Part shown: one piece after another, positions 1 to 64,000 of the stretch
Layout of the letters: every line of letters begins with the position of its first letter
How positions within the stretch are numbered: position 1 is the first letter of the stretch
NCBI RefSeq assembly: GCF_016901775.1
Contig: NZ_JACJKW010000002.1
Location: 1-64,000, forward strand
Direction of reading: 5' to 3'
Length of the DNA: 64,000 bases
From: Intestinimonas butyriciproducens
Lineage (GTDB): Bacteria; Bacillota; Clostridia; Oscillospirales; Butyricicoccaceae
Made by a program: the position numbers and the translations under genes
The notes under the pieces: generated by a model
Told to the model about the DNA's origin: nothing
Databases searched by the model: none
What the model saw: only the letters and a program-made list of their open reading frames with translations

Positions 1-28
1 CAGAAATGCGGCGGCTTTTTCCATAGCC

Positions 29-105
29 GGGCCTTTAGCTCAGTTGGTTAGAGCATCCGGCTCATAACCGGACGGTCCCGGGTTCGAGTCCCTGAAGGCC
101 CACCA
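29..105 (+). tRNA. tRNA with CAT anticodon, probably tRNA-Ile2 (lysidine type)
   Basis: A full cloverleaf with encoded CCA can be folded. The acceptor arm GGGCCTT pairs with AAGGCCC, and the anticodon loop is CTCATAA. A CAT anticodon is shared by tRNA-Met and tRNA-Ile2. Pairs C4-G69 and C5-G68, and the stretches CCTTTAGCTCAGTTGG and GGCTCATAACC, resemble the Bacillus Ile2 tRNA that TilS modifies, rather than elongator Met. The Ile2 assignment is inference; the tRNA itself is clear. Confidence 0.9.
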
Positions 106-112
106 TTTCACC

Positions 113-142
113 AAAAGACACGCCATCCGGCGTGTCTTTTTT
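113..142 (+). terminator. Intrinsic terminator after the tRNA
   Basis: The arm AAAAGACACGCC pairs with GGCGTGTCTTTT around a short loop and is followed by a T run. It sits 8 nt after the tRNA. Its stem is almost the same as the terminator after tRNA-Ser at 16472. Confidence 0.85.
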
Positions 143-291
143 CGTTGTATTTTATTGCGGATAAAAGCACATTTTTGTGGAAAAGATTGTCGAAAAATGG
201 TATAATAGGGAACCGTGGAGAAACATGACAGATGCCTTCCGCGAAATTTGCAGGCTCTGTTATGAAAATCTTCAAAACGGAGGGTAAAAAC

Positions 292-975
292 ATGAACGAA
301 CAAAAACAAGAAACCAATCAGCAAACTCAGCCTGTGCAGGTGCAGGAACCGGTGAAACAGAAGAAGGGAAAGGGCTTTTTCCGGTGGCTTGCGCGCCACC
401 CCAAATTGCTGATACTGTTTATCCTGGTGGTGGCCATAGCCGTGGGCGGCCCCTTCTTCTGGCTGGCCATCCGGGATCAGATGAGTATTTACAGCGATAC
501 CAGCAAGTTGGGGTTTGAGGACATCGGCGAGATGGCTACACAGTCGGCTTATTGCACTGAAATCAGCATGACCGAGGCCGAACGAGAACTGTTTGGCATT
601 TCCATTCCCTTCACCCAGAGCAAGTATATTTACAGCTATGATGTGGAGATCAAAGCGGGTTATGACTTTGGGGAGATCCAATGGAGTGTGGACGAGGAAA
701 CAAAGACCATTGAAGTCAAATTACCGGAAGCACAGATTCTCAGCAACGAGATCGACCTGGATTCCTTCAAAGTGTATTATGAAAAAGAGAGTATTTTCCG
801 TCCAATTACCTTGGAGGAAAACAACACCGCCATGAAGGAATTGCAGGAAACAGCTGAAAAAGATGCCATTGAAAATGGCCTCCTGGAAAATGCTCGAACC
901 AATGCGGAAACCATTCTGAAAGCCTTTTTCGCCAAAGGCTTTGATTTGGAAAAATACGAGATCTATTTTTCCTAA
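292..975 (+). CDS. DUF4230 membrane-anchored protein
   Basis: The 227-residue protein has a Gln-rich cytoplasmic tail (residues 1-20), a basic patch, one membrane segment at about 38-58, and then an extracytoplasmic region matching DUF4230. Family-like stretches are LFGISIPFTQSKYIYSYDVEIKAG, given here as the pieces LFGISIPFT and YDVEIKAGYDF, and a C-terminal NAETILKAFF helix. No enzymatic residues are known for this family. An in-frame ATG exists at 232, but the ATG at 292 has a strong GGAGGG site 6 nt upstream and is chosen. The 30-residue peptide gene at 996 follows within 21 nt, so the two are probably co-transcribed. The function is unknown. Confidence 0.75.
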   Translation: MNEQKQETNQQTQPVQVQEPVKQKKGKGFFRWLARHPKLLILFILVVAIAVGGPFFWLAIRDQMSIYSDTSKLGFEDIGEMATQSAYCTEISMTEAERELFGISIPFTQSKYIYSYDVEIKAGYDFGEIQWSVDEETKTIEVKLPEAQILSNEIDLDSFKVYYEKESIFRPITLEENNTAMKELQETAEKDAIENGLLENARTNAETILKAFFAKGFDLEKYEIYFS

Positions 976-995
976 ACGGAAAGGAGTGCTAGTCA

Positions 996-1088
996 GTGAA
1001 AAGCTTTGCGAGAGGGATTTTATACGCGCTGGGGATTCTGGCGGCCGCTGTGGTGATCTTTTACTTCATTTTGTTCATCACTGCCTGA
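996..1088 (+). CDS. 30-residue single-pass membrane peptide
   Basis: GTG starts a 30-codon frame preceded by AAAGGAGTG at good spacing. The peptide has a short basic start (MKSFARG) and then an uninterrupted hydrophobic segment to the C-terminus, so it would be a single-pass inner-membrane peptide. It lies 20 nt after the DUF4230 gene and just before a terminator, as the last gene of that transcript. It may be a small partner of the DUF4230 protein. That role is inferred only from position, and the coding call rests on the ribosome binding site and the hydrophobic composition. Confidence 0.5.
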   Translation: MKSFARGILYALGILAAAVVIFYFILFITA

Positions 1089-1113
1089 TGGCCGGTACTG
1101 TGCCACGCAAAAC

Positions 1114-1148
1114 AAAGCCCTGGGAGAAGCCTTCTCCCAGGGCTTTTC
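1114..1148. terminator. Bidirectional intrinsic terminator
   Basis: AAAGCCCTGGGAGAAG is followed by its near-perfect complement ending CCCAGGGCTTTTC. It separates the 30-residue peptide gene from the convergent membrane protein gene. Confidence 0.85.
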
Positions 1149-1158
1149 ATTTATCCCG

Positions 1159-2121
1159 TTATTTTGGATCGCTTTCTTTTCTTTGCTTTTTCTGACTTGC
1201 CTGAGCCAGGTCACGGATGCGAAGCTCTTCCTGGAATTCTTCGTTCCGTTCATCATGGCCGGTTTGCTGCAAGCCGGTCATCCGAGCCTGCATTTCACCG
1301 GTGACAAAAGGACTGAGATACATTCCGGAGGAAACGAATTTGGCCCGCTGCATACCACTGTCCAGAATGGCAAAGGGCTGGAAGATGGTAAAGAGCAAAG
1401 CATATTTCAGCCCCAGCTTGGGGATGCGCACCACCAGAAGAACCAGAAGCAGGACACCCATCCACAGATAGAGGGAAGGCTTCGCCAGCCCCATCAGGGC
1501 CAGCAGAAGCAGCGCCACGCTGGCGGCGGTGTTGCCCAGGCTATCGCTGTCATAGCCTTTCTCCCGGGCTGCATAGATGCGGAGAGGAAGAAACAGGATG
1601 TGACACACCAAACATACAGCCACAACAGCCACAAAGAGGAGAAGGTATTTCCAGTTCCAGGTGCCCCAATATTCCCGTAGAGCTTCTTTGTGCTGTTGCT
1701 CCTCAGCAATCTCCCGGGAACTGGGATTGGGATCGATTTCAAAACTGTAAGAGTACCGTTGGGCAACTTCTCCCCAGTCCTCACTCCAATGCACATAGTC
1801 CAAAGCGGGAAGGATGCCCAGAATCGAAGAGAGCAGATAAACCACAACCACAATTCCAACGGCGATCATGGCGGCCCAGCGTTTCCATGGGTCAGAAAAG
1901 GCGTGGTCATACAGATAAAGGATGAAACTCACCCCGAAATAGACAAGCACCAGGGAGCTGAGCACCAGCATCAGCACCATTAAGGGGCCGTAGGCCGGCT
2001 GGACCCGACCGAAGAAACGGGTGGTTTCCCACAAAACCAGAGAGACAAATCCCAAGATCAGAATAAAAATAAAATTGGTGGGAACAAAACGGCGATTGCT
2101 CATCATCTTCATAGGAAACAT
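1159..2121 (-). CDS. Polytopic membrane protein of unknown function
   Basis: The 320-residue protein begins MFPMKMMSNRRF, with the minus-strand site AAAGGAGGG eight bases before the ATG. The open frame extends further upstream, but without a ribosome binding site. It has about seven hydrophobic segments: two near residues 15-70, one near 85-105, one near 165-190, and a cluster near 205-250. Between segments three and four lies a hydrophilic acidic loop (SEDWGEVAQRYSY). The C-terminal 60 residues are charged and cytoplasmic-like. I do not recognise a family. A promoter with a perfect TATAAT lies 55 nt upstream. Confidence 0.65.
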   Translation of the reverse strand: MFPMKMMSNRRFVPTNFIFILILGFVSLVLWETTRFFGRVQPAYGPLMVLMLVLSSLVLVYFGVSFILYLYDHAFSDPWKRWAAMIAVGIVVVVYLLSSILGILPALDYVHWSEDWGEVAQRYSYSFEIDPNPSSREIAEEQQHKEALREYWGTWNWKYLLLFVAVVAVCLVCHILFLPLRIYAAREKGYDSDSLGNTAASVALLLLALMGLAKPSLYLWMGVLLLVLLVVRIPKLGLKYALLFTIFQPFAILDSGMQRAKFVSSGMYLSPFVTGEMQARMTGLQQTGHDERNEEFQEELRIRDLAQASQKKQRKESDPK

Positions 2122-2175
2122 AAAGACCCTCCTTTCAAAGGGCAGGAACATCGCTCTCTGATTCTGTTTGAATAC

Positions 2176-2203
2176 ATTATAGCATATGTCGAAATTTTGG
2201 CAA
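2176..2203 (-). promoter_or_regulatory. SigA-type promoter for the membrane protein gene
   Basis: On the minus strand TTGCCA, a 16-bp spacer and TATAAT are followed by a leader of about 45 nt to the ribosome binding site of the gene ending at 1159. Confidence 0.55.
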
Positions 2204-2549
2204 TATATCGGGCATGAAATCAGCAATATAGCCAAATATATTGTTAAAAAAATATCAATATTGCTGTGAGACAAGGAATACAGCGGAGAAAAGAAAAAAC
2301 AAATGGTTACAGAAAAATAACAAAAAGGGTAAAAATATTCGCCAACAAAAAAGAAGCAAAAGAAAAAGAGACAAAATGAGAATTCTTGACTATAAAATAG
2401 CCGGTATAGTGGATGAAATACAGAAAAGTTGAAACAAAAATGAAGAAATGTTTTGGAAAAATGGAATAAAAATTTAGAAAAAAGGGGAGAATATATCCCT
2501 GAAAAGACCATATTTTGTGGTGCTGGTGGGGAAGGTCGAAAGAAAAAGG
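2204..2549. other. AT-rich intergenic stretch with no gene
   Basis: This stretch is strikingly A-rich on the plus strand compared with the GC-rich surroundings. Open frames here have no ribosome binding site and low-complexity Lys/Asn composition. I see no hairpin or RNA gene in it. It may act as an upstream promoter element for the promoter at 2550. Confidence 0.5.
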
Positions 2550-2578
2550 TTGCAAAATGGTATCAAATCGGTTACAAT
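2550..2578 (+). promoter_or_regulatory. SigA-type promoter for the G5/3D protein gene
   Basis: TTGCAA, a 17-bp spacer and TACAAT. The transcript would have a leader of about 160 nt with GC-rich inverted repeats (GCCGGC ... GCCGGC near 2593-2610, and GCGGCCTTGGCCGC near 2702-2715) before the start codon. Confidence 0.5.
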
Positions 2579-2741
2579 AAAGAAGGTTTCAAGCCGGCAA
2601 ACAGGCCGGCGGATGGTCAGAGCGCCATTCTCCGCAGACAGCAAGCGGGGGAGCCAGCCAGAGGGGAGGCAGAGCCTGCCTGATGACGGCACCACAAGCC
2701 CGCGGCCTTGGCCGCGAGGAAATGGAAGGAGACATTCCCAA

Positions 2742-3728
2742 ATGGAAACCAAGAAAAAGAGCCGATTGATCCCCATGTGTTCCATGTTTCTGGCCTCGTC
2801 CCTGTTGATGGGCGGCATGATGATGGGCACAAAACGGGTGGTTATTTACGACGAAGGGGAGCGCCATGTGGTCTATACCCTTTCCGGTGATCCCCAGCGG
2901 GCTGTGGCCGCAGCGGGCATTGAGCTGGGGGCTGACGATGAAATCACCTGCTCCGGAGATCTTTCCCAGGGCTTTGGCGTGGTGCAGGTGGAGCGGGCCT
3001 TCCCGGTGCTGATCACCGCCGACGGCCGTACCCATATGCTGCAGACCACAGGCGGCACGGTGCAGAGCATTCTGGCCGATGCCGGCATCACTCTGGGAGA
3101 TCAGGATCTGGTATATCCTGCATCGGAAGAAGAATTGACCCAGGGCAGCGACATCACGGTGCGCCGGGTGGAAGTGCGCAATGAAGAAGTGCGGGAGAGC
3201 ATTCCCTATACCACAAAAACAGTGGAGACCGATGCGCTCCCTTACGGAGAAAGCCGGGTGGTCCAGCAGGGCCAGGCCGGAGAAAAGGTGACAACCTTCC
3301 GGGTGGAATACCGGGACGGGTCGGAATACAGCCGTACCAGCCTGGGAACAGAAATCACCCGCCAGCCGGTGACTGAAGTGATTGAAACCGGCACCGGAGG
3401 TATGGTACAATACAACGGTCAGAACTACACTTACAGCAAGGTGTATCAAATGAAGGCCACTGCCTACACCACCGAGGGAAAGACCTGGAAGAAAACAGCT
3501 TCCGGTACCATTGCCCGTGTGGGCGCCGTGGCGGTGGATAAAAATGTGATCCCTCTGGGCTCCCGCCTGCTCATCCAGGGCAGCGACGGCAGCTGGATGT
3601 ATGGTCTGGCGGTGGCAGAAGACACCGGCGGATCGGTGAAGGGAAACAAGATCGACCTTTATTTCAACACCTATCGGGAGTGTATCAATTTCGGCGTACG
3701 GACGGCTACCGTCTATGTGCTGGATTAG
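2742..3728 (+). CDS. DUF348/G5/3D-domain cell-wall protein (YabE-like)
   Basis: The 328-residue protein has an N-terminal signal/anchor segment (SMFLASSLLMGGMM). It continues with two DUF348-type repeats (YTLSGDPQRAVAAAGI and QTTGGTVQSILADAGI), a G5 domain centred on residue 160-220, and a C-terminal 3D domain with the aspartates of VAVDKNVIPLGSRL, AEDTGG and IDLYFNT. The family (YabE, Rpf-like) acts on peptidoglycan outside the cell. The ATG at 2742 follows GGAAGGAG. In Bacillus subtilis yabE lies close to ksgA, as here, but the rnmV gene usually between them is absent. Activity as a lytic enzyme is inferred from the 3D domain. Confidence 0.85.
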   Translation: METKKKSRLIPMCSMFLASSLLMGGMMMGTKRVVIYDEGERHVVYTLSGDPQRAVAAAGIELGADDEITCSGDLSQGFGVVQVERAFPVLITADGRTHMLQTTGGTVQSILADAGITLGDQDLVYPASEEELTQGSDITVRRVEVRNEEVRESIPYTTKTVETDALPYGESRVVQQGQAGEKVTTFRVEYRDGSEYSRTSLGTEITRQPVTEVIETGTGGMVQYNGQNYTYSKVYQMKATAYTTEGKTWKKTASGTIARVGAVAVDKNVIPLGSRLLIQGSDGSWMYGLAVAEDTGGSVKGNKIDLYFNTYRECINFGVRTATVYVLD

Positions 3729-3752
3729 ATCGCGTCAAAAGGGTGATCCCAT

Positions 3753-4619
3753 CTGAATCTGTGTGATATCGGCACCATCAAAGAGATATTGACCCGTCAT
3801 GGGTTTCATTTTTCCAAAAGCCTGGGACAGAATTTTCTCTGTGCCAGACATGTACCCACAGCCATTGCTCAGGGAGCAGGCATCGATGAAAATACCGGCG
3901 TGCTGGAAGTGGGCCCCGGCATTGGCACCCTCACCCGGGAGCTGTGCCAGAGAGCCCGGCGTGTGGTGGCGGTGGAATTGGACCGCAGACTGCCCCCGGT
4001 GCTGGGGGAGACCCTGGGGGAATTTGATAACTTCCACCTGGTGGAGGGAGATATTCTGAAAACAAATATTCCCCAGCTGTGCCGTGAGGAGCTGGGGGAG
4101 GGGCGGAAAGTGGCCTGTGCCAACCTGCCCTATTATATCACCACTCCGGCTCTCACCGCTTTGGTAAGCAGCGGCTGCTTTGCCCAGATCACCGTTATGG
4201 TGCAGAAGGAAGTGGCCCGGAGAATCTGTGCCAAACCGGGCACTGGGGATTATGGAGCCTTTTCGGTCTATTGCCAGTTCCACGGAAAGCCATCCATTTT
4301 GCTGGATGTGCCGGCCGGATGCTTTATTCCGGCTCCCAAAGTGGATTCGGCCGTGGTGGTGCTTACGCCCTATGCGGAAAATCCCCTGGGACCGGTGGAC
4401 GAAAATCTTTATTTCCGGGTGGTGCGGGCGGCTTTTGCCCAGCGGCGTAAGACGCTGCTCAATTGCCTGCGCCATGGCTTTCCCCAGCTGGAGCGGGAGG
4501 ATATACTGGCTTGCTTGGAAGAGGCCGGCATTGGAGCGCAGGCCCGGGGCGAGACCCTGGGGCTGGAGGATTTCGCCCGTCTCACAGAGGCTGTGGGAAA
4601 GCGTTTGCAGAAAGAATAA
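3753..4619 (+). CDS. rsmA: 16S rRNA (adenine1518/1519-N6) dimethyltransferase RsmA (KsgA)
   Basis: The enzyme dimethylates two adjacent adenosines in helix 45 of 16S rRNA using S-adenosylmethionine. Visible motifs are SLGQNFL near the N-terminus, the SAM loop EVGPGIGTLT, the acidic residue of VAVELDR, and the catalytic NLPYYITTP. The C-terminal helical domain contains AFAQRRKTLLNCL. A TTG at 3789 would truncate the conserved N-terminus. Reading from CTG at 3753 gives LNLCDIGTIKEILTRHG, which matches the usual start of the family, and AAAAGGGTGA stands at proper spacing. The CTG start is my choice. Length is then 288 residues, typical for the family. Confidence 0.93.
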   Translation: MNLCDIGTIKEILTRHGFHFSKSLGQNFLCARHVPTAIAQGAGIDENTGVLEVGPGIGTLTRELCQRARRVVAVELDRRLPPVLGETLGEFDNFHLVEGDILKTNIPQLCREELGEGRKVACANLPYYITTPALTALVSSGCFAQITVMVQKEVARRICAKPGTGDYGAFSVYCQFHGKPSILLDVPAGCFIPAPKVDSAVVVLTPYAENPLGPVDENLYFRVVRAAFAQRRKTLLNCLRHGFPQLEREDILACLEEAGIGAQARGETLGLEDFARLTEAVGKRLQKE

Positions 4620-4684
4620 GAAAAGAGGGCCGGGCCGTCTATGGCTTCGGCCCTTTGCCCTGTGGAAAGAAAAAGGAGAATGGT

Positions 4685-4963
4685 ATGCTCAAGGCCCTGT
4701 GGCTGTGGCTGCTGCTGATCAATGGAACGGCATTTGCCCTGTGCGGTGTGGATAAATGGAAGGCGGTACAGGGGCAATGGCGGGTGCGGGAGCGCACATT
4801 GCTGCTGTCGGCGGCATTGGGAGGAAGTCCGGGGTTGCTTTTGGCCATGCTCTTCTTTCATCACAAAACCAGACATCGAAAATTCACCTGGGGTGTACCG
4901 GCTATTCTGGTTTTGCAGATTGCCGTTTTGGTGTGGGTGGCTTTTCAGCGGAGCCGCCTTTGA
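4685..4963 (+). CDS. DUF1294 small membrane protein
   Basis: The 92-residue protein carries the DUF1294 signature: N-terminal hydrophobic helix, DKWKA, then R.RE..LLLSAALGGSPG, followed by HHKTRHRKF and a final hydrophobic helix. Two to three membrane segments are expected. The start ATG follows AAAGGAGAATGGT. A weak hairpin (AGGGCCG with CGGCCCT at 4626-4655) separates it from rsmA. The molecular function of the family is unknown. Confidence 0.8.
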   Translation: MLKALWLWLLLINGTAFALCGVDKWKAVQGQWRVRERTLLLSAALGGSPGLLLAMLFFHHKTRHRKFTWGVPAILVLQIAVLVWVAFQRSRL

Positions 4964-4989
4964 AGCGGGAAAACAAGGAGGGAAGCTGT

Positions 4990-5787
4990 TTGGGAAAGTG
5001 GATCAAGCGGGTGCTGGCCCTGCTTTTGTTGTGTGCTATGGTGCTTGGCTATGCCCGATGGATTGAGCCTCGGTGGATCCAGGTGAAAAAGGTAGAGCTC
5101 TCCCTTCCCGGCCTCACAGAAGAAATGCGGGTGGTCTGCTTTGGGGATACCCATATGGGGCTGGAGTTCGGCCCGGAGGATCTGGAACAATGGGTGGAAA
5201 AAATCAACGGTCTGGAGCCCCAGGCCGTGGTGTTCCTGGGAGATCTGTTTGACAATTACAGCCAATATGAGGGCGATCCGGGCGAAGTGAGCCGGGCGCT
5301 TTCTCATTTGCAGGCGCCATGCAAGCTGGCGGTGATGGGAAACCACGATGTGGGCGGCGGCGCCGAGCGGGTCTACGAGGATATTATGGAAAAAGCCGGA
5401 TTTCAGGTGCTGCGGAACCAAAGCGTACAGCTGGGGTCGGTGAATTTTGTGGGAGCCGACGAGCTTTTGTTTTTTGTGCCCCAGGTGGAAGGGCTGGTGG
5501 AAGAAGAAAAATGCAACATCCTTTTGTCCCATGCTCCCGATTACGCCGATGAAACCCAAGGGTTTCAACTGACAGTAGCCGGACATACCCATGGCGGCCA
5601 GGTGTGCCTGCCTTTTTACGGGGCCCTGGTCAAGCCGCCGGGAGGGGAACACTATACTTCCGGGCTGTATGAAAAGGGAGAAGAATTGGTGTATGTCAAC
5701 CGGGGGTTGGGAGTGACCTCTCTGCCGGTTCGGTTTTTCGCCCGGCCGGAAATGACCCTGCTGGAGCTTTCTCCCCAGGGAAAATAA
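4990..5787 (+). CDS. Membrane-anchored metallophosphoesterase (YkuE/YaeI-like)
   Basis: The 265-residue protein starts at TTG, seven bases after AAGGAGGG; no ATG is available near the conserved N-terminus. After a membrane anchor (residues 5-22) come the metallophosphoesterase motifs in order: GDTHMG, GDLFDN, GNHD, LLSHAPD and AGHTHGGQ. These ligands bind a two-metal centre. Related enzymes hydrolyse phosphoesters of lipids or nucleotides at the membrane. The precise substrate cannot be read from the sequence. It follows the DUF1294 gene by 26 nt. Confidence 0.85.
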   Translation: MGKWIKRVLALLLLCAMVLGYARWIEPRWIQVKKVELSLPGLTEEMRVVCFGDTHMGLEFGPEDLEQWVEKINGLEPQAVVFLGDLFDNYSQYEGDPGEVSRALSHLQAPCKLAVMGNHDVGGGAERVYEDIMEKAGFQVLRNQSVQLGSVNFVGADELLFFVPQVEGLVEEEKCNILLSHAPDYADETQGFQLTVAGHTHGGQVCLPFYGALVKPPGGEHYTSGLYEKGEELVYVNRGLGVTSLPVRFFARPEMTLLELSPQGK

Positions 5788-5864
5788 AGCCAGTATTTAC
5801 ATTTCGTTCAACATTTGCCCGCCTTCATCGGGTACAATCGTCCTATTAAAAAGGAGGAACGGGG

Positions 5865-6731
5865 ATGGATGTAAAGAATTACCGTTATGACGGCAGTGAG
5901 GAATTGTCTTTGAAAAAAGCCCCCACCAGCGCCAAGGGCCTGGGACTCCAGCGACAGGAAATCGAAGAAAAGACCCAGCGCAATATGGAGAAGATCGCAA
6001 AGCTCCAGGATAAGCTGTATGCCCAGGGGCAGGAGGGCATCATCATTTTGCTCCAGGCCATGGATGCTGCTGGAAAGGACAGCGCCATCAAGCATGTGAT
6101 GGGGGCCATCAATCCCCAGGGCATCACGGTGCACAGCTTCAAGCAGCCCAACAGCCAGGAGCTGAGCCACGACTATCTGTGGCGGGCCGTGCGTCAGCTT
6201 CCCGCCCGGGGAAGCATGGCCATTTTTAACCGTTCTTATTACGAAGATGTGCTCATTGTTCGGGTACACTCCTTGCACAAGAGCTATCAGATGGCCCAGC
6301 GGTGCCTGGATGACCCGGAGTTTTTCCAGAAGCGGTACCGGCAGATCCGGCATTTTGAAGAATATCTCTATGAAAACAGCTACCGGGTGGTGAAGGTCTT
6401 TCTTCATGTGTCCAAGGAGGAACAGAAAGAGCGGTTTCTGGAGCGTATCGAGAGAAAAGAGAAGAATTGGAAATTTTCCCAAAGCGATGTAAAAGAGCGG
6501 GCCTATTGGGAAGAATATCAAAAAGCCTACGAAAAGGCCATCAATCAGACGGCCACTCCTCATAGCCCATGGTATGTGCTGCCGGCGGACAACAAGTGGT
6601 ACACACGGTATCTGCTGTCCCAGGCAGTGCTGGAGACGCTGAAGGATATCGATCCTCAGTATCCGGCCCCGCCGCAAAAGCAGCAGGAACAGCTGGAGCA
6701 GTGCCGGAAGATGCTGGAGGAAGAATGCTGA
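5865..6731 (+). CDS. Polyphosphate kinase 2 family nucleotide phosphotransferase
   Basis: The 288-residue protein has the PPK2 fold features: Walker A variant AMDAAGKDSAIK near residue 65, the lid-type region FKQPNSQELSHDYLWR, and a Walker B segment FNRSYYEDVLIVRVH. The family transfers phosphate between polyphosphate and nucleoside mono- or diphosphates in the cytoplasm. FNRSYYED fits the PPK2 subgroup that usually has Asn in place of the Asp of DRS. Start ATG is preceded by AAGGAGGAACGGGG. A TACAAT box at 5833 suggests its own promoter, but the -35 is unclear. Confidence 0.85.
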   Translation: MDVKNYRYDGSEELSLKKAPTSAKGLGLQRQEIEEKTQRNMEKIAKLQDKLYAQGQEGIIILLQAMDAAGKDSAIKHVMGAINPQGITVHSFKQPNSQELSHDYLWRAVRQLPARGSMAIFNRSYYEDVLIVRVHSLHKSYQMAQRCLDDPEFFQKRYRQIRHFEEYLYENSYRVVKVFLHVSKEEQKERFLERIERKEKNWKFSQSDVKERAYWEEYQKAYEKAINQTATPHSPWYVLPADNKWYTRYLLSQAVLETLKDIDPQYPAPPQKQQEQLEQCRKMLEEEC

Positions 6732-6759
6732 GTTTCAAACAAAGGGAAGGACAGAAGGA

Positions 6760-7350
6760 ATGAAAAAAAGCCAATGGCAAAAAGCTTTGCTGGCGTTGTG
6801 CACCGCCGGGATGATTCTGGCGGCGGGATGCAGCCAGGAAAAGCAGGAAAATGAGGAAAAGAATAAAGGAGAGGATTCTGTGAACAAGGCAACCATCACC
6901 ATGGAAAACGGGGAGAAGATCCACATTCAGCTGGATGAAGACCAGGCCCCCATTACAGTGGAAAACTTTGTGGAGCTGGTGCAGGACGGATTTTATGACG
7001 GCCTGACCTTCCACCGCATCGAGCCGGGTTTTGTCATTCAGGGGGGTGACCCTCTGGGCAACGGCACTGGCGGGCCGGGACACACCATCAAGGGTGAGTT
7101 CAAGGCCAATGGGGTGAATAACACCATTTCCCATGAGCGGGGCGTTATTTCCATGGCCCGGGCCCAGGACTATGACAGCGCCGGAAGCCAGTTCTTCATC
7201 ACTCTGGACGATGCCACCTTCCTGGACGGCCAGTATGCTGCCTTCGGTACCGTAGACGAGGAAAGCATGGAAGTGGTGGACGCCATCGTGGAGCAGTATC
7301 TCACAGACGGCAAGGCCCCTGTGATGGAAAGCATCGTGATGGAAGACTGA
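6760..7350 (+). CDS. Lipoprotein peptidyl-prolyl cis-trans isomerase (cyclophilin)
   Basis: The 196-residue protein has a lipoprotein signal peptide with lipobox LAAGC (Cys24) and a charged linker. A compact cyclophilin domain follows, with FYDGLTFHRIEPGFVIQGGDP, given as FHR and FVIQGGD around the catalytic Arg, then GSQFFI and FGTV. It should act on protein folding outside the membrane. The start ATG follows GAAGG spacing 29 nt after the PPK2 gene, so both may share a transcript. A terminator follows. Confidence 0.9.
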   Translation: MKKSQWQKALLALCTAGMILAAGCSQEKQENEEKNKGEDSVNKATITMENGEKIHIQLDEDQAPITVENFVELVQDGFYDGLTFHRIEPGFVIQGGDPLGNGTGGPGHTIKGEFKANGVNNTISHERGVISMARAQDYDSAGSQFFITLDDATFLDGQYAAFGTVDEESMEVVDAIVEQYLTDGKAPVMESIVMED

Positions 7351-7369
7351 TTGGAATAGAAAATGAGAA

Positions 7370-7405
7370 GAATGCCCCGGCGCATACTGCGCCGGGGCAT
7401 TCTGT
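7370..7405 (+). terminator. Hairpin terminator after the cyclophilin gene
   Basis: GAATGCCCCGGCGCA pairs with TGCGCCGGGGCATTC, followed by a weak T-rich tail (TGTTGCC). The tail overlaps the -35 of the next promoter. Confidence 0.7.
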
Positions 7406-7433
7406 TGCCTTTCTATGAAAAATGTGATACAAT
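7405..7433 (+). promoter_or_regulatory. SigA-type promoter
   Basis: TTGCCT, a 17-bp spacer and TACAAT. The leader to the start at 7485 is about 45 nt. Confidence 0.55.
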
Positions 7434-7484
7434 AAGAAAAAGAAAATGATATAGTGAATTAGTGCGATGAAAGGAGAGGCGAAC

Positions 7485-8144
7485 ATGAAACGGTATGTAT
7501 TGACCCGATGCGCCAAATGGCTGGGAATTTTTCTGCTGGCCGGCGGGGTGATCTTTTACATCCTCCAGCTGGCCCCTCCCGATCCCAGCCAGTGCGTTCT
7601 GGCAAAGCCGGTGATTTATCTCTATCCGGAAACGCCCCAGGAGACCAGGGTGAATGTGGTCCTGACAGCCGGTACATTCACCGTCACCGAGCCTGCTTTG
7701 CAGGATGGATGGCAAGTCATGGCCTATCCGGACGGTACCCTGGTGGATGAGGAGGGAAACACCTGGCCCTATCTGTTCTGGGAAGCCGATTCCCAGGGGG
7801 AGTTCCAGTTTGAAGAAGGATTTGTGGTGCCTGGAAATGAGACCGGCGCGTTCTTGGAAAAGGCTTTGGCCATCCAGGGGCTGAACGAAAAGGAGCGTCA
7901 GGATTTTCTGGAATACTGGCTGCCTTTGATGGAGAAGAACCCCTATAACCAGATTGCGTTCCAACAGGAGGAATACACCAGCCTGGCCGCTCTGACCATC
8001 GATCCCGCCCCTGATACCCTGATCCGGGTGTTCATGGCCTGGAGGGGCCTGGATGAGCCGGTGGAGATGAAGGAGCAGGTGTTGACTCCCGTTTCCCGGC
8101 AGGGCTATACCGCAGTAGAATGGGGCGGCACACAGGTACAATAA
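7485..8144 (+). CDS. Membrane-anchored protein with KPVIYLYPE motif
   Basis: The 219-residue protein has an N-terminal membrane segment (residues 10-28) and an extracytoplasmic domain that begins CVLAKPVIYLYPE. A beta-rich region ends in the YLFWEAD motif. This pairing of KPVIYLYPE with YLFWE is seen in a widespread bacterial family without known biochemistry. An ATG at 7467 contains the ribosome binding site of the real start (AAAGGAGAGG) and is rejected. A strong promoter and flanking terminators make it a single-gene unit. I cannot assign a role. Confidence 0.7.
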   Translation: MKRYVLTRCAKWLGIFLLAGGVIFYILQLAPPDPSQCVLAKPVIYLYPETPQETRVNVVLTAGTFTVTEPALQDGWQVMAYPDGTLVDEEGNTWPYLFWEADSQGEFQFEEGFVVPGNETGAFLEKALAIQGLNEKERQDFLEYWLPLMEKNPYNQIAFQQEEYTSLAALTIDPAPDTLIRVFMAWRGLDEPVEMKEQVLTPVSRQGYTAVEWGGTQVQ

Positions 8145-8156
8145 CAAAAAACGGAA

Positions 8157-8190
8157 AGAGAACCAGGGCCAAGGGTCCTGGTTCTCTTCT
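8157..8190. terminator. Bidirectional intrinsic terminator
   Basis: AGAGAACCAGG pairs with CCTGGTTCTCT. It stands between the KPVIYLYPE gene and convergent spoIIP. Confidence 0.8.
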
Positions 8191-8217
8191 GGTGCAGCCA
8201 AATAAAATATGTGCTTT

Positions 8218-9306
8218 TTATTCCGCCATGTCCAATAACATATCTCCCAGTGCATCGGCAAAGAGGGAAGCGGAGTAAAGGGCCTCGTCCAGGGAGTTGC
8301 CGCTGGTACCCACTTCCAGAAGCATGCTTCCCGGTGTCACATGCTGGTTAAAGCGGGCGGCCCGCACATTGATGGGGCGCATGATGCCGGGATACAGGGC
8401 GTTCATCTGCTGTTGGATCTTGGCGGCAAAGGCCAGATGATCCGGCCAATCGTCAAAAGTCAGGCCGCCTCCGTCGGTACCGGCCACCAGCATCAGCTGG
8501 GCTGCCTGCCGTCCGCCGATCTGGGCCACGGTTTTGTATTTTTTGCCGCTGGAAGTGATCATGGCATCCCGATGCACATCAATGACAAATTTGATGGATG
8601 GGTTTTCAGAGATGGCCTGCTGGATCACTTCCAGCGCCCGGTTATAGGCGCCGTTATAGGAAGGACTGTCGCACAGCACGGTGGCGTGAATGGTTTTGAT
8701 GCCTTTTTCATTTAAAATCTTTTCCATTTCGGCCCCCACCCGCACCACATTGTAATTGGTGTCGGTGGTGCGGTCGGTGTCGGTGGGAGTATACCAGTTG
8801 GCGGCGTCGGGGGTATAGGCCTCGCTGCCATGGGTGTGGACGATGAGCACCGCCGGCTCATCCAGAGAAAAGGGAATGGAAACATTCTGATTCAGCAGGT
8901 CTTCCATGTCGATCTGGTAATCGGTTTCATTTTTATAGTAGACCGTACCGGCGCCGGGATAGGAGCCATCGTTGCCGTCGATCTGGATGGCGGCCACATT
9001 GGCCTGGGCCTGACTGGTCTGTCCCTGGGGAAGCACCGCTTCACTGACCTCTTCTCCGGCAGATACCAATTCCTCTTCGGGAGCATCCTCTGGAAGAAGG
9101 ACATCCGAGGGGGAATAATCCTCGATGGGCAAGTTGCTTTTTGCCGGGGGAAATGAAGAAAAGGCCGGAGGCCAGGGGGATTCCTGGGCGAAAACCCACA
9201 GCCCCACGGCTGCCAGCAAAAAAGGCCACAGCCCTTTTTTCCGCCGGGGCTTTTTCCGTCTGTTATGGCTTCTGATTTTTCTGTAGTTCCTGTGCCCCAG
9301 CGCCAT
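8218..9306 (-). CDS. spoIIP: Stage II sporulation protein P (SpoIIP)
   Basis: SpoIIP is the membrane-anchored amidase/endopeptidase that, with SpoIID and SpoIIM, degrades peptidoglycan during forespore engulfment. The 362-residue protein has a very basic N-terminus, a membrane anchor at about 26-40, and a low-complexity linker. The catalytic domain carries LIVHTHGSEAY, VIDVHRDA and the C-terminal LLEVGTSGN. The ATG at 9306 has GGAGGA nine bases upstream; a longer frame upstream has no such site. It follows gpr on the same strand, the order found in Bacillus. Confidence 0.93.
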   Translation of the reverse strand: MALGHRNYRKIRSHNRRKKPRRKKGLWPFLLAAVGLWVFAQESPWPPAFSSFPPAKSNLPIEDYSPSDVLLPEDAPEEELVSAGEEVSEAVLPQGQTSQAQANVAAIQIDGNDGSYPGAGTVYYKNETDYQIDMEDLLNQNVSIPFSLDEPAVLIVHTHGSEAYTPDAANWYTPTDTDRTTDTNYNVVRVGAEMEKILNEKGIKTIHATVLCDSPSYNGAYNRALEVIQQAISENPSIKFVIDVHRDAMITSSGKKYKTVAQIGGRQAAQLMLVAGTDGGGLTFDDWPDHLAFAAKIQQQMNALYPGIMRPINVRAARFNQHVTPGSMLLEVGTSGNSLDEALYSASLFADALGDMLLDMAE

Positions 9307-9376
9307 GAAAAACTTCCTCCATCCTGGTGTTGATGGAACCATTCTATGGCTTTTATGGCTTTTTTATGCCTTGTCC

Positions 9377-10255
9377 TCAACTGAGCAGGCTTTCGATGTC
9401 CTCCACAGACAGATGGGTATGCAGGGCCATATCAACGGCATAACCCAGGATCTTGGCGCTTTTCACCATCAGGGCGTCGATGTCCTTGGGGGTGACGATG
9501 AGGGAAGAGGAAGGCAGCTGTTCTTCCGGCGGCGCGCCGGGACACAGATCGGCGGCCAGGGTGCGGGCTTCCACCACTGTGGGAATGCCCAGGGCCAGCA
9601 CCGGGGTGTGGAGGGTCTGTTCATCCAGGGGGAAGCGGCCGGGGGCGATGCCGCCGCCAGGGGTGATGCCGGTATCGGAAAGCTGAATGGTGCGGCAGAG
9701 CCGGGACAGCTTTCGGGACACCAGCGAGTCGATGGCGATGATGGCGTCCGGACGGATCTTTTCACACAGCCCCAGCACCACTTCGCCGGTCTCTACGCCG
9801 GTAAGTCCCAGCACTCCTGGGGCAATGGCGCTGACCCGGGCAAAGGAGCGGAATACATCGGGCATGGTGTCTTTCAGATGCCGGGTGACGATGATTTTTT
9901 CGGTGCAGAGTGGGCCCAGGGCATCGGCGGTGAGATGGCGGTTGCCCAGTCCCACCACCAGAACGCTCTCCGGCTGGGAGGGCAGCAGGCAGCGCACCTG
10001 GCGGGCCAGAAGGGAAGAAGCGGCGGCGATGGTGTGATCCTCCCGTTCCCAGTTTGCCCCCAGCTGGAATGTGATATAGCGGCCTTGCGGCTTGCCCATT
10101 TCCCGTGCCCCCTCCGGGGTGCGGATATGCACTTCGGTGATATGGATGCCCTCCTGCTCTTCTTCCTTCCAATCCACCCCCGGCGGTTCCTGGCGGGTCT
10201 GCTCCTGATAGAGCTCCCGGGCCTCCAGGGCCAGGTCTGTGCGTCTCGATTCCAT
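9377..10255 (-). CDS. gpr: Germination protease GPR
   Basis: GPR is made as a zymogen in the forespore and cleaves small acid-soluble spore proteins after germination. The 292-residue protein begins MESRRTDLALEARE, matching the propeptide region. It contains VVGLGNRHLTADALGP and AIDSLVSRKL, the two segments that carry the aspartates of this atypical acid protease family. AGGAGGAAATCCG precedes the ATG. It is divergent from rpsT and 70 nt upstream of spoIIP, which preserves the rpsT/gpr-spoIIP arrangement of endospore formers. Confidence 0.95.
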   Translation of the reverse strand: MESRRTDLALEARELYQEQTRQEPPGVDWKEEEQEGIHITEVHIRTPEGAREMGKPQGRYITFQLGANWEREDHTIAAASSLLARQVRCLLPSQPESVLVVGLGNRHLTADALGPLCTEKIIVTRHLKDTMPDVFRSFARVSAIAPGVLGLTGVETGEVVLGLCEKIRPDAIIAIDSLVSRKLSRLCRTIQLSDTGITPGGGIAPGRFPLDEQTLHTPVLALGIPTVVEARTLAADLCPGAPPEEQLPSSSLIVTPKDIDALMVKSAKILGYAVDMALHTHLSVEDIESLLS

Positions 10256-10326
10256 CGGATTTCCTCCTGTTTTTCTCTTAGTGTTTCCCCCGGAAAAGAA
10301 ATATGCAAAAATTGTGTGAGAAACAC

Positions 10327-10355
10327 TTGCATTTGCCGCCGCAAAATGTTAGAAT
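10327..10355 (+). promoter_or_regulatory. SigA-type promoter of rpsT
   Basis: TTGCAT, a 17-bp spacer and TAGAAT, 41 nt before the rpsT start chosen here. Confidence 0.65.
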
Positions 10356-10395
10356 AAGCAATGCTATGAATATCTGAGGTAAGGAGGTCATGATT

Positions 10396-10656
10396 TTGCC
10401 GAATATTAAGTCCGCGAAGAAGCGCGTGCTGGTCAATAAGACAAAGAACGAGAGAAATCGCGCCGCGAAGACAGCGATGAAGACACAGTTGAAGAAGTTC
10501 GACAGTGCCATTCAGCAGGGCACCGGCATCCAGGAGGCGTATAAGGCCACCGTGGTTTGCCTGGACAAGGCTGTTGCCAAAGGTATTCTGCACAAGAATA
10601 CTGCCGCGAGAAAAAAGAGCGCGCTGGCGAAGAAGGTCAACGCCGCCGCCAAATAA
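10396..10656 (+). CDS. rpsT: 30S ribosomal protein S20
   Basis: S20 binds 16S rRNA in the lower body of the small subunit. The 86-residue product is Lys/Arg/Ala-rich with MPNIKSAKKR, TAMKTQLKKF and HKNTAARKKS, all typical. An ATG at 10390 would add MI and lies only 2 nt from AAGGAGG. The TTG at 10396 lies 8 nt from it and gives the conserved MPNIKSAKKR start, so TTG is preferred. A consensus promoter precedes the gene and a strong terminator follows it. Confidence 0.95.
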   Translation: MPNIKSAKKRVLVNKTKNERNRAAKTAMKTQLKKFDSAIQQGTGIQEAYKATVVCLDKAVAKGILHKNTAARKKSALAKKVNAAAK

Positions 10657-10679
10657 GCAGTGGAATTTTGATGATCTTC

Positions 10680-10711
10680 CAGGGCCGGGATTTGTTCCCG
10701 GCCCTTTTTGC
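10680..10711 (+). terminator. Intrinsic terminator of rpsT
   Basis: AGGGCCGGGA pairs with TCCCGGCCCT and is followed by TTTTTG. Confidence 0.85.
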
Positions 10712-10842
10712 TGCGCAAAAAGAAATGGGATTGCATTTATTTTCCTGTCTCCCTTTACAGCAGAGTGGGAGTGTGCTAACATAAAAATGAACAATTTGTA
10801 AAAGTTCACCGCTGCAAAGGAAAATAAGGAGGATGATTGCTT

Positions 10843-12306
10843 GTGAAAAAAGGCATTGTATTGGCCGCACTTCTGTTTTTGCTGGTGCTGTGCACCGTTT
10901 CTATGGCGGCGCCGGCCGAAGTGTCTCCCCTGGCGGGGACCTATGAAGGCTGGTATTATGCCAACCAGGGACAGACCGGCCTGACTCTCACCGTCAACGA
11001 AGACGGCACCGGCGTGTTTGAGTTTTACAATATGCCCGGGCGCAGCAATGCAAAGGAGGGCTCCTATACCATCAAGGCCACTCTGGAGAACGGCAATTAT
11101 GTGATCAGAGGAGACGAATGGATCGAAAAACCCAGCACCTATTCCTTTGTCACCCTGAAAGGTACGTTGAACCAGGACATCTACACCGGTTTGGTGGATG
11201 GCAACAAAAACTGGGAGTTTGTGCTGAACAAAAACAACTCCAGCTATCAGGAAGTGGTGGACAGCGTCTATCAGAACCACAGCTACAAGGTGTTTGACGA
11301 AGGCATGACCTGGCAGCAGGCCAAGGAGAAATGCGAATCCCTGGGCGGTCATCTGGTGACCATCACTTCCCAGGGAGAGCAGAACTTTGTGGCAAAACTG
11401 CTGACAAACGGCAGCAAGAAGCAGTACTGGATCGGAGCCACTACCACAGGCGGCGCGCCCCAGTGGATCACAGGGGAAACCTTCTCCTATTCCAACTGGG
11501 ATGTGATCGAGCCCAACAGCCACACCCGCTCCGATGGGGAAAAGGAACAGTATGTGCATATCTATAACACACCAAATCCGGCGGTGAGCGGCAGCAAGCG
11601 CTTTGCCTGGAACGATATGTATTATGACAACACCTATCCAGGGGAAGAGGACAACTTCTCTTTGCAGACTGTGGGCTTCGTATGCGAGTGGGAAACCTGG
11701 TCGGATTCGGCGGACTGGTCCACCCCGGAGCTTCAGGAAGCGGCCGATGCCGGACTCATCCCCGATGTGCTGGTGGGCAAGGATATGACAGCGCCGGTGA
11801 CCCGGGGCGAATTTGCTGCCATTTCCGTCAACCTGTTTGAAGCCATGACCGGCGGGCGGGCCGTCATGTCCTCCCAGTGCCAGTTTGAGGACATCGCCGA
11901 TAATGAAAACAGGAACTATATCCTGAAAGCCTATAACATCGGTGCAGTCCGGGGATACAGCGCCACAGAATTTGCCCCCGATGAGCTGATCACCCGGGAG
12001 CAGCTGGCCACCATGCTGTGCCGGGTGTACAAAAGAGCACAGTGGCCCGACTGGACACTGGAAACCGATGAAGAATACACCATCAACTATTCCGGTGTTC
12101 CCAAGTACGCCGATGATGGCCAGATCTCTGATTACGCCAAGCCCAGCGTCTATTTCATGACCAAATACAATGTGATCTCCGGTGTGGGCAATGGGATGTT
12201 TGCTCCCAAGAACACCAACTCCATGGAAGAGGCAAAGCATTATGCCAATGCCACAAGAGAGCAGGCCATCGCCATGTCTTTGCGCAGCTTCAAGAATCTG
12301 AAGTAA
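10843..12306 (+). CDS. Secreted C-type lectin-like/SLH protein
   Basis: The 487-residue protein starts at GTG 10843, 10 nt after AAGGAGG; a TTG at 10837 is too close. A signal peptide ends near SMAAPAE. A beta-rich domain (residues 30-130, LAGTYEGWYY onwards) is followed by a C-type lectin-like domain at about 140-290, with MTWQQAKEKCESLGGHLVTI, given as the pieces WQQAKEKC and GGHLVTI, and WIGATTTGG and FVCEWE. The C-terminal 190 residues resemble SLH repeats (TRGEFAA, ITREQLATML, GNGMFAPKNT), which anchor proteins to cell-wall polymer. Calcium or sugar binding by the lectin fold is inferred. Confidence 0.8.
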   Translation: MKKGIVLAALLFLLVLCTVSMAAPAEVSPLAGTYEGWYYANQGQTGLTLTVNEDGTGVFEFYNMPGRSNAKEGSYTIKATLENGNYVIRGDEWIEKPSTYSFVTLKGTLNQDIYTGLVDGNKNWEFVLNKNNSSYQEVVDSVYQNHSYKVFDEGMTWQQAKEKCESLGGHLVTITSQGEQNFVAKLLTNGSKKQYWIGATTTGGAPQWITGETFSYSNWDVIEPNSHTRSDGEKEQYVHIYNTPNPAVSGSKRFAWNDMYYDNTYPGEEDNFSLQTVGFVCEWETWSDSADWSTPELQEAADAGLIPDVLVGKDMTAPVTRGEFAAISVNLFEAMTGGRAVMSSQCQFEDIADNENRNYILKAYNIGAVRGYSATEFAPDELITREQLATMLCRVYKRAQWPDWTLETDEEYTINYSGVPKYADDGQISDYAKPSVYFMTKYNVISGVGNGMFAPKNTNSMEEAKHYANATREQAIAMSLRSFKNLK

Positions 12307-12319
12307 TCGAGCTATACAG

Positions 12320-12357
12320 AAAAAACACCGTTGGGATTTCCCAACGGTGTTTTTTCA
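12320..12357. terminator. Bidirectional intrinsic terminator
   Basis: AAAAAACACCGTTGGGA pairs with TCCCAACGGTGTTTTTT, between convergent genes. Confidence 0.9.
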
Positions 12358-12363
12358 AGCGGT

Positions 12364-13164
12364 TTAAATCAGCTTGTGTACTTCGATCTGGATACGGCCT
12401 TTTTTGGAAAGACCGCCGATCTGGGCCAGAATGGCTTTGCCTTTGCCCCGCAGAGAGATGCGGGCTCCTTCGGGCACAGGCTTGTCCCCTTTGAGGGCAT
12501 CGGCCCCATCCACCTGCACCAGGCCCCGGCGGATGCACTCCGCCGCTTCTCCCCGGGAGAGGGAAAAGGCCACGGTGAGCACCGCGTCCAGACGGAGGGA
12601 AGGCACGGTGTCCCGCAGGGTTTTGAACTGAAGGGGAGGAATGAGCAGGCTGTCCAGAGCCACCGGCTCCACGACGATGGAGGCGTGGCCGGCTTTCTCC
12701 AGGTTGTGGCGCACATAGTCCCCCATTTCCGCCGTCAGCAGAATGTCGGCGCTTTGAGGGGAAACCAGAATGTCACCCACCATCTCCCGCCGGATGCCCA
12801 GCCCCATCAGGGAGCCCAGGTAATCCCGGTGGTTCAGTTCTATGCCGCCTCGGGGCCTGGCCCGCAGGGCACAGATGGGGTTGTCCTCCAAAGGAATGTC
12901 ATCCGGGGTCTCCATATAGTCCGGGAGGAACAGGGCCAGACGCCGCTCGGCCTGGGGATAACCGCCATAGAGAAAGAAGCCCTGGCTTCCCATCCGTTCC
13001 ATGGCGGTGCGGCACAGATTCTGCTGGCGCAGATCGAGAAAAGAAGTGCAGGATGGTTGAAAATATTTTTCTGCCTGGCTCATTTTATCCCATAGCTGGC
13101 TGATGATCAGCCGGTCCTCCGGCTGTTGGGCCAGAGACAGCAGTTCTTCCCGTTTGGCTGGCAT
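12364..13164 (-). CDS. S4-domain RNA-binding protein (YlmH-like)
   Basis: The 266-residue protein matches the YlmH family: an N-terminal alpha/beta region (FLDLRQQNLC, FYGGYPQAERR-like FFLYGGYPQAE), a central DYLGSLMGLGIRREMVGDI block, and a C-terminal S4 domain (RLDAVLTVAFSLSRGEAAECI ... VQVDG). YlmH binds RNA and has been linked to ribosome quality control. In other Firmicutes the gene sits near ftsZ and divIVA; here it stands alone between two terminators. AGGAGGGATGGTCC precedes the ATG. Confidence 0.85.
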   Translation of the reverse strand: MPAKREELLSLAQQPEDRLIISQLWDKMSQAEKYFQPSCTSFLDLRQQNLCRTAMERMGSQGFFLYGGYPQAERRLALFLPDYMETPDDIPLEDNPICALRARPRGGIELNHRDYLGSLMGLGIRREMVGDILVSPQSADILLTAEMGDYVRHNLEKAGHASIVVEPVALDSLLIPPLQFKTLRDTVPSLRLDAVLTVAFSLSRGEAAECIRRGLVQVDGADALKGDKPVPEGARISLRGKGKAILAQIGGLSKKGRIQIEVHKLI

Positions 13165-13230
13165 GGACCATCCCTCCTGTGTGTGTTGGAATACTCATCA
13201 GGGATTATAGCATACTCCCTGGGGAAAAAG

Positions 13231-13260
13231 CAAAAAAAGCGCCCGAAGGCGCTTTTTGCA
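13231..13260 (-). terminator. Intrinsic terminator of the degV gene
   Basis: AAAAAGCGCC and GGCGCTTTTT form a stem with loop CGA, directly after the stop codon of the minus-strand degV gene. Confidence 0.8.
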
Positions 13261-13261
13261 G

Positions 13262-14122
13262 TTACTCTAAAATCTGAATCCCGCAGCCGATCAGATGGGG
13301 GCCGGTGTGCACACCCAGGGTACAGTCGATTTCCCCTTCATAATAATGGGTGGCGCAGCCGATCTCATCCCGGAGTTTGCTTTTCAGATATTCCAGATCC
13401 CCGGGGCAGCCGCCATGGGCGGTGGCCAGGGTATAGGGGGTGCCGTCGGTGGGGACCATGGCCCGGATACGCCCTGCCATCTCGTCCATGGACCGATACC
13501 GGCCCCGTACTTTGCTGATGCTGGCCAGCTGGCCGTCAGGAGCAAAGGAGATAATGGGCTTGATCTGGAGCATGGTACCGGCAATGCAGCTGATCTTGCC
13601 GATCCGGCCGCCTTTTTGCAGGTATTCCAGGGTGTCCAGGCTGAACATCACCTGGGTGTTTTCCCGCAGGCGGGGAACCAGGAGCAAAAGCTCTTCCCAG
13701 CTGGCCCCCTGGGCCAGGCGGTTGGTCACTTCCAGCGCCAGACAGCCCTCTCCCAGGCTGCCGCTGTTGGAGTCGAATACGGCGCATTGGAGCCCTTCGT
13801 AATTTTCTGCCATCAGACGCACCATATTATAAGTGCCGCTGAGGCCGGCGGACAAGCAGATGGCAATGACCTTTTCAAAGCCCTGGGACTTGATTTCATC
13901 CAGCAGAGAAAGCAGCGTACCGCCGTCGGGCAGGGAGGTGGTAGGCAGAGCCTGGGGCATCCGCTGGTAGATTTCCTGGGGCGTGATGTCCACCCCGTCG
14001 GAATACTCCCTGTGGGGATAAATGATTTTCAGGGGAAGCACAAAAATGTCCCGTTCCCGGGCCAGGGCCGGAGAGATATCAGCGCAGGAGTCGGTGAGCA
14101 CCGCAATTTTTTGAGGATTCAA
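13262..14122 (-). CDS. DegV family fatty-acid-binding protein
   Basis: DegV proteins (FakB type) bind a fatty acid for phosphorylation by FakA. The 286-residue product shows IAVLTDSCADI at the N-terminus, CLSAGLSGTYN, DSNSGSLGEG and the C-terminal HTGPHLIGCGI. There is no in-frame ATG near the conserved N-terminus. TTG at 14122 gives LNPQKIAVLTDS and is the likely start, though its ribosome binding site (AAAGGCG) is weak. The gene is divergent from a tetR, with interlocked promoters and a palindrome between them, so it is probably controlled by that regulator. Confidence 0.88.
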   Translation of the reverse strand: MNPQKIAVLTDSCADISPALARERDIFVLPLKIIYPHREYSDGVDITPQEIYQRMPQALPTTSLPDGGTLLSLLDEIKSQGFEKVIAICLSAGLSGTYNMVRLMAENYEGLQCAVFDSNSGSLGEGCLALEVTNRLAQGASWEELLLLVPRLRENTQVMFSLDTLEYLQKGGRIGKISCIAGTMLQIKPIISFAPDGQLASISKVRGRYRSMDEMAGRIRAMVPTDGTPYTLATAHGGCPGDLEYLKSKLRDEIGCATHYYEGEIDCTLGVHTGPHLIGCGIQILE

Positions 14123-14158
14123 ATGAACACACGCCTTTCCAAAAGCCCAAAGGGCCGG

Positions 14159-14187
14159 TTGACGGAAAAATCCGTTGCAAGTATAAT
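14159..14187 (+). promoter_or_regulatory. SigA promoter of the tetR gene
   Basis: TTGACG, a 17-bp spacer and TATAAT. It lies inside the leader of the oppositely oriented degV transcript. Confidence 0.65.
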
Positions 14188-14199
14188 AAAAACAGAAGA

Positions 14200-14216
14200 A
14201 CATAACGCTGTTATGT
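14200..14216. promoter_or_regulatory. Palindromic operator candidate between degV and tetR
   Basis: ACATAAC, a 3-bp centre (GCT) and GTTATGT form a perfect 17-bp palindrome just downstream of both predicted transcription starts. It is a likely site for the TetR protein at 14279. Confidence 0.65.
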
Positions 14217-14225
14217 GATATACTC

Positions 14226-14254
14226 ATTATACAGAACGACGGCATTGTTGTCAA
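14226..14254 (-). promoter_or_regulatory. Consensus SigA promoter of the degV gene
   Basis: On the minus strand TTGACA, a 17-bp spacer and TATAAT: a full match to consensus at both boxes. It faces the tetR promoter and lies inside the tetR leader. Confidence 0.75.
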
Positions 14255-14278
14255 TTCTTTTGAAAGGGAGGACCCTTG

Positions 14279-14887
14279 ATGGAATATCGGGAGAAGCGGA
14301 AAGCCCAGGGCCAGGAAACCGAGCAAAAGATTCTGGAAACGGCCCGGCAGCTGATGCGGAAAAATGGCTACGACGCCGTGTCCATCCGGGACATCTGCAA
14401 GGAGGCGGGGGTGACCACCGGGGCCTTTTATCACCATTTCCGTTCCAAGGAAGAGATGCTGGAAAAAGGCGGCCAGCAGCTGGATCTTTACATCCGTCAG
14501 CAGCTGAATGTGCGGCCTTTTCACAGCAGTCTTTCCGCATTGCGTATTATTTTCACCGCTTATGCAGAATATATGGAAGAAAACCAGGGTGAGCTCACAG
14601 CCCGGTATTATCAGAATATGCTGGCTATCAGCGCCCAAAAGCCCTTTGACACCGGACGGAGCATTTATCAGATGGTGCTGCATTTTGTGATGGAGGCCCA
14701 GGACAAGGGGATCCTATCCCGGCAATACGATGCGGAAACGATCGCCACCTTCTGTGTCCGCCATTTCCGGGGCATTGTCATCGACTGGGCCTTTCATAAC
14801 TACTCTTTTTCCCTGATGCAGGCCATGGAAAGGGAATTTAAGATGGCCTATCAGCTGTTCAAATCTCTCCGGGCGCCGATGATATAA
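14279..14887 (+). CDS. TetR family transcriptional regulator
   Basis: The 202-residue protein has an N-terminal helix-turn-helix (ILETARQLMRKNGYDAVSIRDI ... GVTTGAFYHHF, quoted in part) typical of TetR repressors, followed by a helical ligand-binding domain. ATG 14279 follows AAAGGGAGG. It is divergent from degV and probably binds the palindrome at 14200-14216. Since degV proteins bind fatty acids, an acyl ligand is conceivable, but nothing in the sequence shows the effector. Confidence 0.88.
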   Translation: MEYREKRKAQGQETEQKILETARQLMRKNGYDAVSIRDICKEAGVTTGAFYHHFRSKEEMLEKGGQQLDLYIRQQLNVRPFHSSLSALRIIFTAYAEYMEENQGELTARYYQNMLAISAQKPFDTGRSIYQMVLHFVMEAQDKGILSRQYDAETIATFCVRHFRGIVIDWAFHNYSFSLMQAMEREFKMAYQLFKSLRAPMI

Positions 14888-14927
14888 AAAATTTACAAAC
14901 AACCGGCTTTTTTCGTCCAAAAAACCA

Positions 14928-14956
14928 TTGGAATCGGCAATGAACTGTGATAATAT
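14928..14956 (+). promoter_or_regulatory. Possible promoter for the hemolysin III gene
   Basis: TTGGAA, a 17-bp spacer and TAATAT, with an overlapping TATAAT three bases further on. The leader is about 65 nt. Confidence 0.4.
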
Positions 14957-15027
14957 AATTATATTGATTTTATGATCTGGTTTTCAAAACTACTTATTTG
15001 TTTTGTATGGCTGGAAAGGAGCCGAAT

Positions 15028-15699
15028 ATGGAAATGAGAATGGATAAGGCAAGAGAATATCTTCCCCGCTACACCCTGGGCGAAGAAATCTTCAACTCGG
15101 TGTCCCATGGGATAGGGGTGGCCCTGGCCTGTGTGGGCTTCGGGATTCTGATCGTGCTGTCGGCTTTGTATGGGGATGCCTGGGCGGTGAGCAGTTCCAT
15201 CGTCTATTCCTTCTCCCTGTTTGCTCTCTATCTGGCGTCCACCCTGTATCATGCCTGCCCCAACCGGCGGGTGAAGGGTGTTTTGCAGGTGCTGGATCAT
15301 TGCTCCATTTTCCTGCTGATCGCCGGGACCTATACTCCCTATACGCTGATCACCCTGCGAGGGGCTTTGGGATGGAGCTTGTTTGGTGTGGTGTGGTGTG
15401 CGGCTATTGCAGGCGTGGTGCTCAACGCCATCGATGTGCGGAAATACAGCCGCATTTCCATGGTGTGTTATGTGGCCATGGGCTGGGTCGTTGTTCTGGC
15501 CATCCGGCCGCTGATGGCGGCGCTTTCCTGGCGGGGACTTTTGCTGCTGGCTCTGGGCGGCGTATTTTACACCGTGGGCATCGTCTTTTATGCGATCCGC
15601 CGCAGCTATATGCATTCCATCTGGCATCTGTTTGTGCTGGCGGGCAGCGTATGCCATTATCTGAGCATCCTTCTTTATGTGATCCCTACCACTTTCTGA
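15028..15699 (+). CDS. Hemolysin III/PAQR family membrane protein
   Basis: The 223-residue protein has seven hydrophobic segments and the family histidines and polar residues in place: NSVSHG, STLYHAC, LDHCSIFLLIAGTYTP, and SIWHLFVLAGSVCHY near the C-terminus. These residues form the putative zinc site of the PAQR/CREST superfamily. The bacterial function is not settled; the haemolysin name is historical. The ATG at 15028 follows AAAGGAGC; a longer frame from an upstream ATG lacks such a site. The GNAT gene follows after 18 nt. Confidence 0.9.
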   Translation: MEMRMDKAREYLPRYTLGEEIFNSVSHGIGVALACVGFGILIVLSALYGDAWAVSSSIVYSFSLFALYLASTLYHACPNRRVKGVLQVLDHCSIFLLIAGTYTPYTLITLRGALGWSLFGVVWCAAIAGVVLNAIDVRKYSRISMVCYVAMGWVVVLAIRPLMAALSWRGLLLLALGGVFYTVGIVFYAIRRSYMHSIWHLFVLAGSVCHYLSILLYVIPTTF

Positions 15700-15717
15700 G
15701 AAAGGCGGTGAATAGCC

Positions 15718-16320
15718 GTGGAGCGAGAAATCAGAGGCAAGAGGATCCTTTTGCGGGAGCAGAGGGAAGAGGACGCGCCGTTTTTTGCTTATTGGTTCAA
15801 CCAGCCCCGGGTCATGTTCCAGTGCGGTTTTGAAAAACCCACCGACGAGGAAAAAATAAAGCGGCAGATCACTTTCGATCACAGATCGGAGGATTCCCGT
15901 TGGTTCACCATCACCGATAGGGAGGGGCATATCGCGGGAGAGACCGGCCTGCTGCGGATGTTTCCGGCCTGGAACCAGACCGACCTGACCATCATCATTC
16001 CCGATCCCCAAATGCAGCACAAAGGTTATGGCACAGAAGCCATGGAGATCATGCTGGATCTGGCCTTTCGGGAATATCAGATGCACCGCGTTTCCATAGG
16101 AGTCGTGGCGCTGAATACCAGTGCGCTGGAATTTTACAAAAAGATGGGATTCCGGCAGGAAGGCGTTCTGGAAGAGGCATACTATTATAAAGGTGCGTAC
16201 AGTGATTTTGTGATGATGCGCATCCTCAGCCGGGAGTGGAGATCGTCAAACAAAATGTTTGCAGCCTGTGAGAAGGTCCCTTCTGAGGAAATCCTGGATG
16301 AGGGAAGAAAATGTCCTTGA
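15718..16320 (+). CDS. GNAT family N-acetyltransferase
   Basis: The 200-residue protein starts at GTG after AAAGGCGGTG. It shows the RimJ/RimL-like GNAT arrangement: LREQREEDAPFF at the N-terminus, ITFD and TIIIPDPQMQHKGYGTEAM (acetyl-CoA loop Q-x-x-G-x-G/A variant QHKGYG), and NTSALEFYKKMGFRQEGVLE. It acetylates an amine or protein N-terminus; the substrate is unknown. It probably shares a transcript with the hemolysin III gene. Its last codons overlap the -35 box of the tRNA-Ser promoter. Confidence 0.85.
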   Translation: MEREIRGKRILLREQREEDAPFFAYWFNQPRVMFQCGFEKPTDEEKIKRQITFDHRSEDSRWFTITDREGHIAGETGLLRMFPAWNQTDLTIIIPDPQMQHKGYGTEAMEIMLDLAFREYQMHRVSIGVVALNTSALEFYKKMGFRQEGVLEEAYYYKGAYSDFVMMRILSREWRSSNKMFAACEKVPSEEILDEGRKCP

Positions 16321-16345
16321 CAAAACCGATGAGACATGGTAGGAT
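16317..16345 (+). promoter_or_regulatory. Promoter of tRNA-Ser
   Basis: TTGACA, a 17-bp spacer and TAGGAT. The -35 box overlaps the stop codon of the GNAT gene. Confidence 0.6.
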
Positions 16346-16379
16346 ATAAAGGCACTCATGAGTGCAGCCATCAGGCTGT

Positions 16380-16469
16380 GGAGAAGTACTCAAGTGGTGA
16401 AGAGGCTCCCCTGCTAAGGGAGTAGGGCTCGAAAGGGTCGCGAGGGTTCAAATCCCTCCTTCTCCGCCA
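16380..16469 (+). tRNA. tRNA-Ser (GCT)
   Basis: The acceptor arm GGAGAAG pairs with CTTCTCC. The anticodon loop is CTGCTAA (anticodon GCT), there is a long class II variable arm (near 16425-16440), and CCA is encoded. Length 90 nt fits tRNA-Ser. Confidence 0.95.
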
Positions 16470-16471
16470 AG

Positions 16472-16501
16472 AAAAGACACGCTGTCCAGCGTGTCTTTTT
16501 T
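16472..16501 (+). terminator. Intrinsic terminator after tRNA-Ser
   Basis: AAAAGACACGCT pairs with AGCGTGTCTTTT and a T run follows. It closely resembles the terminator at 113-142. Confidence 0.85.
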
Positions 16502-16539
16502 GCTATCTATTCCAAAAAAAGAGAAAGGCGGAAACGGGT

Positions 16540-17820
16540 ATGCTGCGAATCAAAGGGGCCAGAGTGCTGTGTCCGGACAGCGGGATGGATCAGGTGATGG
16601 ATATCCTCCTGGAAGGAGGAAAGGTGGCCGCCATGGGCAATGGCTTGCCGGAGCAGGAAGGAGAGACGGTCATCGACGCACGGGGACTGTGTGCAGCTCC
16701 GGGGCTGGTCGATGTGCATGTACACTTCCGTGACCCGGGCCAGACCCACAAGGAGACCATCCAATCAGGGGCGGAGGCTGCCAAGAAGGGCGGTTTTACC
16801 ACGGTGATCACCATGGCCAATACCAAGCCCCCGGTGGACAATGTGGAGACGCTTCAGTATGTGCTGGAAGAGGGGAAAAAGACCGGCATCCATGTGCTCC
16901 CGGCGGCCTGCATCACCAAGGGTATGGCGGGGAAAGAACTCACCGACCTGGAAGCACTGTGCCAGGCCGGAGCGGCAGGATTCACCGACGACGGCATCCC
17001 TCTGCTGGACAGCGGCCTGTGCCGCAAGGCCATGGAGTGGGGAGAAAAGCTGCAGAAACCTCTGAGCTTCCATGAAGAGGACCCGGCCTTTATCGGCGAA
17101 AACGGCATCAACCGGGGCAAAGCCTCGGAACGCCTGGGAATTTTCGGTTCTCCGGCCGTGGCGGAGGATTCTTTGGTGGCCCGGGATTGCATGCTGGCCC
17201 TGGATACCGGAGCCAAGGTGAATATTCAGCACATCAGCTCCAAAAATGCCGTGGCCATGGTGCGTCTGGCCAAAAGCCTGGGGGCCCATGTAACGGCGGA
17301 AGTCACCCCCCACCACTTTACCCTCACCGAAGAGGCGGTAGCCCAGCACGGGGCCATGGCCAAGATGAATCCGCCCCTCCGCACAGAAGAGGACCGGCAG
17401 GCGTTGATCCAGGGGCTGAAAGACGGCACCATTGACATGATTGCCACCGATCACGCTCCCCACACCCAGGAAGAGAAGGGGACGGAGCCTTTGTGGAAAG
17501 CTCCCAGCGGCATCATCGGCCTGGAGACCGCGCTGGCTCTGGGTATCACAGAGCTGGTGGAAAAGGGACACCTGACCCTGGTGCAGCTGATGGAAAAAAT
17601 GAGTCTGGCGCCGGCCCGTCTGTACGGCCTGGATGCCGGGTATCTGGCTGCCGGCGGCCCGGCCGATCTGGTGCTCTTTGACCCCTGCGAAAGCTGGGAG
17701 GTGACCGAAGAGGCTCTGGGCTCCCGCAGCAAGAACACCCCCTTCCTGGGGCGGCATGTGACCGGGCGGGTAAAATACACCATCTGTCAGGGAAAGGTGG
17801 TCTATGCCCATCAGGGCTGA
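16540..17820 (+). CDS. pyrC: Dihydroorotase PyrC
   Basis: The enzyme cyclises N-carbamoyl-aspartate to dihydroorotate in pyrimidine synthesis. The 426-residue protein carries the metal-binding VDVHVHFRDPG motif near residue 60, MANTKPPVDN, the later His residues of SFHEEDP and NIQHISSKNA, and the catalytic Asp of ATDHAPHT. Length and motifs fit the class I (Bacillus/Aquifex type) enzyme. The other pyr genes are not nearby. The last 10 bp overlap the convergent ImmA-like gene, with no terminator between them. Confidence 0.95.
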   Translation: MLRIKGARVLCPDSGMDQVMDILLEGGKVAAMGNGLPEQEGETVIDARGLCAAPGLVDVHVHFRDPGQTHKETIQSGAEAAKKGGFTTVITMANTKPPVDNVETLQYVLEEGKKTGIHVLPAACITKGMAGKELTDLEALCQAGAAGFTDDGIPLLDSGLCRKAMEWGEKLQKPLSFHEEDPAFIGENGINRGKASERLGIFGSPAVAEDSLVARDCMLALDTGAKVNIQHISSKNAVAMVRLAKSLGAHVTAEVTPHHFTLTEEAVAQHGAMAKMNPPLRTEEDRQALIQGLKDGTIDMIATDHAPHTQEEKGTEPLWKAPSGIIGLETALALGITELVEKGHLTLVQLMEKMSLAPARLYGLDAGYLAAGGPADLVLFDPCESWEVTEEALGSRSKNTPFLGRHVTGRVKYTICQGKVVYAHQG

Positions 17821-18248
17821 GGCGGTCTTTTCTTGAGCCGGTAGGCGATCAGCTCAGGGCTGACCCCAAAGGCCTGGGCCAGCTGAGGGATGGTGCAGCC
17901 GTCATATTCTTCCAGTGTGCTGTCGTCGATGAGCAGGCAGACGGCGAAGCGGCTGGCCTCCCATTCATAGCGGCTGATGGGGAAAAGGGTATTCTGGCGC
18001 AGAAAAGGCGTGTTGGCTTTGGGATGGAGGATGGCATGTCCCAGTTCGTGGGCGCAGGTGAATCGCAGTTGATTTTCCTCCAGATCGCTGTTGAGATGGA
18101 TGACCTGATGCCGGTAGCTGCAGCTGTAATAGCCCCGGATGGAGCCCAAAGGCTCGGTGATCAGGATGATATGGCGCAGGCGGGCGATCTCAAAAGGGTC
18201 CCGGGTGCCATAGCGGCGCACCAGACGGGAAACGATTTTCTGGACCAT
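17811..18248 (-). CDS. ImmA/IrrE-type zinc metallopeptidase
   Basis: The 145-residue protein holds the zinc motif CAHELGHAILHP with a downstream acidic stretch (YEWEASRFAVCLL), as in ImmA/IrrE peptidases that cleave XRE-type repressors, often in mobile elements. A C-terminal helix (TIPQLAQAFGVSPELIAYRLKK) looks like the usual dimer/HTH-like end. Here the neighbour upstream is not an XRE repressor but a short basic protein. The 3' end overlaps pyrC by 10 bp. The target is unknown. Confidence 0.8.
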   Translation of the reverse strand: MVQKIVSRLVRRYGTRDPFEIARLRHIILITEPLGSIRGYYSCSYRHQVIHLNSDLEENQLRFTCAHELGHAILHPKANTPFLRQNTLFPISRYEWEASRFAVCLLIDDSTLEEYDGCTIPQLAQAFGVSPELIAYRLKKRPPQP

Positions 18249-18254
18249 AGGGTT

Positions 18255-18524
18255 TCACCTCATCCTTCGGTATTTTTTCGGTGTGAATTTTTCCTTGGCC
18301 AGGGCTTTGGTCATTTCCAGCTGCCGGCGAAGACTGGATACCAGCAGACGGCGGGTGGGGTTGTCCAAGGGTTCGCCGTCGAACATCAGCGCCCCCTCGC
18401 CGCCTTCCAAAAGGGCCAGCATGGCCGAAAGCCGCCGGTTGATCTGTCTCCGGTCCCGGGGAGTGAGAAAGCTCCCCCGCTCCCGGCTTCGCCGTGGGCG
18501 GGAAGAGGTGTTTTTCCGATCCAT
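18255..18524 (-). CDS. 89-residue basic protein upstream of the ImmA-like gene
   Basis: The protein is very rich in Arg/Lys at both ends (MDRKNTSSRPRRSRERG and TPKKYRRMR), with a helical middle (RQINRRLSAMLALLEGGEG). It lies 6 nt upstream of the ImmA-like peptidase gene and has AAGGAGGGGG before its ATG, so the pair forms an operon. It has no helix-turn-helix that I can recognise. It may be the peptidase's partner or substrate, which is inference from position only. Confidence 0.6.
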   Translation of the reverse strand: MDRKNTSSRPRRSRERGSFLTPRDRRQINRRLSAMLALLEGGEGALMFDGEPLDNPTRRLLVSSLRRQLEMTKALAKEKFTPKKYRRMR

Positions 18525-18556
18525 GGTGCCCCCTCCTTATAAAGTAAGAGAAATGG

Positions 18557-18583
18557 AAAGAAAGGAAAAGCTTTCCTTTCTTT
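18557..18583. repeat. 27-bp perfect palindrome upstream of the ImmA-like operon
   Basis: AAAGAAAGGAAA, a 3-bp centre and TTTCCTTTCTTT form a perfect palindrome, 32 bp before the ATG of the 89-residue gene. It could be an operator or a hairpin in the leader. Confidence 0.55.
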
Positions 18584-18592
18584 TACAATACC

Positions 18593-18823
18593 ACAGCCCT
18601 TGTCCCATAAACAGGACAAGGGCTATGGTCGTCCGAAAAACGATATAGCAAAAAGAATGTCCGCCTTTTTTGATCCGTAAAAAGTGGCGACCTGTGCGTC
18701 ACTTTTTACACTTCTCAAGAGGCAAGTGCGGGTTAAAGCGTGCACGCAGCCCCTTGCAAAACTCGAAAAAGTGGATTCGCCACTTTTTCGAAGCCAACAG
18801 CCCTTGTCCCATAAACAGGACAA
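18593..18823 (-). repeat. Terminator-flanked structured repeat, copy 1
   Basis: This is a 177-bp core (18620-18796), oriented on the minus strand, between two copies of a 27-bp direct repeat (18593-18619 and 18797-18823). The repeat unit contains the hairpin arms CCTTGTCC and GGACAA. In the minus orientation the core reads TCGAAAAAGTGG hairpin, GCAAGGGGCTGC, CACTTGCCTCTTG, then a hairpin with 10-bp stem (18677-18686 with 18700-18709) around the 13-nt loop ACGCACAGGTCGC. It is homologous to the copies at 42693 and 45069. It lies in the gap between the 89-residue gene and the Cys-rich gene. It is non-coding; reading frames across it are chance. Confidence 0.85.
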
Positions 18824-18856
18824 AAGCCGTGGCGGCACAAACTGTGCCGCCACGGC
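18822..18856 (-). terminator. Terminator of the Cys-rich protein gene
   Basis: GCCGTGGCGGCACA pairs with TGTGCCGCCACGGC; on the minus strand it is followed by TTTTG. It abuts the direct repeat of element copy 1. Confidence 0.6.
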
Positions 18857-18909
18857 GGGGAGGGAAAGAACGAGAAAGGATGTATCCGGGGGGCAAAGCC
18901 CCCGGGCGT

Positions 18910-19167
18910 TCAGCAGCAGTGCCAGTTCTGGCCCCAGCCTGACTGGCAGCAATGTTCGGCGGGAGCCATGCGCTGAAGAGCACAGGAGATCTCCTTCAGC
19001 ACTTCCAGGGTATCCTGACAGCACTCCAGCTCTGTGTATCCGCTGCCAGTATGGATGCTCATGGGAACATCCACATAGCGGGCACAGGTGCAGATGGTCT
19101 GGATCTGGGGGGTACAGGAGCAGCAGGAGCAGCAGGAGCTGCAATTTCTTTGGCAATGATTTCTCAT
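18910..19167 (-). CDS. Cysteine-rich 85-residue protein
   Basis: The product has 16 cysteines in 85 residues. They cluster at the N-terminus (C5, C9, C12, C13, C15, C16, C18, C26, C28), at C49/C50, C62, C73/C74, and as a final CC pair. The middle part (TELECCQDTLEVLKEISCALQRM) is an amphipathic helix. There is no signal peptide. ATG 19167 has AAGGGATGG upstream at acceptable spacing. CC pairs and the high Cys content suggest metal binding or a cross-linked spore-coat type protein. No family is recognised, and the neighbours give no clear hint. Confidence 0.6.
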   Translation of the reverse strand: MRNHCQRNCSSCCSCCSCTPQIQTICTCARYVDVPMSIHTGSGYTELECCQDTLEVLKEISCALQRMAPAEHCCQSGWGQNWHCC

Positions 19168-19257
19168 ACTCTCACCATCCCTTTTGGATTGGCGCATCCG
19201 AAAAGGAGCGCTCACCCTATTGTATGCTTCCGGGGCCTCCGGCGTCCCTGGCGCCGT

Positions 19258-19287
19258 TTGACAGGAAGCGGGGGACCATGGTACTAT
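19258..19287 (+). promoter_or_regulatory. Promoter of the DMT transporter gene
   Basis: TTGACA, an 18-bp spacer and TACTAT, with a leader of about 55 nt. Confidence 0.55.
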
Positions 19288-19348
19288 TCTGATAGAGTGC
19301 CTTTTGGCAAATTTCCCCCGGGTTTCCGGGAAAAGGGGATCAAACAAC

Positions 19349-20272
19349 ATGAAACACCAGAACGCATGGCTTTTCAATCTGATGCTGATCGGCACCGCCT
19401 TTTTATGGGGCGTCTCTTTTTTATGGGTGAAAGATGCATTGAACGCCGGGTTGGACAGCAGCTTTTTCCTGTTTCTCCGGTATTTGCTGGCCTCACTGAT
19501 CTGGCTGCCTTTCTGCGGCAAGGAAGTGAAAAATCTCACCTTCCGTCAGGTGCTCATGGGCCTGACGGTGGGCTTTTTCCTTTACGCGGCCATGCTGGTG
19601 CAGACCATCGCACTGAACATGACCACGCCCTCCAACAGTGCCTTTATCACCACATCCTATGTGGTGCTCACTCCCTTTGTGGTGTGGGTCCTTTTGCGGC
19701 AGAAGCCCAAAAAGAAGATCTATGCCTGTGCTGCCTTGTGCTTTCTGGGGCTTTATGTGCTCACCAGGGTGCCGGGGGAAAGTTTTTCCCTTTCCTTTGG
19801 TGATGGCCTTACCTTGGTATCGGCTCTGCTGTTTGCCTTGCAGATGACCTTCCTGTATCGCTTCAGCAGCCAGCTGCCTTCCAAAGTGCTTACCTTCCTG
19901 CCCCAGGCCACCACCTGTGTGCTTTCCTTTATTACGGCCCTTGTCACGGGAAAAGTCACTTTTGAGGGCGTGGATGTGAAAGCCGCTTTGATCCCCACCT
20001 TGCTGGTGGTGTTTCTGGCCACATTGGCCGCAGGCTATTTCCAGACCGTGGGCCAGAAAAATGTGGAGCCCTCCCGGTGCGCCATTATCTTTTCCCTGGA
20101 GTCGGTGTTTGCCTGCATCGCCTCGGTGGTCATGGGCTATGAACCGTTGACCACCAACCTGGTGGCCGGAGGACTGATCATCGTCACTTCCATCATTATT
20201 TCTGAACTGCCCTCCAAAGAGGAACGGCGTCAGGCACGCCTTGCGGGACAAATTCGCCAGAAAGAGAAATAA
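19349..20272 (+). CDS. DMT superfamily (EamA) transporter
   Basis: The 307-residue protein has ten predicted membrane helices in two EamA repeats. The first begins GTAFLWGVSFLWVKDAL; the second has TLVSALLFALQMTFLYRF and ends EPSRCAIIFSLESVFACIASVVMGYEPL (quoted in pieces), the classic EamA signature. Family members export amino acids, metabolites or drugs; the substrate is not readable. ATG 19349 has AAAGGGGAT upstream; the open frame from 19304 has none. It has its own promoter and is followed by the cobalamin operon leader. Confidence 0.88.
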   Translation: MKHQNAWLFNLMLIGTAFLWGVSFLWVKDALNAGLDSSFFLFLRYLLASLIWLPFCGKEVKNLTFRQVLMGLTVGFFLYAAMLVQTIALNMTTPSNSAFITTSYVVLTPFVVWVLLRQKPKKKIYACAALCFLGLYVLTRVPGESFSLSFGDGLTLVSALLFALQMTFLYRFSSQLPSKVLTFLPQATTCVLSFITALVTGKVTFEGVDVKAALIPTLLVVFLATLAAGYFQTVGQKNVEPSRCAIIFSLESVFACIASVVMGYEPLTTNLVAGGLIIVTSIIISELPSKEERRQARLAGQIRQKEK

Positions 20273-20297
20273 AAGCCCAAACCGCTCTCCTTTTTCG

Positions 20298-20326
20298 TTG
20301 ACAAAAAAGGGCGGGGGGTGTAAACT
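20298..20326 (+). promoter_or_regulatory. Promoter of the cobalamin operon
   Basis: TTGACA, a 17-bp spacer and TAAACT, 10-20 nt before the riboswitch. Confidence 0.65.
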
Positions 20327-20337
20327 ATCGTGGACAG

Positions 20338-20507
20338 AGATCAACCGGTGCGCCGGGAAAGTTTTTCCGGCGAGAATAGGTAAGTTGGGTGCAATTCCCA
20401 CGCGGGACCGCCGCTGTAATGGCCGAGCCCTTTTCCAGAATGTCACTGTGGTTACACACGGGAAGGCGGAAAGGGCAAAGACGCCTGAGCCAGAAGACCT
20501 GCCTGTT
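20338..20507 (+). ncRNA. Cobalamin (AdoCbl) riboswitch
   Basis: The conserved blocks occur in order: GAATAGGTAAG and GGGTGCAATTCCCACGCGG, then ACCGCCGCTGTAATGG, CACTGTG, GGGAAGGCGG, and the closing GACGCCTGAGCCAGAAGACCTGCC (given in part; 20469-20505). This is the standard core of the cobalamin riboswitch, which binds a corrinoid through the B12-box region. A downstream intrinsic terminator at 20609 indicates control by premature transcription termination of the cbi operon. Confidence 0.95.
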
Positions 20508-20608
20508 GATAAATAGCCGGGCCGCATTGCGGCGCGCGGCAGATTACACAGCTAACGGAATCCTTGGCTGGCGTAACAAGGGCAGTGCTTTGGCACTTTG
20601 GTCTTTTT

Positions 20609-20640
20609 ATGCCTTTTCCCCAGGGAAAAGGCATTTTTTT
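20609..20640 (+). terminator. Riboswitch-controlled intrinsic terminator
   Basis: ATGCCTTTTCCC, loop CAG and GGAAAAGGCAT are followed by seven Ts, 36 nt before the cbiM start. This is the expression platform candidate of the cobalamin riboswitch. Confidence 0.8.
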
Positions 20641-20676
20641 GTGCCAGAGACCGCCGAGAAAAAAGGAGGAATTGTC

Positions 20677-21432
20677 ATGCGCAAACGAGAAAAACTGGCT
20701 CTGAGTCTCTCTTTGTTCATGGCCCTGGGTGCCGGTGTAACACGGCAGGCAGGCGCGATGCACATTATGGAGGGATTCCTGCCCCCCAGCCACTGTGTGG
20801 CCTGGGGCGTCATTTGTCTGCCCTTTTTGGTATGGGGCGTCATCCGCATCAAGAACATCACCCGGGATCACCGGAAGACCCTGCTGCTTCTGGCTATGTG
20901 CGGGGCTTATGCCTTTGTGCTGTCGGCTCTCAAGATCCCCAGCGTCACCGGCTCTTCCAGCCATCCCACCGGCACCGGTCTGGGGGCCATGCTCTTCGGG
21001 CCTTCGGTGATGGCGGTGCTGGGTATTATTGTTCTGCTGTTTCAGGCACTGCTTCTGGCCCACGGCGGCCTGACCACCCTGGGGGCCAACACCTTCAGCA
21101 TGGCCATTGCCGGACCCTTCCTCACCTACGGGGTGTGGAAGCTGTGCCAGAAAATGGGCATGAAGCGGGAAATTTCGGTGTTCCTGGGCGCTATGCTGGG
21201 AGATCTGTTCACTTATTGCATCACCAGCTTCCAGCTGGGCCTTTCTCATCCTGGTACAGGCGGAGTGTGGAGCTCTGCCATGGAGTTTATGGGCATCTTT
21301 GCCCTGACCCAGGTGCCGCTGGCCATCATTGAAGGCATCGTCACCGTGGTGGTGGTCATGGGGCTGGATCATTATGCCCAGCCGGAGCTGCGGGATCTGG
21401 CCCGGAGAAGATGTGAGGAGGGTGCAAGATGA
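20677..21432 (+). CDS. cbiM: CbiM, cobalt ECF transporter substrate-binding S component
   Basis: CbiM captures Co2+ for the CbiMNQO energy-coupling factor transporter. The 251-residue protein has a leader-like N-terminus and then the metal-binding start [10 protein letters not shown] at about residue 28, followed by [19 protein letters not shown]-type sequence (TGSSSHPTG) and seven hydrophobic helices. AAAAGGAGGAATTGTC precedes the ATG. It is the first gene after the riboswitch and overlaps cbiN by 4 bp. Confidence 0.95.
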
Positions 21433-21728
21433 AAAAGAGTGTGGTTGCAGTGCTTTTGCTTCTGTTGTGCGCCCTCATCGCCGTCTTTCCTTTGGTGATG
21501 GTGAAAAACAGTGAGTTTGGCGGCGCCGATGGCGCGGCGGAAGAAGCGGTACAGAAGGTGGACCCGGACTATGAGCCTTGGGCCGAAAGCATTCTGGAAC
21601 CCCCTGGCGGAGAGACAGAGAGCTTGCTCTTCTGTCTCCAGGCCGGTCTGGGTGCTGGAGTGCTGGGCTTTGGTTTCGGCTGGCTGGCTGCCCGGAAAAA
21701 ATACCGGAATGATGAAGCATCTCAATAA
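21429..21728 (+). CDS. cbiN: CbiN, cobalt ECF transporter accessory subunit
   Basis: The 99-residue protein has two membrane helices flanking an extracytoplasmic loop with the family pattern [25 protein letters not shown], quoted as SEFGGADG and DPDYEPW. CbiN assists metal loading of CbiM. The start overlaps the cbiM stop (ATGA). The C-terminus ends in a short basic tail. Confidence 0.93.
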
Positions 21729-21791
21729 GCGACCCCTTCCAAGCCCTGCCCTGCGGCAGGGCTTGGCGTGCGTGAAAGGGGGAAAGCAGGA

Positions 21792-22718
21792 ATGGTGAAA
21801 CGGGTGCTTTGGGGCCTTCTGGCTTTCGCACTGGCGCTGGCCTTCACCTGGGGCAGCCTGCCGGGAACCGACGCCCTGATTCTGGGAGCTGCGGCGGCGC
21901 TGTTGGCCTTTTTCTTTTTGGGGCATGGAGGACATAGCCACCATGGAGTGGCGTCCTTTGATCAGCTGGCCCAGCGTTCCCCTTTGGGCAAGGTGCATCC
22001 GGGGATTAAGATTCTTTTTTCCCTGGGATCTCTTTTTCTTTGCGCCGGGGCCAAGAGCCTCTGGCCGCCCCTGCTGGCAGGCCTGATCCTGGGCGGAATC
22101 ACCGTATGGAAGGGAAAAGTGCCCCTCAGACGGTATCTTTCCTTTCTGGCGCTGCCCCTATCGTTCATCGCTTTGAGTGCTCTGGTGATGATTTTTCATC
22201 TTTCCCCGGCTCCCGCAGGGCTTCTGGACATCCCTCTGGGGCCGGTATGGCTTTCGGCCACGGCAGCGGGACGGCAGGACGCCATTCTCACATTCTGCCG
22301 TGCCATGGGCGGGGTGAGCTGCCTGTATTTCCTCAGCCTGTCCACCCCTTTGCCGGAGATCATCCATTGTCTGGAAAAAATCCATGTGCCCCAGGTGGTG
22401 CTGGAACTGATGTTTTTGATCTACCGGTTCCTCTTCCTTTTGTGGGAGGAGGGACAGCGGCGCAATCAGGCCGCCCAGGCCCGCATGGGGCAGGGCCGCT
22501 TTGGAAGAAGGGTGCAGAGTTTTGCTCTGGTGGCCCAGGGGCTTCTGGGGGGCGCCATTCTCCGGGCCGAGGGGAGCTGGCAGGCCATGGAGAGCCGGGG
22601 GTATGACGGCGCCTTCTGCTTTTTGCAGGAGAAAAAGCCTGTGCGGCTGCGTCATGGCCTGTGGGCCGCTTTGGGTCTTGCAGCCCTGGGGATCGGGGTC
22701 TTTTGGCCGGGGAGGTAA
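21792..22718 (+). CDS. cbiQ: CbiQ, cobalt ECF transporter T component with N-terminal extension
   Basis: CbiQ is the membrane scaffold linking CbiM to the ATPase. The usual family start (FDQLAQRSPLGKVHPGIKILF, quoted as KVHPGIKILF) occurs only at about residue 65. The C-terminal region has the coupling motif QARMGQGRFG-like and ESRGYDG. The first 60 residues are an extra segment with one or two membrane helices and a His-rich loop, GHGGHSHHG. ATG 21792 is chosen. A GTG at 21768 is possible but has no better site. The extension is unusual for this 250-270 residue family. Confidence 0.9.
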   Translation: MVKRVLWGLLAFALALAFTWGSLPGTDALILGAAAALLAFFFLGHGGHSHHGVASFDQLAQRSPLGKVHPGIKILFSLGSLFLCAGAKSLWPPLLAGLILGGITVWKGKVPLRRYLSFLALPLSFIALSALVMIFHLSPAPAGLLDIPLGPVWLSATAAGRQDAILTFCRAMGGVSCLYFLSLSTPLPEIIHCLEKIHVPQVVLELMFLIYRFLFLLWEEGQRRNQAAQARMGQGRFGRRVQSFALVAQGLLGGAILRAEGSWQAMESRGYDGAFCFLQEKKPVRLRHGLWAALGLAALGIGVFWPGR

Positions 22719-22719
22719 C

Positions 22720-23565
22720 ATGGAACAGATCATATTGCAGCTGGAGGACCTTTGCTATTCCTATGGCGGAGATGCTCCTGCTTTGGAAGGGCTTTCTCTC
22801 AAGGTGAAAGCCGGGGAGCGTATTGCGGTGCTGGGAGGTAACGGAGCGGGAAAATCCACCTTGTTTCTTTGCTGCAACGGCGTGCTTCATCCTCAAAAGG
22901 GACGGGTGGTCTATGAGGGGCAGCCCATGGATTGCCGCAAACGCAGGGACCGGCTGGCCTTGGGGCAAGGAGTGGGCATCGTTTTCCAGCAGCCGGATGA
23001 ACAGATCATCGCCCCTACGGTGCTGGGAGATGTGGCCTTCGGTGTGCTGAACCTGGGATTTTCCCAGGAAGAAGCCAGAAAGCGGGCCAAGGATGCCCTT
23101 TGCCAGCTGGGTTTGGAAGGGTTTGAGGAAAGAGCACCCCAATATCTCAGCGGCGGCGAAAAAAAGCGGGTGACCATCGCGGGGGTGCTGGCCATGGAGC
23201 CAAAGGTGCTGCTGCTGGATGAGCCGGCCGCTGCTTTGGACCCTCAGGGAGCCTGGGAACTGGAAGGGCTGCTGGAAAAGCTGCACCAGAAGGGTCTGAC
23301 CCTGATGGTGGCCACCCACGATGTGGACTTTGCCTATGGGTGGGCCGACCGGTGCCTTGTAATGGAAAAAGGCCGGCTTCTGGCCGATTTGCCCCCATGG
23401 GAACTTTTTAAAAAAGAAGAACTTTTGGAAAAAGCCCATTTGCGGCCGCCCTTTTTGTTTCGGGCGGCCCGGGCCTTGGGGATGGAGGAACATCCGCCCC
23501 GCACCATAGAGGAATTGGAACAACGGATCAAAGGAGAGAAACAATGGAACAGACCGCACTGCTGA
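22720..23565 (+). CDS. cbiO: CbiO, cobalt ECF transporter ATPase
   Basis: This is the ABC ATPase that powers cobalt import. The 281-residue protein has Walker A GGNGAGKST, Q-loop VFQQPDEQI, signature LSGGEKKR, Walker B VLLLDEPAAALD and switch His in ATHDVD. ATG at 22720 follows GGGGAGG one base after the cbiQ stop. The C-terminal end overlaps the cbiK start by 22 bp. Confidence 0.95.
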   Translation: MEQIILQLEDLCYSYGGDAPALEGLSLKVKAGERIAVLGGNGAGKSTLFLCCNGVLHPQKGRVVYEGQPMDCRKRRDRLALGQGVGIVFQQPDEQIIAPTVLGDVAFGVLNLGFSQEEARKRAKDALCQLGLEGFEERAPQYLSGGEKKRVTIAGVLAMEPKVLLLDEPAAALDPQGAWELEGLLEKLHQKGLTLMVATHDVDFAYGWADRCLVMEKGRLLADLPPWELFKKEELLEKAHLRPPFLFRAARALGMEEHPPRTIEELEQRIKGEKQWNRPHC

Positions 23566-24329
23566 TCGTCAGCTTTGGCACCAGCGTGGAGGAAACACGG
23601 AAAAAGACCATCGGTGCTTTGGAGGAAGAACTGAAACAGGCTTTCCCCCATCTCCCGGCCTATCGAGCCTATACCAGCCCCACCATCCGCCGTATCCTGG
23701 CGAAGCGGGGCGAGCAGGTGCCTTCCCCTCAGGAAGCCATGGAGCAGCTGGCCGCTCAGGGTGTACGGACCCTGTATATCCAGCCCACCCATCTGATCTG
23801 CGGGGAGGAATACCATGCCCTTTCCCAGAAGGTGGCCGAAAAAGCGGGATTGTTTGAAAGGGTAGTCCTGGGCCGTCCGCTGCTTTATGACATGGAGGAC
23901 TGCCGCCGGGCGGCTGAAGGGCTGCTGGAGGACTTTTCCCCGGAAGAAGGGGAGGCTTTGGTGTTCATGGGCCACGGCACCGAGCATCCGGCCAACGCCG
24001 TCTATCCGGCCATCGGCTATATTTTCCACCTGCTGGGCCGGACGGATGTGTTTGTGGGCACCGTGGAGGGCTGGCCCCAGGGAGAGGATGTGCTGGCGCA
24101 GGTGCAGAAGGCCGGTTTCCGCCGGGTGCTGCTGGCTCCCATGATGCTGGTGGCCGGGGACCATGCCCGCAACGACATGGCCGGGGAAGAAGACAGCTGG
24201 AAAGCGTTGTTTGAGAAAGCCGGGCTTACAGTGCGCTGCGCCCTGCGTGGAATGGGTGAAATCCCCGCCGTCCGGCAAATCTATGTGGATCATTGCCGAA
24301 AACTTCTTGAGACCAAGGAGCAGGCATAG
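23544..24329 (+). CDS. cbiK: CbiK, anaerobic sirohydrochlorin cobaltochelatase
   Basis: CbiK inserts Co2+ into sirohydrochlorin, the committed step of the early-cobalt pathway. The 261-residue protein starts TALLIVSFGTS and has the catalytic histidines in FMGHGTEHPAN and MLVAGDHARNDM. It is a cytoplasmic class II chelatase of the typical length. It starts inside the end of cbiO, which suggests translational coupling between uptake and insertion of cobalt. Confidence 0.95.
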   Translation: MEQTALLIVSFGTSVEETRKKTIGALEEELKQAFPHLPAYRAYTSPTIRRILAKRGEQVPSPQEAMEQLAAQGVRTLYIQPTHLICGEEYHALSQKVAEKAGLFERVVLGRPLLYDMEDCRRAAEGLLEDFSPEEGEALVFMGHGTEHPANAVYPAIGYIFHLLGRTDVFVGTVEGWPQGEDVLAQVQKAGFRRVLLAPMMLVAGDHARNDMAGEEDSWKALFEKAGLTVRCALRGMGEIPAVRQIYVDHCRKLLETKEQA

Positions 24330-24365
24330 TACAATAGAAATTGCCGAAAAAAGGAGGGGAGCGCC

Positions 24366-25502
24366 ATGGGTCTTGAATTATACCGCCAGGAAGGGACCAA
24401 AAAGCTGCGCTGCGGCTATACCACCGGTACCTGTGCTGCTTTGGCGGCCCAGGCGGCGGCCCGGGCGCTGCTGCTTCATGAGCGGCCGGCAAAAGCCACT
24501 TTGCTCACTCCCAAAGGGGTGGAGGTTTCCGCCCCGGTGGAAGAACTGGAAGTGGGAGAAGGTTTTGCCCGCTGCGCCATACGGAAGGACGCCGGAGACG
24601 ATATCGATGTCACCGACGGCATCCTGATCTTCGCCCAGGTGCGTCCCATTCCCCAAGGGATTCAGGTGGACGGCGGAAGGGGCGTGGGACGGGTGACAAA
24701 GCCCGGTTTGAACCAGCCGGTGGGACAAGCCGCCATCAACCAGGTGCCCCGTCAGATGATTACTCAGGCCCTTTCCCAGGTGCTGGAGGAAGGGGATTGT
24801 AGGTGCGGCCTGGAGGCCATCATTTCCATCCCCCAGGGAGAGGAACTGGCCGCCAAGACCTTCAACCCCAACCTGGGCATTGTGGGAGGACTTTCTGTGC
24901 TGGGCACCAGCGGCATTGTGGAGCCCCAGAGCCTGGAGGCTTTGCAGAGGAGCATCGAAGTGGAGATCCGGATGCACCGGGCCCAGGGAGAGAACAAGCT
25001 GATCCTCACCCCGGGAAATTACGGGGAAGCATTTATCCGTACTTATGCCCCTCTTCCCCCATGGCCCCAGGTGAAATGCGCCAACTTCATCGGCGCCAGC
25101 CTGGACTACTGCGCTCAGTATGGCTATGAAAAAGTGCTGCTGGTGGGACATTTGGGTAAATTTGTCAAACTGGCTGGTGGGGTGATGGACACCCATTCCC
25201 GTCTGGCCGACTGCCGCATGGAGATCCTGGCCGCTCACGCTGCGCTGGCCGGGGGAGAAGCCTCCCTCATCGGGCAGATCATGGAAGCGGCCACCACCGA
25301 TGGCGCTCTGGAGCTGCTGCAGAAAGCCGGTTTGTGGGAAAAAGTCCGGCAGACTCTGCTCTATAAGATCCAGTATCATCTGGAACGGCGGGCGGCGGGG
25401 AATTTTTCGGTAGGCGCTATTATTTACAATAACATCCAGGGCTTTTTGGGAGAGACCTCCCAGGTGAAAGGCCTTTTGGGTTTGATGGAGGAAAAAGAAT
25501 GA
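24366..25502 (+). CDS. cbiD: CbiD, cobalt-precorrin-5B C1-methyltransferase
   Basis: CbiD methylates C1 of cobalt-precorrin-5B. The 378-residue protein begins with LRCGYTTGTCAALAA, the CbiD signature, and continues with GRGVGRVTKPGL, TGTSGIVEPQS-like GTSGIVEP, and the C-terminal VLLVGHLGKFVKLAGG. AAAGGAGG precedes the ATG. The gene overlaps cbiL by 4 bp. Confidence 0.95.
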   Translation: MGLELYRQEGTKKLRCGYTTGTCAALAAQAAARALLLHERPAKATLLTPKGVEVSAPVEELEVGEGFARCAIRKDAGDDIDVTDGILIFAQVRPIPQGIQVDGGRGVGRVTKPGLNQPVGQAAINQVPRQMITQALSQVLEEGDCRCGLEAIISIPQGEELAAKTFNPNLGIVGGLSVLGTSGIVEPQSLEALQRSIEVEIRMHRAQGENKLILTPGNYGEAFIRTYAPLPPWPQVKCANFIGASLDYCAQYGYEKVLLVGHLGKFVKLAGGVMDTHSRLADCRMEILAAHAALAGGEASLIGQIMEAATTDGALELLQKAGLWEKVRQTLLYKIQYHLERRAAGNFSVGAIIYNNIQGFLGETSQVKGLLGLMEEKE

Positions 25503-26188
25503 AAAAAGGTACCTTTTACGGAGTGGGCGTCGGTCCGGGAGATCCGGAGCTTTTGACCCTCAAGGCCATCCGGGCTATGGAGCATTGCCCGGTGATCGCC
25601 GCTCCCGAGACCCGGGGAGAAAAGACGCTGGCTCTGGACATTGCCCGGGGAGCGGTGGATCTTTCGGGTAAAACCATTCTCACTTTGGAATTTCTCATGA
25701 CCCGGGACAAGCAAAAGCTGGAGGAGAGCCACAGGGCCCAGGCCCGGGCCGTGATGGAATACCTGGATCAGGGTCAGGATGTGGCCATGCTCAATCTGGG
25801 GGATGTGTCCATCTATTCCACCTTCAGCTATCTGCTGGAGATCATCAAAGGGGCGGGGTATGAGACAGAAGTGATCCCCGGCGTGCCCAGCTTCTGTGCC
25901 GTGGCGGCTTTGCTGCAGCAGAGCCTTACCGTCATGCGCCAGCCGCTGCACATCATTCCCGGCGGCCACGGCAATCTGGAAGAGCACCTGTCCCTGCCGG
26001 GCACCAAGGTGCTGATGAAATCGGGGAAAAGTCTGCCGCAGGTGCGGGAGACCCTGGACAAGCTGGGGCTTTCCCACAAGGCTTCCCTGGTGCAGAACTG
26101 CGGCCTTCCCGATGAGAAGGTCTGCCGGGATCTGGCGGAGGGCATTCCCGAAGCCGGCTATTTCACCACCATTGTAATAAAGGAGTGA
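25499..26188 (+). CDS. cbiL: CbiL, cobalt-factor II C20-methyltransferase
   Basis: The SAM-dependent tetrapyrrole methylase fold is clear: GVGVGPGDPELLTLKA at the N-terminus, NLGDVSIYSTF, and VIPGVPSFCAVAAL. The first motif with GDPELLTLKAI and the later TRDK region fit CbiL/CobI rather than the other methylases of the operon. Length is 229 residues. The ATG overlaps the cbiD stop codon. Confidence 0.93.
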   Translation: MKKGTFYGVGVGPGDPELLTLKAIRAMEHCPVIAAPETRGEKTLALDIARGAVDLSGKTILTLEFLMTRDKQKLEESHRAQARAVMEYLDQGQDVAMLNLGDVSIYSTFSYLLEIIKGAGYETEVIPGVPSFCAVAALLQQSLTVMRQPLHIIPGGHGNLEEHLSLPGTKVLMKSGKSLPQVRETLDKLGLSHKASLVQNCGLPDEKVCRDLAEGIPEAGYFTTIVIKE

Positions 26189-26193
26189 GGAAG

Positions 26194-26952
26194 ATGATCT
26201 CCATTGTAGGGGCGGGCTCCGGCGCCGCCGATCTGATCACCGTCCGGGGAGCCCGTCTGCTGGGCCAGGCCGATGTGATTGTCTATGCAGGCAGCCTGGT
26301 CAATCCCCAGCTGCTTTCCTATGCCAAAGAAGGCTGCGAGATCCACAACAGCGCCAAAATGACCCTGGAAGAAGTGGTGGATGTGATGGCCAAAGCCCAT
26401 TTTCTGGGCAAAAATGTGGTGCGGCTCCACACCGGAGACCCTTCCATCTATGGGGCCATCCGGGAGCAGATGGATGCCCTGCGGCAAAAGAACATCCCCT
26501 TTGAGGTGGTGCCCGGCGTGTCCAGTTTCTGTGGTGCCGCCGCCGCTTTGCAGGCGGAGTACACCCTGCCCGGAGTGAGCCAGACGGTGATCATCACCAG
26601 AGCCGCCGGGCGTACACCGGTGCCGGAAAAGGAGAACATCCGCTCTCTGGCCGCTCACCGGGCCACCATGGCCATTTTTCTGTCGGCAGGGCTTCTGGAG
26701 CAGCTGACAGAGGACCTGGTAGAGGGCGGATATCCGCCGGAAACTCCGGCGGCCATCGTCTACAAGGCCACCTGGCCCGATGAGAAGGTGTGCATCTGTC
26801 AGGTGAGTACCTTGGCGGAGACCGCTCAGAAAGAGGGCATCAACAAGACCGCGTTGATCCTGGTGGGTGATTTCCTGGGGCAGCAATATGACCGCTCCCT
26901 GCTCTATCACCCCAATTTTACCACCGGTTTCCGGGAAGGCAAAAAACAGTGA
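26194..26952 (+). CDS. cbiF: CbiF, cobalt-precorrin-4 C11-methyltransferase
   Basis: The 252-residue methylase shows ISIVGAGSGAADLITVRGARLL, quoted as VGAGSGAADL, VYAGSLVNPQLL and LHTGDPSIYGAI, plus the PGVSSFCGAAAAL block, all typical of CbiF/CobM. A GTG at 26185 is part of the ribosome binding region (AAAGGAGTGAGGAAG), so ATG 26194 is preferred. The stop overlaps the cbiG start. Confidence 0.95.
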   Translation: MISIVGAGSGAADLITVRGARLLGQADVIVYAGSLVNPQLLSYAKEGCEIHNSAKMTLEEVVDVMAKAHFLGKNVVRLHTGDPSIYGAIREQMDALRQKNIPFEVVPGVSSFCGAAAALQAEYTLPGVSQTVIITRAAGRTPVPEKENIRSLAAHRATMAIFLSAGLLEQLTEDLVEGGYPPETPAAIVYKATWPDEKVCICQVSTLAETAQKEGINKTALILVGDFLGQQYDRSLLYHPNFTTGFREGKKQ

Positions 26953-27962
26953 ACGGTGCCATCATCGCCTTCACCCAGCGGGGAATGGACACCGGCGAGC
27001 GTTTGAGGAAAGGGCTGGAGGAAAAAGGCATCTGCTGCACTCTTTGCCGGGGCGGGAAGGAAAACCCTCTGCACCAATGGACAAAGGAGCATTTTGCAGA
27101 CTGCGGCCTGCTGGTCTATGTGGGGGCGGCGGGCATTGCTGTGCGGGCGGTGGCGCCCTTTGTGCAGGACAAGACCCGGGACCCGGCGGTGCTCTGTTGT
27201 GACGAAGGGGGACGCTATGCCATCCCTCTGCTGTCCGGGCACATCGGCGGCTGCAACCGCATTGCTTTGTGGGCCGGGGAGATACTGGGAGCCCAGCCCA
27301 TCCTCACCACTGCCACCGATGGCCGGGGGCTTTTTGCCGTGGACACCTGGGCCACCCGGCAGGGCCTTTCCATCCTCAATCCCAAGGCCATCAAAAGGGT
27401 GTCCTCCCGGCTTCTGGATGGGAAGGAAGTGGTTCTGTGGAGCGATTTTCCCTGGAAGGGAAATCTGCCCCAAGGGGTGGTGCAGGGAGAAAAGGGGCCT
27501 TGCCACATCCGCATTACTTGTCAGAAGGGTGACTGGGGCGAGGCGCTGGTGCTTTGTCCGCCCGTGGTAATTGCGGGAATCGGCTGCCGCAAGGGCACAG
27601 CGGAAGAAAACATCCACAGGGCTGTGGACAATGCCCTTGGCCAGGCGGGACTCTATCCCCAAAGTCTTAAAAAGGCGGCCAGCATTGATTTGAAAAAAGA
27701 GGAGCCAGGGCTTGTGGCTTTTTGCCAGAGCCGAGGGGTTCCTTTTATCACATATTCCCCGGAAGAGCTTGCGGCCCTGGAAGGGGACTTTACCCCTTCA
27801 GCCTTTGTGCAGAAGGTCACCGGGGTCAATAATGTGTGTGAGCGGGCGGCTTTGATGGAAGGTGGCCGTTTGATCCTGCACAAACAGGCCGGGGAGGGCG
27901 TCACGGTGGCCCTCAGCCTGGGAGAATGTATTTTGGATTTTGCAAAGGGGGAAGAGCCATGA
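26949..27962 (+). CDS. cbiG: CbiG, cobalt-precorrin 5A hydrolase
   Basis: CbiG opens the delta-lactone of cobalt-precorrin-5A and releases the two-carbon fragment. The 337-residue protein has the N-terminal domain with VYVGAAGIAVRAVAPF and PLLSGHIGGCN, a variable middle, and the C-terminal CobE-like domain with AGIGCRKGTAEENI. It starts at GTG overlapping the cbiF stop. Confidence 0.95.
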   Translation: MNGAIIAFTQRGMDTGERLRKGLEEKGICCTLCRGGKENPLHQWTKEHFADCGLLVYVGAAGIAVRAVAPFVQDKTRDPAVLCCDEGGRYAIPLLSGHIGGCNRIALWAGEILGAQPILTTATDGRGLFAVDTWATRQGLSILNPKAIKRVSSRLLDGKEVVLWSDFPWKGNLPQGVVQGEKGPCHIRITCQKGDWGEALVLCPPVVIAGIGCRKGTAEENIHRAVDNALGQAGLYPQSLKKAASIDLKKEEPGLVAFCQSRGVPFITYSPEELAALEGDFTPSAFVQKVTGVNNVCERAALMEGGRLILHKQAGEGVTVALSLGECILDFAKGEEP

Positions 27963-28696
27963 AAAAGCTCTATATTGTAGGTTTAGGGCCGGGAGACGGG
28001 GAGTTTATCACCCCCCAGGCCCGCAAGGCCCTGGAAGACAGCCAGGTGATCTGCGGCTATACCGTTTATATCGATCTCATCGCTGAAAGCTGTCAGGGCA
28101 AGGAGATTCTGACCACACCCATGACGAAGGAACTGGAGCGGTGCCGCATGGCTCTGGAACAGGCGGCGGCCGGACAGACCACCGCCATGGTGTGCAGCGG
28201 AGACGCCGGGGTCTATGGCATGGCCGGGCCGATTCTGGAGCTGAGCCCGGAATATCCTCAGGTGGAGATCGAAGTAGTGCCGGGCATCACCGCCGCTCTC
28301 AGCGGCGGGGCCGTGCTGGGTGCACCCCTTACCCACGACTTTGCCATTATTTCCCTCAGCGACCTGCTCACCCCCTGGGAGACCATCGAAAAGCGGCTCC
28401 ACTGTGCCTCGGAGGCCGATTTCGTCCTGTGCATCTACAATCCCCGCAGCAAGAAGCGGGCCGACCATCTGATGAAGGCCTGCGACATCGTCATGGAGCA
28501 CCGGGATGAAAACACGGTGTGCGGCATTGTGCGCAACATCGGCCGGGAGGGCCAGGAGCATAAGCTGATGACCCTGCGTCAGCTGCGGGATGAACCGGTG
28601 GATATGTTTACCACGGTATTTATCGGAAATTCAGCCACCCGGGCCCTGGGGGATAAGATGGTCACTCCCCGGGGCTATGAAAATAAAAAAAGATGA
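27959..28696 (+). CDS. cbiH: CbiH, cobalt-factor III C17-methyltransferase
   Basis: CbiH performs ring contraction with methylation at C17. The 245-residue protein shows YIVGLGPGDGEFITPQA, SGDAGVYGMAGP, PGITAALSGGAVLGAPLTHDF and IYNPRSKKR, all characteristic of CbiH/CobJ. ATG 27959 overlaps the cbiG stop (ATGA) and AAAGGGGGAAGAG stands before it. An open frame upstream is discarded. Confidence 0.95.
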   Translation: MKKLYIVGLGPGDGEFITPQARKALEDSQVICGYTVYIDLIAESCQGKEILTTPMTKELERCRMALEQAAAGQTTAMVCSGDAGVYGMAGPILELSPEYPQVEIEVVPGITAALSGGAVLGAPLTHDFAIISLSDLLTPWETIEKRLHCASEADFVLCIYNPRSKKRADHLMKACDIVMEHRDENTVCGIVRNIGREGQEHKLMTLRQLRDEPVDMFTTVFIGNSATRALGDKMVTPRGYENKKR

Positions 28697-29463
28697 AAAA
28701 GCTATTGATCTTTGCGGGCACCACCGAGGGACGGCTGCTGGCTCAGGCCATGGCGGAAAAGGGCTTTGCAGTCACGGCATCGGTGGCCACAGGCTATGGC
28801 CGGGAAGTGCTGCCCCAGGGGGAGAACCTGACCGTTCTCACCGGAAGGCTGGACGAAGGGGCCATGGAAGGACTGCTGAAAAAGGAAGGGTTCTGCCAGG
28901 TGGTGGACGCCACCCATCCCTATGCCCAGGATGTGACCTGGAACATCCGTCGGGCCTGTGAAAAGGCGGGGACGCCCTATCTTCGTCTGCTGCGGCCAGG
29001 GAGCCTTTTGCCCTCTGACGCCGTGCAATCCGCAGATACCAAAGAAGCGGCCCGGCTGCTGGAAAAATTGCCTGGGAATGTGCTGCTCACCACTGGCAGC
29101 AAGGAACTGGGTGTGTTTGCATCGGTCACCGGGTTTGACAGCCGTTTTTTTGCCCGGATGCTTCCCATGGGTACGGCTGTGGAGGAAGCGGCGGCGCTGG
29201 GTCTGCCCCGAGGGCATATCATCGCCATGCAGGGACCTTTCACCAAAGAGCTGAATGTGGCTCTCATTCACCAGTATCACATCGATATTCTGGTGACCAA
29301 AGACGGGGGAACACCGGGAGGATTTGCGGAAAAATGCCAGGCAGCCCAGGAAGGGGGCGCCCGGCTGCTGCTCATCGGCCGTCCGCCGGAAGAAGCGGGG
29401 AGCATGAGCTATGAGCAGGTGGTAAAACAGCTGGAACAGCTGGGAGAGGAGGAACACCCATGA
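28693..29463 (+). CDS. cbiJ: CbiJ, cobalt-precorrin-6A reductase
   Basis: CbiJ reduces the corrin macrocycle of cobalt-precorrin-6A with a nicotinamide cofactor. The 256-residue protein has IFAGTTEGR at the N-terminus, VVDATHPYA, and the C-terminal DILVTKDGGTPGGFAEK, which is the family signature. It overlaps the genes on both sides by 4 bp. Confidence 0.94.
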   Translation: MKKLLIFAGTTEGRLLAQAMAEKGFAVTASVATGYGREVLPQGENLTVLTGRLDEGAMEGLLKKEGFCQVVDATHPYAQDVTWNIRRACEKAGTPYLRLLRPGSLLPSDAVQSADTKEAARLLEKLPGNVLLTTGSKELGVFASVTGFDSRFFARMLPMGTAVEEAAALGLPRGHIIAMQGPFTKELNVALIHQYHIDILVTKDGGTPGGFAEKCQAAQEGGARLLLIGRPPEEAGSMSYEQVVKQLEQLGEEEHP

Positions 29464-30683
29464 AAATCACCCTGTTGGGAGGCGGTCTGGGCAGTCCGGA
29501 TACCCTGACCCTGGGAGCCTGGAAGGCTTTGCAGAATGCCCAGGTATTGGTGGGGGCACGCCGGGTGCTTGAGAGCCTGCCGGAAGGACTGACTGGGGAA
29601 CAATATCCCGAGATCGCCCCCCAGAAGATCGTCTCCCGACTGAAACAGGCCATGGAAGAGGGGAAAAGAGCGGCTTGCGTGGTGCTCAGCGGGGATGTGG
29701 GCTTTTACAGCGGCGCCCGGAAACTGCTGCCACTGCTGGACTTTGGCCCGGTGGAGGTGCTGCCCGGCCTTTCCTCTCCCCAGTATCTGGCCTGCCGTCT
29801 GGGGATGCCCTGGCAGGACTATCACCTGGTCAGCGCCCACGGCATGGGAGAAGAGCAGGTGGACCCTGTGGGAGAGGTGCGCTGCCATAAAGAGACCTTT
29901 TTCCTCACCGGGGGCCAGTTTACCCCTCAAAGAATCTGCCGCCGTCTCAAAGAGGAAGGATGGGGAGATTTGCCGGTGACGGTGGGGGAAAACCTGTCCT
30001 ATCCGGAGGAAATCATCACCCGGGGAACAGCGGCAGAATTGGCGGAGCGGGAGTTTGCATCTCTTTCGGTGATGCTGGTGGAAAACCCCTGGCCTGCACC
30101 CCTTTGTCTCACCGGCGGCCTGCCGGACGACTGCTTCCTGCGGGGCAAAGCACCCATGACAAAGCAGGAAGTGCGGGCGGTGTCGTTGGCCTTCCTTTCT
30201 CCTGGGGAAAGGGATACCCTATGGGATGTGGGGGCGGGAACCGGTTCGGTGTCGGTGGAACTGGCCCGCCTGGCCCGGAGGGGGAGAGTGTACGCCGTGG
30301 AATGCGGGGAGGAAGCCTTTTCCCTGCTGGAAGAGAACAAGCGCCGGTTTGCACTGAGGAATCTGTTTCCGGTGCAGGGCATGGCCCCGGAAGCACTGGA
30401 AGCTCTTCCGGCCCCGCAAGGGGTGTTCATCGGCGGCTCCAAAGGGAATCTGGGGACGATCCTCCAGGCGGCCCGCAAGAAAAATCCCCATGTCCGGGTG
30501 GTCATCAACGCCATTGCATTGGAAACGGTGCATCAGGCTTTGGAAGAGCTGACAAACCAGGGCTTTGTGAACATCCGCGTCAGCCAGGTGGCGGTGAGCC
30601 GGGGAAAAGAAGTGGGCCGGTATCACATGATGACCGCCCTCAATCCGGTGTATGTGCTGGGAGGTGAAGGCAGTGGCCTATAA
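29460..30683 (+). CDS. CbiET, fused cobalt-precorrin-7 C5/C15 methyltransferase and decarboxylase
   Basis: The 407-residue protein joins two enzymes. Residues 1-205 are CbiE (LLGGGLGSPDTLTL, LSGDVGFYSGA, PGLSSPQYLACRLG). From about residue 215 comes CbiT (KQEVRAVSLAFL, DVGAGTGSVSVELA, FIGGSKGN), a Rossmann SAM methyltransferase that also decarboxylates the C12 acetate. This matches the CobL organisation. The end overlaps cbiA by 11 bp. Confidence 0.95.
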   Translation: MKITLLGGGLGSPDTLTLGAWKALQNAQVLVGARRVLESLPEGLTGEQYPEIAPQKIVSRLKQAMEEGKRAACVVLSGDVGFYSGARKLLPLLDFGPVEVLPGLSSPQYLACRLGMPWQDYHLVSAHGMGEEQVDPVGEVRCHKETFFLTGGQFTPQRICRRLKEEGWGDLPVTVGENLSYPEEIITRGTAAELAEREFASLSVMLVENPWPAPLCLTGGLPDDCFLRGKAPMTKQEVRAVSLAFLSPGERDTLWDVGAGTGSVSVELARLARRGRVYAVECGEEAFSLLEENKRRFALRNLFPVQGMAPEALEALPAPQGVFIGGSKGNLGTILQAARKKNPHVRVVINAIALETVHQALEELTNQGFVNIRVSQVAVSRGKEVGRYHMMTALNPVYVLGGEGSGL

Positions 30684-32052
30684 CATTCCCCGTCTGGTGC
30701 TGGCCGCTCCAAACAGCGGAGCAGGCAAAACCACCATGGCCTGTGCTCTTTTGCAGGTCATGATGAACCGGGGCCTTTCTCCCGCTGCCTTCAAATGCGG
30801 CCCCGACTACATCGATCCCATGTTCCACAGCCAGGTCATTGGGGCCAGGGCCCACAACATGGATCTGTATTTCGTACCGGAAGACCGGGCGCGCTTTTTG
30901 TTCCAGGAAGGGATCCAGGGCTGCGGTGTGGCGCTCATCGAAGGGGCCATGGGCTTTTACGACGGGGTGGCGGGGAAAAGCACCCAGGCCAGTGCTTATC
31001 ATGTGGCCCAGGTGCTGAAGGCTCCGGTAGTGCTGGTGGTGCAGCCGGGAGGCTCTTCCCTCACGCTGGCCGCTGCTCTGAAAGGACTGCTGGGGTTCCG
31101 GGAGGATAGCGGCTGCCGGGGGATCCTTCTCAACCGGTGCAGCAAAGGCCACTATGCCTTGCTGAAACCCATGCTGGAAGAAGAGCTGGGGATACCGGTG
31201 CTGGGCTATCTGCCGCCCATGCCGGAGTGCGCCCTGGAAAGCCGTCATCTGGGACTGGTGACGGCAGAAGAGGTGACAGGGCTGCGGGAAAAGCTGGCGG
31301 CTCTGGCCGCTCAGGCGGAAGAGACCATCGACATCCCTAGGCTGCTGGAACTGATGGAAAGTGCGCTGCCTTTGGAGGAAGAAGTGCTGATCCTTCCGGC
31401 CCGCGCCATCACCCAGCCGGTGATCGCCCTGGCCAGGGACAAGGCATTCTGCTTTTATTATCAGGAGAATCTGGAGCTTTTGGAGAAGCTGGGGGCCAAA
31501 TTGGTCTATTTCAGCCCCCTGGAAGACGAAGGACCGCCAGAAGAAGCCGATGCTTTGTATCTGGGCGGAGGGTATCCGGAGCTTTACGCCCGGCAGCTCA
31601 GCCAGAACCAGGCTTGCCGGGAAAATGTGAAGCAGGCTGCTTCCAGGGGAATGCCGGTGCTGGCCGAGTGCGGCGGCTTCCTTTATCTGCAAAAGAGTTT
31701 GCAGGATGAGGAAGGCAGCAGCTGGCCCATGGCCGGAGTGCTGCCTGGGGAAGGATTTCCCACAGGCAAGCTGGGACGGTTCGGTTATGTGGAGGTGACT
31801 TCCTGGCGGACCGGGTTGATGTGCCCCAGGGAAGAAAAAATCCGGGGCCATGAATTTCATTATTGGGACAGCACCCAGCCGGGAAAGGATGCTTTTGCAA
31901 AAAAGCCCCTTTCTACCCGCACCTGGGAATGTGTGCATACCAGCCGCACCCTGTGGGCCGGATTCCCCCATCTGTATTTTTACAGCAATCTGGGCTTTGC
32001 CGCCCGGTTTGTGGCGGCGGCTGCACAATATCAAAAACAAAAAAAGGGATGA
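30673..32052 (+). CDS. cbiA: CbiA, cobyrinate a,c-diamide synthase
   Basis: CbiA amidates the a and c side chains using glutamine and ATP. The 459-residue protein has the P-loop APNSGAGKTT, FKCGPDYIDPMFH and EGAMGFYDG in the synthetase half. The C-terminal class I glutamine amidotransferase half has YLGGGYPELYA and the Cys of LAECGGFLYL. GTG 30673 follows GGGAGGTG; the ATG at 30652 is upstream of that site. Confidence 0.95.
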   Translation: MAYNIPRLVLAAPNSGAGKTTMACALLQVMMNRGLSPAAFKCGPDYIDPMFHSQVIGARAHNMDLYFVPEDRARFLFQEGIQGCGVALIEGAMGFYDGVAGKSTQASAYHVAQVLKAPVVLVVQPGGSSLTLAAALKGLLGFREDSGCRGILLNRCSKGHYALLKPMLEEELGIPVLGYLPPMPECALESRHLGLVTAEEVTGLREKLAALAAQAEETIDIPRLLELMESALPLEEEVLILPARAITQPVIALARDKAFCFYYQENLELLEKLGAKLVYFSPLEDEGPPEEADALYLGGGYPELYARQLSQNQACRENVKQAASRGMPVLAECGGFLYLQKSLQDEEGSSWPMAGVLPGEGFPTGKLGRFGYVEVTSWRTGLMCPREEKIRGHEFHYWDSTQPGKDAFAKKPLSTRTWECVHTSRTLWAGFPHLYFYSNLGFAARFVAAAAQYQKQKKG

Positions 32053-32058
32053 TAAGCA

Positions 32059-33117
32059 ATGACTTTGGAGCAAGTGTGTGCCGGCATCCATGGTGCTGAC
32101 GAAGGAGCCCGGCAGGAATGTCTGAAAAGGTGGAGCACCATTGCAAAACCCCTGGGCAGTCTGGGAATGCTGGAAGAAAATGTCATGCGTATCGCTGCCC
32201 TCACCGGTGACGCCCAGTACCGCATCGACAAGCGGGCCGTGGCGGTGCTCTGTGCTGATAACGGCGTGGTGGCCCAGGGGGTCACCCAGACCGACAGCAG
32301 CATCACCGCCCTGGTGGCCAAAAATCTGACCGAGGGGCAAAGCTGCGTCTGTCACATGGCTCATATGAACCGGTGCGATGTGGTGCCGGTGGACATCGGC
32401 ATCAACCGGGATGTGGAAGCCCCCGGCCTGTGGCACAGAAAGGTGGCCTATGGCACCAAGGATCTGTCGCTGGAGCCGGCCATGACCCGTCAGCAGGCTG
32501 TGAAGGCCATCCTCACCGGAGTGGAGGTGGTGCGGGAGCTGAAAGAGCAGGGGTACAAGATCATCGCCACCGGAGAGATGGGCATCGGCAACACCACCAC
32601 CTCCAGCGCCGTTACCGCCAGCATGCTCTCCCTTCCGGTGGAGACCGTCACCGGAAGGGGAGCCGGTCTGAGCACCGAGGGACTGATGCGGAAAAAAGCG
32701 GTGATTCAGAAGGCTCTGGATCTTCACAAGCCCGATCCCAGTGACCCGGTGGATGTGATCTCCAAAGTGGGCGGCTTTGACATTGCCGGAATGGCCGGAC
32801 TGTATCTGGGCGGCGCTTTGTACCAGGTGCCCATCATTGTGGATGGGCTGATCTCCGCCGTGGCCGCCCTGTGTGCCCAGGGGCTGGCGCCGCTGTGCAC
32901 CTGCGCCATGGTGGCAAGCCATGTTTCCGCAGAGCCTGCCGGTCAGGTCCTGCTGGATAAATTGGGGCTTTCCTCCATGATCAATGCGGGAATGCGCATG
33001 GGCGAAGGCACCGGGGCCGTGGCCGCCCTTCCCCTTCTGGATATGGCCTATGATATCTATTTTGGCATGGGTACCTTCTCCGACATCCAGATGGAAGCGT
33101 ATGTGCCCCAGAAATAA
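32059..33117 (+). CDS. cobT: CobT, nicotinate-nucleotide:dimethylbenzimidazole phosphoribosyltransferase
   Basis: CobT activates the lower ligand base as its alpha-riboside phosphate. The 352-residue protein has KPLGSLGMLE, FADNGVV-like CADNGVVAQGVTQ, GEMGIGNTTTSSA and GGFDIAGMAGLYLGGA, with the catalytic Glu in the MRMGEGTGA region. The 5,6-dimethylbenzimidazole synthesis genes are not in this window, so the natural base is unknown. Confidence 0.95.
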   Translation: MTLEQVCAGIHGADEGARQECLKRWSTIAKPLGSLGMLEENVMRIAALTGDAQYRIDKRAVAVLCADNGVVAQGVTQTDSSITALVAKNLTEGQSCVCHMAHMNRCDVVPVDIGINRDVEAPGLWHRKVAYGTKDLSLEPAMTRQQAVKAILTGVEVVRELKEQGYKIIATGEMGIGNTTTSSAVTASMLSLPVETVTGRGAGLSTEGLMRKKAVIQKALDLHKPDPSDPVDVISKVGGFDIAGMAGLYLGGALYQVPIIVDGLISAVAALCAQGLAPLCTCAMVASHVSAEPAGQVLLDKLGLSSMINAGMRMGEGTGAVAALPLLDMAYDIYFGMGTFSDIQMEAYVPQK

Positions 33118-33658
33118 GGAAGAAAAAGGCCGTTTTCTCCTGGTGGTGGGAGGCAGCGCCAGCGGCAAAAGCCAGTTTGCCGAAAGCTTAGCGGTCTCCG
33201 CCCCAGGGAAGCGGTATTATATCGCCACCATGGAGCCTTTTGGAAAAGAGGCCCAGTGGCGCATCGCCCGTCACCGGCTCCTGCGGGAAAACAAGGGTTT
33301 TGAGACGGTGGAGCGGTTCTGGGAGCTGGGGAGCCTGGTGTTGCCCCAGCGGGGGACGGCGCTGCTGGAGTGTGTCACAAACCTTCTGGCCAACGAGATC
33401 TTTTCCCCGGAAGGCGCGGGAGAGCAAGGGGCCGTGGAGGCCATTTTGCAGGGGATCGCGTCCTTGCGCCGCCAGTGCCATCTTCTGGTGGCCGTCAGCG
33501 GCGAGGTGGGACTGGAGCCTTTGAGCCAATATGCCCCGGAGACCCGCCGGTATATGGGGCTTTTGGGAAAAATCAACCGGGAGATGGCAAAGCAGGCCGA
33601 CGAGGTGTGGGAAGTGACCTGCGGCGTGCCCATCTGCCACAAAGGAGGAACAAGATGA
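33101..33658 (+). CDS. cobU: CobU, adenosylcobinamide kinase/guanylyltransferase
   Basis: The 185-residue protein has a P-loop (VVGGSASGKS), the TMEPFGKEAQWRIARHR block with the His used in guanylyl transfer, LLECVTNLLANE, VSGEVGLE, and RRYMGLLGKINREMAKQADEV. This fits CobU, although SGEVG...PLS is altered from the usual NEVG.GIVP. ATG 33101 starts inside cobT and gives a short extension before the P-loop. The stop overlaps cobS. Confidence 0.88.
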   Translation: MCPRNKEEKGRFLLVVGGSASGKSQFAESLAVSAPGKRYYIATMEPFGKEAQWRIARHRLLRENKGFETVERFWELGSLVLPQRGTALLECVTNLLANEIFSPEGAGEQGAVEAILQGIASLRRQCHLLVAVSGEVGLEPLSQYAPETRRYMGLLGKINREMAKQADEVWEVTCGVPICHKGGTR

Positions 33659-34425
33659 AAACCTTTTGGCAGACCATTTGGGTGGCCCTGTCCATGTATT
33701 CCCGTCTGCCGGTGCCCCGGGCGGAGTGGAACAGCAAAAATATGCGCTATGCTCTGTGTGCCCTGCCCCTGGTAGGGGTGTTTTCCGGCATCTCTCTATG
33801 GCTGTGGGACTGGCTGTGCCAGGCGCTGGAGCCAGGGGAGATGCTGCTGGGGGCGGGGGTGACCCTTCTTCCCATCCTGGTCACCGGGGGCATTCACATG
33901 GATGGCTTCTGCGACACCTGTGACGCCCTGGCCAGTCACGGGGACCGGGAAAAGAAGCTGGCTATTATGAAAGATTCCAACGCCGGAGCCTTTGCTGTTC
34001 TGGGCTGCGCCTGTTATCTGCTCTTTTATTTGGCCCTGGCGTCCCAGTGGCACACCGGAGGAACATGGGCTTTTCTCATGGGCCTTGCCATGGTGTTGGA
34101 GCGGGCCCTGGCCGGGCTTTCCCTTTGCCTGATGCCCTGCGCCAGAAACAGCGGCCTGGCCCGAATCTTTGCCGACGGGGCCGCCAAGAAAAACACCGGC
34201 ATCTTTTTGGCTTTTGTGGCAATTTTCTCTTTTTGCGCACTGGTTTATGTGGGAAAGATGGTGGGAGCTCTGATGGGGCTTGTCGCTTTCCTGCTGTGGC
34301 TCTGGTACGGCGCCTGGGCCAAAAAGGAGCTGGGGGGCATCACAGGAGACCTCCAGGGCTATTTTGTCCAGCTGTGTGAAATGGGTCAGCTGGCGGTGCT
34401 GGTGTTTGCCACACTGGCCCTTTGA
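33655..34425 (+). CDS. cobS: CobS, adenosylcobinamide-GDP ribazoletransferase
   Basis: CobS joins the activated lower loop to adenosylcobinamide-GDP in the membrane. The 256-residue polytopic protein has PVPRAEWNSKNMRYAL at the N-terminus, GGIHMDGFCDTCDAL and the metal-binding Asp residues in MKDSNAGAFAV. AAAGGAGGAACAAG precedes the ATG, which overlaps cobU by 4 bp. Confidence 0.95.
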   Translation: MKTFWQTIWVALSMYSRLPVPRAEWNSKNMRYALCALPLVGVFSGISLWLWDWLCQALEPGEMLLGAGVTLLPILVTGGIHMDGFCDTCDALASHGDREKKLAIMKDSNAGAFAVLGCACYLLFYLALASQWHTGGTWAFLMGLAMVLERALAGLSLCLMPCARNSGLARIFADGAAKKNTGIFLAFVAIFSFCALVYVGKMVGALMGLVAFLLWLWYGAWAKKELGGITGDLQGYFVQLCEMGQLAVLVFATLAL

Positions 34426-34440
34426 GAAGGGAGAAAAAAC

Positions 34441-34785
34441 ATGATCCTGGTCATCGGCGGCTATGCCGCAGGAAAAAAGGAATATGTCAGGAGTCTGGGC
34501 TATCAGGATGAGGACTTCACCATCGATCCCCGGGAGGAAAAACCGGTGGTCTGGGGCCTGGAAGCCCTGGCCGCCCAGGCGGGAGAAGGGTGGGAGAGCC
34601 TTGTGCCCGGCCTTGTGGAAAAAGAGGTGGTCATCTGCCAGGAAGTGGGAAGCGGCGTCATCCCTCTGGAAAAGGAAGCCCGGCAGATGCGGGAATACAC
34701 CGGCAGGCTCTGCACCGCTTTGGCAGAAAGAGCAGATCGGGTGGTGCGCCTTTTCTGCGGCATTCCCACCATCATCAAGGAGTGA
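34441..34785 (+). CDS. Short CobU-like protein (second paralogue)
   Basis: The 114-residue protein has a P-loop-like start MILVIGGYAAGKKEYV and a C-terminal part like CobU (VVICQEVGSGVIPLEKEARQMREYTGRL ... ADRVVRLFCGIPTII, in pieces QEVGSGVIP and ADRVVRLFCGIP). It lacks the middle of CobU, including the guanylylation His region. The EVG.GVIP motif is better conserved here than in the full-length cobU at 33101. It could be a kinase-only or regulatory form. GAAGGGAG precedes the ATG. Confidence 0.75.
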   Translation: MILVIGGYAAGKKEYVRSLGYQDEDFTIDPREEKPVVWGLEALAAQAGEGWESLVPGLVEKEVVICQEVGSGVIPLEKEARQMREYTGRLCTALAERADRVVRLFCGIPTIIKE

Positions 34786-34790
34786 GAAAG

Positions 34791-35390
34791 ATGGAAGTTA
34801 TTCTGCGCCGCCACGCCATGACGGCGGGCAACAGCAAAAAGCAATACATCGGCTCCACCGACCAGCCTCTCAGCCCGGAAGGGGAGCAGAGCGCCCGGTT
34901 GTGCGCCGGGGCCGGGGATCAATCGGTTTCCAAGGTCTATTCCAGCCCTATGCGCCGCTGTCTTCTGACCAGCCGGATTTTTTATCCCAAAGCACAGGTG
35001 GAGATCTGCCCCCTTCTTAGGGAGATGGATTTCGGCCTGTTTGAGGGAAAAAACTATGAGGACCTGGGGGCCGATCCCCTGTATCAGCAGTGGCTGGATT
35101 CCAACTGCCAGGACCCCTGTCCCGAGGGGGAGAACATGGATAATTTTTCCAAAAGAGTGTGCCAGGGTTTTGAAGAAGTGATGGACAAGGCTGCTTCCCA
35201 GGGAGAAGAGCAGGTGGTCATTTTGGCTCACGGCGGAACCCTTATGGCCCTGATGGGCCGCTATGCCCTGCCCCGGCGGGGGTATTTCCAGTGGCAGACC
35301 CCCAACTGCGGCGGATACAAGGCCCGCTGGGATGAAAAAAGCCGTCATCTGGTGGATTGGAGCCCGCTGACTCTGGAGGAGCGGAAATGA
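34791..35390 (+). CDS. cobC: Histidine phosphatase, probable alpha-ribazole phosphatase CobC
   Basis: The 199-residue protein belongs to the phosphoglycerate mutase-like histidine phosphatases. It has the catalytic motif RRHAMT (RHA rather than the common RHG), YSSPMRRCLLTS, REMDFGLFEGKN and the second His in LAHGGTLMAL. Its place between cobS and cbiB supports removal of phosphate from alpha-ribazole or adenosylcobalamin phosphate. It overlaps cbiB by 4 bp. Confidence 0.85.
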   Translation: MEVILRRHAMTAGNSKKQYIGSTDQPLSPEGEQSARLCAGAGDQSVSKVYSSPMRRCLLTSRIFYPKAQVEICPLLREMDFGLFEGKNYEDLGADPLYQQWLDSNCQDPCPEGENMDNFSKRVCQGFEEVMDKAASQGEEQVVILAHGGTLMALMGRYALPRRGYFQWQTPNCGGYKARWDEKSRHLVDWSPLTLEERK

Positions 35391-36364
35391 GGCCCTTTTT
35401 CTTTGCGCTGCCCCTGGGTGCTCTTCTGGATCTGCTGCTGGGGGACCCCCGGTGGGCGCTGCCCCATCCGGTGGTGCTCATGGGCAAGGCCATTGCTTTC
35501 TTGGAAAAGATTTTCCGCCGGATTTTGCCCAAAACCCCTGGAGGAGAGCGGATGGGCGGCGCATTGCTGGCCCTTTGTTTGCCACTGGGATCATGGGGGA
35601 TCTCCTTTTTGATTTTGTGGGCGCTGGGGCTGATTCATCCCATTCTGGCCTTTTTGGCGGAGAGCTTTATGTGCTATCAGATTCTGGCCGGGCGCAGCCT
35701 GTGGGACGAGAGTATGCTGGTTTATAAAGAACTACGCAAAGGGGATCTGGAAGGGGCCCGGCGCATGGTGGGACGCATTGTGGGCCGGGATACCCAAGCC
35801 CTTTCGGCAGAGGGTGTCACCCGGGCGGCGGTGGAGACGGTGGCGGAAAACACCGGCGACGGTATCATCGCTCCTTTGTTTTTCCTCATGCTGGGCGGGG
35901 CCCCTCTGGGCTTTTTCTATAAAGCGGTGAACACCATGGACAGCATGGTGGGATACAAAAACGACAGATACCTGTATTTTGGGTGCATCCCCGCCCGGCT
36001 GGACGATGTGATGAACTTTCTGCCGGCCCGGCTGGCCGGGGCCTTGATGGTGCTGTCGGCTTTTCTGCTGCCGGGATACCGGGGGAAAAATGCCTTTTCC
36101 ATCTGGCGGCGGGACAGGCGGAACCACAAAAGCCCCAACTCCGCCCAGACCGAAGCGGCCGCCGCCGGGGCTTTGGGTGTGGAGCTGGCGGGAAGCGCCT
36201 ACTATTTTGGGAAGCTGGTGGAAAAGCCCACCATTGGTGATGCGCTGCGGCCTATCCAGCCGGAGGACATTCCCCGGGTGGGAAAACTCATGTTCTGCAC
36301 CAGTTTTTGCTGCCTGCTTTTGTGTCTTGGCGGGCGGCTGATTTTGTGGGGAGGGATTTTGTGA
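35387..36364 (+). CDS. cbiB: CbiB, adenosylcobinamide-phosphate synthase
   Basis: CbiB attaches the aminopropanol phosphate linker to adenosylcobyric acid. The 325-residue membrane protein shows LLLGDPRWALPHPVVLMG, quoted as GDPRWALPHPV, ETVAENTGDGIIAPLFF, KAVNTMDSMVGYKNDRY and HKSPNSAQTEAAAAGAL. GGAGGAGCGGAA precedes the ATG. Confidence 0.95.
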   Translation: MRPFFFALPLGALLDLLLGDPRWALPHPVVLMGKAIAFLEKIFRRILPKTPGGERMGGALLALCLPLGSWGISFLILWALGLIHPILAFLAESFMCYQILAGRSLWDESMLVYKELRKGDLEGARRMVGRIVGRDTQALSAEGVTRAAVETVAENTGDGIIAPLFFLMLGGAPLGFFYKAVNTMDSMVGYKNDRYLYFGCIPARLDDVMNFLPARLAGALMVLSAFLLPGYRGKNAFSIWRRDRRNHKSPNSAQTEAAAAGALGVELAGSAYYFGKLVEKPTIGDALRPIQPEDIPRVGKLMFCTSFCCLLLCLGGRLILWGGIL

Positions 36365-37425
36365 AACTGATCCATGGAGGAGATGTGGAAGGATTCCGGG
36401 AGGAATTTGGCCGGGAGCCTTTGGATTTTTCGGCCAACATCAGCCCCTTGGGGCTGCCGGAGGGGGTGCGCCAGGGGGTGATCCATAGCCTGCGTGAGGC
36501 CACCCAGTATCCCGACCCGCTGTGCCGCAAATTGCGCCGGGCCATTGGGGAAAAAGAGGGGATCGATCCGGAATACATCCAGTGCGGCAATGGAGCCGCC
36601 GACCTGATTTTCCGGTTGGTGCTGGCGGGGCGGCCCCGGCGTGCACTGGTCACCGCCCCCACCTTTGCCGAATATGAGCAGGCCCTCACCGCCTTTGGCG
36701 GTGAGGTGGAGCGGTATCTGCTGACAAAAGAGGAAGGCTTTGCCCTGACGCCCCGGTTTCTGGAGGCCTTGGAAGGAAAGCCGGACATGGTCTTTCTCTG
36801 CAATCCCAACAACCCCACCGGAAACCTGATTGCCCCTTCCTTGCTCCGGCAGATCTGGGAAAAATGCCGGGAAAAGGGCATTTTACTGGTGGTGGATGAG
36901 TGCTTCCTCTCCTTTTTGCCCCGTCCCTGGGAGCACACTCTGAAAAAAGAGGTACAGGAAGGAGCGCCCCTGCTTTTGCTGCGGGCCTTTACCAAGCTGT
37001 ATGCCATGGCGGGCATCCGATTGGGTTATTGCCTGTGCGGCGACCGGCAGCTGCTTTCCCGGATGGCTGGAGTGGGACAGCCCTGGGGCGTGTCGGTGCT
37101 GGCCCAGGAGGCCGGCCTGGCGGCCTTGCAGGAAGATCAGTATGTGGAGAATGTACGGGCTCTTATTGGGCAGGAACGCCCCTGGCTGTGGCAGCAGCTG
37201 GAACGGGCCGGAGTGCATGTGGTGGGCGGCAGCGTCAACTACCTGTTCTTCCGCAGCGATGTGCCCCAGCTGGGAGAAAAAATGCGGCGCCTGGGCGTGA
37301 TGATCCGTTCCTGTGCCAATTATCCCGGCCTGAGCGAGGGCTGGTACCGGGTGGCGGTGCGCACCCGGGAAGAAAATCAGCGTCTGGTGGATTGCATCCG
37401 CCAGGCGGGAGAGGGGGATCGGTAA
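36361..37425 (+). CDS. cobD: CobD, L-threonine-O-3-phosphate decarboxylase
   Basis: CobD is a PLP enzyme that makes the (R)-1-amino-2-propanol phosphate used by CbiB. The 354-residue protein is a class I/II aminotransferase fold: [40 protein letters not shown] and the PLP lysine in [14 protein letters not shown]. It starts at GTG overlapping the cbiB stop, with GGGAGGG upstream. Confidence 0.93.
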
Positions 37426-37426
37426 C

Positions 37427-38944
37427 ATGAAAAAAGCCAAGTCCATCATGATCCAGGGCACCATGTCCAATGCCGGCAAAAGTCTGCTGTGCGCCGGGCT
37501 TTGCCGCATCTTTCACCAGGACGGCTACAAGGTGGCCCCCTTCAAAAGCCAGAACATGGCCCTCAACAGCTTCATTACCAAAGAGGGACTGGAAATGGGC
37601 CGGGCCCAGGTGGTGCAGGCCGAAGCGGCAGGGGTGGAGCCCGATGTGCGGATGAATCCCATTCTGCTCAAGCCCACCAGCGATGTGGGAAGTCAGGTGA
37701 TCCTTCGGGGCCAGGTGCTTTCCACTATGCCCGCCCGGAAGTATTTTGCCTATAAACACAAGCTGATCCCCTCTATTTTGGAGGCCTACGATTCCCTGGC
37801 CGCCGAAAATGATATCATCGTGTTGGAAGGAGCAGGGAGTCCGGCTGAGATCAATCTAAAACAGCAGGACATCGTCAACATGGGTATGGCCCGCATGGCG
37901 GGAGCGCCGGTGCTTCTGGCCGGAGACATCGACCGGGGCGGCGTGTTTGCCAGCCTGTATGGCACGGTGGCCCTGCTGGAAGAAGAAGAGCGGCAGCGAA
38001 TCCGGGGTCTGATTGTCAACAAATTCCGGGGGGATGTGGAGATCCTCCGTCCCGGCCTTTCCATGCTGGAAAATTTGACCCGGGTGCCGGTGGTGGGCGT
38101 GGTGCCCTATCTGTCGGTGGACATCGAGGAAGAGGACAGCCTGGCCGCCCGCCTGGACAATGAAGCACCTGCCTTGGTGGATATCGCCGTCATCCGTCTG
38201 CCCCGGCTTTCCAACTTCACCGATTTTGCCGCCCTGGAGCGGACCCAGGGAGTGGGCGTGCGGTATGTGTCCCGCCCTTCTCAGCTGGGCGAGCCCGATC
38301 TCATCATTTTGCCCGGGACCAAAAACACCATGGGCGATCTGCGCTGGCTCCGGGAAAGCGGCCTGGAAGGGGCTATTCTCAAAAAAGAAAGCCAGGGCGT
38401 GCCCATTCTGGGCATTTGCGGCGGTTATCAGATGCTGGGGCAGGTCTTGCGGGACCCCCTGGGTGTGGAAGAGGGAGGCAGCCTGCGGGGCTTGGGTCTT
38501 TTGCCCATCGAAACCGATTTTCTGCCTCAAAAGACTCGCACCCAGACCCAGGGGCATATCACAAGGGCCCAGGGCTTTTTTGCTCCTTTGGAAGGCTGCG
38601 CCTTCCAAGGCTACGAGATCCACATGGGAGAGACACGGCATTTGTCCGGCGACCCTGCCGCAGCCCTCACGGGAGAGGGATGGGAGAAGATGGATGGAGC
38701 CTCCCAGGGAAATGTGCTGGGCACTTATGTCCACGGCATTCTGGACGGGGGCGAGCTTGTGCAGAAGCTGGTTTCCCTGCTCTTTGAGAGCAAAGGCCTG
38801 GACCCCCGGCAGGTGGAGCAGATGGATTACAAAGCTTACAAAGAGCAGCAATATGACATTCTGGCCGACGCCATCCGGCGCAGTCTGGATATGGACAAGG
38901 TGTATCAGATATTGGAAGAAGGAGCCAAGGAGGAACGGCCATGA
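37427..38944 (+). CDS. cbiP: CbiP, cobyric acid synthase
   Basis: CbiP amidates side chains b, d, e and g with glutamine and ATP. The 505-residue protein has [36 protein letters not shown], and [13 protein letters not shown] in the synthetase part. The glutaminase part has [12 protein letters not shown] with the nucleophilic Cys, and GYEIHMGET. It lies one base after the cobD stop. Confidence 0.95.
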
Positions 38945-39582
38945 CAGGAAAATTGGAAACACAGAACCCGGCCGGCATCGAAAAGCGCAGCTTTGAGATC
39001 ATCACAAAGGAACTGGGCGACCGTCATTTTTCTCCGGAGCAGGAACCGGTGATCAAGCGGGTGATCCACACCACAGCGGATTTTGAGTATGCCGATTCCC
39101 TGTATTTTTCCCCGGAAGCGGTGGAAAAGGGCATCGAAGCCATCCGGGAAGGGGCCCACATCGTCACCGACACCAACATGGCATACAGCGGTGTGAGCAA
39201 AAAGACCCTGGAAGGCCTTGGCGGTGCGGCCCACTGCTTCATGGCCGATGCCGATGTGGCCAAAGAGGCCAGGGAGCGGGGGGTGACCCGGGCGGTGGTG
39301 TGCATGGAGCGGGCTGCTTTGATCAAGGCTCCCCTGATCATCGCCGTGGGCAACGCCCCCACGGCTTTGCTGCGCCTGTGCCAGCTGATGGAGGAGGGAA
39401 AAATCGCTCCCCGGCTGATCATCGGTGTGCCGGTGGGCTTTGTCAATGTGGTGGAGAGCAAGGAGGAAGTGATCGCTTCCAAAGCTCCCTGCATTGTGGC
39501 CCGGGGACGGAAGGGGGGCAGCAATGTGGCTGCGGCCATTTGCAATGCCCTGTTGTATCAGGCCTCGGGACGGGTACTGTAA
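38941..39582 (+). CDS. cbiC: CbiC, cobalt-precorrin-8 methylmutase
   Basis: CbiC moves the methyl group from C11 to C12 to give cobyrinic acid. The 213-residue protein has [10 protein letters not shown], the catalytic His in [40 protein letters not shown] and [14 protein letters not shown]. It is the last gene of the operon; a strong terminator follows. Confidence 0.95.
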
Positions 39583-39594
39583 AAAGAAAAAGGA

Positions 39595-39632
39595 AAAAAC
39601 AGGCTCGGGTTTTCACCCCCGAGCCTGTTTTT
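39595..39632 (+). terminator. Intrinsic terminator of the cobalamin operon
   Basis: AAAACAGGCTCGGG and CCCGAGCCTGTTTT form a long stem followed by T residues. Confidence 0.9.
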
Positions 39633-39884
39633 TATGATATGAGCAAAGATAAAAACACAAAAGTTGGATTTTTATGCGGAATGCCACTGTTTTTCTGCAC
39701 TTTGATGTGTTACAATAAATATAAATATTTTCAAAAAAAATAAAATTGCCTTAAAATTTGCTGTCATGTCGAAACAATTCAGAGGAATGGCGAAAAGTAA
39801 AAGGCGCAAAAAGGAGGGATGGAGAAGGGAATATGCATTTTATATTCACAAATGGAAAAGGAAAAAGGGGGGACGGGTCGTAAC
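39633..39884 (+). promoter_or_regulatory. AT-rich leader region of the DUF1538 gene
   Basis: The stretch is AT-rich. An extended -10 element (TG, one base, TACAAT at 39708-39716) is visible without a clear -35. An AAGGAGGG at 39811-39818 precedes a possible 16-codon leader frame (ATG 39833, stop TAA 39881-39883) that ends one base before the DUF1538 start. I see no hairpin of note. Confidence 0.35.
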
Positions 39885-41423
39885 ATGCCAAACAAATTGG
39901 AAATCAGAAGAAGTGCTCTGCGAAAGATTCGGGAAAAGTTTCTGGAATCTTTTAGCGCCGTAATACCTATTGGTTTGATCGTACTGCTGCTTCATTTTAC
40001 CATCGCCCCCATGCCAGGGGGAACATTCGGCTCCTTTTTGGTGGGGCTTGTTTTGCTGATTGTGGGGATGTGCCTGTTTTCTTTGGGGGCAGATCTGTCC
40101 ATGATGCCCATGGGTGAACGGATCGGCGCACAGCTGACCCGTTCCAAAAATCTGAAATTGTTGATTATCACTGCGCTGGTGATGGGGGTGCTCATCACAG
40201 TGGCCGAGCCCGATCTCCAGGTGCTGGCCCGGCAGGTGCCGGCTGTACCGGATAAACCGCTGATTTTTTTGGTGGCGGCAGGAGTGGGTCTGTTTTTGGT
40301 GGCCGCTCTTTTGCGCATTATTTTTCAAAAAAGCCTGCGTTTGATTCTGATGGTCTGCTATGGCTTGGTGTTTTTCCTGGCTATTTGGGTGCAGCCGGGA
40401 TTTCTGCCGGTGGCTTTTGACTCAGGCGGCGTCACCACGGGCCCGATTACGGTGCCCTTTATTCTGGCGCTGGGCATTGGTGTGGCCGCCGTTCGGGGCG
40501 GACGCAGCGCCCATGACGACAGCTTCGGTTTGGTGGCCTTGTGTTCCATTGGCCCGATTTTGTCGGTGCTGCTGCTCAGCCAGTTCTATGATGCAGCTGG
40601 CGGCGCTTATGGCGCCACTGTGCCGGAGACGCCTCACAGCCTGGGCGAGATCCTTTTGCAATACATTCAGGCATTTCCCCATTATGCCAAAGAGGTGCTC
40701 ATTGCCCTTCTGCCCATTCTGGGGGCTTTTGCCTTGTTTCAGGTGCTTTTTCTCCGCTTGCCCCGGCGCCAGATGATTAGGGTAGGGGTGGGCGCTGCCT
40801 ACACCTATGTGGGATTGGTGCTCTTTCTCACCGGGGCCAATATTGGCTTTTTCTCCGCCGGCAATTTCCTGGGCGGCGCCATTGCCGCACTGTCCTACCG
40901 GTGGGTGCTCGTTCCCATCGGCATGGTGATGGGGTTCTTTGTGGTGGCCGCTGAGCCTGCGGTGCATATTCTCAACAAGCAGGTGGAAGAGATCTCCGGT
41001 GGCACCATCTCCCGCAGCGCCATGCTCATCAGCCTGATGTGCGGTGTGGCCGTTTCCCTGGGACTGGCCATGGCACGGGTGATCTGGGGGCTGAGCATCT
41101 GGTATTTCCTTCTGCCCGGTTATCTGGTGGCTTTGGTGCTCACTTTATTTGTGCCCAAAATCTTTACCGCTGTGGCATTTGACTCAGGCGGCGTGGCCTC
41201 CGGACCGATGACGGCCACCTTCCTTTTGCCTTTTGCCATGGGGGCCTGCCAGGCCATGGGAGGCGATGTGCTCTCCGATGCCTTTGGCATCGTGGCCATG
41301 GTGGCCATGACGCCTTTGCTGGCCATTCAGCTGCTGGGACTGTGGTCGGTGTACCGCCAGAAGAAGCAGCCCAGGGAGGAATTTGCCCTGGATGAAACCG
41401 AACTCATCGAAATGGAGGGATAG
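39885..41423 (+). CDS. DUF1538 polytopic membrane protein
   Basis: The 512-residue protein has about twelve hydrophobic helices in two homologous halves. Each half carries the motif VAFDSGGV: VTTGPITVPF follows it near residue 177 and ASGPMTATF near residue 430. Each also has a matching ADLSMMPMGER-like region and AEPDLQVLARQV / AEPAVHILNKQV. The duplicated fold with a conserved Asp-Ser-Gly-Gly suggests a transporter or channel. The family has no established function. ATG 39885 is a choice; in-frame starts at 39852 and 39819 exist. Two PII-like genes follow directly. Confidence 0.8.
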   Translation: MPNKLEIRRSALRKIREKFLESFSAVIPIGLIVLLLHFTIAPMPGGTFGSFLVGLVLLIVGMCLFSLGADLSMMPMGERIGAQLTRSKNLKLLIITALVMGVLITVAEPDLQVLARQVPAVPDKPLIFLVAAGVGLFLVAALLRIIFQKSLRLILMVCYGLVFFLAIWVQPGFLPVAFDSGGVTTGPITVPFILALGIGVAAVRGGRSAHDDSFGLVALCSIGPILSVLLLSQFYDAAGGAYGATVPETPHSLGEILLQYIQAFPHYAKEVLIALLPILGAFALFQVLFLRLPRRQMIRVGVGAAYTYVGLVLFLTGANIGFFSAGNFLGGAIAALSYRWVLVPIGMVMGFFVVAAEPAVHILNKQVEEISGGTISRSAMLISLMCGVAVSLGLAMARVIWGLSIWYFLLPGYLVALVLTLFVPKIFTAVAFDSGGVASGPMTATFLLPFAMGACQAMGGDVLSDAFGIVAMVAMTPLLAIQLLGLWSVYRQKKQPREEFALDETELIEMEG

Positions 41424-41425
41424 CT

Positions 41426-41785
41426 GTGGCAAAAAAAACAGAAGAAAGCCGCCGGATCCTCCTGTTTGTGGCGGTGGCGGCCCGGGGACAGGGAGAGAAG
41501 ATCGCCACCTTCTGCGCCTCCTGCGGCGGAAAGGTACGCCTGGTGGCCCTGGGAAGGGGTACTGCCAGCCAGGATATCCTCAACTACCTGGGCCTGGGGG
41601 ACAGCAAGAAGGATGTGGTGCTGTGCACCGCGGCCCGTCCGGCAGCCCAACGGATGCTGGAGGGAATGAAAGAGAAGTTTTCCATGGACAGCCCTGGCGA
41701 AGGCATTGCCTTTACCATCCCGGTATCCAGTGTGGTGGGCCGGGTAAGTTTTGAACTGCTGCTGGGGGGAAAGGGAGAGCAATGA
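41426..41785 (+). CDS. PII-like small protein, first of a pair
   Basis: The 119-residue protein has the alternating pattern of the ferredoxin-like PII fold: RRILLFVAVAARGQGEKI, a loop with ALGRGTASQDILNYLGLGD, KDVVLCTAA, and the C-terminal strand GIAFTIPVSSVVG. It starts at GTG, 12 nt after GGAGGG, at the end of the DUF1538 gene. It is more divergent than the next protein, and the classical T-loop residues are absent. It probably senses a small molecule and acts on the membrane protein; this is inference from operon position. Confidence 0.65.
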   Translation: MAKKTEESRRILLFVAVAARGQGEKIATFCASCGGKVRLVALGRGTASQDILNYLGLGDSKKDVVLCTAARPAAQRMLEGMKEKFSMDSPGEGIAFTIPVSSVVGRVSFELLLGGKGEQ

Positions 41786-42120
41786 AAGAAAACGAATTGA
41801 TCGTAGCCATTGTGGAGCGGGGCTATGCCGACGATGTGATGAAGGCGGCCCGGTCGGCCGGGGCCAGAGGGGGCACCATCCTTCATGCCCGAGGGGCTGG
41901 AAATGAGGCACGGGACCGTTTTTACGGTGTGACCATCCAGTCGGAGAAAGAAATGGTACTGCTGGTGGTGGAAAAAGAGCACAAGGCGGGCATTATGAAA
42001 GCCATCTGTGCCCAGGCCGGGCTCAATCAGGAGGCCCGGGGTCTGGTATTTTCCCTTCCGGTGGAGGATGCTGTGGGAATGGCGCCGGAGGACAGCCTGC
42101 CCGATCTTTCGCAGCAATAG
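41782..42120 (+). CDS. PII-family regulatory protein, second of a pair
   Basis: The 112-residue protein matches PII well at GYADDVMKAARSAGARGGTI (quoted to 20), then LHARG, a short T-loop region (GNEARDRFYGV), VLLVVEKEHKAGIMKAI and GLVFSLPVEDAVG. PII proteins are trimeric sensors of nucleotides and metabolites that block or open membrane transporters. It overlaps the preceding gene by 4 bp. The T-loop Tyr used for uridylylation in enterobacterial GlnB is not evident. Confidence 0.8.
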   Translation: MKENELIVAIVERGYADDVMKAARSAGARGGTILHARGAGNEARDRFYGVTIQSEKEMVLLVVEKEHKAGIMKAICAQAGLNQEARGLVFSLPVEDAVGMAPEDSLPDLSQQ

Positions 42121-42121
42121 G

Positions 42122-42156
42122 AAAAAGGCTTCTGGCATTGTGTCAGAAGCCTTTTC
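42122..42156. terminator. Bidirectional intrinsic terminator
   Basis: AAAAGGCTTCTG pairs with CAGAAGCCTTTT, between the PII gene and the convergent NUDIX gene. Confidence 0.85.
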
Positions 42157-42163
42157 CATTTGT

Positions 42164-42676
42164 TCAGATGTTCAGAGCTTTTTTCAGCGCAGGACAGAGC
42201 AGGAGCAGGGTTTTGCCGATGGGAGCGGCCAGACGGCCGGTACGGGCCATTTCCAGCAATACTTCATAGGAAACACGGCATACGGCCACCGTTTCTCCCT
42301 TTTGCAGCCGCACATTTTTGGGATGCACGGATGAGCGCAGCAGGAAGGAGTCCATCTGTCGTCCTTTGGCCCGGGTGGAGCACAGAAAGTGCAGTTGCTG
42401 CGGCCGGGCCTGAATGCCTGTTTCCTCCTTCAGTTCCCGTAAAGCAGCCAGGGAACTTTCTTCTCCCCACTGCACACCGCCGCCGGGATTTTCCCAGCAA
42501 AGGGGATATTCCTCTTTTTCCGGGCTGCGTAAAGTGAGAAGAAAGCGGTTTTCCTTGTCTACGATCCACACTCCTACCGCTTTGTGGAATGTGCCGGGGG
42601 GCAGAGGCTCGCCCCGGGGATGGGGATGGGGAAGGGGTGCGCCGGTTTGTTCATCGTAAAGCTGCCAAAATTCCAT
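42164..42676 (-). CDS. NUDIX hydrolase
   Basis: The 170-residue protein carries the full NUDIX box (GGGVQWGEESSLAALREL then KEETGI), which binds the divalent metals for pyrophosphate hydrolysis. The upstream GTFHKAVGVWIVD and WENPGG resemble Idi/YfcD-type enzymes acting on isoprenoid or nucleotide diphosphates. The substrate is not certain. The ATG at 42676 follows GGAGGA. A longer frame running upstream crosses the repeat element and is not real. Element copy 2 begins 17 bp upstream of the start. Confidence 0.88.
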   Translation of the reverse strand: MEFWQLYDEQTGAPLPHPHPRGEPLPPGTFHKAVGVWIVDKENRFLLTLRSPEKEEYPLCWENPGGGVQWGEESSLAALRELKEETGIQARPQQLHFLCSTRAKGRQMDSFLLRSSVHPKNVRLQKGETVAVCRVSYEVLLEMARTGRLAAPIGKTLLLLCPALKKALNI

Positions 42677-42692
42677 AAATCCTCCGAGAAAA

Positions 42693-42926
42693 GAAAGGGG
42701 CGGCTGAGCCGCCCCTTTGAGCGTGTCGAAAAAGTGGCTTGAGCCACTTTTTCGAGTTTTTGCAAGGGGCTGCATGCACGCCTTCGGCGCACACTTGCCC
42801 CTTGATAGGTGCAAAAAGCCACGCACAGGTCGCGGCTTTTTGCGAATTGATGAAGGGTAGGGCAAACGATCTTTTCGTTATATAGGTTTCTCGATAGTCT
42901 GAAAGGGGCGGCTGAGCCGCCCCTTT
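42693..42926 (+). repeat. Terminator-flanked structured repeat, copy 2
   Basis: This is a 182-bp core (42719-42900) between two identical 26-bp direct repeats (42693-42718 and 42901-42926). Each direct repeat is a complete hairpin, GGGGCGGC with GCCGCCCC. The core has a hairpin AAAAAGTGGC/GCCACTTTTT (42729-42752), a stem CAAGGGG/CCCCTTG (42763-42804) enclosing a small CGCC/GGCG hairpin, and a 10-bp stem 42811-42820 with 42834-42843 around the loop ACGCACAGGTCGC. The right-hand hairpin with its T run is the terminator of the aminotransferase region; orientation of the core is opposite to both neighbouring genes. Confidence 0.88.
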
Positions 42927-42952
42927 TTGCATATCAATGGAATCAAAATAAG

Positions 42953-44098
42953 TTATTTTGCCATTTCTTCCAGATAGACGCCCACGGCCTTGCCGTAAGG
43001 CACATTCTGGCCGCACTGATTCATGGCTCTTTCAATGACGCCCAGCACAGCCACTTCATCATTGATGTCGATGTTGCCCATGTGGCCCAGTCGGAACATC
43101 TTGCCTGCATAGGCGCCCAGACCGCCGGCTACGATGATGCCTTCTTCCAGCAGAGTGGCCCGGAATTTGGCATCGTCCATGCCTTCGGGATAAAGCAGGT
43201 TGCTCAGGGTCACGGCCCGGCAGCTTTCCTTGGCCAGGGGCACAAGACCGATGGCTTCCAGCGCCTTCTGCATGGCCCGGGCGTTCTTCAGGTGGCGCTC
43301 ATAGCGGGCTTTCATGCCTTCTTCCTTGATGATGCGTACCGATTCCTTCATGGCCCACACCAGGTTGATGGCCGGAGTGGCGAAGTATTTGGAGGTGTCG
43401 TCCATGATGGGCACCCACTTGTCAAAGTCGCAGTAATACTCGGGGATGACGCCCAGAGTGGCTCTTCTTTCCATAGCCTTTTTGTTGGCCCACAGCAGAA
43501 GCAGACCGGGGCAGACGCCGAAGGCCTTCTGGGAAGCGGTGAAGAGCACATCGATGTTCATCTCTGCCAGGTTTTCATATTCGCCGGCGGTGGCGGCCAC
43601 GCCGTCCACGATGTAGATGGTCTCGGGGAAGTCACGCATCACTTCGCCGATGGCGGCGATATCGGCGGCCGCACCGGTGGCGGTGTCCACATGGGTGACT
43701 GTCATGGCGGCATAATGCTTTTCGCTCAGCTTTTTGCGGATTTCTTCCGGAGAGACCACGCTGCCCCATTCGGCCTTCAGCACATCGGCATTGAGCCCTT
43801 TGTGCTCACAGATGTCGATGAACCGGTCGCCGAAGAAGCCGTTGGAGACGATGAGCACATTGTCCCCCCGGCGGGTCATATTGGAGATGGCCATTTCCAT
43901 CGCCAGTGTGCCGGTGCCGGCCACCACAAAGGTTTTGCCATCGCAGCCGAACAGCTGGCCCAGATCGTCAATGACGCTCTTGAAATCCTTTACAAAACGA
44001 GGATCGCCGAAGGCCTGAATTTCACGGCCCATTTCCTCCTGGATGGAGCGTACCACCGGCGTGGGGCCGGGGATCATCACCATGGTTTTCTCTTTCAT
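42953..44098 (-). CDS. Alanine-glyoxylate/serine-pyruvate family aminotransferase
   Basis: The 381-residue PLP enzyme shows MIPGPTPVVRSI at the N-terminus, VVAGTGTLAMEMA, VTHVDTATGA, IVDGVAATAGEYE and the PLP lysine in FTASQKAFGVCPGL. This set fits class V aminotransferases of the AGXT/PucG group acting on glyoxylate, serine, alanine or ureidoglycine. The gene is divergent from an IclR regulator and has its own promoter and a palindrome in its leader. A GTG at 44110 is an alternative start. Confidence 0.88.
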   Translation of the reverse strand: MKEKTMVMIPGPTPVVRSIQEEMGREIQAFGDPRFVKDFKSVIDDLGQLFGCDGKTFVVAGTGTLAMEMAISNMTRRGDNVLIVSNGFFGDRFIDICEHKGLNADVLKAEWGSVVSPEEIRKKLSEKHYAAMTVTHVDTATGAAADIAAIGEVMRDFPETIYIVDGVAATAGEYENLAEMNIDVLFTASQKAFGVCPGLLLLWANKKAMERRATLGVIPEYYCDFDKWVPIMDDTSKYFATPAINLVWAMKESVRIIKEEGMKARYERHLKNARAMQKALEAIGLVPLAKESCRAVTLSNLLYPEGMDDAKFRATLLEEGIIVAGGLGAYAGKMFRLGHMGNIDINDEVAVLGVIERAMNQCGQNVPYGKAVGVYLEEMAK

Positions 44099-44134
44099 TA
44101 TCAAAAGCACCCCTTTTCAAAACGATGGAAGCTG

Positions 44135-44151
44135 ATTTCACAAAGTGAAAT
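44135..44151. promoter_or_regulatory. Palindromic operator candidate in the aminotransferase leader
   Basis: ATTTCAC, centre AAA and GTGAAAT form a perfect 17-bp palindrome 37 bp before the aminotransferase start. The TTTCA half-site recurs at 44259-44278. Confidence 0.55.
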
Positions 44152-44179
44152 GATATTTCGATTCCATTTTTCTGCTTTT

Positions 44180-44208
44180 ATTGTAGCATCCCCATGGGGG
44201 AAAGTCAA
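44180..44208 (-). promoter_or_regulatory. SigA promoter of the aminotransferase gene
   Basis: On the minus strand TTGACT, a 17-bp spacer and TACAAT. Confidence 0.7.
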
Positions 44209-44230
44209 AGGAGGATGCGACGAAAATCCG

Positions 44231-44278
44231 TTGAGGATTCCGTGCAAATAGTCTATAATTTCATTGTGTAAAATGAAA
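44231..44278 (+). promoter_or_regulatory. Promoter and operator of the iclR-type gene
   Basis: TTGAGG (44231), a 17-bp spacer and TATAAT (44254-44259). The -10 box runs into an inverted repeat TTTCAT, 8 bp, ATGAAA (44259-44278), placing a probable autoregulatory site at the transcription start. Confidence 0.6.
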
Positions 44279-44293
44279 CGGGGAGGAAGAACC

Positions 44294-45070
44294 ATGGAAA
44301 AGAAGCTGGCCAAAGTGAATCAATCGGTGGAAAAGGCATTGCAGCTGGTAGAGGTGCTGGCTTCTTCCCGGGAGCCCATGCGACTGGGGGATCTGGCGGC
44401 GGCCTGCGGCCTTCCGGCCAGCACCACGCTGCGTCTGGTAAACACCCTGCTGCTTCATGGCTATGCCAATCAGGACCCGGTGACGCTGCGCTATTCTCTC
44501 ACGCTGAAATTTGCCCAGATCGGCAGCCAGGTCTCTTCCCAGATGGATATCCGCAACCTGGCCCATCCCTGGCTGCTGGAGCTTTCCAGCCGGTGCGGGG
44601 AAAGCTGCTGCCTGGCCATTGAGGAGAACCGGCAGGTGGTTTATGTGGATGTGGTGGAAGGCCCCGATGGAATGCTGAAAATCATGCAGCGCATCGGAAA
44701 AAGGGCACCTTTGTACTGTACCGGCGTGGGGAAGATCTTTCTGCTCAACGACGATGCCGCCTCCCTGGAACAGTATATCGCAGAAAATGGTCTGGAACCC
44801 CTGACTTCCCACACCATCACCACCCGGGAAGGGCTGCTTTCGGAACTGGACAGGATCGGGCGCCAGGGATATGCCCTGGACGATGAAGAGTGCGAGCAGG
44901 GAGCCCGGTGCGTGGCTGCCGGGGTGCGGGATTACACGGGAAAAGTGGTGGCTGGCATCAGTGTTTCCGGCCCGCTGCACCGGATGGAGCCGGAACACAT
45001 CCGCCGGATCATTCCCCAGGTCCAGCGCACCGCCCAACGCCTGTCCCAGCTTCTGGCCTACGAAGAATAA
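44294..45070 (+). CDS. IclR family transcriptional regulator
   Basis: The 258-residue protein has an N-terminal winged helix (KVNQSVEKALQLVEVLA, LAAACGLPASTTLRLVNTL in part) and the IclR effector domain (LYCTGVGKIFLLNDD, GYALDDEECEQGARCVAAGVRD in part, ISVSGP). Such proteins bind small carboxylates and control divergent metabolic genes. Its neighbour, the aminotransferase at 42953, is the likely target. ATG 44294 has GGGAGGAAGA upstream. Element copy 3 begins at its 3' end, where the terminator would be. Confidence 0.9.
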   Translation: MEKKLAKVNQSVEKALQLVEVLASSREPMRLGDLAAACGLPASTTLRLVNTLLLHGYANQDPVTLRYSLTLKFAQIGSQVSSQMDIRNLAHPWLLELSSRCGESCCLAIEENRQVVYVDVVEGPDGMLKIMQRIGKRAPLYCTGVGKIFLLNDDAASLEQYIAENGLEPLTSHTITTREGLLSELDRIGRQGYALDDEECEQGARCVAAGVRDYTGKVVAGISVSGPLHRMEPEHIRRIIPQVQRTAQRLSQLLAYEE

Positions 45071-45325
45071 AAAGAGCGTGCCGTCTGGCACGCTCTGAGC
45101 ATGTCGAAAAAGTGGCAGGAGCCACTTTTTCGAGTTTTTGCAAGGGTCTGCATGCAGCCGATTGCTGCTTTTAGCGTCCAATCGGCTACACTTGCCCCTT
45201 GAAAGGTGTAAAAACCGACGCACAGGTCGCCGGTTTTTGCGGATTGATGAGGGGGAGGGCACATATTTCTCTCCAGCTGGATCAGTCTTTCGACCGCAAA
45301 AAGAGCGTGCCGTCTGGCACGCTCT
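45069..45325 (+). repeat. Terminator-flanked structured repeat, copy 3
   Basis: This is a 201-bp core (45097-45297) between two identical 28-bp direct repeats (45069-45096 and 45298-45325). Each is the hairpin GAGCGTGCC / GGCACGCTC. The core has the AAAAAGTGGC/GCCACTTTTT hairpin (45106-45129), a CAAGGG/CCCTTG stem with a larger internal hairpin (GCCGATTG with CAATCGGC, 45157-45186), and the stem 45208-45217 with 45231-45240 around the invariant loop ACGCACAGGTCGC. It sits between the convergent iclR-type gene and recR, where one bidirectional terminator is expected but two identical ones are found. Confidence 0.88.
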
Positions 45326-45335
45326 TTTGCTGTGT

Positions 45336-45935
45336 TCAGATTTGGGTACGGCCTTCCAGGGCCCGGGTGAGGGTCACTTCGTCGGCATATTCCAGATGCC
45401 CGCCCACAGGCACGCCGTAGGCCAGACGGGTCACAGCCACACCAAAAGGTTTGAGCAGCCGGGAAAGGTACATGGCCGTGGCCTCCCCTTCGGTGTCCGG
45501 GTTTGTTGCCATGATGACCTCCCGGATGTCCTCGTCGGCCACCCGCTGCAGCAGCTCCTTGATGCGCAGCTGATCGGGGCCGATGCCGTTGAGGGGAGAG
45601 ATCACCCCGTGAAGCACATGGTAAAGTCCCTTGTATTCCCGGGTGCGCTCCAAAGCCACCACATCCTTGGGGTCGGTGACCACGCAGATCAGTCCTTTGT
45701 CCCGCATGGGATCGGAACAGATGGAGCAGATTTCACCATCGGTGAGATTCTGACACACCTTGCAGGTGTGTACCGTCTGTTTGGCATCCAGAATGGCCTG
45801 GGCAAATTCGGCCGCCTGATCCTCTGGAAGATCCAGCACGAAAAAGGCCAGCCGCTGGGCGGTTTTATAGCCGATGCCCGGCAGACGCTCAAATTGCTCG
45901 ATGAGCTTTTCCACCGGCGGCGCAAAATATTTCAT
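45336..45935 (-). CDS. recR: Recombination protein RecR
   Basis: RecR acts with RecO and RecF in loading RecA at gaps. The 199-residue protein has the helix-hairpin-helix [16 protein letters not shown], a four-Cys zinc finger (C..C near residue 58-61 and CSIC), and the Toprim region [14 protein letters not shown] and [15 protein letters not shown]. It lies 2 nt after the YbaB-type gene, in the dnaX-ybaB-recR order usual in Firmicutes. Confidence 0.96.
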
Positions 45936-45937
45936 AA

Positions 45938-46261
45938 TTAGAACAGACCGCCCATCCCGCCGGTGAGTTTGTTCATCTCTGCGGTGTAGGTGTCGTCAGA
46001 CTGCTTCATGGCCTCGTTGACAGCGGCCATCACCAGGTCGCAGAGCATTTCGGCATCTTCCGGATCGATGACTTCCGGCTTGATGGTCAGCGCAGTGAGC
46101 TGCTTTTGCTTGATGGTAGCGGTAACAGCGCCGCCGCCAGCGGAAGCGGTGAACTCCATCTCTTCCAGCTCGGCCTGCTTTTTGGCCATATCCTGCTGCA
46201 TTTTTTGGGCCTGCTTCATCAGGTTGTTCATGTTGAAACCGCCCATAGGCATCTTTTTCAT
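45938..46261 (-). CDS. YbaB/EbfC family nucleoid-associated protein
   Basis: The 107-residue protein has the YbaB pattern: [26 protein letters not shown] (coiled helix, quoted in part), [16 protein letters not shown], and a Met/Gly-rich C-terminus GGMGGLF. The family binds DNA as a dimer and is co-transcribed with dnaX and recR. Several in-frame starts exist; ATG 46261 has AAAGGTGG at the best spacing. Confidence 0.92.
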
Positions 46262-46333
46262 GGGATAAACCACCTTTTCTTTGGTATTTTGTTGGTATTT
46301 TGATTGTATTGACAGAAGCTTTGTGACAAAAGC

Positions 46334-47884
46334 TCAATCCTGCTGTTCCCGCACATCCACACCCAGGCTTCGGGCTGTGTTCAGCACTTCATCCAAGGAG
46401 CCTTCCTCGGCCTGGGCCGAAGCGGCCGATTTGTTCCGCAGCCGCACACCGGAGAATCCAGCCTTGCTGGCGGCCTGCTCCAGAAGGGTTATTACACGGG
46501 GACGGTCCAGAAGCAAAAGTCCCTCTTCGTCCACGCCGATGAGCAGCAGATCGCCCTTGAGAGAATAGTGGGCCAGCCGGATGTAAGTGGCGGCCGCCGG
46601 ATTCATAGGCGTGCCCTTCAAAGCGGCAAAAAACCGGTCCCTGGCATCGGTATCTCCCGGAGAAGAACTTCCCTTTTCCTTGGGGCTGCCCTCTTGTGGA
46701 GCAGGGGAGGGAGCCCCGGGAGCAGCCGATGCTGCTGGGGCGGAAACCGGAGAAACGGGCGCCGCCGGGGCGCTTTGCTGGGGAGCGGGAGAAAGGAGCA
46801 CCGGCCCCCGGCACAGGCGGAGCAGGCACATTTCCCCATCGGCCCGGCGGATGGCCGAGCGTGTCAGCCGGGAAAGAGTCTCGCCGATGACCCCTGCGGC
46901 AAAGTCCAGAAATTCCGGAGAAGCCTCATGAGAAGCCTGTTTCAGTTCTTCTATGGTAAAGAAAGAGGAAAGCAGGGAGCTTTCGGCTTCCTTGACCGAC
47001 TGGACGAGGTAAATATCCCGGATCAGGGACAAAAGCTCGTCAAACAGGGAAATCATATCCCGTCCCTGGTCATAACACTGGGAAAACACCGCCAAAGCCT
47101 GGGCGGCATCTTTTTTGCACAAAGCGGAAAAGAGAGCCAGTAGCTGCTGGTTTTCCGCTACCCCCAGGCAATTTTGCACATGTTGCAGATCGATGGGGGC
47201 ATCCCCGGCCACACAACGGTCCAGAAGGGAGATGGCATCCCGCATGGAGCCGTCTCCCAGCCGGGCCAGGAGCAAGGCGGCCTCGGGGGAAAGACTCAGA
47301 TTTTCCGCCCGGGCGATGGTGAGCAAACGGTCGCCGATGGCGGCGGGGGAAATCCGGCGGAAATCATACCGCTGGCACCGGGACAGGATGGTGGCAGGCA
47401 CCTTGTGGATCTCGGTGGTGGCCAGGATAAACAAGGCATGTTCCGGCGGCTCCTCCAGGGTTTTCAGCAAGGCGTTGAAAGCGCCCGGTGACAGCATATG
47501 CACTTCGTCGATGATATAGGTGCGCAGACGGAGAGCGGTGGGGGCGTAATTGACCTCCTCCCGGATCTCCCGGATGTTGTCCACGCCGTTGTTGGAAGCG
47601 GCGTCGATTTCCGATACATCCATTGCCGCATCTTCCAGCACGGCCCGGCAGTTTTCACACTGGTTGCAGGGGTTGCCGTTCACCGGGGAAAGACAGTTGG
47701 CCGCCCGGGCCAGGATTTTGGCGCAGGTGGTCTTGCCGGTGCCCCGGGTGCCGGTGAAGAGATAGGCATGGGACAGCCGCCCGGTCTGGACCTGGGCCTT
47801 GAGGGCGGCGGTGATGTGCTGCTGGCCCACCACATCGTCAAAGGTGATGGGTCGCCATTTGCGATAAAGGGCCTGATGAGACAC
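46334..47884 (-). CDS. dnaX: DNA polymerase III subunit gamma/tau
   Basis: DnaX is the clamp-loader ATPase and replisome organiser. The 516-residue protein starts at GTG (SHQALYRKWRPITFDDVVGQ, in part), after GGGAGGGAA. It has Walker A GTRGTGKTT, the zinc module CLSPVNGNPCNQCENC, DEVHMLSPGAFNALLKTLEEPP (in part) and the sensor region ATTEIHKVPATILSRCQ. An Ala/Pro-rich linker near residue 380-430 leads to the tau tail. The upstream open frame overlaps the SRP RNA and is excluded. Confidence 0.96.
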   Translation of the reverse strand: MSHQALYRKWRPITFDDVVGQQHITAALKAQVQTGRLSHAYLFTGTRGTGKTTCAKILARAANCLSPVNGNPCNQCENCRAVLEDAAMDVSEIDAASNNGVDNIREIREEVNYAPTALRLRTYIIDEVHMLSPGAFNALLKTLEEPPEHALFILATTEIHKVPATILSRCQRYDFRRISPAAIGDRLLTIARAENLSLSPEAALLLARLGDGSMRDAISLLDRCVAGDAPIDLQHVQNCLGVAENQQLLALFSALCKKDAAQALAVFSQCYDQGRDMISLFDELLSLIRDIYLVQSVKEAESSLLSSFFTIEELKQASHEASPEFLDFAAGVIGETLSRLTRSAIRRADGEMCLLRLCRGPVLLSPAPQQSAPAAPVSPVSAPAASAAPGAPSPAPQEGSPKEKGSSSPGDTDARDRFFAALKGTPMNPAAATYIRLAHYSLKGDLLLIGVDEEGLLLLDRPRVITLLEQAASKAGFSGVRLRNKSAASAQAEEGSLDEVLNTARSLGVDVREQQD

Positions 47885-47930
47885 GAAAGTTCCCTCCCAA
47901 GAAAGCAGAAACACAAAGAAAAACAAAAAA

Positions 47931-48234
47931 CAGCGGCGACTCCCAAGGCTGCACACCGCTTCCTCGAAGACGTCCTTTGCCCGTAACCCGTATGCTCGGC
48001 TCAAAACCGGTTGGCCGCGGCACACAGACTGTGCCGCTTAATGCTGCTCGGTTCCCCGCCTGACATGGTTCACGGCGATCTGTTGCGCGGGACCGATCTC
48101 TCTCAGCTTTGCATACGAGGCAGACGGCAAAAAGACGAATCCTCTGAAACGGAATTAACCCCTGCATATAGCGGATTTCAGGTGATAAGGAACCGCTGAC
48201 TCCCCGGTTAGTGCAGCCTTGGCAAGCGCCGCTG
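47931..48234 (-). ncRNA. ffs: SRP RNA (large Firmicute type)
   Basis: The two ends are complementary: CAGCGGCG ... AAGGCTGCAC at the 5' end pairs with GTGCAGCCTT ... CGCCGCTG at the 3' end. The domain IV signature is present on the minus strand near 48043-48070 as GTCAGG, a CGG/CCG stem capped by GGAA, and AGCAGC. The position just upstream of dnaX is the same as scr in Bacillus. The length of about 304 nt indicates a form with an Alu-like domain. A T-rich tract follows the 3' end. Confidence 0.88.
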
Positions 48235-48242
48235 TAAAAGAT

Positions 48243-48271
48243 ATTATAATACATCTTCCCCGATTTATCAA
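48243..48271 (-). promoter_or_regulatory. Promoter of the SRP RNA gene
   Basis: On the minus strand TTGATA, a 17-bp spacer and TATAAT, placing the start within 1-3 nt of the predicted 5' end of the RNA. Confidence 0.75.
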
Positions 48272-48330
48272 CTGGTTCTTGGGGAAAGAAGGGTGGATGA
48301 GAAAATTTTCCCCATGTTATTTTGCGTTGC

Positions 48331-48359
48331 TTGTGTTTGCCCGCGGTGTTTGCTATATT
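48331..48359 (+). promoter_or_regulatory. Promoter of the XRE-type gene
   Basis: TTGTGT, a 17-bp spacer and TATATT, about 30 nt before the ribosome binding site. Confidence 0.5.
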
Positions 48360-48395
48360 GGTGGGCAGTATAGAAGCAGTACAGGAGGAAAAGGA

Positions 48396-48833
48396 ATGCT
48401 TGGAGAAAACCTGAAAAAGTTGCGGAAGGAAAAAGGAATGTCCCAGCAGGAGGTGGCCCAGCGGCTCCATGTGGTGCGGCAGACGGTATCCAAATGGGAG
48501 AGCGGGCTGTCGGTGCCCGATGCCGATCTGCTGGTGAAGCTGGCCGATGTGCTGGAGAGCGATGTATCCTGTTTGCTTTGTGGAGAGACTGGCGGCAAGG
48601 AAAGCCGGGGACAGGAAGGAGCGTTGGTGGAGCAGTTGGTGGAGCTCAACCGTCAGTTGGCGGAAAAGAACCGCAGGGCCCGGCGGATCTGGAAGGCAGT
48701 GGGAATTACAGTGGCCTTGTTCCTCCTTTTCAATGTGTTGCTGGTGGTGCTGGGAAGCGTGGCCTTTCAGCAGATGAAAGCCGAAGGAGATGTGGAGGTC
48801 ATCACAAGCGGGGAGGCAGAATTTCAGCCATAG
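48396..48833 (+). CDS. XRE-family regulator with C-terminal membrane segment
   Basis: The 145-residue protein has an N-terminal helix-turn-helix (LKKLRKEKGMSQQEVAQRL and VRQTVSKWESG) of the XRE/Cro type. A Glu/Gln-rich helix follows, then one membrane segment near residue 103-125. Such membrane-tethered XRE proteins are common in Clostridia and usually have unknown signals. AGGAGGAAAAGG precedes the ATG. Confidence 0.85.
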   Translation: MLGENLKKLRKEKGMSQQEVAQRLHVVRQTVSKWESGLSVPDADLLVKLADVLESDVSCLLCGETGGKESRGQEGALVEQLVELNRQLAEKNRRARRIWKAVGITVALFLLFNVLLVVLGSVAFQQMKAEGDVEVITSGEAEFQP

Positions 48834-48838
48834 CAGCA

Positions 48839-48869
48839 AAAAGGCCGGGAGATAAACTCCCGGCCTTTT
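48839..48869. terminator. Bidirectional intrinsic terminator
   Basis: AAAAGGCCGGGAG pairs with CTCCCGGCCTTTT. Confidence 0.9.
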
Positions 48870-48878
48870 GAAACTGGC

Positions 48879-50894
48879 CTAGTACAGGCTCTGGATGATT
48901 TCTGCACAGCGATCGGTTCCCAGAACGCCGCTGTCCAGGCAAAGGGTGTAGTTTTCCGCTTCGCCCCAAACGGTGCCTGTGTACAGTTCGTAGTAGGCTT
49001 TCCGTTTGTTGTCCTTGTCCTGCAGTCTTTTTTCCGGACCGTCCTCCCGCTGGCCATAGATGGAGACGATTCTCTCGGCTCTTTTTTCATCGGAAGCATG
49101 GATGAACACAGTCAGGTAATCGGCGATGTCCCGGAGAATGTAGTCGGCGCAGCGGCCAATGATGACGCAGGGGCCTTGGGATGCCAGGTCGGTGACCGCT
49201 TTCTTCTGGGCCAGCCACAGCTTATCCCCATCGGACTGGCCGTTGTAGGTCCGTCCGGCCAGGGCGTTGCTGTACAGGCTGTCCGATATGGCGTATTCGC
49301 CGTATTTGGCCACATATTCTTTGGCAAAGCCGGTTTCTGCTGAGATTTTGTCGATGATCTCGCTGTCGTAGCAGGGAATGCCCAGCTTGGCGGCCACCTG
49401 TTTGCCGATGGTACGGCCGCCGCTGCCAAATTCCCGGCTGATGGCAATGATCCGGTTGGAAGTGGCCGGGGCCGGCGCAGCCGGAGCCTGGGCAGCTTCC
49501 TGAATGACGGACTTTTTGAAGCGGGCGTAGAGCACTGCCGCAATGACAAAGGCCAGAGTGTCTGTGACGGCCTGCACCCACATCAGACCTTTGACGCCCC
49601 AGATGGCATCCATGACAAAGGAAAGCACTGTAAAGATGATACCCAGGCGAAGTACAGCCAGAAGCAGGGAGGCCTTCCATTTGCCCACTGCCTGAAACAC
49701 CGAGTTGTACATATTGAACAGGCTCATACCGATGACGCACCAGCTCCAGCACCGCATGAAGGTGGCAGCCACCTGAATGGTTTCTTCGTGAGGTGTGAAG
49801 ATGCCGGCAATGGCTGCGGGCATCCGCTGTACGATGATGAGAAACAGAATGGAGAAGATCCACAGGATCTTGAAGGAAAGGCTGCACACCTGATGGACCC
49901 GCTTATGGTTTTTGGCGCCGTAGCTGAAGCCGATCAAAGGCATGACGCCCTGGGCGATGCCGATGCTGATGTGAAGGGCGATGGTACCGCATTTGGAGGT
50001 AACGCCATAGGCGGCGGAGAGGATGTTGCCGTTTTCATGTCCCAACAGCAGGCCGTTGAGCACGGCAATGGACACCGAAACCAGCAGCACTGACACCGCA
50101 GCGGGGAAGCCCATGGCACAGGTGTCGAAAGACACTTTGCGCTCCAGGGAGAAGCGTTTGGGATGGATGCTCAGAACGGTGTGTTTGCGTATCCGGGCCA
50201 GTAGGACAAAAAAATACACCATGGAGATGGTGTTGGAAAGCATGGTGGCCACCGCGGCACCGGACACATCCATACCAAAGCCAAAAGGCATGGTCAGGGC
50301 GCCGTTAAAAATGGTATCGCCCTTTTCGAAGATGAAGATGGGGTCCAGGATGATGTTCATAATGCCGCCAAGGGAAAGGCCAATGCCGGCCTCTTTGGTC
50401 TTGCCCTCGGCCCGGACCAGATGGCCCAGGATCAGTCCGGCCACTGTGGGCAGGCCGCCGATGACAAACACCCAAAGGAGATATCGGGCCGAAAAGCTGA
50501 AGGTCAGCTCATCTGCCTTGAAAAAAGTGAGGATGGGTTTCATAAACAATCCCAGGATAATGGCCAGAATGGCTGTCACGCCGAAGCTGGCCCAGAAACC
50601 AAAAGCAGAGGCCTTTTTGGCAGTATCCTGATCGTTTTTGCCCAGACTCCGGGCGATCACGCTGTTGGCGCCGATGCCGAACAGATTGGCCACAGCGGTG
50701 AGCAGGGTGAAAATGGGAAAGGTGATGGAAAGCGCCGCAAGCTGGTTGGGGTCGCCGATCTGTCCCACAAAGAAAGTGTCTGCCAGGCTGTACAAAATCA
50801 CCACGATCTGGCTGATCACCGTGGGGATGGCCAGTCTGGCAACGGCCTTGCCCACGGGCATGGTGGTAAACAATTCATTGTTGTTTTTCTGCAT
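48879..50894 (-). CDS. MATE transporter fused to a cytidylate-kinase-like domain
   Basis: The 671-residue protein has a complete MATE transporter (residues 1-455, twelve helices, with ADTFFVGQIGDPNQLAALSI quoted to 20 residues, and FSYGAKNHKRVHQ between the halves). A Pro/Ala linker (AAQAPAAPAPATS) leads to a kinase-like domain from about 480. That domain starts IIAISREFGSGGRTIGKQVA, a P-loop of the Cytidylate_kin2 type, and continues with GIPCYDSEIIDKIS and VIIGRCADYIL. MATE proteins export drugs or metabolites by cation antiport. How the second domain contributes is unknown. It follows a tetR remnant by 15 nt, as a likely target of that regulator. Confidence 0.85.
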   Translation of the reverse strand: MQKNNNELFTTMPVGKAVARLAIPTVISQIVVILYSLADTFFVGQIGDPNQLAALSITFPIFTLLTAVANLFGIGANSVIARSLGKNDQDTAKKASAFGFWASFGVTAILAIILGLFMKPILTFFKADELTFSFSARYLLWVFVIGGLPTVAGLILGHLVRAEGKTKEAGIGLSLGGIMNIILDPIFIFEKGDTIFNGALTMPFGFGMDVSGAAVATMLSNTISMVYFFVLLARIRKHTVLSIHPKRFSLERKVSFDTCAMGFPAAVSVLLVSVSIAVLNGLLLGHENGNILSAAYGVTSKCGTIALHISIGIAQGVMPLIGFSYGAKNHKRVHQVCSLSFKILWIFSILFLIIVQRMPAAIAGIFTPHEETIQVAATFMRCWSWCVIGMSLFNMYNSVFQAVGKWKASLLLAVLRLGIIFTVLSFVMDAIWGVKGLMWVQAVTDTLAFVIAAVLYARFKKSVIQEAAQAPAAPAPATSNRIIAISREFGSGGRTIGKQVAAKLGIPCYDSEIIDKISAETGFAKEYVAKYGEYAISDSLYSNALAGRTYNGQSDGDKLWLAQKKAVTDLASQGPCVIIGRCADYILRDIADYLTVFIHASDEKRAERIVSIYGQREDGPEKRLQDKDNKRKAYYELYTGTVWGEAENYTLCLDSGVLGTDRCAEIIQSLY

Positions 50895-50909
50895 TCTTTC
50901 TGCCCCTTT

Positions 50910-51491
50910 CTATTCCATCCGGCTGGTTTCTGCATGGAGGCCATTGAGAAAACACTGAATGGCGATCTCCCGGCTTTTTTCCAGCTCGGTGTCCTTATAA
51001 TAATAGAAATACCCCAGATCCTCCTGGGAGATGAAACCGTGGAGAATGGCGCGAAGCACCCGCTGCCAGTGGGAGCAGGCCTCACGGCTCAGACCATAGC
51101 CGCAAAGCAGCTCCATCACCGTTTCCAGAAGCGGTACGGCCATTTCTTTTTCCGTCTCATCGTTGTTCAGCGGCATGGACATGATCAGCCGGTACAAGCC
51201 TTTGTTTTCTGCGGCAAAGGCAAAATACGCCCGGGCAAAGGCCCGGATGGCTTCGTCTTTTTCCTTTCCGGAGATGGCGGCCTTTTGGTTTTCCACAAAC
51301 CTGTGGATGGCGCAGCGGAACACCTCCCGCTGCAGATCCTTTGTGTTTGCAATGTGGTTATACAGAGACGGCGTTTTCACCTAAAGCCGTCTGACAAGCT
51401 CATGCAGGGAGATGACACACTGTCCGCTTTCTTCAATCAGCGTCACAGCTTCCTGCACGATGATCTCTTTGGTCAGTCCTTTTGGACCCAT
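50910..51491 (-). pseudogene. TetR regulator gene interrupted by an in-frame TAG
   Basis: Both parts read in one frame. From ATG 51491 (AAAGGAG eight bases upstream) 36 residues encode the start of a TetR helix-turn-helix (LTKEIIVQEAVTLIEESG ... ISLHELVRRL). TAG at 51381-51383 then stops translation where a Gly is usual, and the frame goes on with VKTPSLYNHIANTKDLQREV (20) and a normal 156-residue ligand domain. A GTG directly after the TAG could restart translation but would lack half of the DNA-binding motif. It is therefore probably inactive, unless the stop is read through or is a sequencing error. Confidence 0.75.
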
Positions 51492-51513
51492 AACCCATGC
51501 TCCTTTCAAACCA

Positions 51514-51548
51514 ACAGCATTAGTAATGCTGTCACTAACACTGTTAGT
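51514..51548. promoter_or_regulatory. Two adjacent palindromes upstream of the tetR remnant
   Basis: ACAGCATTAGTAATGCTGT (51514-51532) and ACTAACACTGTTAGT (51534-51548) are perfect palindromes one base apart, 23 bp upstream of the tetR ATG. They are candidates for the operator of the tetR/MATE operon. Confidence 0.6.
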
Positions 51549-51588
51549 TTGTCGAGAGGGAAAGAGCGGCAGAAGATGAAAAAGAAAA

Positions 51589-51627
51589 ATTCCCCGGATA
51601 CCGTGGGTATCACGGCATCCGGGGAAT
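51589..51627 (-). terminator. Intrinsic terminator of the peptidase gene
   Basis: ATTCCCCGGAT and CCGTG pair with CACGG and ATCCGGGGAAT. On the minus strand the stem is followed by a T run. Confidence 0.8.
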
Positions 51628-51652
51628 GGGGCAAGGGAAGGTATGGCAGAGT

Positions 51653-52216
51653 TTATTTCAGCCTGTCCAGCAGTGGGCCGCCCTCTTCCCGCAGCCACTG
51701 GCGGCAGGGAAGATAATCAGGTAGCACCCGCTCCACTTCTTTCCAAAAGCGGGGAGAATGATTCATTTCCAGCCGGTGGCACAGCTCGTGTACCACCACA
51801 TAGTCCAGCACTTCCGGCGGGCAGAGCATCAGGAGAAGGTTAAAATTCAGATTTCCTTTGGAAGAACAGCTGCCCCACCGGGTATGCTGCGCCCGGATGG
51901 TGATGCGGCCATAGTCCACCCCCGCCAAAGGGGCAAAATGCTCCACACGCCGGGGGATTTCCTGCAAAGCGGCATCTGCCAGAGAAATACGCTCTGTCAG
52001 AGTCAGCGGCGGCAGGGCCCGGCTTTGCCGGGCGGCAAGTTTTTCCAGATGTTTCTGAATCCAGGGGGATTTTTCCTCTACAAAGCGGCGGATTTCTTCT
52101 TCCGGCAGCTTCAACGGAGAGCGCACCACAAGCTGCCCCTCCCGGGTGATCTGAAGGGACAGTGTTTTCCGCTTGCTGCGGAGAAGGGTATAGGGATACA
52201 GTGGGGATGAGGGCAT
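51653..52216 (-). CDS. YgjP-like M48-type metallopeptidase
   Basis: The 187-residue protein belongs to the YgjP/DUF45 group. It has SKRKTLSLQITREGQLVVRSP (in part) at the N-terminus, TRWGSCSSKGNLNFN, and the zinc motif VVHELCHRLEMNHSPRFW at about residue 140. It is a soluble cytoplasmic protein with no known substrate. The ATG has GGAAGGAG upstream. Confidence 0.87.
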   Translation of the reverse strand: MPSSPLYPYTLLRSKRKTLSLQITREGQLVVRSPLKLPEEEIRRFVEEKSPWIQKHLEKLAARQSRALPPLTLTERISLADAALQEIPRRVEHFAPLAGVDYGRITIRAQHTRWGSCSSKGNLNFNLLLMLCPPEVLDYVVVHELCHRLEMNHSPRFWKEVERVLPDYLPCRQWLREEGGPLLDRLK

Positions 52217-52281
52217 GGAAATCTCCTTCCGGCGTATTTGCTTTCAGTATACCCTCTTCCGGTTTCCAGGACAAGAGCCTT

Positions 52282-53565
52282 CTAGCCTTTCAGCAAAGGA
52301 AGCAGCTGGTTTTCCATTACCCACCGGTGACTGTAATGGGTGCGCACCAGGGTTTTGGCAGAAAGAGCCGGGTCTTCATCCATCCGGCGCAGAATGTCCC
52401 GGCCCTGGTCCTCATAATAGGCCTGTTCCGAAGGATTGTAGGTCTCCCGGGTGTCAAAGCCGAAGTTACGGGCATCCCAGCGAAGAAAGTAGGCGCCCAG
52501 CTTCTCTCCCAATTCCTGGAGCGCAGGTACTGCTTGATTGAGCACCAGGAAGTTGCCGCGGCTGGCGGCTTCCAGCACCGTCAGACCGAAGGATTCCGAA
52601 TAGGAAGGACAAATGAACAGGTTGGACAGCTGGAACAGTTCCAGTACACTCTCCCGGGGAAATCCCAGGGGATAACCGATATCGGATGTGAAAAGCAGAT
52701 TGCCGGCAGACAGACCGTATTTTTCCCCCTCGGTACGGATCATTTTTTTGTAGAGTGCCGGAGGAATGTGGGCACAGGGGAAGCCGCAGAATACGGCTCG
52801 GGTCTGGCGGGAGGACACCTTCTGGATGGCGCCGCACAGAGCAGCCACTTTTTCCAGCCGCTTGCCGGTGGTGAGCCGGGCCGGGTAAATGGCCAGCACC
52901 TCGGCCCCCAGCAGATCTATATGCCGGGCCACTTGCTGTACATCCTGGTTCATGGAGGAAAGAAGGGGCAGGCAGTTATATACGGCGGCGCACTGGTCCA
53001 ATGGAACACCGTACTGCCGGGAAAGGGCAGGAAGGCCTGACTGGGTAGGATAGACGAAGATGGTATTGGGCAGGGGGGTAAAGCGGGCGGAAAAAGGTTC
53101 TTCCATGGTTTCCGGCCGCGGTACCGGCAGGGAATGGGTAAAAGAGAGAAAACGGAGCTGGGGCAGCTGTTTCTGGGCTTTCCGCAGGGCGACATTGTGT
53201 ACCAGATGCCACCCCTGGTACAGGATGTCATGGAGGATGCACACATCCACATCCTGCAAATGCCGGACAAAATCCCGGGCAATGGCATCGGCTTCCCGAT
53301 GGAAAGTGGGATGCACCGAGCCGGTGGGGGCGGAGTAATCCCGCCAGTGGATGGGCTGTCCATCCAAGGTGTTGGTGATCTTTACCCATTGCAGTACGGG
53401 GTCTGAGAAAATTCCGGTGCGTTCGCGGTCGGGACAGTTTTCACTCACCAGCATTTTTACGGCAATGCCGGCATCCAACAGCATTTGCAGCTGGTCAGCC
53501 ACCACATTCACCAGAGAATAGGTGGAGGACAGCCCGGCGAACATGGTAAGAATGGCAACTTTCAC
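52282..53565 (-). CDS. Glycosyltransferase family 4-like protein
   Basis: The 427-residue protein starts at GTG after AAAGGAGCACACC. It has two Rossmann halves: VAILTMFAGLSSTYSLVNVV near the start (20), LHDILYQGWH, then IYPARLTTGKRLEK and the nucleotide-sugar motif CPSYSESFGLTVLEAASRG with the E-x7-E spacing. This fits a GT-B retaining transferase acting on a sugar acceptor. The acceptor and pathway are not evident, since no other polysaccharide genes are adjacent. Confidence 0.82.
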   Translation of the reverse strand: MKVAILTMFAGLSSTYSLVNVVADQLQMLLDAGIAVKMLVSENCPDRERTGIFSDPVLQWVKITNTLDGQPIHWRDYSAPTGSVHPTFHREADAIARDFVRHLQDVDVCILHDILYQGWHLVHNVALRKAQKQLPQLRFLSFTHSLPVPRPETMEEPFSARFTPLPNTIFVYPTQSGLPALSRQYGVPLDQCAAVYNCLPLLSSMNQDVQQVARHIDLLGAEVLAIYPARLTTGKRLEKVAALCGAIQKVSSRQTRAVFCGFPCAHIPPALYKKMIRTEGEKYGLSAGNLLFTSDIGYPLGFPRESVLELFQLSNLFICPSYSESFGLTVLEAASRGNFLVLNQAVPALQELGEKLGAYFLRWDARNFGFDTRETYNPSEQAYYEDQGRDILRRMDEDPALSAKTLVRTHYSHRWVMENQLLPLLKG

Positions 53566-53586
53566 GGTGTGCTCCTTTCCATGGAT

Positions 53587-53612
53587 GCGGCGCGGCGATT
53601 TTGCCGCGCCGC
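53587..53612. terminator. GC-rich hairpin between the small gene and the glycosyltransferase gene
   Basis: GCGGCGCGGC pairs with GCCGCGCCGC. No T run follows on the minus strand, so it may stabilise or attenuate the transcript rather than end it. Confidence 0.4.
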
Positions 53613-53630
53613 AAAAGTGGGTCAACCGGA

Positions 53631-53912
53631 TTAAACGGAAGGTTGGTTGGGGCAGCTGCACCCTCCGAACAGATCCAGCTTCTGTTTCAGAACGGTTTCC
53701 AGCTGGGCCACGGAATCCACCATGGGCTCCACCGATTTGTTGGTTTGCAGCAAGATCTCCGGGGTGACATCGGCCATAGCCACCATTTTCTGGATTTTTT
53801 CACCCTCAGCGTTGAGGATGTGAGACAGAGCGGCTTCTTCCAGGGCCACCGACTGAATGATATCGGTGATGGCCTGGGATCTTGTGATGTTGCTGGACGA
53901 AATGACAGGCAT
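53631..53912 (-). CDS. Small protein of the ALSHILNAEGEKIQ type
   Basis: The 93-residue protein shows SITDIIQSVALEEAALSHIL-like sequence (ITDIIQSVALEEAALSHILN, 20) followed by AEGEKIQKMVAM, a second helix with NKSVEPMVDSVAQLETVLKQ, and CSCP near the end. This helical motif recurs in small Clostridia proteins and at the end of some collagen-like spore surface proteins. A spore-coat role is a guess. It has GGAGCGGAAGC upstream of the ATG. It precedes the glycosyltransferase gene on the same strand. Confidence 0.65.
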   Translation of the reverse strand: MPVISSSNITRSQAITDIIQSVALEEAALSHILNAEGEKIQKMVAMADVTPEILLQTNKSVEPMVDSVAQLETVLKQKLDLFGGCSCPNQPSV

Positions 53913-53997
53913 TCCTATAATTGCTTCCGCTCCTTCGTTGGTGTGGTTTTGTGTTGAGTATGGGCTCCCTTTATCTTATGGAAAAAGGAAAAGAGAT

Positions 53998-54156
53998 GTG
54001 ACGCCCTGGAGAAGATTTTTTCTTCCCTATGGGAAGAAGGAATCCTGTCTTGATACGGCCCCTGATGCGCCGGCAGTGGAACGGATCATCGATCCCCGGG
54101 GAAATGTTCTGCTCAGCTCCGACGAAATGGGAAGAATCGATGCTCTTTCCTCTTAA
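53998..54156 (+). CDS. Possible 52-residue protein
   Basis: GTG 53998 with AGGAAAAGAGAT upstream opens 52 codons ending VERIIDPRGNVLLSSDEMGRID and a stop (quoted in part, IIDPRGNVLLSSDE). The composition looks protein-like and the frame sits directly before a terminator. No homologue is recognised. Real coding is uncertain. Confidence 0.3.
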   Translation: MTPWRRFFLPYGKKESCLDTAPDAPAVERIIDPRGNVLLSSDEMGRIDALSS

Positions 54157-54215
54157 TGGGGTTTTGTGAAAGCAGCATATTTTGAGAGGGAGGACAGCAA
54201 CCCTTTGGAAAACAG

Positions 54216-54250
54216 ATCAAAGCCTCCGGATTGGCCGGAGGCTTTGATTA
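54216..54250. terminator. Bidirectional hairpin terminator
   Basis: ATCAAAGCCTCCGG pairs with CCGGAGGCTTTGAT, between convergent units. Confidence 0.7.
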
Positions 54251-54334
54251 TTTCAGACATATGCAGCACCGGGTATCCATTTCCCTTGGGAAGGGAAAGA
54301 ATATACAGAAAAAATGGGGAGCTTGGGGTTTTTC

Positions 54335-54535
54335 TTACCGGTTTTGCGCATCTTCGTCCTGTTGCTCTTCCTTGGGTAGAGTGTGCCATGGGATTTCCTT
54401 TTTGGGGAAAAAGCTGCCTTTGATTTTTTTCAAAAGGCTTTCCACCAGATAAAACCACAGATTCCCCAGAAAGAAGAGAAGAAGCAGCAGAAGAAAAATA
54501 ACTCCCGCCTGCTGGAGCAAAGGGATCAGGGTCAT
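54335..54535 (-). CDS. 66-residue single-pass membrane protein
   Basis: The protein has one long hydrophobic segment (VIFLLLLLLFFLGNLWFYLV, 20) after a short polar start. A basic stretch (KKIKGSFFPKK) and an acidic C-terminus follow. The ATG overlaps the stop of the 161-residue gene by 4 bp, so translation is probably coupled. The function is unknown. Confidence 0.6.
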   Translation of the reverse strand: MTLIPLLQQAGVIFLLLLLLFFLGNLWFYLVESLLKKIKGSFFPKKEIPWHTLPKEEQQDEDAQNR

Positions 54536-55017
54536 TTTGTGGCAAAACGATGGAGGAAAAAGTCGGTAAAGGCCGCCAGCTCTTTTTCCTGAGATACATA
54601 GACATAGAGCTTTTCATCTTCCAGCCAGTCATAGGCGTTGATGCCGATGTAATTCCGCTTGTCCGGATAAATGATAAAGGCATCGGTGGGATATTTATTC
54701 CGGTAGGCCTTGAGGATTTCCGACCGGCGGTAATAGGTAGGATCGCCGCAGCCCGACAGATCGGGCACGGTGGGCACCACTGCAATGGTTCGGGTTTCTT
54801 CGTTCCAGCCTACGATCAGGTTGCCGATCTTGGTTTTGCTGCCGTGAACAAAGCCATAGTTGAACCGGCTCACATCTTCAGTGTAGCCAAAAATCAGCTG
54901 GTAGGAACTGCCGTTTTCCACCACCTGGTCAAACAGTGCACGCATCTTGGCTGCGTTTTGTCGGCTTTTTTCCATGTCGATTTCCGGCCCTTTGAAAATT
55001 TTGCTGAACAGTCCCAT
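54532..55017 (-). CDS. 161-residue cytoplasmic protein of unknown function
   Basis: The protein begins MGLFSKIFKGPEIDMEKSR, continues with a helical region and a beta-rich middle (YQLIFGYTEDVSRFNYGFVH, 20; GWNEETRTIAVVPT), and ends in a helix. The SKIFKGPEID-type start is seen in small uncharacterised Clostridia proteins. It has AGGAGGAAATCCT before the ATG and is coupled to the membrane protein downstream, which suggests the two work together. No catalytic motif is visible. Confidence 0.65.
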   Translation of the reverse strand: MGLFSKIFKGPEIDMEKSRQNAAKMRALFDQVVENGSSYQLIFGYTEDVSRFNYGFVHGSKTKIGNLIVGWNEETRTIAVVPTVPDLSGCGDPTYYRRSEILKAYRNKYPTDAFIIYPDKRNYIGINAYDWLEDEKLYVYVSQEKELAAFTDFFLHRFATK

Positions 55018-55108
55018 AGGATTTCCTCCTGAAATAAAGATGTTTTTTTGATTTTGTATTTATTATGGGTGAAATTTTTCCGCCTCGGGGTAGAGGCGGA
55101 AAAGGGGA

Positions 55109-55717
55109 TCACCGGCGCAGCCCATCCAAAAAGTGGATGATGGTCTGGATCTGGAAATCGGCCGTTTCATCGGCGGCTTCAGGCACCAGAAAGGGCAGAG
55201 TCTCAGGAATCGCCCGGCGGATGACCATCAAAGTCAGGCAAAGATTGGTGAACAGGGCCACCTGCCTGGGACCGGCCGGAACGCCGAAACATTCCAGAAG
55301 TTTTCCAAACAGCTGACTTTGCTTTTGACGAAAAATCTGACAGTTTTCGGGAGAAAGCCGGCGGAAAATATGCTGTTGCCCTTCGATCGTCAGGACGGCG
55401 ATACCATTTTGCTCACCATAGCAGCAGGAGCGGAGAAAGGTATCCACGCCTTCGCTCCAGGAAAGGGACGGATCTTCCATCAATTTTTTGGCGTAAGCCA
55501 GGATCCGGGGCTGCTGGAGATAGAGGGCTTCCACCACAAGGTCCTCCTTGGTGGGGAAAAAAGAATAGAAAAAGCTGCGGGAGATCCCTACCTTCTGATA
55601 GATTTGCTCCACCGTTGTATGCTGAATGCCTTGTCTGGCCATCAGCTCCAGCGCCACAGCCACCAGCTGCTGCCGCAGCCGCTGTTTTTCTTCCAGGGAA
55701 TAGGCCACCCTGGGCAT
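55109..55717 (-). CDS. TetR family transcriptional regulator
   Basis: The 202-residue protein has an N-terminal helix-turn-helix (MARQGIQHTTVEQIYQKVGI, 20; SRSFFYSFFPTKEDLV) and a helical C-terminal domain. ATG 55717 with GGAAGGAGGTCTGTGCT upstream is chosen over an in-frame start at 55747. It lies 91 nt upstream of the 161-residue gene on the same strand, but no operator palindrome is obvious. Confidence 0.85.
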   Translation of the reverse strand: MPRVAYSLEEKQRLRQQLVAVALELMARQGIQHTTVEQIYQKVGISRSFFYSFFPTKEDLVVEALYLQQPRILAYAKKLMEDPSLSWSEGVDTFLRSCCYGEQNGIAVLTIEGQQHIFRRLSPENCQIFRQKQSQLFGKLLECFGVPAGPRQVALFTNLCLTLMVIRRAIPETLPFLVPEAADETADFQIQTIIHFLDGLRR

Positions 55718-55819
55718 AGCACAGACCTCCTTCCATAATAAAGACAAATCAAAAAATGTGTTTTTATTTTAGCACCGTTCCAAAGATTTGGCAAGTGGAG
55801 GATCGGTGGAGAAAAAACG

Positions 55820-55852
55820 ACAAAGCCCCTGGCCATCGGCCAGGGGCTTTGT
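55820..55852 (-). terminator. Intrinsic terminator of the large SLH gene
   Basis: ACAAAGCCCCTGGCC and GGCCAGGGGCTTTGT form a 15-bp stem just after the stop codon of the 2140-residue gene. Confidence 0.85.
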
Positions 55853-55882
55853 GTATTAAAACAGGGGATAGGGTTTGCGGGT

Positions 55883-58800
55883 TTAATGGGTGAAGCGGTA
55901 CAGGAAGGTCACCATTTGTCCGCGATTGCATCCCAGGTCGGGGCTGAATGCGGTGTCCGAGGTACCATTGGTGATGCCCTTTTCCAGCGCCCACTGCACT
56001 GCATTGTAATAATAGTCGCTGGGCTTCACATCGGCAAAGCCCGATGGAATGGTGGGAGCGGGGGACTGGGAGAAACGATGGAGAAAAGTGACCATCTGGC
56101 TGCGGCTCACCGTCTGATCCGGTGCAAAAACTGTGGCGGTGACGCCGTTGGTAATGCCTTGCTCCACAGCCCATTGGACCGCTGTGCGATAATAGGCATC
56201 TTCCGTCACATCGGCAAAAGGCATATCCTGGCTTTGGGGCGCAGGCGAACCGGCCAGACGCCACAGGAAGGTGACGGCCTGGGCTCGGGTACAGGTGAGA
56301 TGGGGGCCGAATGTGGTGTCCGTGATGCCGTTGGTGATGCCCTTTTCCAGCGCCCACTGTACTGCATCATAGTAATAATCCTCTATGGATACATCCACAA
56401 ATCCCAAGCCGGTACCCTGGGGTACAAACAGGGCTTCCACCTTCACTGGGCCGCCAGGCATCCGGAAGGTAAAGCTGCCATCGCCTTTGGGAGTGAGGGT
56501 CAGCATACTGCCCTTCTGATCGGTCACGATCAGGCTTCCCAGCTCATATCCAGCCTCCGGCTGGGATGTGATGGTAACGGTTTTTCCGGGAGAAGCATTT
56601 TGGGGAGTGATGGTGATTTTGCCGCCCTCTGTCTGGGAGGGAGAAGTGATGGGATAGTGGGGCTCCTGGTCTCCGCCGCCAGGAACAATGGATGCAGCCT
56701 GGAAAGCGGCGTGGACCGTGAGGGAATCCCGGATGTTTTCCACCTGATAAGTGCCGTTGGCGGCAGGAACTGGCGTACCGTTTACCGAAAGAGTTGCCAG
56801 GGTGTAGCCGCTGCTGGCGCTGGCCCGGATGGTCACGGTGGAGCCGGACTTCACCTGATAGACGCCGTTCTCATTGCGGATCACAGCATCGGTTCCATCT
56901 GCATTGATCGCAGAGATGGAAACCGAGCCGCCAGCACCGGCAGTACAGGTGATGGTGGGATCGACATGTTCACCGCTGACCAGGGCATAGGCCGAATAAG
57001 CTCCCTGGTCGGTGGCCCGAAGCCGGGCGTGTACCAGGCCGGACGATCCGGCGGACAGAGTCAGCTGGCCCTGATCATTCACCTGGAAAGTGCCGGTGGC
57101 CGGATCGGCTTCCCACTCTACCAGGCGGCTGCCGGTGAGGGACAGGGTGCTGCCGTTTTCCAGCACGGCCACTGCTGATAAGGTGGTGGAGCTGCTGGTG
57201 GGCTCCAGCTTTTGGTTCTCGATGGGCTGGCCATCTGCATAGATGGCGATGTTTTTCAGTTGTCCCAGAGCCGGGTTCACCAGCTGTAAGGTACGGGTGG
57301 TGCGGTGGCCCACCCCATCGGTGGCCGTAAGGGTCAGGGTGTGACTGGCGGCCGTTTCACTCAGGTTGACTTTATAGGTGAAAGAGCCGTCTTTTTCAAT
57401 GGTCACAGGTTCCGCTGCGCCGCCATCCACCGAAATGGTGAGCGTGCCTTCGCTCCGGCCGGTCACCTGGGTGCTGGCGGAGAAGAAGGAGCCGCTGTTG
57501 GGGGTGGAGATCATCAAAGCCGGGGGCGTTGAATCCACGGTAAAGCTCTTGGTATAGCGGAAGGCATCCCCCTGGCTGTTGGTTCCCTGGAACCGGATGG
57601 TATGGGAACCTTCGGTGAGGTTTTTCAGTTCCAGAGAGATCGTGCTTTGGCTGGTAACTTCTGTTTCCTCGCCGTCGTCCAGGCTCCAGGTGCCCGAGAC
57701 CTTCTGGCCCTTTGCCTCTGTGATGGTGGCGGTGAAGCTGTTCTTGGGATAGATCAGGGTCTCAAAGGTTTCTTTCCCAGCCTGGGTGGTTTCTGTTACG
57801 GCCTTCACATCGGCATCCCAGGAGAATGTGGGCGGGGTGGGAGCGGAAACGGTCACATCGGTGCGTGTTTCTTCCGAATAGAGGGTAACGCCGTCAGTTG
57901 TTACCTTATAAGCGGATACCCCCATTTTGTAGGTTTTGCCCGCTTCCAGGCCCACGGTGGTTTCGCCGGTGGCGATGGGATAGCCCTTGTCGTCCAGAAG
58001 CAACTGTCCCTCCTTGCCGGTTTGATACTCCGGCACTGTGGCCTGGCCGCCGGCGGTATAGGTGTTGCTGCCTTTTTCCAGCATCAGCCCGCTGACACCG
58101 GAAACCAGCTGATCCCCTTCATAGAAGTTCACCCGGTAGCCGTCAATCCCCTCACCGGAGGCGGTAAAGGACACCTTGTAGTCTCCGGCGGATTGTACAT
58201 TGCTCACCGTGGGTTTTGCGGGCTGCTGGGGATTTTCATACTTCCAGCGGGTTTCCGCAGTGGAGGCGGTGGTGGCACTCTCGTCCACCGCTACGGCCCG
58301 CAAAGTGTATGTGCCGGAGGGCAGGGCAGCGGTGTCCAGGGTGATTTCCACGCTGCCGCCCGTGATGGCGCCAGTTGTACTGCCCACGGGATAGGCGGTT
58401 TCCCCGTCCACGGCCAGCAGGGTGATCTGGGAGAATTTGCTCAGGCCGGTACCGGTGACGGTGGCCCGATTGTCGTTTTCTTCCACCTTTTCCAGCTCCG
58501 GCAGCGGGGCCAGGCGGTAGAAGGTCAGGTCGGAGGGCTGGCTGGTTGCGATGGTATAGGCGCCCTGCGTCCCAGCCGGGAAGGTTACTGTCATGTGTGC
58601 TTGCTTGCTTTTTTCGTCATAATACACATGGGCATTGGCATTCTGGTTTTCCGGCGCATTGGCGTCTTTTTTCGGATCAAGCCAATGCATCGGGTAATCT
58701 GATCCATCGCTTGCCTGGATGAAAAGCTTCTTGCCTTCTTCTATGGCGGCCGCTTCGCTGGCGCTTTCCCAGGTGAAGGACAGAGCGCCGTCAGAGGCGC

Positions 58801-61800
58801 TGTTTTCCAGGGTCAGCTGATGGTTCAGGCCGGAAATGTTGCTTTTCAGGCTGTCGCCGCCGGTAAAGGTGGTGGGGCCGTTCAGACTGGATACCACCTG
58901 GGCCCGGGCCGCCACCGACACATTGTTGCCCACGGCGGCATACAGGGTCTTGCCGGTGGTGGGGGAGGTGTACAGCGGCACGGCCCGGAAGGTCATCAGT
59001 TCCGGATGGCTGGAGGTGGCTTCTTCCCCGTTCCAGCTGATGTCGCCGCCCCAGTAATAGGTGATGCCCACCTTCATCCCCAGGGCTTCGGCAGCGCCCC
59101 AGATTTTTTCGGTGTTGGCTCCCAGGCCCACATTGGCCAGGGTCAGGCCCCCGATGAGGGGCAGATTGCCGGGCAGGGTCAGAGCAGCCTGGATGAAAAA
59201 CTCAAACAGCTGCGCTTCATCGCTGACAATATAGCCGCCGCCCTGGAGGATGCCGGCAATGTTCATATTGAGAGCGGCCAGGAAATAGACCTCCGGATAC
59301 CATCCCAGCTCCAGCTGGGCGCTGTCCAGCACGGCCACCGAATTAGCCAGGGTGCCGTTGCTCAGCTGAGCGCCGATGCCCTGGAGGCTCAGGTCCAGCT
59401 CAGCCCGGGCAGAGATGATCTGGAGGATGGAGAACTGTCCTTGAAGAATCAGCTGCAAGGGCGGGATGGCGTCGGTGAGGAAGATGGTGTCATACAGATT
59501 GTCGATGCCGCCGCCTGCACCCTGGAGCCACAGCACGCCCATGCCGTCCAGGTTGATTCCGGGGGTAAATCCGCCCACATAGAAGCGAAGGGTGTCGGGG
59601 TAGGGGATGCCGTCCTTGCTCTGGATGGCCAGCTCGGCTTCCATGGCAAAGGTAGCAAAGGAGGCGGCGCCCGAAACGCCCACGGCCCAATCGCCCACAG
59701 TTTTTACCGTGAGCACGCCTTCAATGCCGGGCATGCCGTCGATGTAGCTGGGAAGGCCCAGGGCCACGGAAAAGTTGACGCCCTGGTATTGGCCGCCGCC
59801 GAAGAGGATGTCGTCCACCTGGATGGTGGCTGAGCGGCTGTCCCCATCCCCGGCCTCGGCGCTGTCTCCCATGTCGGTGCTGGTTTCAAAGGGGGGCGCG
59901 TTGGTATCCACCGTGTCGGCATTATGGGGATACTGGTCCTCCAGGGCCCGGAGATTGTCCGGGGTGGCCTGGCCCTTTGCGATCAGGTCCTGCTTGGCTT
60001 TGTCCAAAGCAGAGGCTTCCGGTGCAGACTGCTTGGCGGCAGGCACCAGGAAGGACAGATCCAGGCCGCCGCCAAAGGCGATGACGCCGCCTACGCCATT
60101 CATATATCCCATTTCGCCGTACTTGAACTCAAAGAGCAGCCCCAGCAGGTCCTGGGCCGCCTGGCCCACGCTGGGCCATAGCAAAGTGATGTTGCCGTCT
60201 TGATCCCGGTCGCCGTTTTCCTCATAGGTGGTGAGGGAATAGGCCGTGCCGTCCTCGATGGCGGTGAGGCAGCAGGGCCCGGTCCACACCGAGGTTCCCA
60301 CGCCGGAGATCAGCAGGGAGGCGTCAAAATCCACCTCGATGACGCCGCCTTGATCGGTGATGGTCACCTGGCCGTCCCGGATATCCAGGCAGTTGTTCAG
60401 GGTGATCACATTGTCCTCTTTTCCCAGGGACACGGCGGTGTACACTTTGGCGCCGCTTTCTTCCTTCTGGGAGAAGGAGCCCCGGAACTCCAGCAGGACG
60501 GCGCCGCCCAGGGACTTGCCGGAGTCTGCATAGTCTTTTTCTGTGGCGTAGGTATGGACAGAATACTGCTTGTCGGAATCCTGCTCCACCGTCACCACGC
60601 CATAGCCGTTATTGCGGTATTCCGGGTCATCGGTGACCTGGAAACGCAGGGCCGGGGCGGCGATGTCAGTCTTGGAAGCGTCGAGGTAATCGATGGTCAG
60701 CTGGTATTCCCCAATGTCCAGTTCCTGGGTCAGCACCACCTGGGCGGTGTTGTTTTCCGCATCGATGGCAAAGGCATCTTTTTCAATCTCAATGCTCTCT
60801 TTTCCATCGATTGTTCCCCCATCGGTGCGGGAAAGACGCAGGGTGAAGACAGCGCTCTCCTGCTGGCTTTCCAGCATATTGAAATTGGTGCCGGTGAGGT
60901 AGAGACTGCGGGTGCCGGTGGTGTAGATCAGATCGGGAGAAGCGCTGGTAAAGCCGATCTCCGGCACATTGCCATTGGTGCCGGGACAGAGAATCCACAC
61001 CGTTTCGGTGCACAGCAGGTTTTTGGCCTGGAGAACGGTGGAGCTGTCTTCCATCTTGTAGGCCTGGAAGGTCAGCTTCCGGTAGGTGGCTTCTTCCCCG
61101 GGGGTGGCCTGGAACTTGAAATTCACATTCTGGCTTCCCTGGTCCTGCAAATTGGTCAGTTCCAGATAGTAGGGATCCCAGTAGGTTGCATCGGTTTGCA
61201 GCGCATTGTTTTGATCATAGGGCGTCATCTTTTCTCCCGGATAAACCACCAGGCGCACATTGTCCAGCGTGCCGCCGGAGATATTCCGGAAGGTTCCCTG
61301 CACCGTGAAATCGCCATTGTTTGTATAGGCCGTTCCGTTGGTGTCCATTGTCAGGGTCTCGGGCATGTCGGTGAAGTTCAGGGTGGCCCCGGCGGTTTCG
61401 GGCACATCGGCATTGGAAAAGACGCCGTAATACCCGGCGGCCGAGCCGCTGCCGTTCTGAGCCAGGGTGCCCAGGTCATAATAAAGGGCAAAGGCGCTGT
61501 CGGCTGTCAGGTAATCCCGGTTGTAGGGGGTGGTGAAATCCAGGCTCCCGTCGGGTGCATAGTCAAAAACCGAGGCGGCCAGGTTGTTCCAATGGCCGAA
61601 GGTCACTTTTTCCGGCTTGCTGACGGTATCCCCTACGGTTCCGTTGAGAAAATAGGCCATGATGCTGGGGTTCTGGGGGTCGTCATAGGCGAAAAAGTTG
61701 TTCTGGTAATCGGTGACGGTCTGTTCGGAAGTCACCCGGGTGTAACCGTTGTCCTGGGCCACTTCATAGACTCCGTAGTCCTGGGTGCCCAGGGCGGTGT

Positions 61801-62305
61801 CCATCAGCAGGCGCAGCTCTACTTGGGCCTGGGCCCCCAGGTTCTCCGCTGTATAGCTGAGATAGGCCATGCCATGTTCAGTGGAACCGGGGTTGGCCAG
61901 GCGGAAGGTCTGGGTAATGCGCACATCATCCACTTCCCATACCGCCTGGATCTGGGAAGTGGCAGCGGTGACTTCCACCGGGGAAGCTCCCTCATAGTCT
62001 CCGCCGAACACATAGTCTTTGGCTTTCCCGTCCCGGGTGATCCGCACCGACAAAAAGGAGGTGTCGTCCTCACCCAGGGGGAAGAGCAGGTTTTTGTTGT
62101 TGTCGTCCTTCTGGATGGCGTCCCCTTCCAGGGTGCGGATGGAAAAGCCGCCGTTGCGCCGGTCCACCAGGATCTGCAGGTTTTCATCGGACAGGGTGTC
62201 CACCCCTCCGCCTTCTGAAGCGAAGGCGGAAGGGGGAAGGATGCCCAGCAGCAGGCTCAGGGCCAGCAGTGAGGCCAGGGCCCGGTGCAAAAATGATTTT
62301 TTCAT
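55883..62305 (-). CDS. 2140-residue SLH-domain surface protein
   Basis: The protein has a signal peptide (residues 1-29, ending PSAFAS) and an N-terminal beta-rich region of about 600 residues. A Gly-rich middle (ADVSFATFAMEAELAIQ-like, near residues 870-1080) is followed by several Ig-like repeats. Two bacterial-repeat modules occur near 1800-1950 (SGYTLATLSVNGTPV and AGYELGSLIVTDQKG). At the C-terminus there are three SLH domains (FVDVSIEDYYYDAVQWALEK, FADVTEDAYYRTAVQWAVEQ, FADVKPSDYYYNAVQWALEK), which bind pyruvylated wall polymer. It is therefore exported and wall-anchored. Adhesion or S-layer function is inferred. It follows another surface protein gene by 22 nt. Confidence 0.85.
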   Translation of the reverse strand: MKKSFLHRALASLLALSLLLGILPPSAFASEGGGVDTLSDENLQILVDRRNGGFSIRTLEGDAIQKDDNNKNLLFPLGEDDTSFLSVRITRDGKAKDYVFGGDYEGASPVEVTAATSQIQAVWEVDDVRITQTFRLANPGSTEHGMAYLSYTAENLGAQAQVELRLLMDTALGTQDYGVYEVAQDNGYTRVTSEQTVTDYQNNFFAYDDPQNPSIMAYFLNGTVGDTVSKPEKVTFGHWNNLAASVFDYAPDGSLDFTTPYNRDYLTADSAFALYYDLGTLAQNGSGSAAGYYGVFSNADVPETAGATLNFTDMPETLTMDTNGTAYTNNGDFTVQGTFRNISGGTLDNVRLVVYPGEKMTPYDQNNALQTDATYWDPYYLELTNLQDQGSQNVNFKFQATPGEEATYRKLTFQAYKMEDSSTVLQAKNLLCTETVWILCPGTNGNVPEIGFTSASPDLIYTTGTRSLYLTGTNFNMLESQQESAVFTLRLSRTDGGTIDGKESIEIEKDAFAIDAENNTAQVVLTQELDIGEYQLTIDYLDASKTDIAAPALRFQVTDDPEYRNNGYGVVTVEQDSDKQYSVHTYATEKDYADSGKSLGGAVLLEFRGSFSQKEESGAKVYTAVSLGKEDNVITLNNCLDIRDGQVTITDQGGVIEVDFDASLLISGVGTSVWTGPCCLTAIEDGTAYSLTTYEENGDRDQDGNITLLWPSVGQAAQDLLGLLFEFKYGEMGYMNGVGGVIAFGGGLDLSFLVPAAKQSAPEASALDKAKQDLIAKGQATPDNLRALEDQYPHNADTVDTNAPPFETSTDMGDSAEAGDGDSRSATIQVDDILFGGGQYQGVNFSVALGLPSYIDGMPGIEGVLTVKTVGDWAVGVSGAASFATFAMEAELAIQSKDGIPYPDTLRFYVGGFTPGINLDGMGVLWLQGAGGGIDNLYDTIFLTDAIPPLQLILQGQFSILQIISARAELDLSLQGIGAQLSNGTLANSVAVLDSAQLELGWYPEVYFLAALNMNIAGILQGGGYIVSDEAQLFEFFIQAALTLPGNLPLIGGLTLANVGLGANTEKIWGAAEALGMKVGITYYWGGDISWNGEEATSSHPELMTFRAVPLYTSPTTGKTLYAAVGNNVSVAARAQVVSSLNGPTTFTGGDSLKSNISGLNHQLTLENSASDGALSFTWESASEAAAIEEGKKLFIQASDGSDYPMHWLDPKKDANAPENQNANAHVYYDEKSKQAHMTVTFPAGTQGAYTIATSQPSDLTFYRLAPLPELEKVEENDNRATVTGTGLSKFSQITLLAVDGETAYPVGSTTGAITGGSVEITLDTAALPSGTYTLRAVAVDESATTASTAETRWKYENPQQPAKPTVSNVQSAGDYKVSFTASGEGIDGYRVNFYEGDQLVSGVSGLMLEKGSNTYTAGGQATVPEYQTGKEGQLLLDDKGYPIATGETTVGLEAGKTYKMGVSAYKVTTDGVTLYSEETRTDVTVSAPTPPTFSWDADVKAVTETTQAGKETFETLIYPKNSFTATITEAKGQKVSGTWSLDDGEETEVTSQSTISLELKNLTEGSHTIRFQGTNSQGDAFRYTKSFTVDSTPPALMISTPNSGSFFSASTQVTGRSEGTLTISVDGGAAEPVTIEKDGSFTYKVNLSETAASHTLTLTATDGVGHRTTRTLQLVNPALGQLKNIAIYADGQPIENQKLEPTSSSTTLSAVAVLENGSTLSLTGSRLVEWEADPATGTFQVNDQGQLTLSAGSSGLVHARLRATDQGAYSAYALVSGEHVDPTITCTAGAGGSVSISAINADGTDAVIRNENGVYQVKSGSTVTIRASASSGYTLATLSVNGTPVPAANGTYQVENIRDSLTVHAAFQAASIVPGGGDQEPHYPITSPSQTEGGKITITPQNASPGKTVTITSQPEAGYELGSLIVTDQKGSMLTLTPKGDGSFTFRMPGGPVKVEALFVPQGTGLGFVDVSIEDYYYDAVQWALEKGITNGITDTTFGPHLTCTRAQAVTFLWRLAGSPAPQSQDMPFADVTEDAYYRTAVQWAVEQGITNGVTATVFAPDQTVSRSQMVTFLHRFSQSPAPTIPSGFADVKPSDYYYNAVQWALEKGITNGTSDTAFSPDLGCNRGQMVTFLYRFTH

Positions 62306-62327
62306 GGTAGTTGCTCCTTTTCACGGC

Positions 62328-64000
62328 TCAGGAACGAACATAGAGATAATAGATGGTCTCGGTCCGATCCTGGGTGCGCAGGTAGAGGGTATAGTAGCCG
62401 GAACTTTGGAAAGCGGTTTCCAAAGGCTGGGTATAGGCGCCGTTCAGCAGCACCTGTGAGCCGGTTTTCATCTGGGCCGCCGTTTTATAGCCCTGCTTCA
62501 GCGCCAGATATACCGGGGTGTCGGCGCCATCCAGGGTCAGGCTGGCATCCCCTTTGCATAGGGTCAGCGTGCTGCCCGGATAGACGATCTGGCCGTTGAC
62601 CCTCAGCTCTATGGGTTTTCCCAGAGTGAGCACCAGGGTGCGGGTGACGGAAATGGCGTTTTGGGCCGTATCTTCTGCAGTGTAGGTGATGGTATAGCGG
62701 CCAGGGGTATTCCAATCCACAGAGGAGGTAACGATTGCGTACTGCACCGATTTATCCTGGTTGTCGGTGACGGAAACCCCATCATGCAGCAGAGCGAGGC
62801 CTGCATCTTGAGTAATCCCCGCCTGGGCATAGACGATCTGGCTGGGCAGGGAGATCACCGGGGCCACAGTGTCGGGCAGCTCCACGGTGAGATAGGCAAA
62901 GAGGGTGTTTTTGTCCTCGTCCTCCGCTTTCAGGATCACAAGGCCCGGTTCACTGGGCAGGGAAAAAGCTGTCCACTGGCCTTTTTCTACCGTAATGGGA
63001 GATTTTTCGCCCAAAGTGATTGCAGTCTTCCGGGTGGGCTTCACATAGAAGGTGTCCCCCGCTTGCAGGTCCAGCTCTGCCGGGTCGGTGACGGCGTCGG
63101 TACCATCTGCGTTCCTGGCGTAAGACAGGGCCAGCCGGTCGTCCAGGTTTTGAATATCCAGGGTTACCTGGGTCAGGTTGCCTGCCTGGTCGGTAAAGGA
63201 CAGGGTCGTTCCTCCGTTTTTGGATGCCACATAGGTATGGGTTGTGCTGAACTTCCCTCCGTCCTCTGCCGCCGCCAGGTCGCCGGCGGTGGGTTCATTG
63301 GTGATGAAGGTCAATTCCACACTCCGCAGACCGCTGCCGTCCACGGTGTATTTGCCGTCGACCGCAGACAGTACGGCGTTGCCGTTTTTCACAGTGACCG
63401 CCGGAGCCGTGGTGTCGATGCAGGTAATGGCCGGAAGGGTTACCTCTGCGGTCTTTCCATTCCGGGCCGTCAGCGTCAGGGGCAGTTCCTCTGCGTTGGC
63501 CGCATAGGTCACATAGGCCTGATTGGTCTGGTAGGAGACGGTGACGCCGGGGGTTTCGGTGTGCCGCACCTCTTTCAGCTGGGTGTTCAGGGTAAGAACG
63601 GCGGTCACCGGGGCATTGGTGTGGACATTGCTTTGGGCGTCTTTCCATTCCTCGCCGGTATAATCCATGCCCTGATTGAGCCATTGGGTGGAAAGCACTT
63701 CCGGCTCTGTGGTGTCGATGCTGTGCACCGAAGCCAGGATGGAGCCCACATTGCCTGCCGCGTCAGAGAAGCGGAAGGTGTAGCTGCCGTTTTCCTGGAA
63801 GGTATAGTAATACTGGCCCTTGTGGTTGTAGTCGTCGCTTTCATCCAATATCAGCTGATTGGTATCCAGCACAGTAAAGTCCGATGGATCATCTTCCAGC
63901 GGCACCAGATAGGCCCGGATGGGCGGCAGTGTCAATTCTCCGCTTTCGCTCACATATTCCACCTTGGCCGCGGGGGCAGTTTTGTCCACCGCCGGGAAAG
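62328..64000 (-). CDS. Surface protein with Ig-like repeats, 5' end beyond the window
   Basis: The frame is open to the right edge of the window, so at least 557 residues belong to a longer protein. A GTG at 63989 encodes the Val of a typical VDKTAP repeat start and is not a start codon. The visible part contains repeated Ig-like modules marked by IDTTEPEV, IDTTAPAVTV, FSDAAGNVG, FTDQAGNLTQ and DTVAPVISLPS, the last resembling the HYR/cadherin-like type. There is no SLH domain at its C-terminus (ends IYYLYVRS), so it must be anchored otherwise or by its partner, the SLH protein downstream. Confidence 0.75.
   Translation of the reverse strand, partial: FPAVDKTAPAAKVEYVSESGELTLPPIRAYLVPLEDDPSDFTVLDTNQLILDESDDYNHKGQYYYTFQENGSYTFRFSDAAGNVGSILASVHSIDTTEPEVLSTQWLNQGMDYTGEEWKDAQSNVHTNAPVTAVLTLNTQLKEVRHTETPGVTVSYQTNQAYVTYAANAEELPLTLTARNGKTAEVTLPAITCIDTTAPAVTVKNGNAVLSAVDGKYTVDGSGLRSVELTFITNEPTAGDLAAAEDGGKFSTTHTYVASKNGGTTLSFTDQAGNLTQVTLDIQNLDDRLALSYARNADGTDAVTDPAELDLQAGDTFYVKPTRKTAITLGEKSPITVEKGQWTAFSLPSEPGLVILKAEDEDKNTLFAYLTVELPDTVAPVISLPSQIVYAQAGITQDAGLALLHDGVSVTDNQDKSVQYAIVTSSVDWNTPGRYTITYTAEDTAQNAISVTRTLVLTLGKPIELRVNGQIVYPGSTLTLCKGDASLTLDGADTPVYLALKQGYKTAAQMKTGSQVLLNGAYTQPLETAFQSSGYYTLYLRTQDRTETIYYLYVRS

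Follow-up and report, generated by a model that had tools for sequence, protein, structure and literature searches.

In the two systems that serve as models for PII control of membrane transport, AmtB-GlnK and SbtA-SbtB, a trimeric PII protein docks on and blocks a trimeric transporter (PMC10710835 and PMC8352866, accessible portions), and, among known cases, PII control is said to be confined to transporters able to be trimers (PMC10710835, same portion). Among DUF1538 proteins, the UmpAB pair of Halomonas zhaodongensis has been reported as a Na+(Li+,K+)/H+ antiporter with a pH profile, seven membrane segments being predicted for UmpA and for UmpB, and it worked in E. coli with no PII partner mentioned in the accessible portion of the report (PMC5484666). 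This evidence for antiport stems from one group's complementation of salt-sensitive E. coli, in which an RDD, a UPF0118 and an MFS protein also scored; in addition, DUF1538 is named among pH-adaptation features in the accessible part of PMC13255231. A partnership between DUF1538 and PII proteins was found described nowhere in the literature searched, which covered sources outside subscription journals: PII is not mentioned in PMC5484666 (accessible portion), PMC12093952, PMC10030654, PMC5996927 or PMC6055358, and the lone match to "PII" in PMC7221264 is a peptide motif.

The window analysed here, a stretch of 64,000 nucleotides from Intestinimonas butyriciproducens, encodes on its forward strand a two-domain DUF1538 membrane protein of the fused UmpA+UmpB type, followed by two small PII-like proteins. 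To our minds, these genes fairly probably specify a cation/proton antiporter controlled by dedicated PII-like trimers and organised as a three-gene operon. The three genes look like one operon because terminator-like elements bound the unit on both sides: a palindrome (39594..39633) between cbiC and the unit, and a hairpin with a 15-pair stem directly 3' of the second PII gene (42123..42155, forward strand). A weak sigma-70-like promoter candidate, a consensus match only (9/12 positions), lies in the AT-rich gap upstream (39728..39757, forward strand). The neighbours of the unit are cobalamin genes (CobQ-type, CbiC) on one side and, on the other, a NUDIX gene that runs convergently. Rfam cis-regulators such as riboswitches for Na+ or c-di-AMP were absent beside DUF1538 in 11 + 20 loci and from positions 36000-45000 of the window; a T-box in locus L034 was dismissed as a DUF1538 regulator, being on the opposite strand.

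Several repeats are seen elsewhere in the window. A dispersed repeat of ~150 bp with palindromic arms occurs at 42693-42935 and 45069-45325 and has at least 40 near-full-length copies in the genome at 84-100% identity, among 91 candidates of which 40 were scored; it looks like a miniature mobile element or a REP-like one. Between 55900 and 56380, a 118-nt direct repeat is found three times (60-76% alike, ~180 nt apart), and at 18581-18832 a partly palindromic 48-nt repeat with CCCTTGTCCCATAAACAGGACAAGGGC occurs twice, 204 nt apart.

The DUF1538 reading frame is open from 39819 to 41423 (534 aa), and we favour a start at ATG 39885, the position also taken in the earlier note, which homology and a purine-rich stretch support and which would give a protein of ~512 aa (39885..41423). 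Pfam DUF1538 (PF07556) matches it in two stretches (E 6.3e-138; 457.4 bits against a cut-off of 22.6), while with 159 of 490 and 148 of 500 bits it falls short of the NCBIfam equivalog cut-offs for UmpA and UmpB (NF041627, NF041628), and by sequence comparison the protein is a relative of UmpA/UmpB outside both equivalogs. That it is a duplicated protein with VAFDSGGV in each half, as the earlier note on this DNA had proposed, is borne out by the two Pfam stretches and by the DNA itself, which encodes the motif in both halves within sequence repeated at 40410-40480 and 41172-41242 with 73% identity. The alignment of DUF1538 proteins kept the best 80 of 583 relatives. Near-invariant in each half, single genes included, are a Glu of the EP motif, an Asp of the FDSGG motif and a basic residue, namely E130, D201 and R166 in the first half (39972..40583, forward strand) and E379, D455 and R420 in the second (40716..41342, forward strand). 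It is plausible that this set forms an ion and proton site.

As for fold, the AlphaFold2 model of the DUF1538 protein (pLDDT 91.2, pTM 0.89) gave no Foldseek match at E <= 0.001, and VIA returned a best Z of 4.9, with NCX_Mj (Z 4.4), CLC, MATE and elevator transporters within noise. These searches used the whole model of >400 residues rather than single halves, with SbtA absent from the matches listed, and the absence of a clear PDB match is not proof of a new fold. A model without a standout PDB fold would also sit well with a PII-regulated transporter of another substrate – ammonium, bicarbonate, another cation or an organic ion – for which antiport is a side activity. PII-regulated transporters elsewhere carry ammonium, bicarbonate, nitrate and urea (PMC10710835, accessible portion), and the sole functional report comes from the salt-sensitive E. 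coli screen in which, as mentioned above, proteins of other, unrelated families scored besides UmpAB. Against this stand the antiport with pH profile reported for UmpAB (PMC5484666, accessible portion), the two conserved carboxylates plus one basic residue per half, which suit cation/proton exchange, and the listing of DUF1538 among pH-adaptation features (PMC13255231, likewise in part), so that we regard another substrate as a doubtful, if sizeable, possibility.

The two halves differ in the side of the membrane that carries their positive charges. With sides A and B set by shared alignment columns, and seven crossings per half read from the model helices, Lys+Arg are in excess on side A in 119/119 fused first halves and on side B in 119/119 fused second halves, the window being included in both counts. 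In its own case, Lys/Arg lie on the A-side loops of the first half and the bias is A<B in the second. Gene pairs behave alike, 27 of 28 first members and 27 of 28 second members having charge biases in opposite directions, and single DUF1538 genes are mixed (7 A, 3 equal and 2 B; n=12). Since the Lys/Arg bias is opposite in the halves and mixed in single genes, the charge pattern shows, at the level of topology prediction, that the two halves are antiparallel in the membrane, and a dual-topology ancestor fits. The N-terminus of the first half is probably cytosolic. Taken from charge bias and model helices, the protein thus has the UmpAB-like trait of two homologous halves in opposite orientation with seven segments each.

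Of the two small genes, the first (41426..41785, forward strand; GTG start) encodes 119 aa homologous to domain 1 (D1) of tandem PII proteins, and the second (41782..42120, forward strand; ATG start) 112 aa of the domain-2 (D2) type; they share 4 nt (ATGA). The second protein matches Pfam P-II (PF00543; E 5e-13, 49.7 bits against a cut-off of 25) and is the sole PF00543 match in the window's genome. For the first, Pfam gave no match at E <= 0.01, and a sequence scan of genome contigs with this protein alone gave no matches. Profiles of the two families, however, align by hhalign with a probability of 99.9 (E 1.7e-33), and the AlphaFold2 model of the first protein (mean pLDDT 85.5), which has a short helix where the T-loop would be, finds SbtB, GlnK, PotN and CutA structures by Foldseek at E 1e-4 to 1e-3, and reaches its best Z, 11.1, against TTHA0516 (2cz4; rmsd 2.6, 89 residues aligned). 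The first small protein is therefore predicted to have a PII fold, and the reading of two overlapping PII-like genes in the earlier note stands.

Alignment of both families to E. coli GlnK (residue counts over 135 D1 and 135 D2 sequences) places them apart from the canonical proteins. In both domains, the T-loop stretch measures 14-16 residues (14-15 in nearly all) against 20 in E. coli GlnK, and Tyr51 is absent in nearly all, position 51 being mainly Leu/Phe in D1 and D2 and the window proteins having Leu and a Tyr-adjacent alignment there. The Lys90 position is Ile/Val/Leu in 134/135 D1 and 121/135 D2 (Ile/Leu in the window proteins), and the Arg101 position is Gly in 89/135 D1 and 129/135 D2, as it is in the window proteins. 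We take Lys90 and Arg101 to be ATP-site residues of GlnB/GlnK. By these sequence features, both small proteins are PII-like, not canonical GlnB/GlnK, and they should not be presumed to follow the classical ATP/2-oxoglutarate pattern. As to c-di-AMP, this signal is less common in Alphaproteobacteria, and the alphaproteobacterial cases described below count weakly against it as the general ligand. The C-terminal CGPxGC motif of SbtB is absent from both window PII-like sequences; it is conserved only in some SbtB homologues (PMC8352866, accessible portion).

Loss of the canonical ligand residues, together with obligate association, could instead mean that the PII-like proteins are fixed cytosolic subunits serving assembly or stability and not reversible regulators. 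RCK domains on K+ channels offer a comparison. Lys at the GlnK K58 position, however, is kept in 120/135 D1 and 124/135 D2, which suggests that the cleft has been kept, and the report on Halomonas UmpAB (PMC5484666, accessible portion) describes activity without naming a PII. To us, a purely structural role is unlikely.

Judged by sequence, the window carries a tandem PII protein in split form, as two genes, an arrangement also found in the closest homologues, e.g. Christensenella. A GGGAAAG heptamer within GGGGGGAAAGGGA (41764-41776) lies in a frame from which a -1 slip would lead into the second PII gene and yield the tandem form. A programmed frameshift was nevertheless rejected, as the heptamer sits in a ribosome-binding purine run and is missing at the other 19 two-gene PII junctions; in the window, GGGAAAG is probably just a ribosome-binding site. 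Nor does the split look like a sequencing error: the nearest homologues by identity are split too, frames vary among them, and most junctions inspected by eye have purine-rich, ribosome-binding-like sequence before the second gene.

Conservation of the gene set, the check called for by the earlier note, was assessed in loci that comprised the best-scoring ones (L004-L112, L118-L147), five of nine plasmid matches (L113-L117) and 40 hand-picked from lower-scoring, single-match or multi-copy rows (L148-L187), a sample that is not random and comes from Bacillota plus two alphaproteobacterial plasmids, with no Gammaproteobacteria. In this set (window excluded), PII-like gene(s) follow directly downstream on the same strand in 170/170 edge-free DUF1538 units. 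The same is true of PII in 16 of 17 edge-touching units, the contig of the remaining one (L036) stopping at the DUF1538 gene, and near-relative units add a PII-like neighbour in 7/7 more. The gap between DUF1538 and PII genes ranges from -122 to 157 nt (108 adjacent loci), and both alphaproteobacterial plasmids (Chelativorans, Methylocystis) have the gene order DUF1538-DUF1538-P-II. Three loci (L168, L169, L181) each carry two complete DUF1538-PII units in succession. DUF1538 itself occurs in 102/291 genomes of the class, 101/299 of the phylum and 0/14 control genomes; none was confirmed in viral contigs.

De-duplication left 158 units with 118 fused genes, 28 gene pairs and 12 single DUF1538 genes. 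Fused genes go with tandem PII in 109 cases and with two PII genes in nine, never with a single PII; gene pairs go with a single PII (12), tandem PII (11) or two genes (5), and single DUF1538 genes with one PII domain in 12/12. Seen against these numbers, the window's two different PII-like subunits, which had been called unusual, are a split version of the tandem PII that is the rule beside fused DUF1538.

Co-occurrence points the same way. A profile of the second PII family finds a close match beside DUF1538 in 15/15 DUF1538-bearing genomes (best E <= 6.7e-28), while 4/37 genomes without DUF1538 have a match at 1e-6, the best at only 2.5e-9. An ammonium transporter (PF00909) is present in 7/15 other DUF1538-bearing genomes and absent from the window's genome, and since the latter has neither an ammonium transporter nor another PF00543 match, the window PII-like proteins cannot serve AmtB there. 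We conclude from these sequence comparisons that they are, in all likelihood, dedicated to DUF1538, not AmtB. Could they still be ordinary nitrogen regulators that lie beside DUF1538 by chance? The second protein does score above the Pfam P-II cut-off, and genome annotations at plasmid loci label the neighbour of DUF1538 "P-II family nitrogen regulator". Such an account is already contradicted by the 170/170 neighbourhood, the specific co-occurrence, the genome without AmtB and the loss of Tyr51, Lys90 and Arg101, and we give it next to no credence. Because the neighbourhood is conserved, chance pairing is excluded, and DUF1538 and the PII-like proteins are very likely partners. Neither result that would have undone the earlier note's reading, a neighbourhood that varies or a first small protein predicted without a PII fold, was seen.

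Partnership could also run in the opposite direction, with the transporter as a sensor whose membrane binding removes the PII-like proteins from another cytosolic target, the main output lying elsewhere. GlnK is known to be sequestered at the membrane by AmtB, and two differing PII domains could split the work between the transporter and a second target. Inspection of the annotated plasmid loci found no other gene common to them, save in two near-identical Paraclostridium loci, and we think a sensor role improbable.

How the set may have arisen was inferred from an unrooted tree with 90 rows, each a second half or a single gene, 88 of them distinct as L168 and L169 were each entered twice with one sequence, and including 50/119 fused units with the window among them. 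On this tree, DUF1538 type needs two changes and PII number three. Those gene pairs that lie closest to the single genes have a single PII and the majority of pairs closer to the fused clade carry two; tandem and split PII have switched at least seven times. The simplest order is that the transporter gene was duplicated, then the PII, and that the transporter pair was fused last. A match in domain number between DUF1538 and PII, as one staircase of events, is suggestive; statistical independence for "fused with two PII" had to be discarded, just one independent pair resulting from 2 + 3 changes on the tree. The window unit is nearest to Christensenella-type split units, and horizontal transfer is possible. 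All seven close-relative loci (L197-L203, with L203 from the same genus) have tandem PII, unlike the split window unit.

Mechanistically, the following scenario may be envisaged. The DUF1538 protein would act as a pseudo-symmetric antiporter, a fused UmpAB with two antiparallel seven-helix halves, and would most likely exchange Na+/K+ for H+. The small proteins correspond to domains 1 and 2 of a PII-like regulator dedicated to this transporter. Assembled as trimers of the PII type, they would be expected to dock from the cytosolic side and either shut transport down or adjust it, following a ligand bound at the subunit clefts, as GlnK does on AmtB and SbtB on SbtA. Cation/proton antiport in this organism is probable, as carried over from one published homologue, and regulation by docking is likely by analogy; docking, trimer assembly, gating and the ligand are what we infer. 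Because the Halomonas pair worked in E. coli without PII mentioned, PII seems unnecessary for its activity there, which is compatible with an inhibitor without being proof of one. The restriction of known PII targets to transporters able to be trimers would count against the analogy should DUF1538 form no trimers, and since the T-loop, which plugs AmtB and SbtA, is shorter here, a plug-like mode may not carry over. Of the "uncharacterised regulated transport system" first suggested for this locus, PII-regulated transport remains the best reading, whereas "uncharacterised" needs amending in view of the antiporter activity reported for UmpAB (PMC5484666, accessible portion).

A bolder proposal, which we put forward tentatively and would not yet back at even odds, is that DUF1538 and its PII-like partner constitute another kind of PII-gated transporter, separate from both Amt and SbtA. 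The membrane protein would be an antiparallel cation/proton antiporter whose fold has yet to appear among solved structures, and its regulator would have been duplicated between the gene-pair stage and fusion. Two unlike PII domains would then read a cytosolic face that is itself asymmetric, tying ion and pH homeostasis to a ligand that is not ATP/2-oxoglutarate. DUF1538 is present in about a third of the class and phylum genomes sampled, yet there is one functional report, and the PII neighbour found beside nearly all relatives covered suggests a widespread, seemingly undescribed switch for ion transport. Should the partnership be real, it would add a class to the few PII-controlled transporters, would suggest that work on the published antiporter lacked the regulator and would make single, paired and fused antiparallel transporters comparable with one versus two PII domains.

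Turning to known systems, TTHA0516 (2cz4), CutA and PotN rank among the structures closest to the modelled first small protein, at under 20% sequence identity to it and with functions that are not comparable; we know of no link between them and DUF1538. UmpAB shares with the window protein the DUF1538 domains and two homologous halves (PMC5484666, accessible portion), but consists of two separate genes with no PII partner reported, whereas the window has one fused gene plus PII-like genes. SbtA-SbtB, a cyanobacterial bicarbonate transporter with its PII-like regulator, likewise has a transporter gene beside a PII-like gene; SbtA is built of two inverted repeats (PMC8352866, accessible portion), as the DUF1538 protein is of two antiparallel halves, and the SbtB fold is close to that modelled for the first small protein. 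The window differs in that the neighbour is DUF1538, whose model resembled no solved transporter clearly in the searches above, in lacking CGPxGC and in having a helical segment in place of the T-loop. AmtB-GlnK, too, is an operon of a membrane transporter and a PII-family protein; here, by contrast, the transporter belongs to another family, the T-loop is shorter, equivalents of Tyr51, Lys90 and Arg101 are missing and the genome is without AmtB. Finally, paired and fused genes arose in dual-topology families, including the small multidrug resistance family, which resemble DUF1538 in the series from single gene through opposite-oriented pair to fused gene with inverted halves. DUF1538 stands apart from them in having units of seven helices and a PII regulator that doubles as the series advances.

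Follow-up and report, generated by a model that had tools for sequence, protein, structure and literature searches.

A hairpin-rich repeat in Intestinimonas butyriciproducens, seen three times within the 64,000-nucleotide stretch of contig NZ_JACJKW010000002.1 analysed here (the window), raises the question of what kind of element it is, how it reached its present sites and why its fold has been kept. A preliminary description had placed the three copies on their strands and reported that they share the order hairpin AAAAAGTGGC, CAAGGG/CCCTTG stem and final stem enclosing the same loop ACGCACAGGTCGC in each copy, and have compensated apical pairs in that last stem (GCC/GGC, CCG/CGG and GTG/CAC); all of this was reproduced. 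Its outer coordinates for the first copy, 42693-42926, take in, at either end, a terminator hairpin duplicated perfectly over 26 bp, which went unremarked there, and the signs of mobility, namely terminal inverted repeats and duplication of a whole terminator as target, were missed.

Three copies in the window

The features of the three copies are listed below; the score refers to covariance model R1, built from 40 copies of the I. butyriciproducens genome.

42719..42900, plus strand: element copy 1, 182 bp; R1 score 214.9 bits
42693..42718, no strand: left terminator-hairpin duplicate (target-site duplication) of copy 1, 26 bp, identical to 42901-42926
42901..42926, no strand: right terminator-hairpin duplicate of copy 1, identical to 42693-42718
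42726..42755, plus strand: hairpin 1 of copy 1, TCGAAAAAGTGGC-TTGA-GCCACTTTTTCGA, with the left terminal inverted repeat as 5' arm
42763..42804, plus strand: stem 2 of copy 1, CAAGGGGC...GCCCCTTG, with inner strands CTGCATGCA/CACACTT and a variable apical hairpin
42811..42843, plus strand: hairpin 3 of copy 1, GCAAAAAGCC-ACGCACAGGTCGC-GGCTTTTTGC, with conserved loop
42887..42900, plus strand: right terminal inverted repeat of copy 1, TTTCTCGATAGTCT
45097..45297, plus strand: element copy 2, 201 bp, with a longer apical hairpin in stem 2
45069..45096, no strand: left terminator duplicate of copy 2, 28 bp
45298..45325, no strand: right terminator duplicate of copy 2
18620..18796, minus strand: element copy 3, 177 bp
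18797..18823, no strand: terminator duplicate of copy 3 on the 5' side of the minus-strand element, 27 bp
18593..18619, no strand: terminator duplicate of copy 3 on the 3' side of the minus-strand element

Copy 2 is flanked by the gene for an IclR-type regulator (44264-45070, plus strand) and, on the opposite side, adjoins recR (45336-45935, minus strand). Elsewhere in the window, a cobalamin riboswitch (20329-20520) and the large SRP RNA (47949-48216) gave ordinary Rfam matches.

A high-copy family bordered by duplicated terminators

When the whole I. butyriciproducens genome (2.58 Mb, 74 contigs) was searched with the loop 13-mer ACGCACAGGTCGC, 45 matches were obtained versus none for the reversed control, well beyond chance; two of the 45 sit at contig ends and probably represent a single copy. 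Searching with the element ends recovered about 20 more copies with variant loops, and the total is at least 60. The elements measure about 177-254 bp and contain no gene. Genes called by codon usage place 25 copies in a convergent, 21 in a co-directional and 1 in a divergent context, as expected if insertion targets terminators; orientation counts based on ORF length alone are unreliable at the G+C content of this genome and were not used. Two subfamilies can be told apart in this genome: L007, L015, L025 and L028 carry another stem 2 insert of about 60-70 nt (GGCGGCGAGCCGCC...CACCCCGCCC), and in L013, L019, L027 and L083 hairpin 1 is broken by the replacement of TTTTTCGAG with TTTAGGGGG, some copies of the latter type still having intact terminator duplications.

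The terminal inverted repeats are imperfect (left GAGCGTGTCGAAAAAG, right TTTTTCGACAGTCTG), and most copies have TGTCGAAAAAG at the 5' end and TTTTTCGACA at the 3' end. Most elements are bordered on both sides by an identical hairpin resembling an intrinsic terminator, with a sequence specific to the locus (copy 1: GAAAGGGGCGGCTGAGCCGCCCCTTT; copy 2: AAAAAGAGCGTGCCGTCTGGCACGCTCT). Similarity between left and right flanks exceeded the 99.9th percentile of mismatched flanks in 35 of 51 copies, and only 6 of the 2550 mismatched pairs, taken from different copies, scored 15 or more; a recognisable second terminator is absent in about one third of the copies. The duplicated stretches are hairpins, with a stem score of at least 8 in 90% of the elements and in 100% of the insertion sequences described below, compared with 4% of random stretches. 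The length of the duplication correlated with that of the hairpin inside it with r = 0.91 for the elements and 0.98 for the insertion sequences, a measure that is limited by the way it is constructed. When the outer flanks were taken in as well, r was 0.52 (P = 0.001, 36 sites), moderate because A/T tracts blur the foot of the hairpin.

In the sister species of the same genus, compared by BLAST, a lone terminator without the element occupies the site orthologous to copy 1, and at the site orthologous to copy 2 a lone terminator is accompanied by an additional gene; the terminator sequences there differ from those of the window, and the exact ancestral site was not recovered. Terminal inverted repeats together with a duplicated terminator also occur in several other genomes (for example at L107, L114, L155, L157, L158 and L236), and mobility is therefore general. 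The longest duplication accompanying an element, 43 bp (AAAGCTCCGAAGAAAGG...CCTTTCTTCGGAGCTTTC), belongs to L155 (4957-5160). With terminal inverted repeats, a target-site duplication, small size, many copies and no transposase gene, the repeats have the characteristics of MITEs.

A structured core conserved across Clostridia

The core of the element consists of three hairpins, the third of which carries the conserved loop GYRCAYGYC (in I. butyriciproducens itself, G stands in place of the Y that follows CA). Between divergent copies the stems are wholly different and the loops are kept, and most of these copies also retain the stem 2 inner strands CTGC(A/G)(T/C)GCA and CACACTT. With model R1 the architecture was recovered from 35 of the 87 family genomes and 45 of the 396 order genomes; model R2, built from 29 divergent copies from several families, detected it in 17 of the 393 genomes representing the class, other orders included. 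The family first described from three copies thus extends through the genome and its relatives, and the covariation reported for it rises as copies are added: double-sided changes affect 9 pairs over the 40 I. butyriciproducens copies and 26 of 33 pairs over the 29 divergent ones, in which 97% of cells pair. The covariation score of the divergent set was 0.714, versus 0.194 ± 0.014 after shuffling and no more than 0.203 after sliding of the partners, figures that come from related sequences in an alignment fitted to the model and are not probabilities.

The preliminary description had not recognised the family, and we concur, in that the core gave no Rfam match at the gathering score in the window or at 19 divergent loci and only sub-threshold chance hits at a relaxed E-value. 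Taken together, the comparison establishes the core as a predicted fold that covaries class-wide and has no Rfam entry. Searches of phages, plasmids and viral contigs gave no match to the core, and a phage or plasmid origin was dropped; a pseudoknot between CACTT and AAGTG was also dropped, as other genera do not preserve AAGTG. Tandem arrangements were seen at three loci. Partial cores, each repeated along with the end of the upstream gene, lie at L145 (5671-6165) and L146 (5564-6058), in genomes that are nearly identical here though assigned to different families, possibly through contamination or transfer, and L147 (5881-6708, genome G215) has five units with the core of about 170-180 bp each.

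A link to IS1182-family insertion sequences

A family-wide transposase search returned an element with ends starting CAGTCTGTCGAAAAAG and a terminator duplication of 30 bp around it. The protein it encodes, 488 aa long, is a transposase of the IS1182 family (NCBIfam NF033551, 403.5 bits; cut-off 270). An order-wide search added more full-length members of this family, nine of which are flanked by direct repeats of 26-39 bp that constitute complete palindromic hairpins and have CAG(C/T)(C/T)TGT-type ends, CAGNCTGTCGAAAAA, matching those of the window elements. The 11-bp end CTGTCGAAAAA is common to elements and insertion sequences, and the left terminal inverted repeat of the elements matches the insertion-sequence ends at only about 12 of 16 positions. 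In empty sites rebuilt by joining the flanks, the hairpin-foot offsets were equal on both sides in all nine insertion sequences, and their duplications are centred exactly on the dyad of the palindrome.

These results bear on another reading of the flanking repeats, as a functional double terminator or the scar of a recombination event. Both flanks are indeed terminators, but they match each other at a given locus and differ between loci, duplication of this kind also accompanies the IS1182 insertion sequences, and the sister species carries only one terminator; we give this reading next to no credence. On sequence grounds, we establish the repeats as high-copy, gene-less transposable elements with IS1182-type ends and a whole-terminator target duplication. 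The link to a known insertion-sequence family runs through the ends and the mode of insertion only, which point to IS1182, and does not extend to the structured core.

Only two size classes were observed, one of 171-245 bp with the core and one of 1.3-1.6 kb with the transposase, and no intermediates carrying both were seen among the loci examined. Covariance models R1 and R2 did not find the structured core in any IS1182 insertion sequence tested, and the elements are therefore not simple internal-deletion derivatives. An IS1182 transposase was found neither in the incomplete 74-contig assembly of I. butyriciproducens nor in the complete genome G005, which carries nine copies of the element. 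Other transposase fragments, in genome G008, were rejected as partners because their ends do not match.

Proposed transposition mechanism

IS1272 and TnSha1, which belong to the IS1182 family, target a stem-loop, often a transcription terminator, whatever its sequence, and delete or replace this hairpin without duplication (PMC4923244, PMC5678879). The model of Wan et al. (2017) for IS1272 contains a pathway b, only hypothetical there, that would yield two copies of the entire stem-loop through joining at its 5' feet (PMC5678879), and both our elements and the related insertion sequences fit this pathway. Based on the shared ends and the whole-hairpin duplication, we read the repeats as non-autonomous, MITE-like elements with IS1182-type ends, which a transposase of the IS1182 type would move in trans, joining them at the feet of a stem-loop, a reading to which we assign a probability of roughly 0.85. 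As the assembly contains no IS1182 partner and the insertion sequences lack the core, cross-mobilisation is deduced from the ends and the target.

According to this proposal, the target DNA would extrude a stem-loop, to whose 5' feet a DDE transposase of the IS1182 type, acting in trans, would join the two 3' ends of the element; repair of the gaps would then copy the whole hairpin onto both sides. Joining at the hairpin feet followed by gap repair would cause the length of the duplication to be set by the structure of the target rather than by a fixed stagger, and the elements and insertion sequences described here would provide many natural cases of such structure-determined duplication. Since the target terminator remains, in duplicate, insertion would be nearly harmless, permitting a high copy number.

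It could be argued that an enzyme other than IS1182 moves the elements and that the similar ends and target are convergent, as there are copy-rich genomes without an IS1182 transposase. However, MITEs commonly outlast their transposase and draft assemblies lose insertion-sequence copies, and the two classes have in common both the 11-bp end and the unusual duplication of a whole hairpin, which renders a different enzyme improbable.

Why is the fold kept?

Transposition in trans by an IS1182-type enzyme would account for the ends and the target; conservation of the core calls for a separate explanation. It is unusual for MITEs that the interior fold of a gene-less element, rather than its sequence, is kept across a bacterial class, and this points to a putative binding partner. 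We propose, with less assurance than for the transposition steps, that the internal hairpins, chiefly hairpin 3 with its loop, may be retained by a protein that binds the folded DNA or RNA and aids the spread of the element. We consider such assistance by a bound protein the most likely reason for maintenance of the core, with a role as host RNA as its main rival.

The composition of the stems bears on this choice. In the three main stems, G.U occupies 3 of 741 cells and A.C 6 of 741 in the divergent set, and each occupies 10 of 1040 in the I. butyriciproducens set. This wobble of 0.4-1% contrasts with 16.5% G.U in the SRP RNA of the window, and the flanking terminators are likewise low and symmetric (G.T 1.6%, A.C 1.5%). 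The proposal, made from the three copies, that selection acts on a folded RNA or single-stranded DNA is upheld only in part: the fold and its compensatory changes are real, but the low wobble, which by itself would suggest selection at the DNA level, is equalled by the terminators of the same genome and so favours neither RNA nor DNA. Part of the covariation pattern could also stem from template switching that corrects the arms of palindromes. If the arms co-varied mainly by mutation, through such correction and exchange between copies, there would be little selection on the fold, and the swaps from GC to CG with wobble intermediates almost absent, as well as the similar pattern of the terminators, agree with this. 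A mainly mutational origin nevertheless leaves unexplained why the loop and the inner strands (GYRCAYGYC; CTGCRYGCA/CACACTT) are conserved across families and orders in which the stems are wholly different, and we consider it unlikely. The pair that closes hairpin 3 is A.C if read from the plus strand but G.T, alternating with G-C and A-T, if read from the minus strand, which hints, from this one position only, at a minus-strand fold.

In five species (L113, L116, L119, L120 and L123), a core without terminal repeats lies between infB and rbfA (names assigned by reading and not by family search). The orthologous copies do not vary over 37 consecutive positions covering hairpin 3 and its edges, next to a downstream spacer that cannot be aligned, which suggests that the core came under constraint after insertion. 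Distant copies lie between genes that, by reading, resemble groES-groEL, pgk-tpiA and ybeY-era. No strand bias relative to genes was found in the I. butyriciproducens genome (12 versus 9). In other genomes, crude gene calls gave 31 ++ versus 7 --, a suggestive sense-strand bias that weakens with better gene calling and comes from copies that are not independent, the f12 gene model also looking unreliable.

These observations can be read as signs of a structured RNA that would serve the host as a module in 3'-UTRs or between cistrons, with the IS1182-type ends as no more than its vehicle and some copies domesticated. The massive class-wide covariation, the infB-rbfA orthologues, the distant operon copies and the crude ++ excess all favour it, whereas the missing strand bias in the own genome, the shrinking of the bias elsewhere and the rarity of G.U, no commoner than A.C, weigh against it; we regard it as possible, though the less probable outcome. 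It is tempting to speculate, with similar reserve, that the core is an undescribed nucleic-acid module with a conserved fold and the recognition loop GYRCAYGYC, which IS1182-type transposition with duplication of terminators has carried through the class Clostridia and which has repeatedly become domesticated, both at the ends of genes and between those of housekeeping operons such as infB-rbfA.

Comparison with known systems

Duplication of a complete palindrome has a parallel in CRISPR adaptation, where Cas1-Cas2 attacks both ends of a palindromic stretch, although the target there is a fixed repeat; the likeness is in mode only and implies no relation in sequence or machinery. Group IIC introns also insert at terminator hairpins that are recognised by structure, but the present elements have terminal inverted repeats and a target duplication and lack a reverse transcriptase, and Rfam gave no match to a group IIC intron motif (domain V/VI, catalytic core) over them. 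The bcr1 repeats of the Bacillus cereus group are high-copy, mobile and intergenic, of similar size and with a conserved fold, and are known only from one species group. From these and other structured bacterial MITEs our elements differ, by description, in ends, target and host range, the core spanning Clostridia. REP/BIME repeats are likewise high-copy intergenic palindromes, but are not known to duplicate their target. Their units measure 20-40 bp (PMC3733652), and the size of 177-254 bp and the duplicated target, together with the terminal inverted repeats, set our elements apart, ruling out a REP/BIME identity.

A close likeness is to IS1182-family insertion sequences, in particular IS1272 and TnSha1 of staphylococci, which share the preference for a stem-loop or terminator irrespective of its sequence (PMC4923244, PMC5678879). 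Whereas these remove the stem-loop, the window elements duplicate it whole, and they differ from IS1182 insertion sequences in lacking the transposase and in carrying a structured core of their own.
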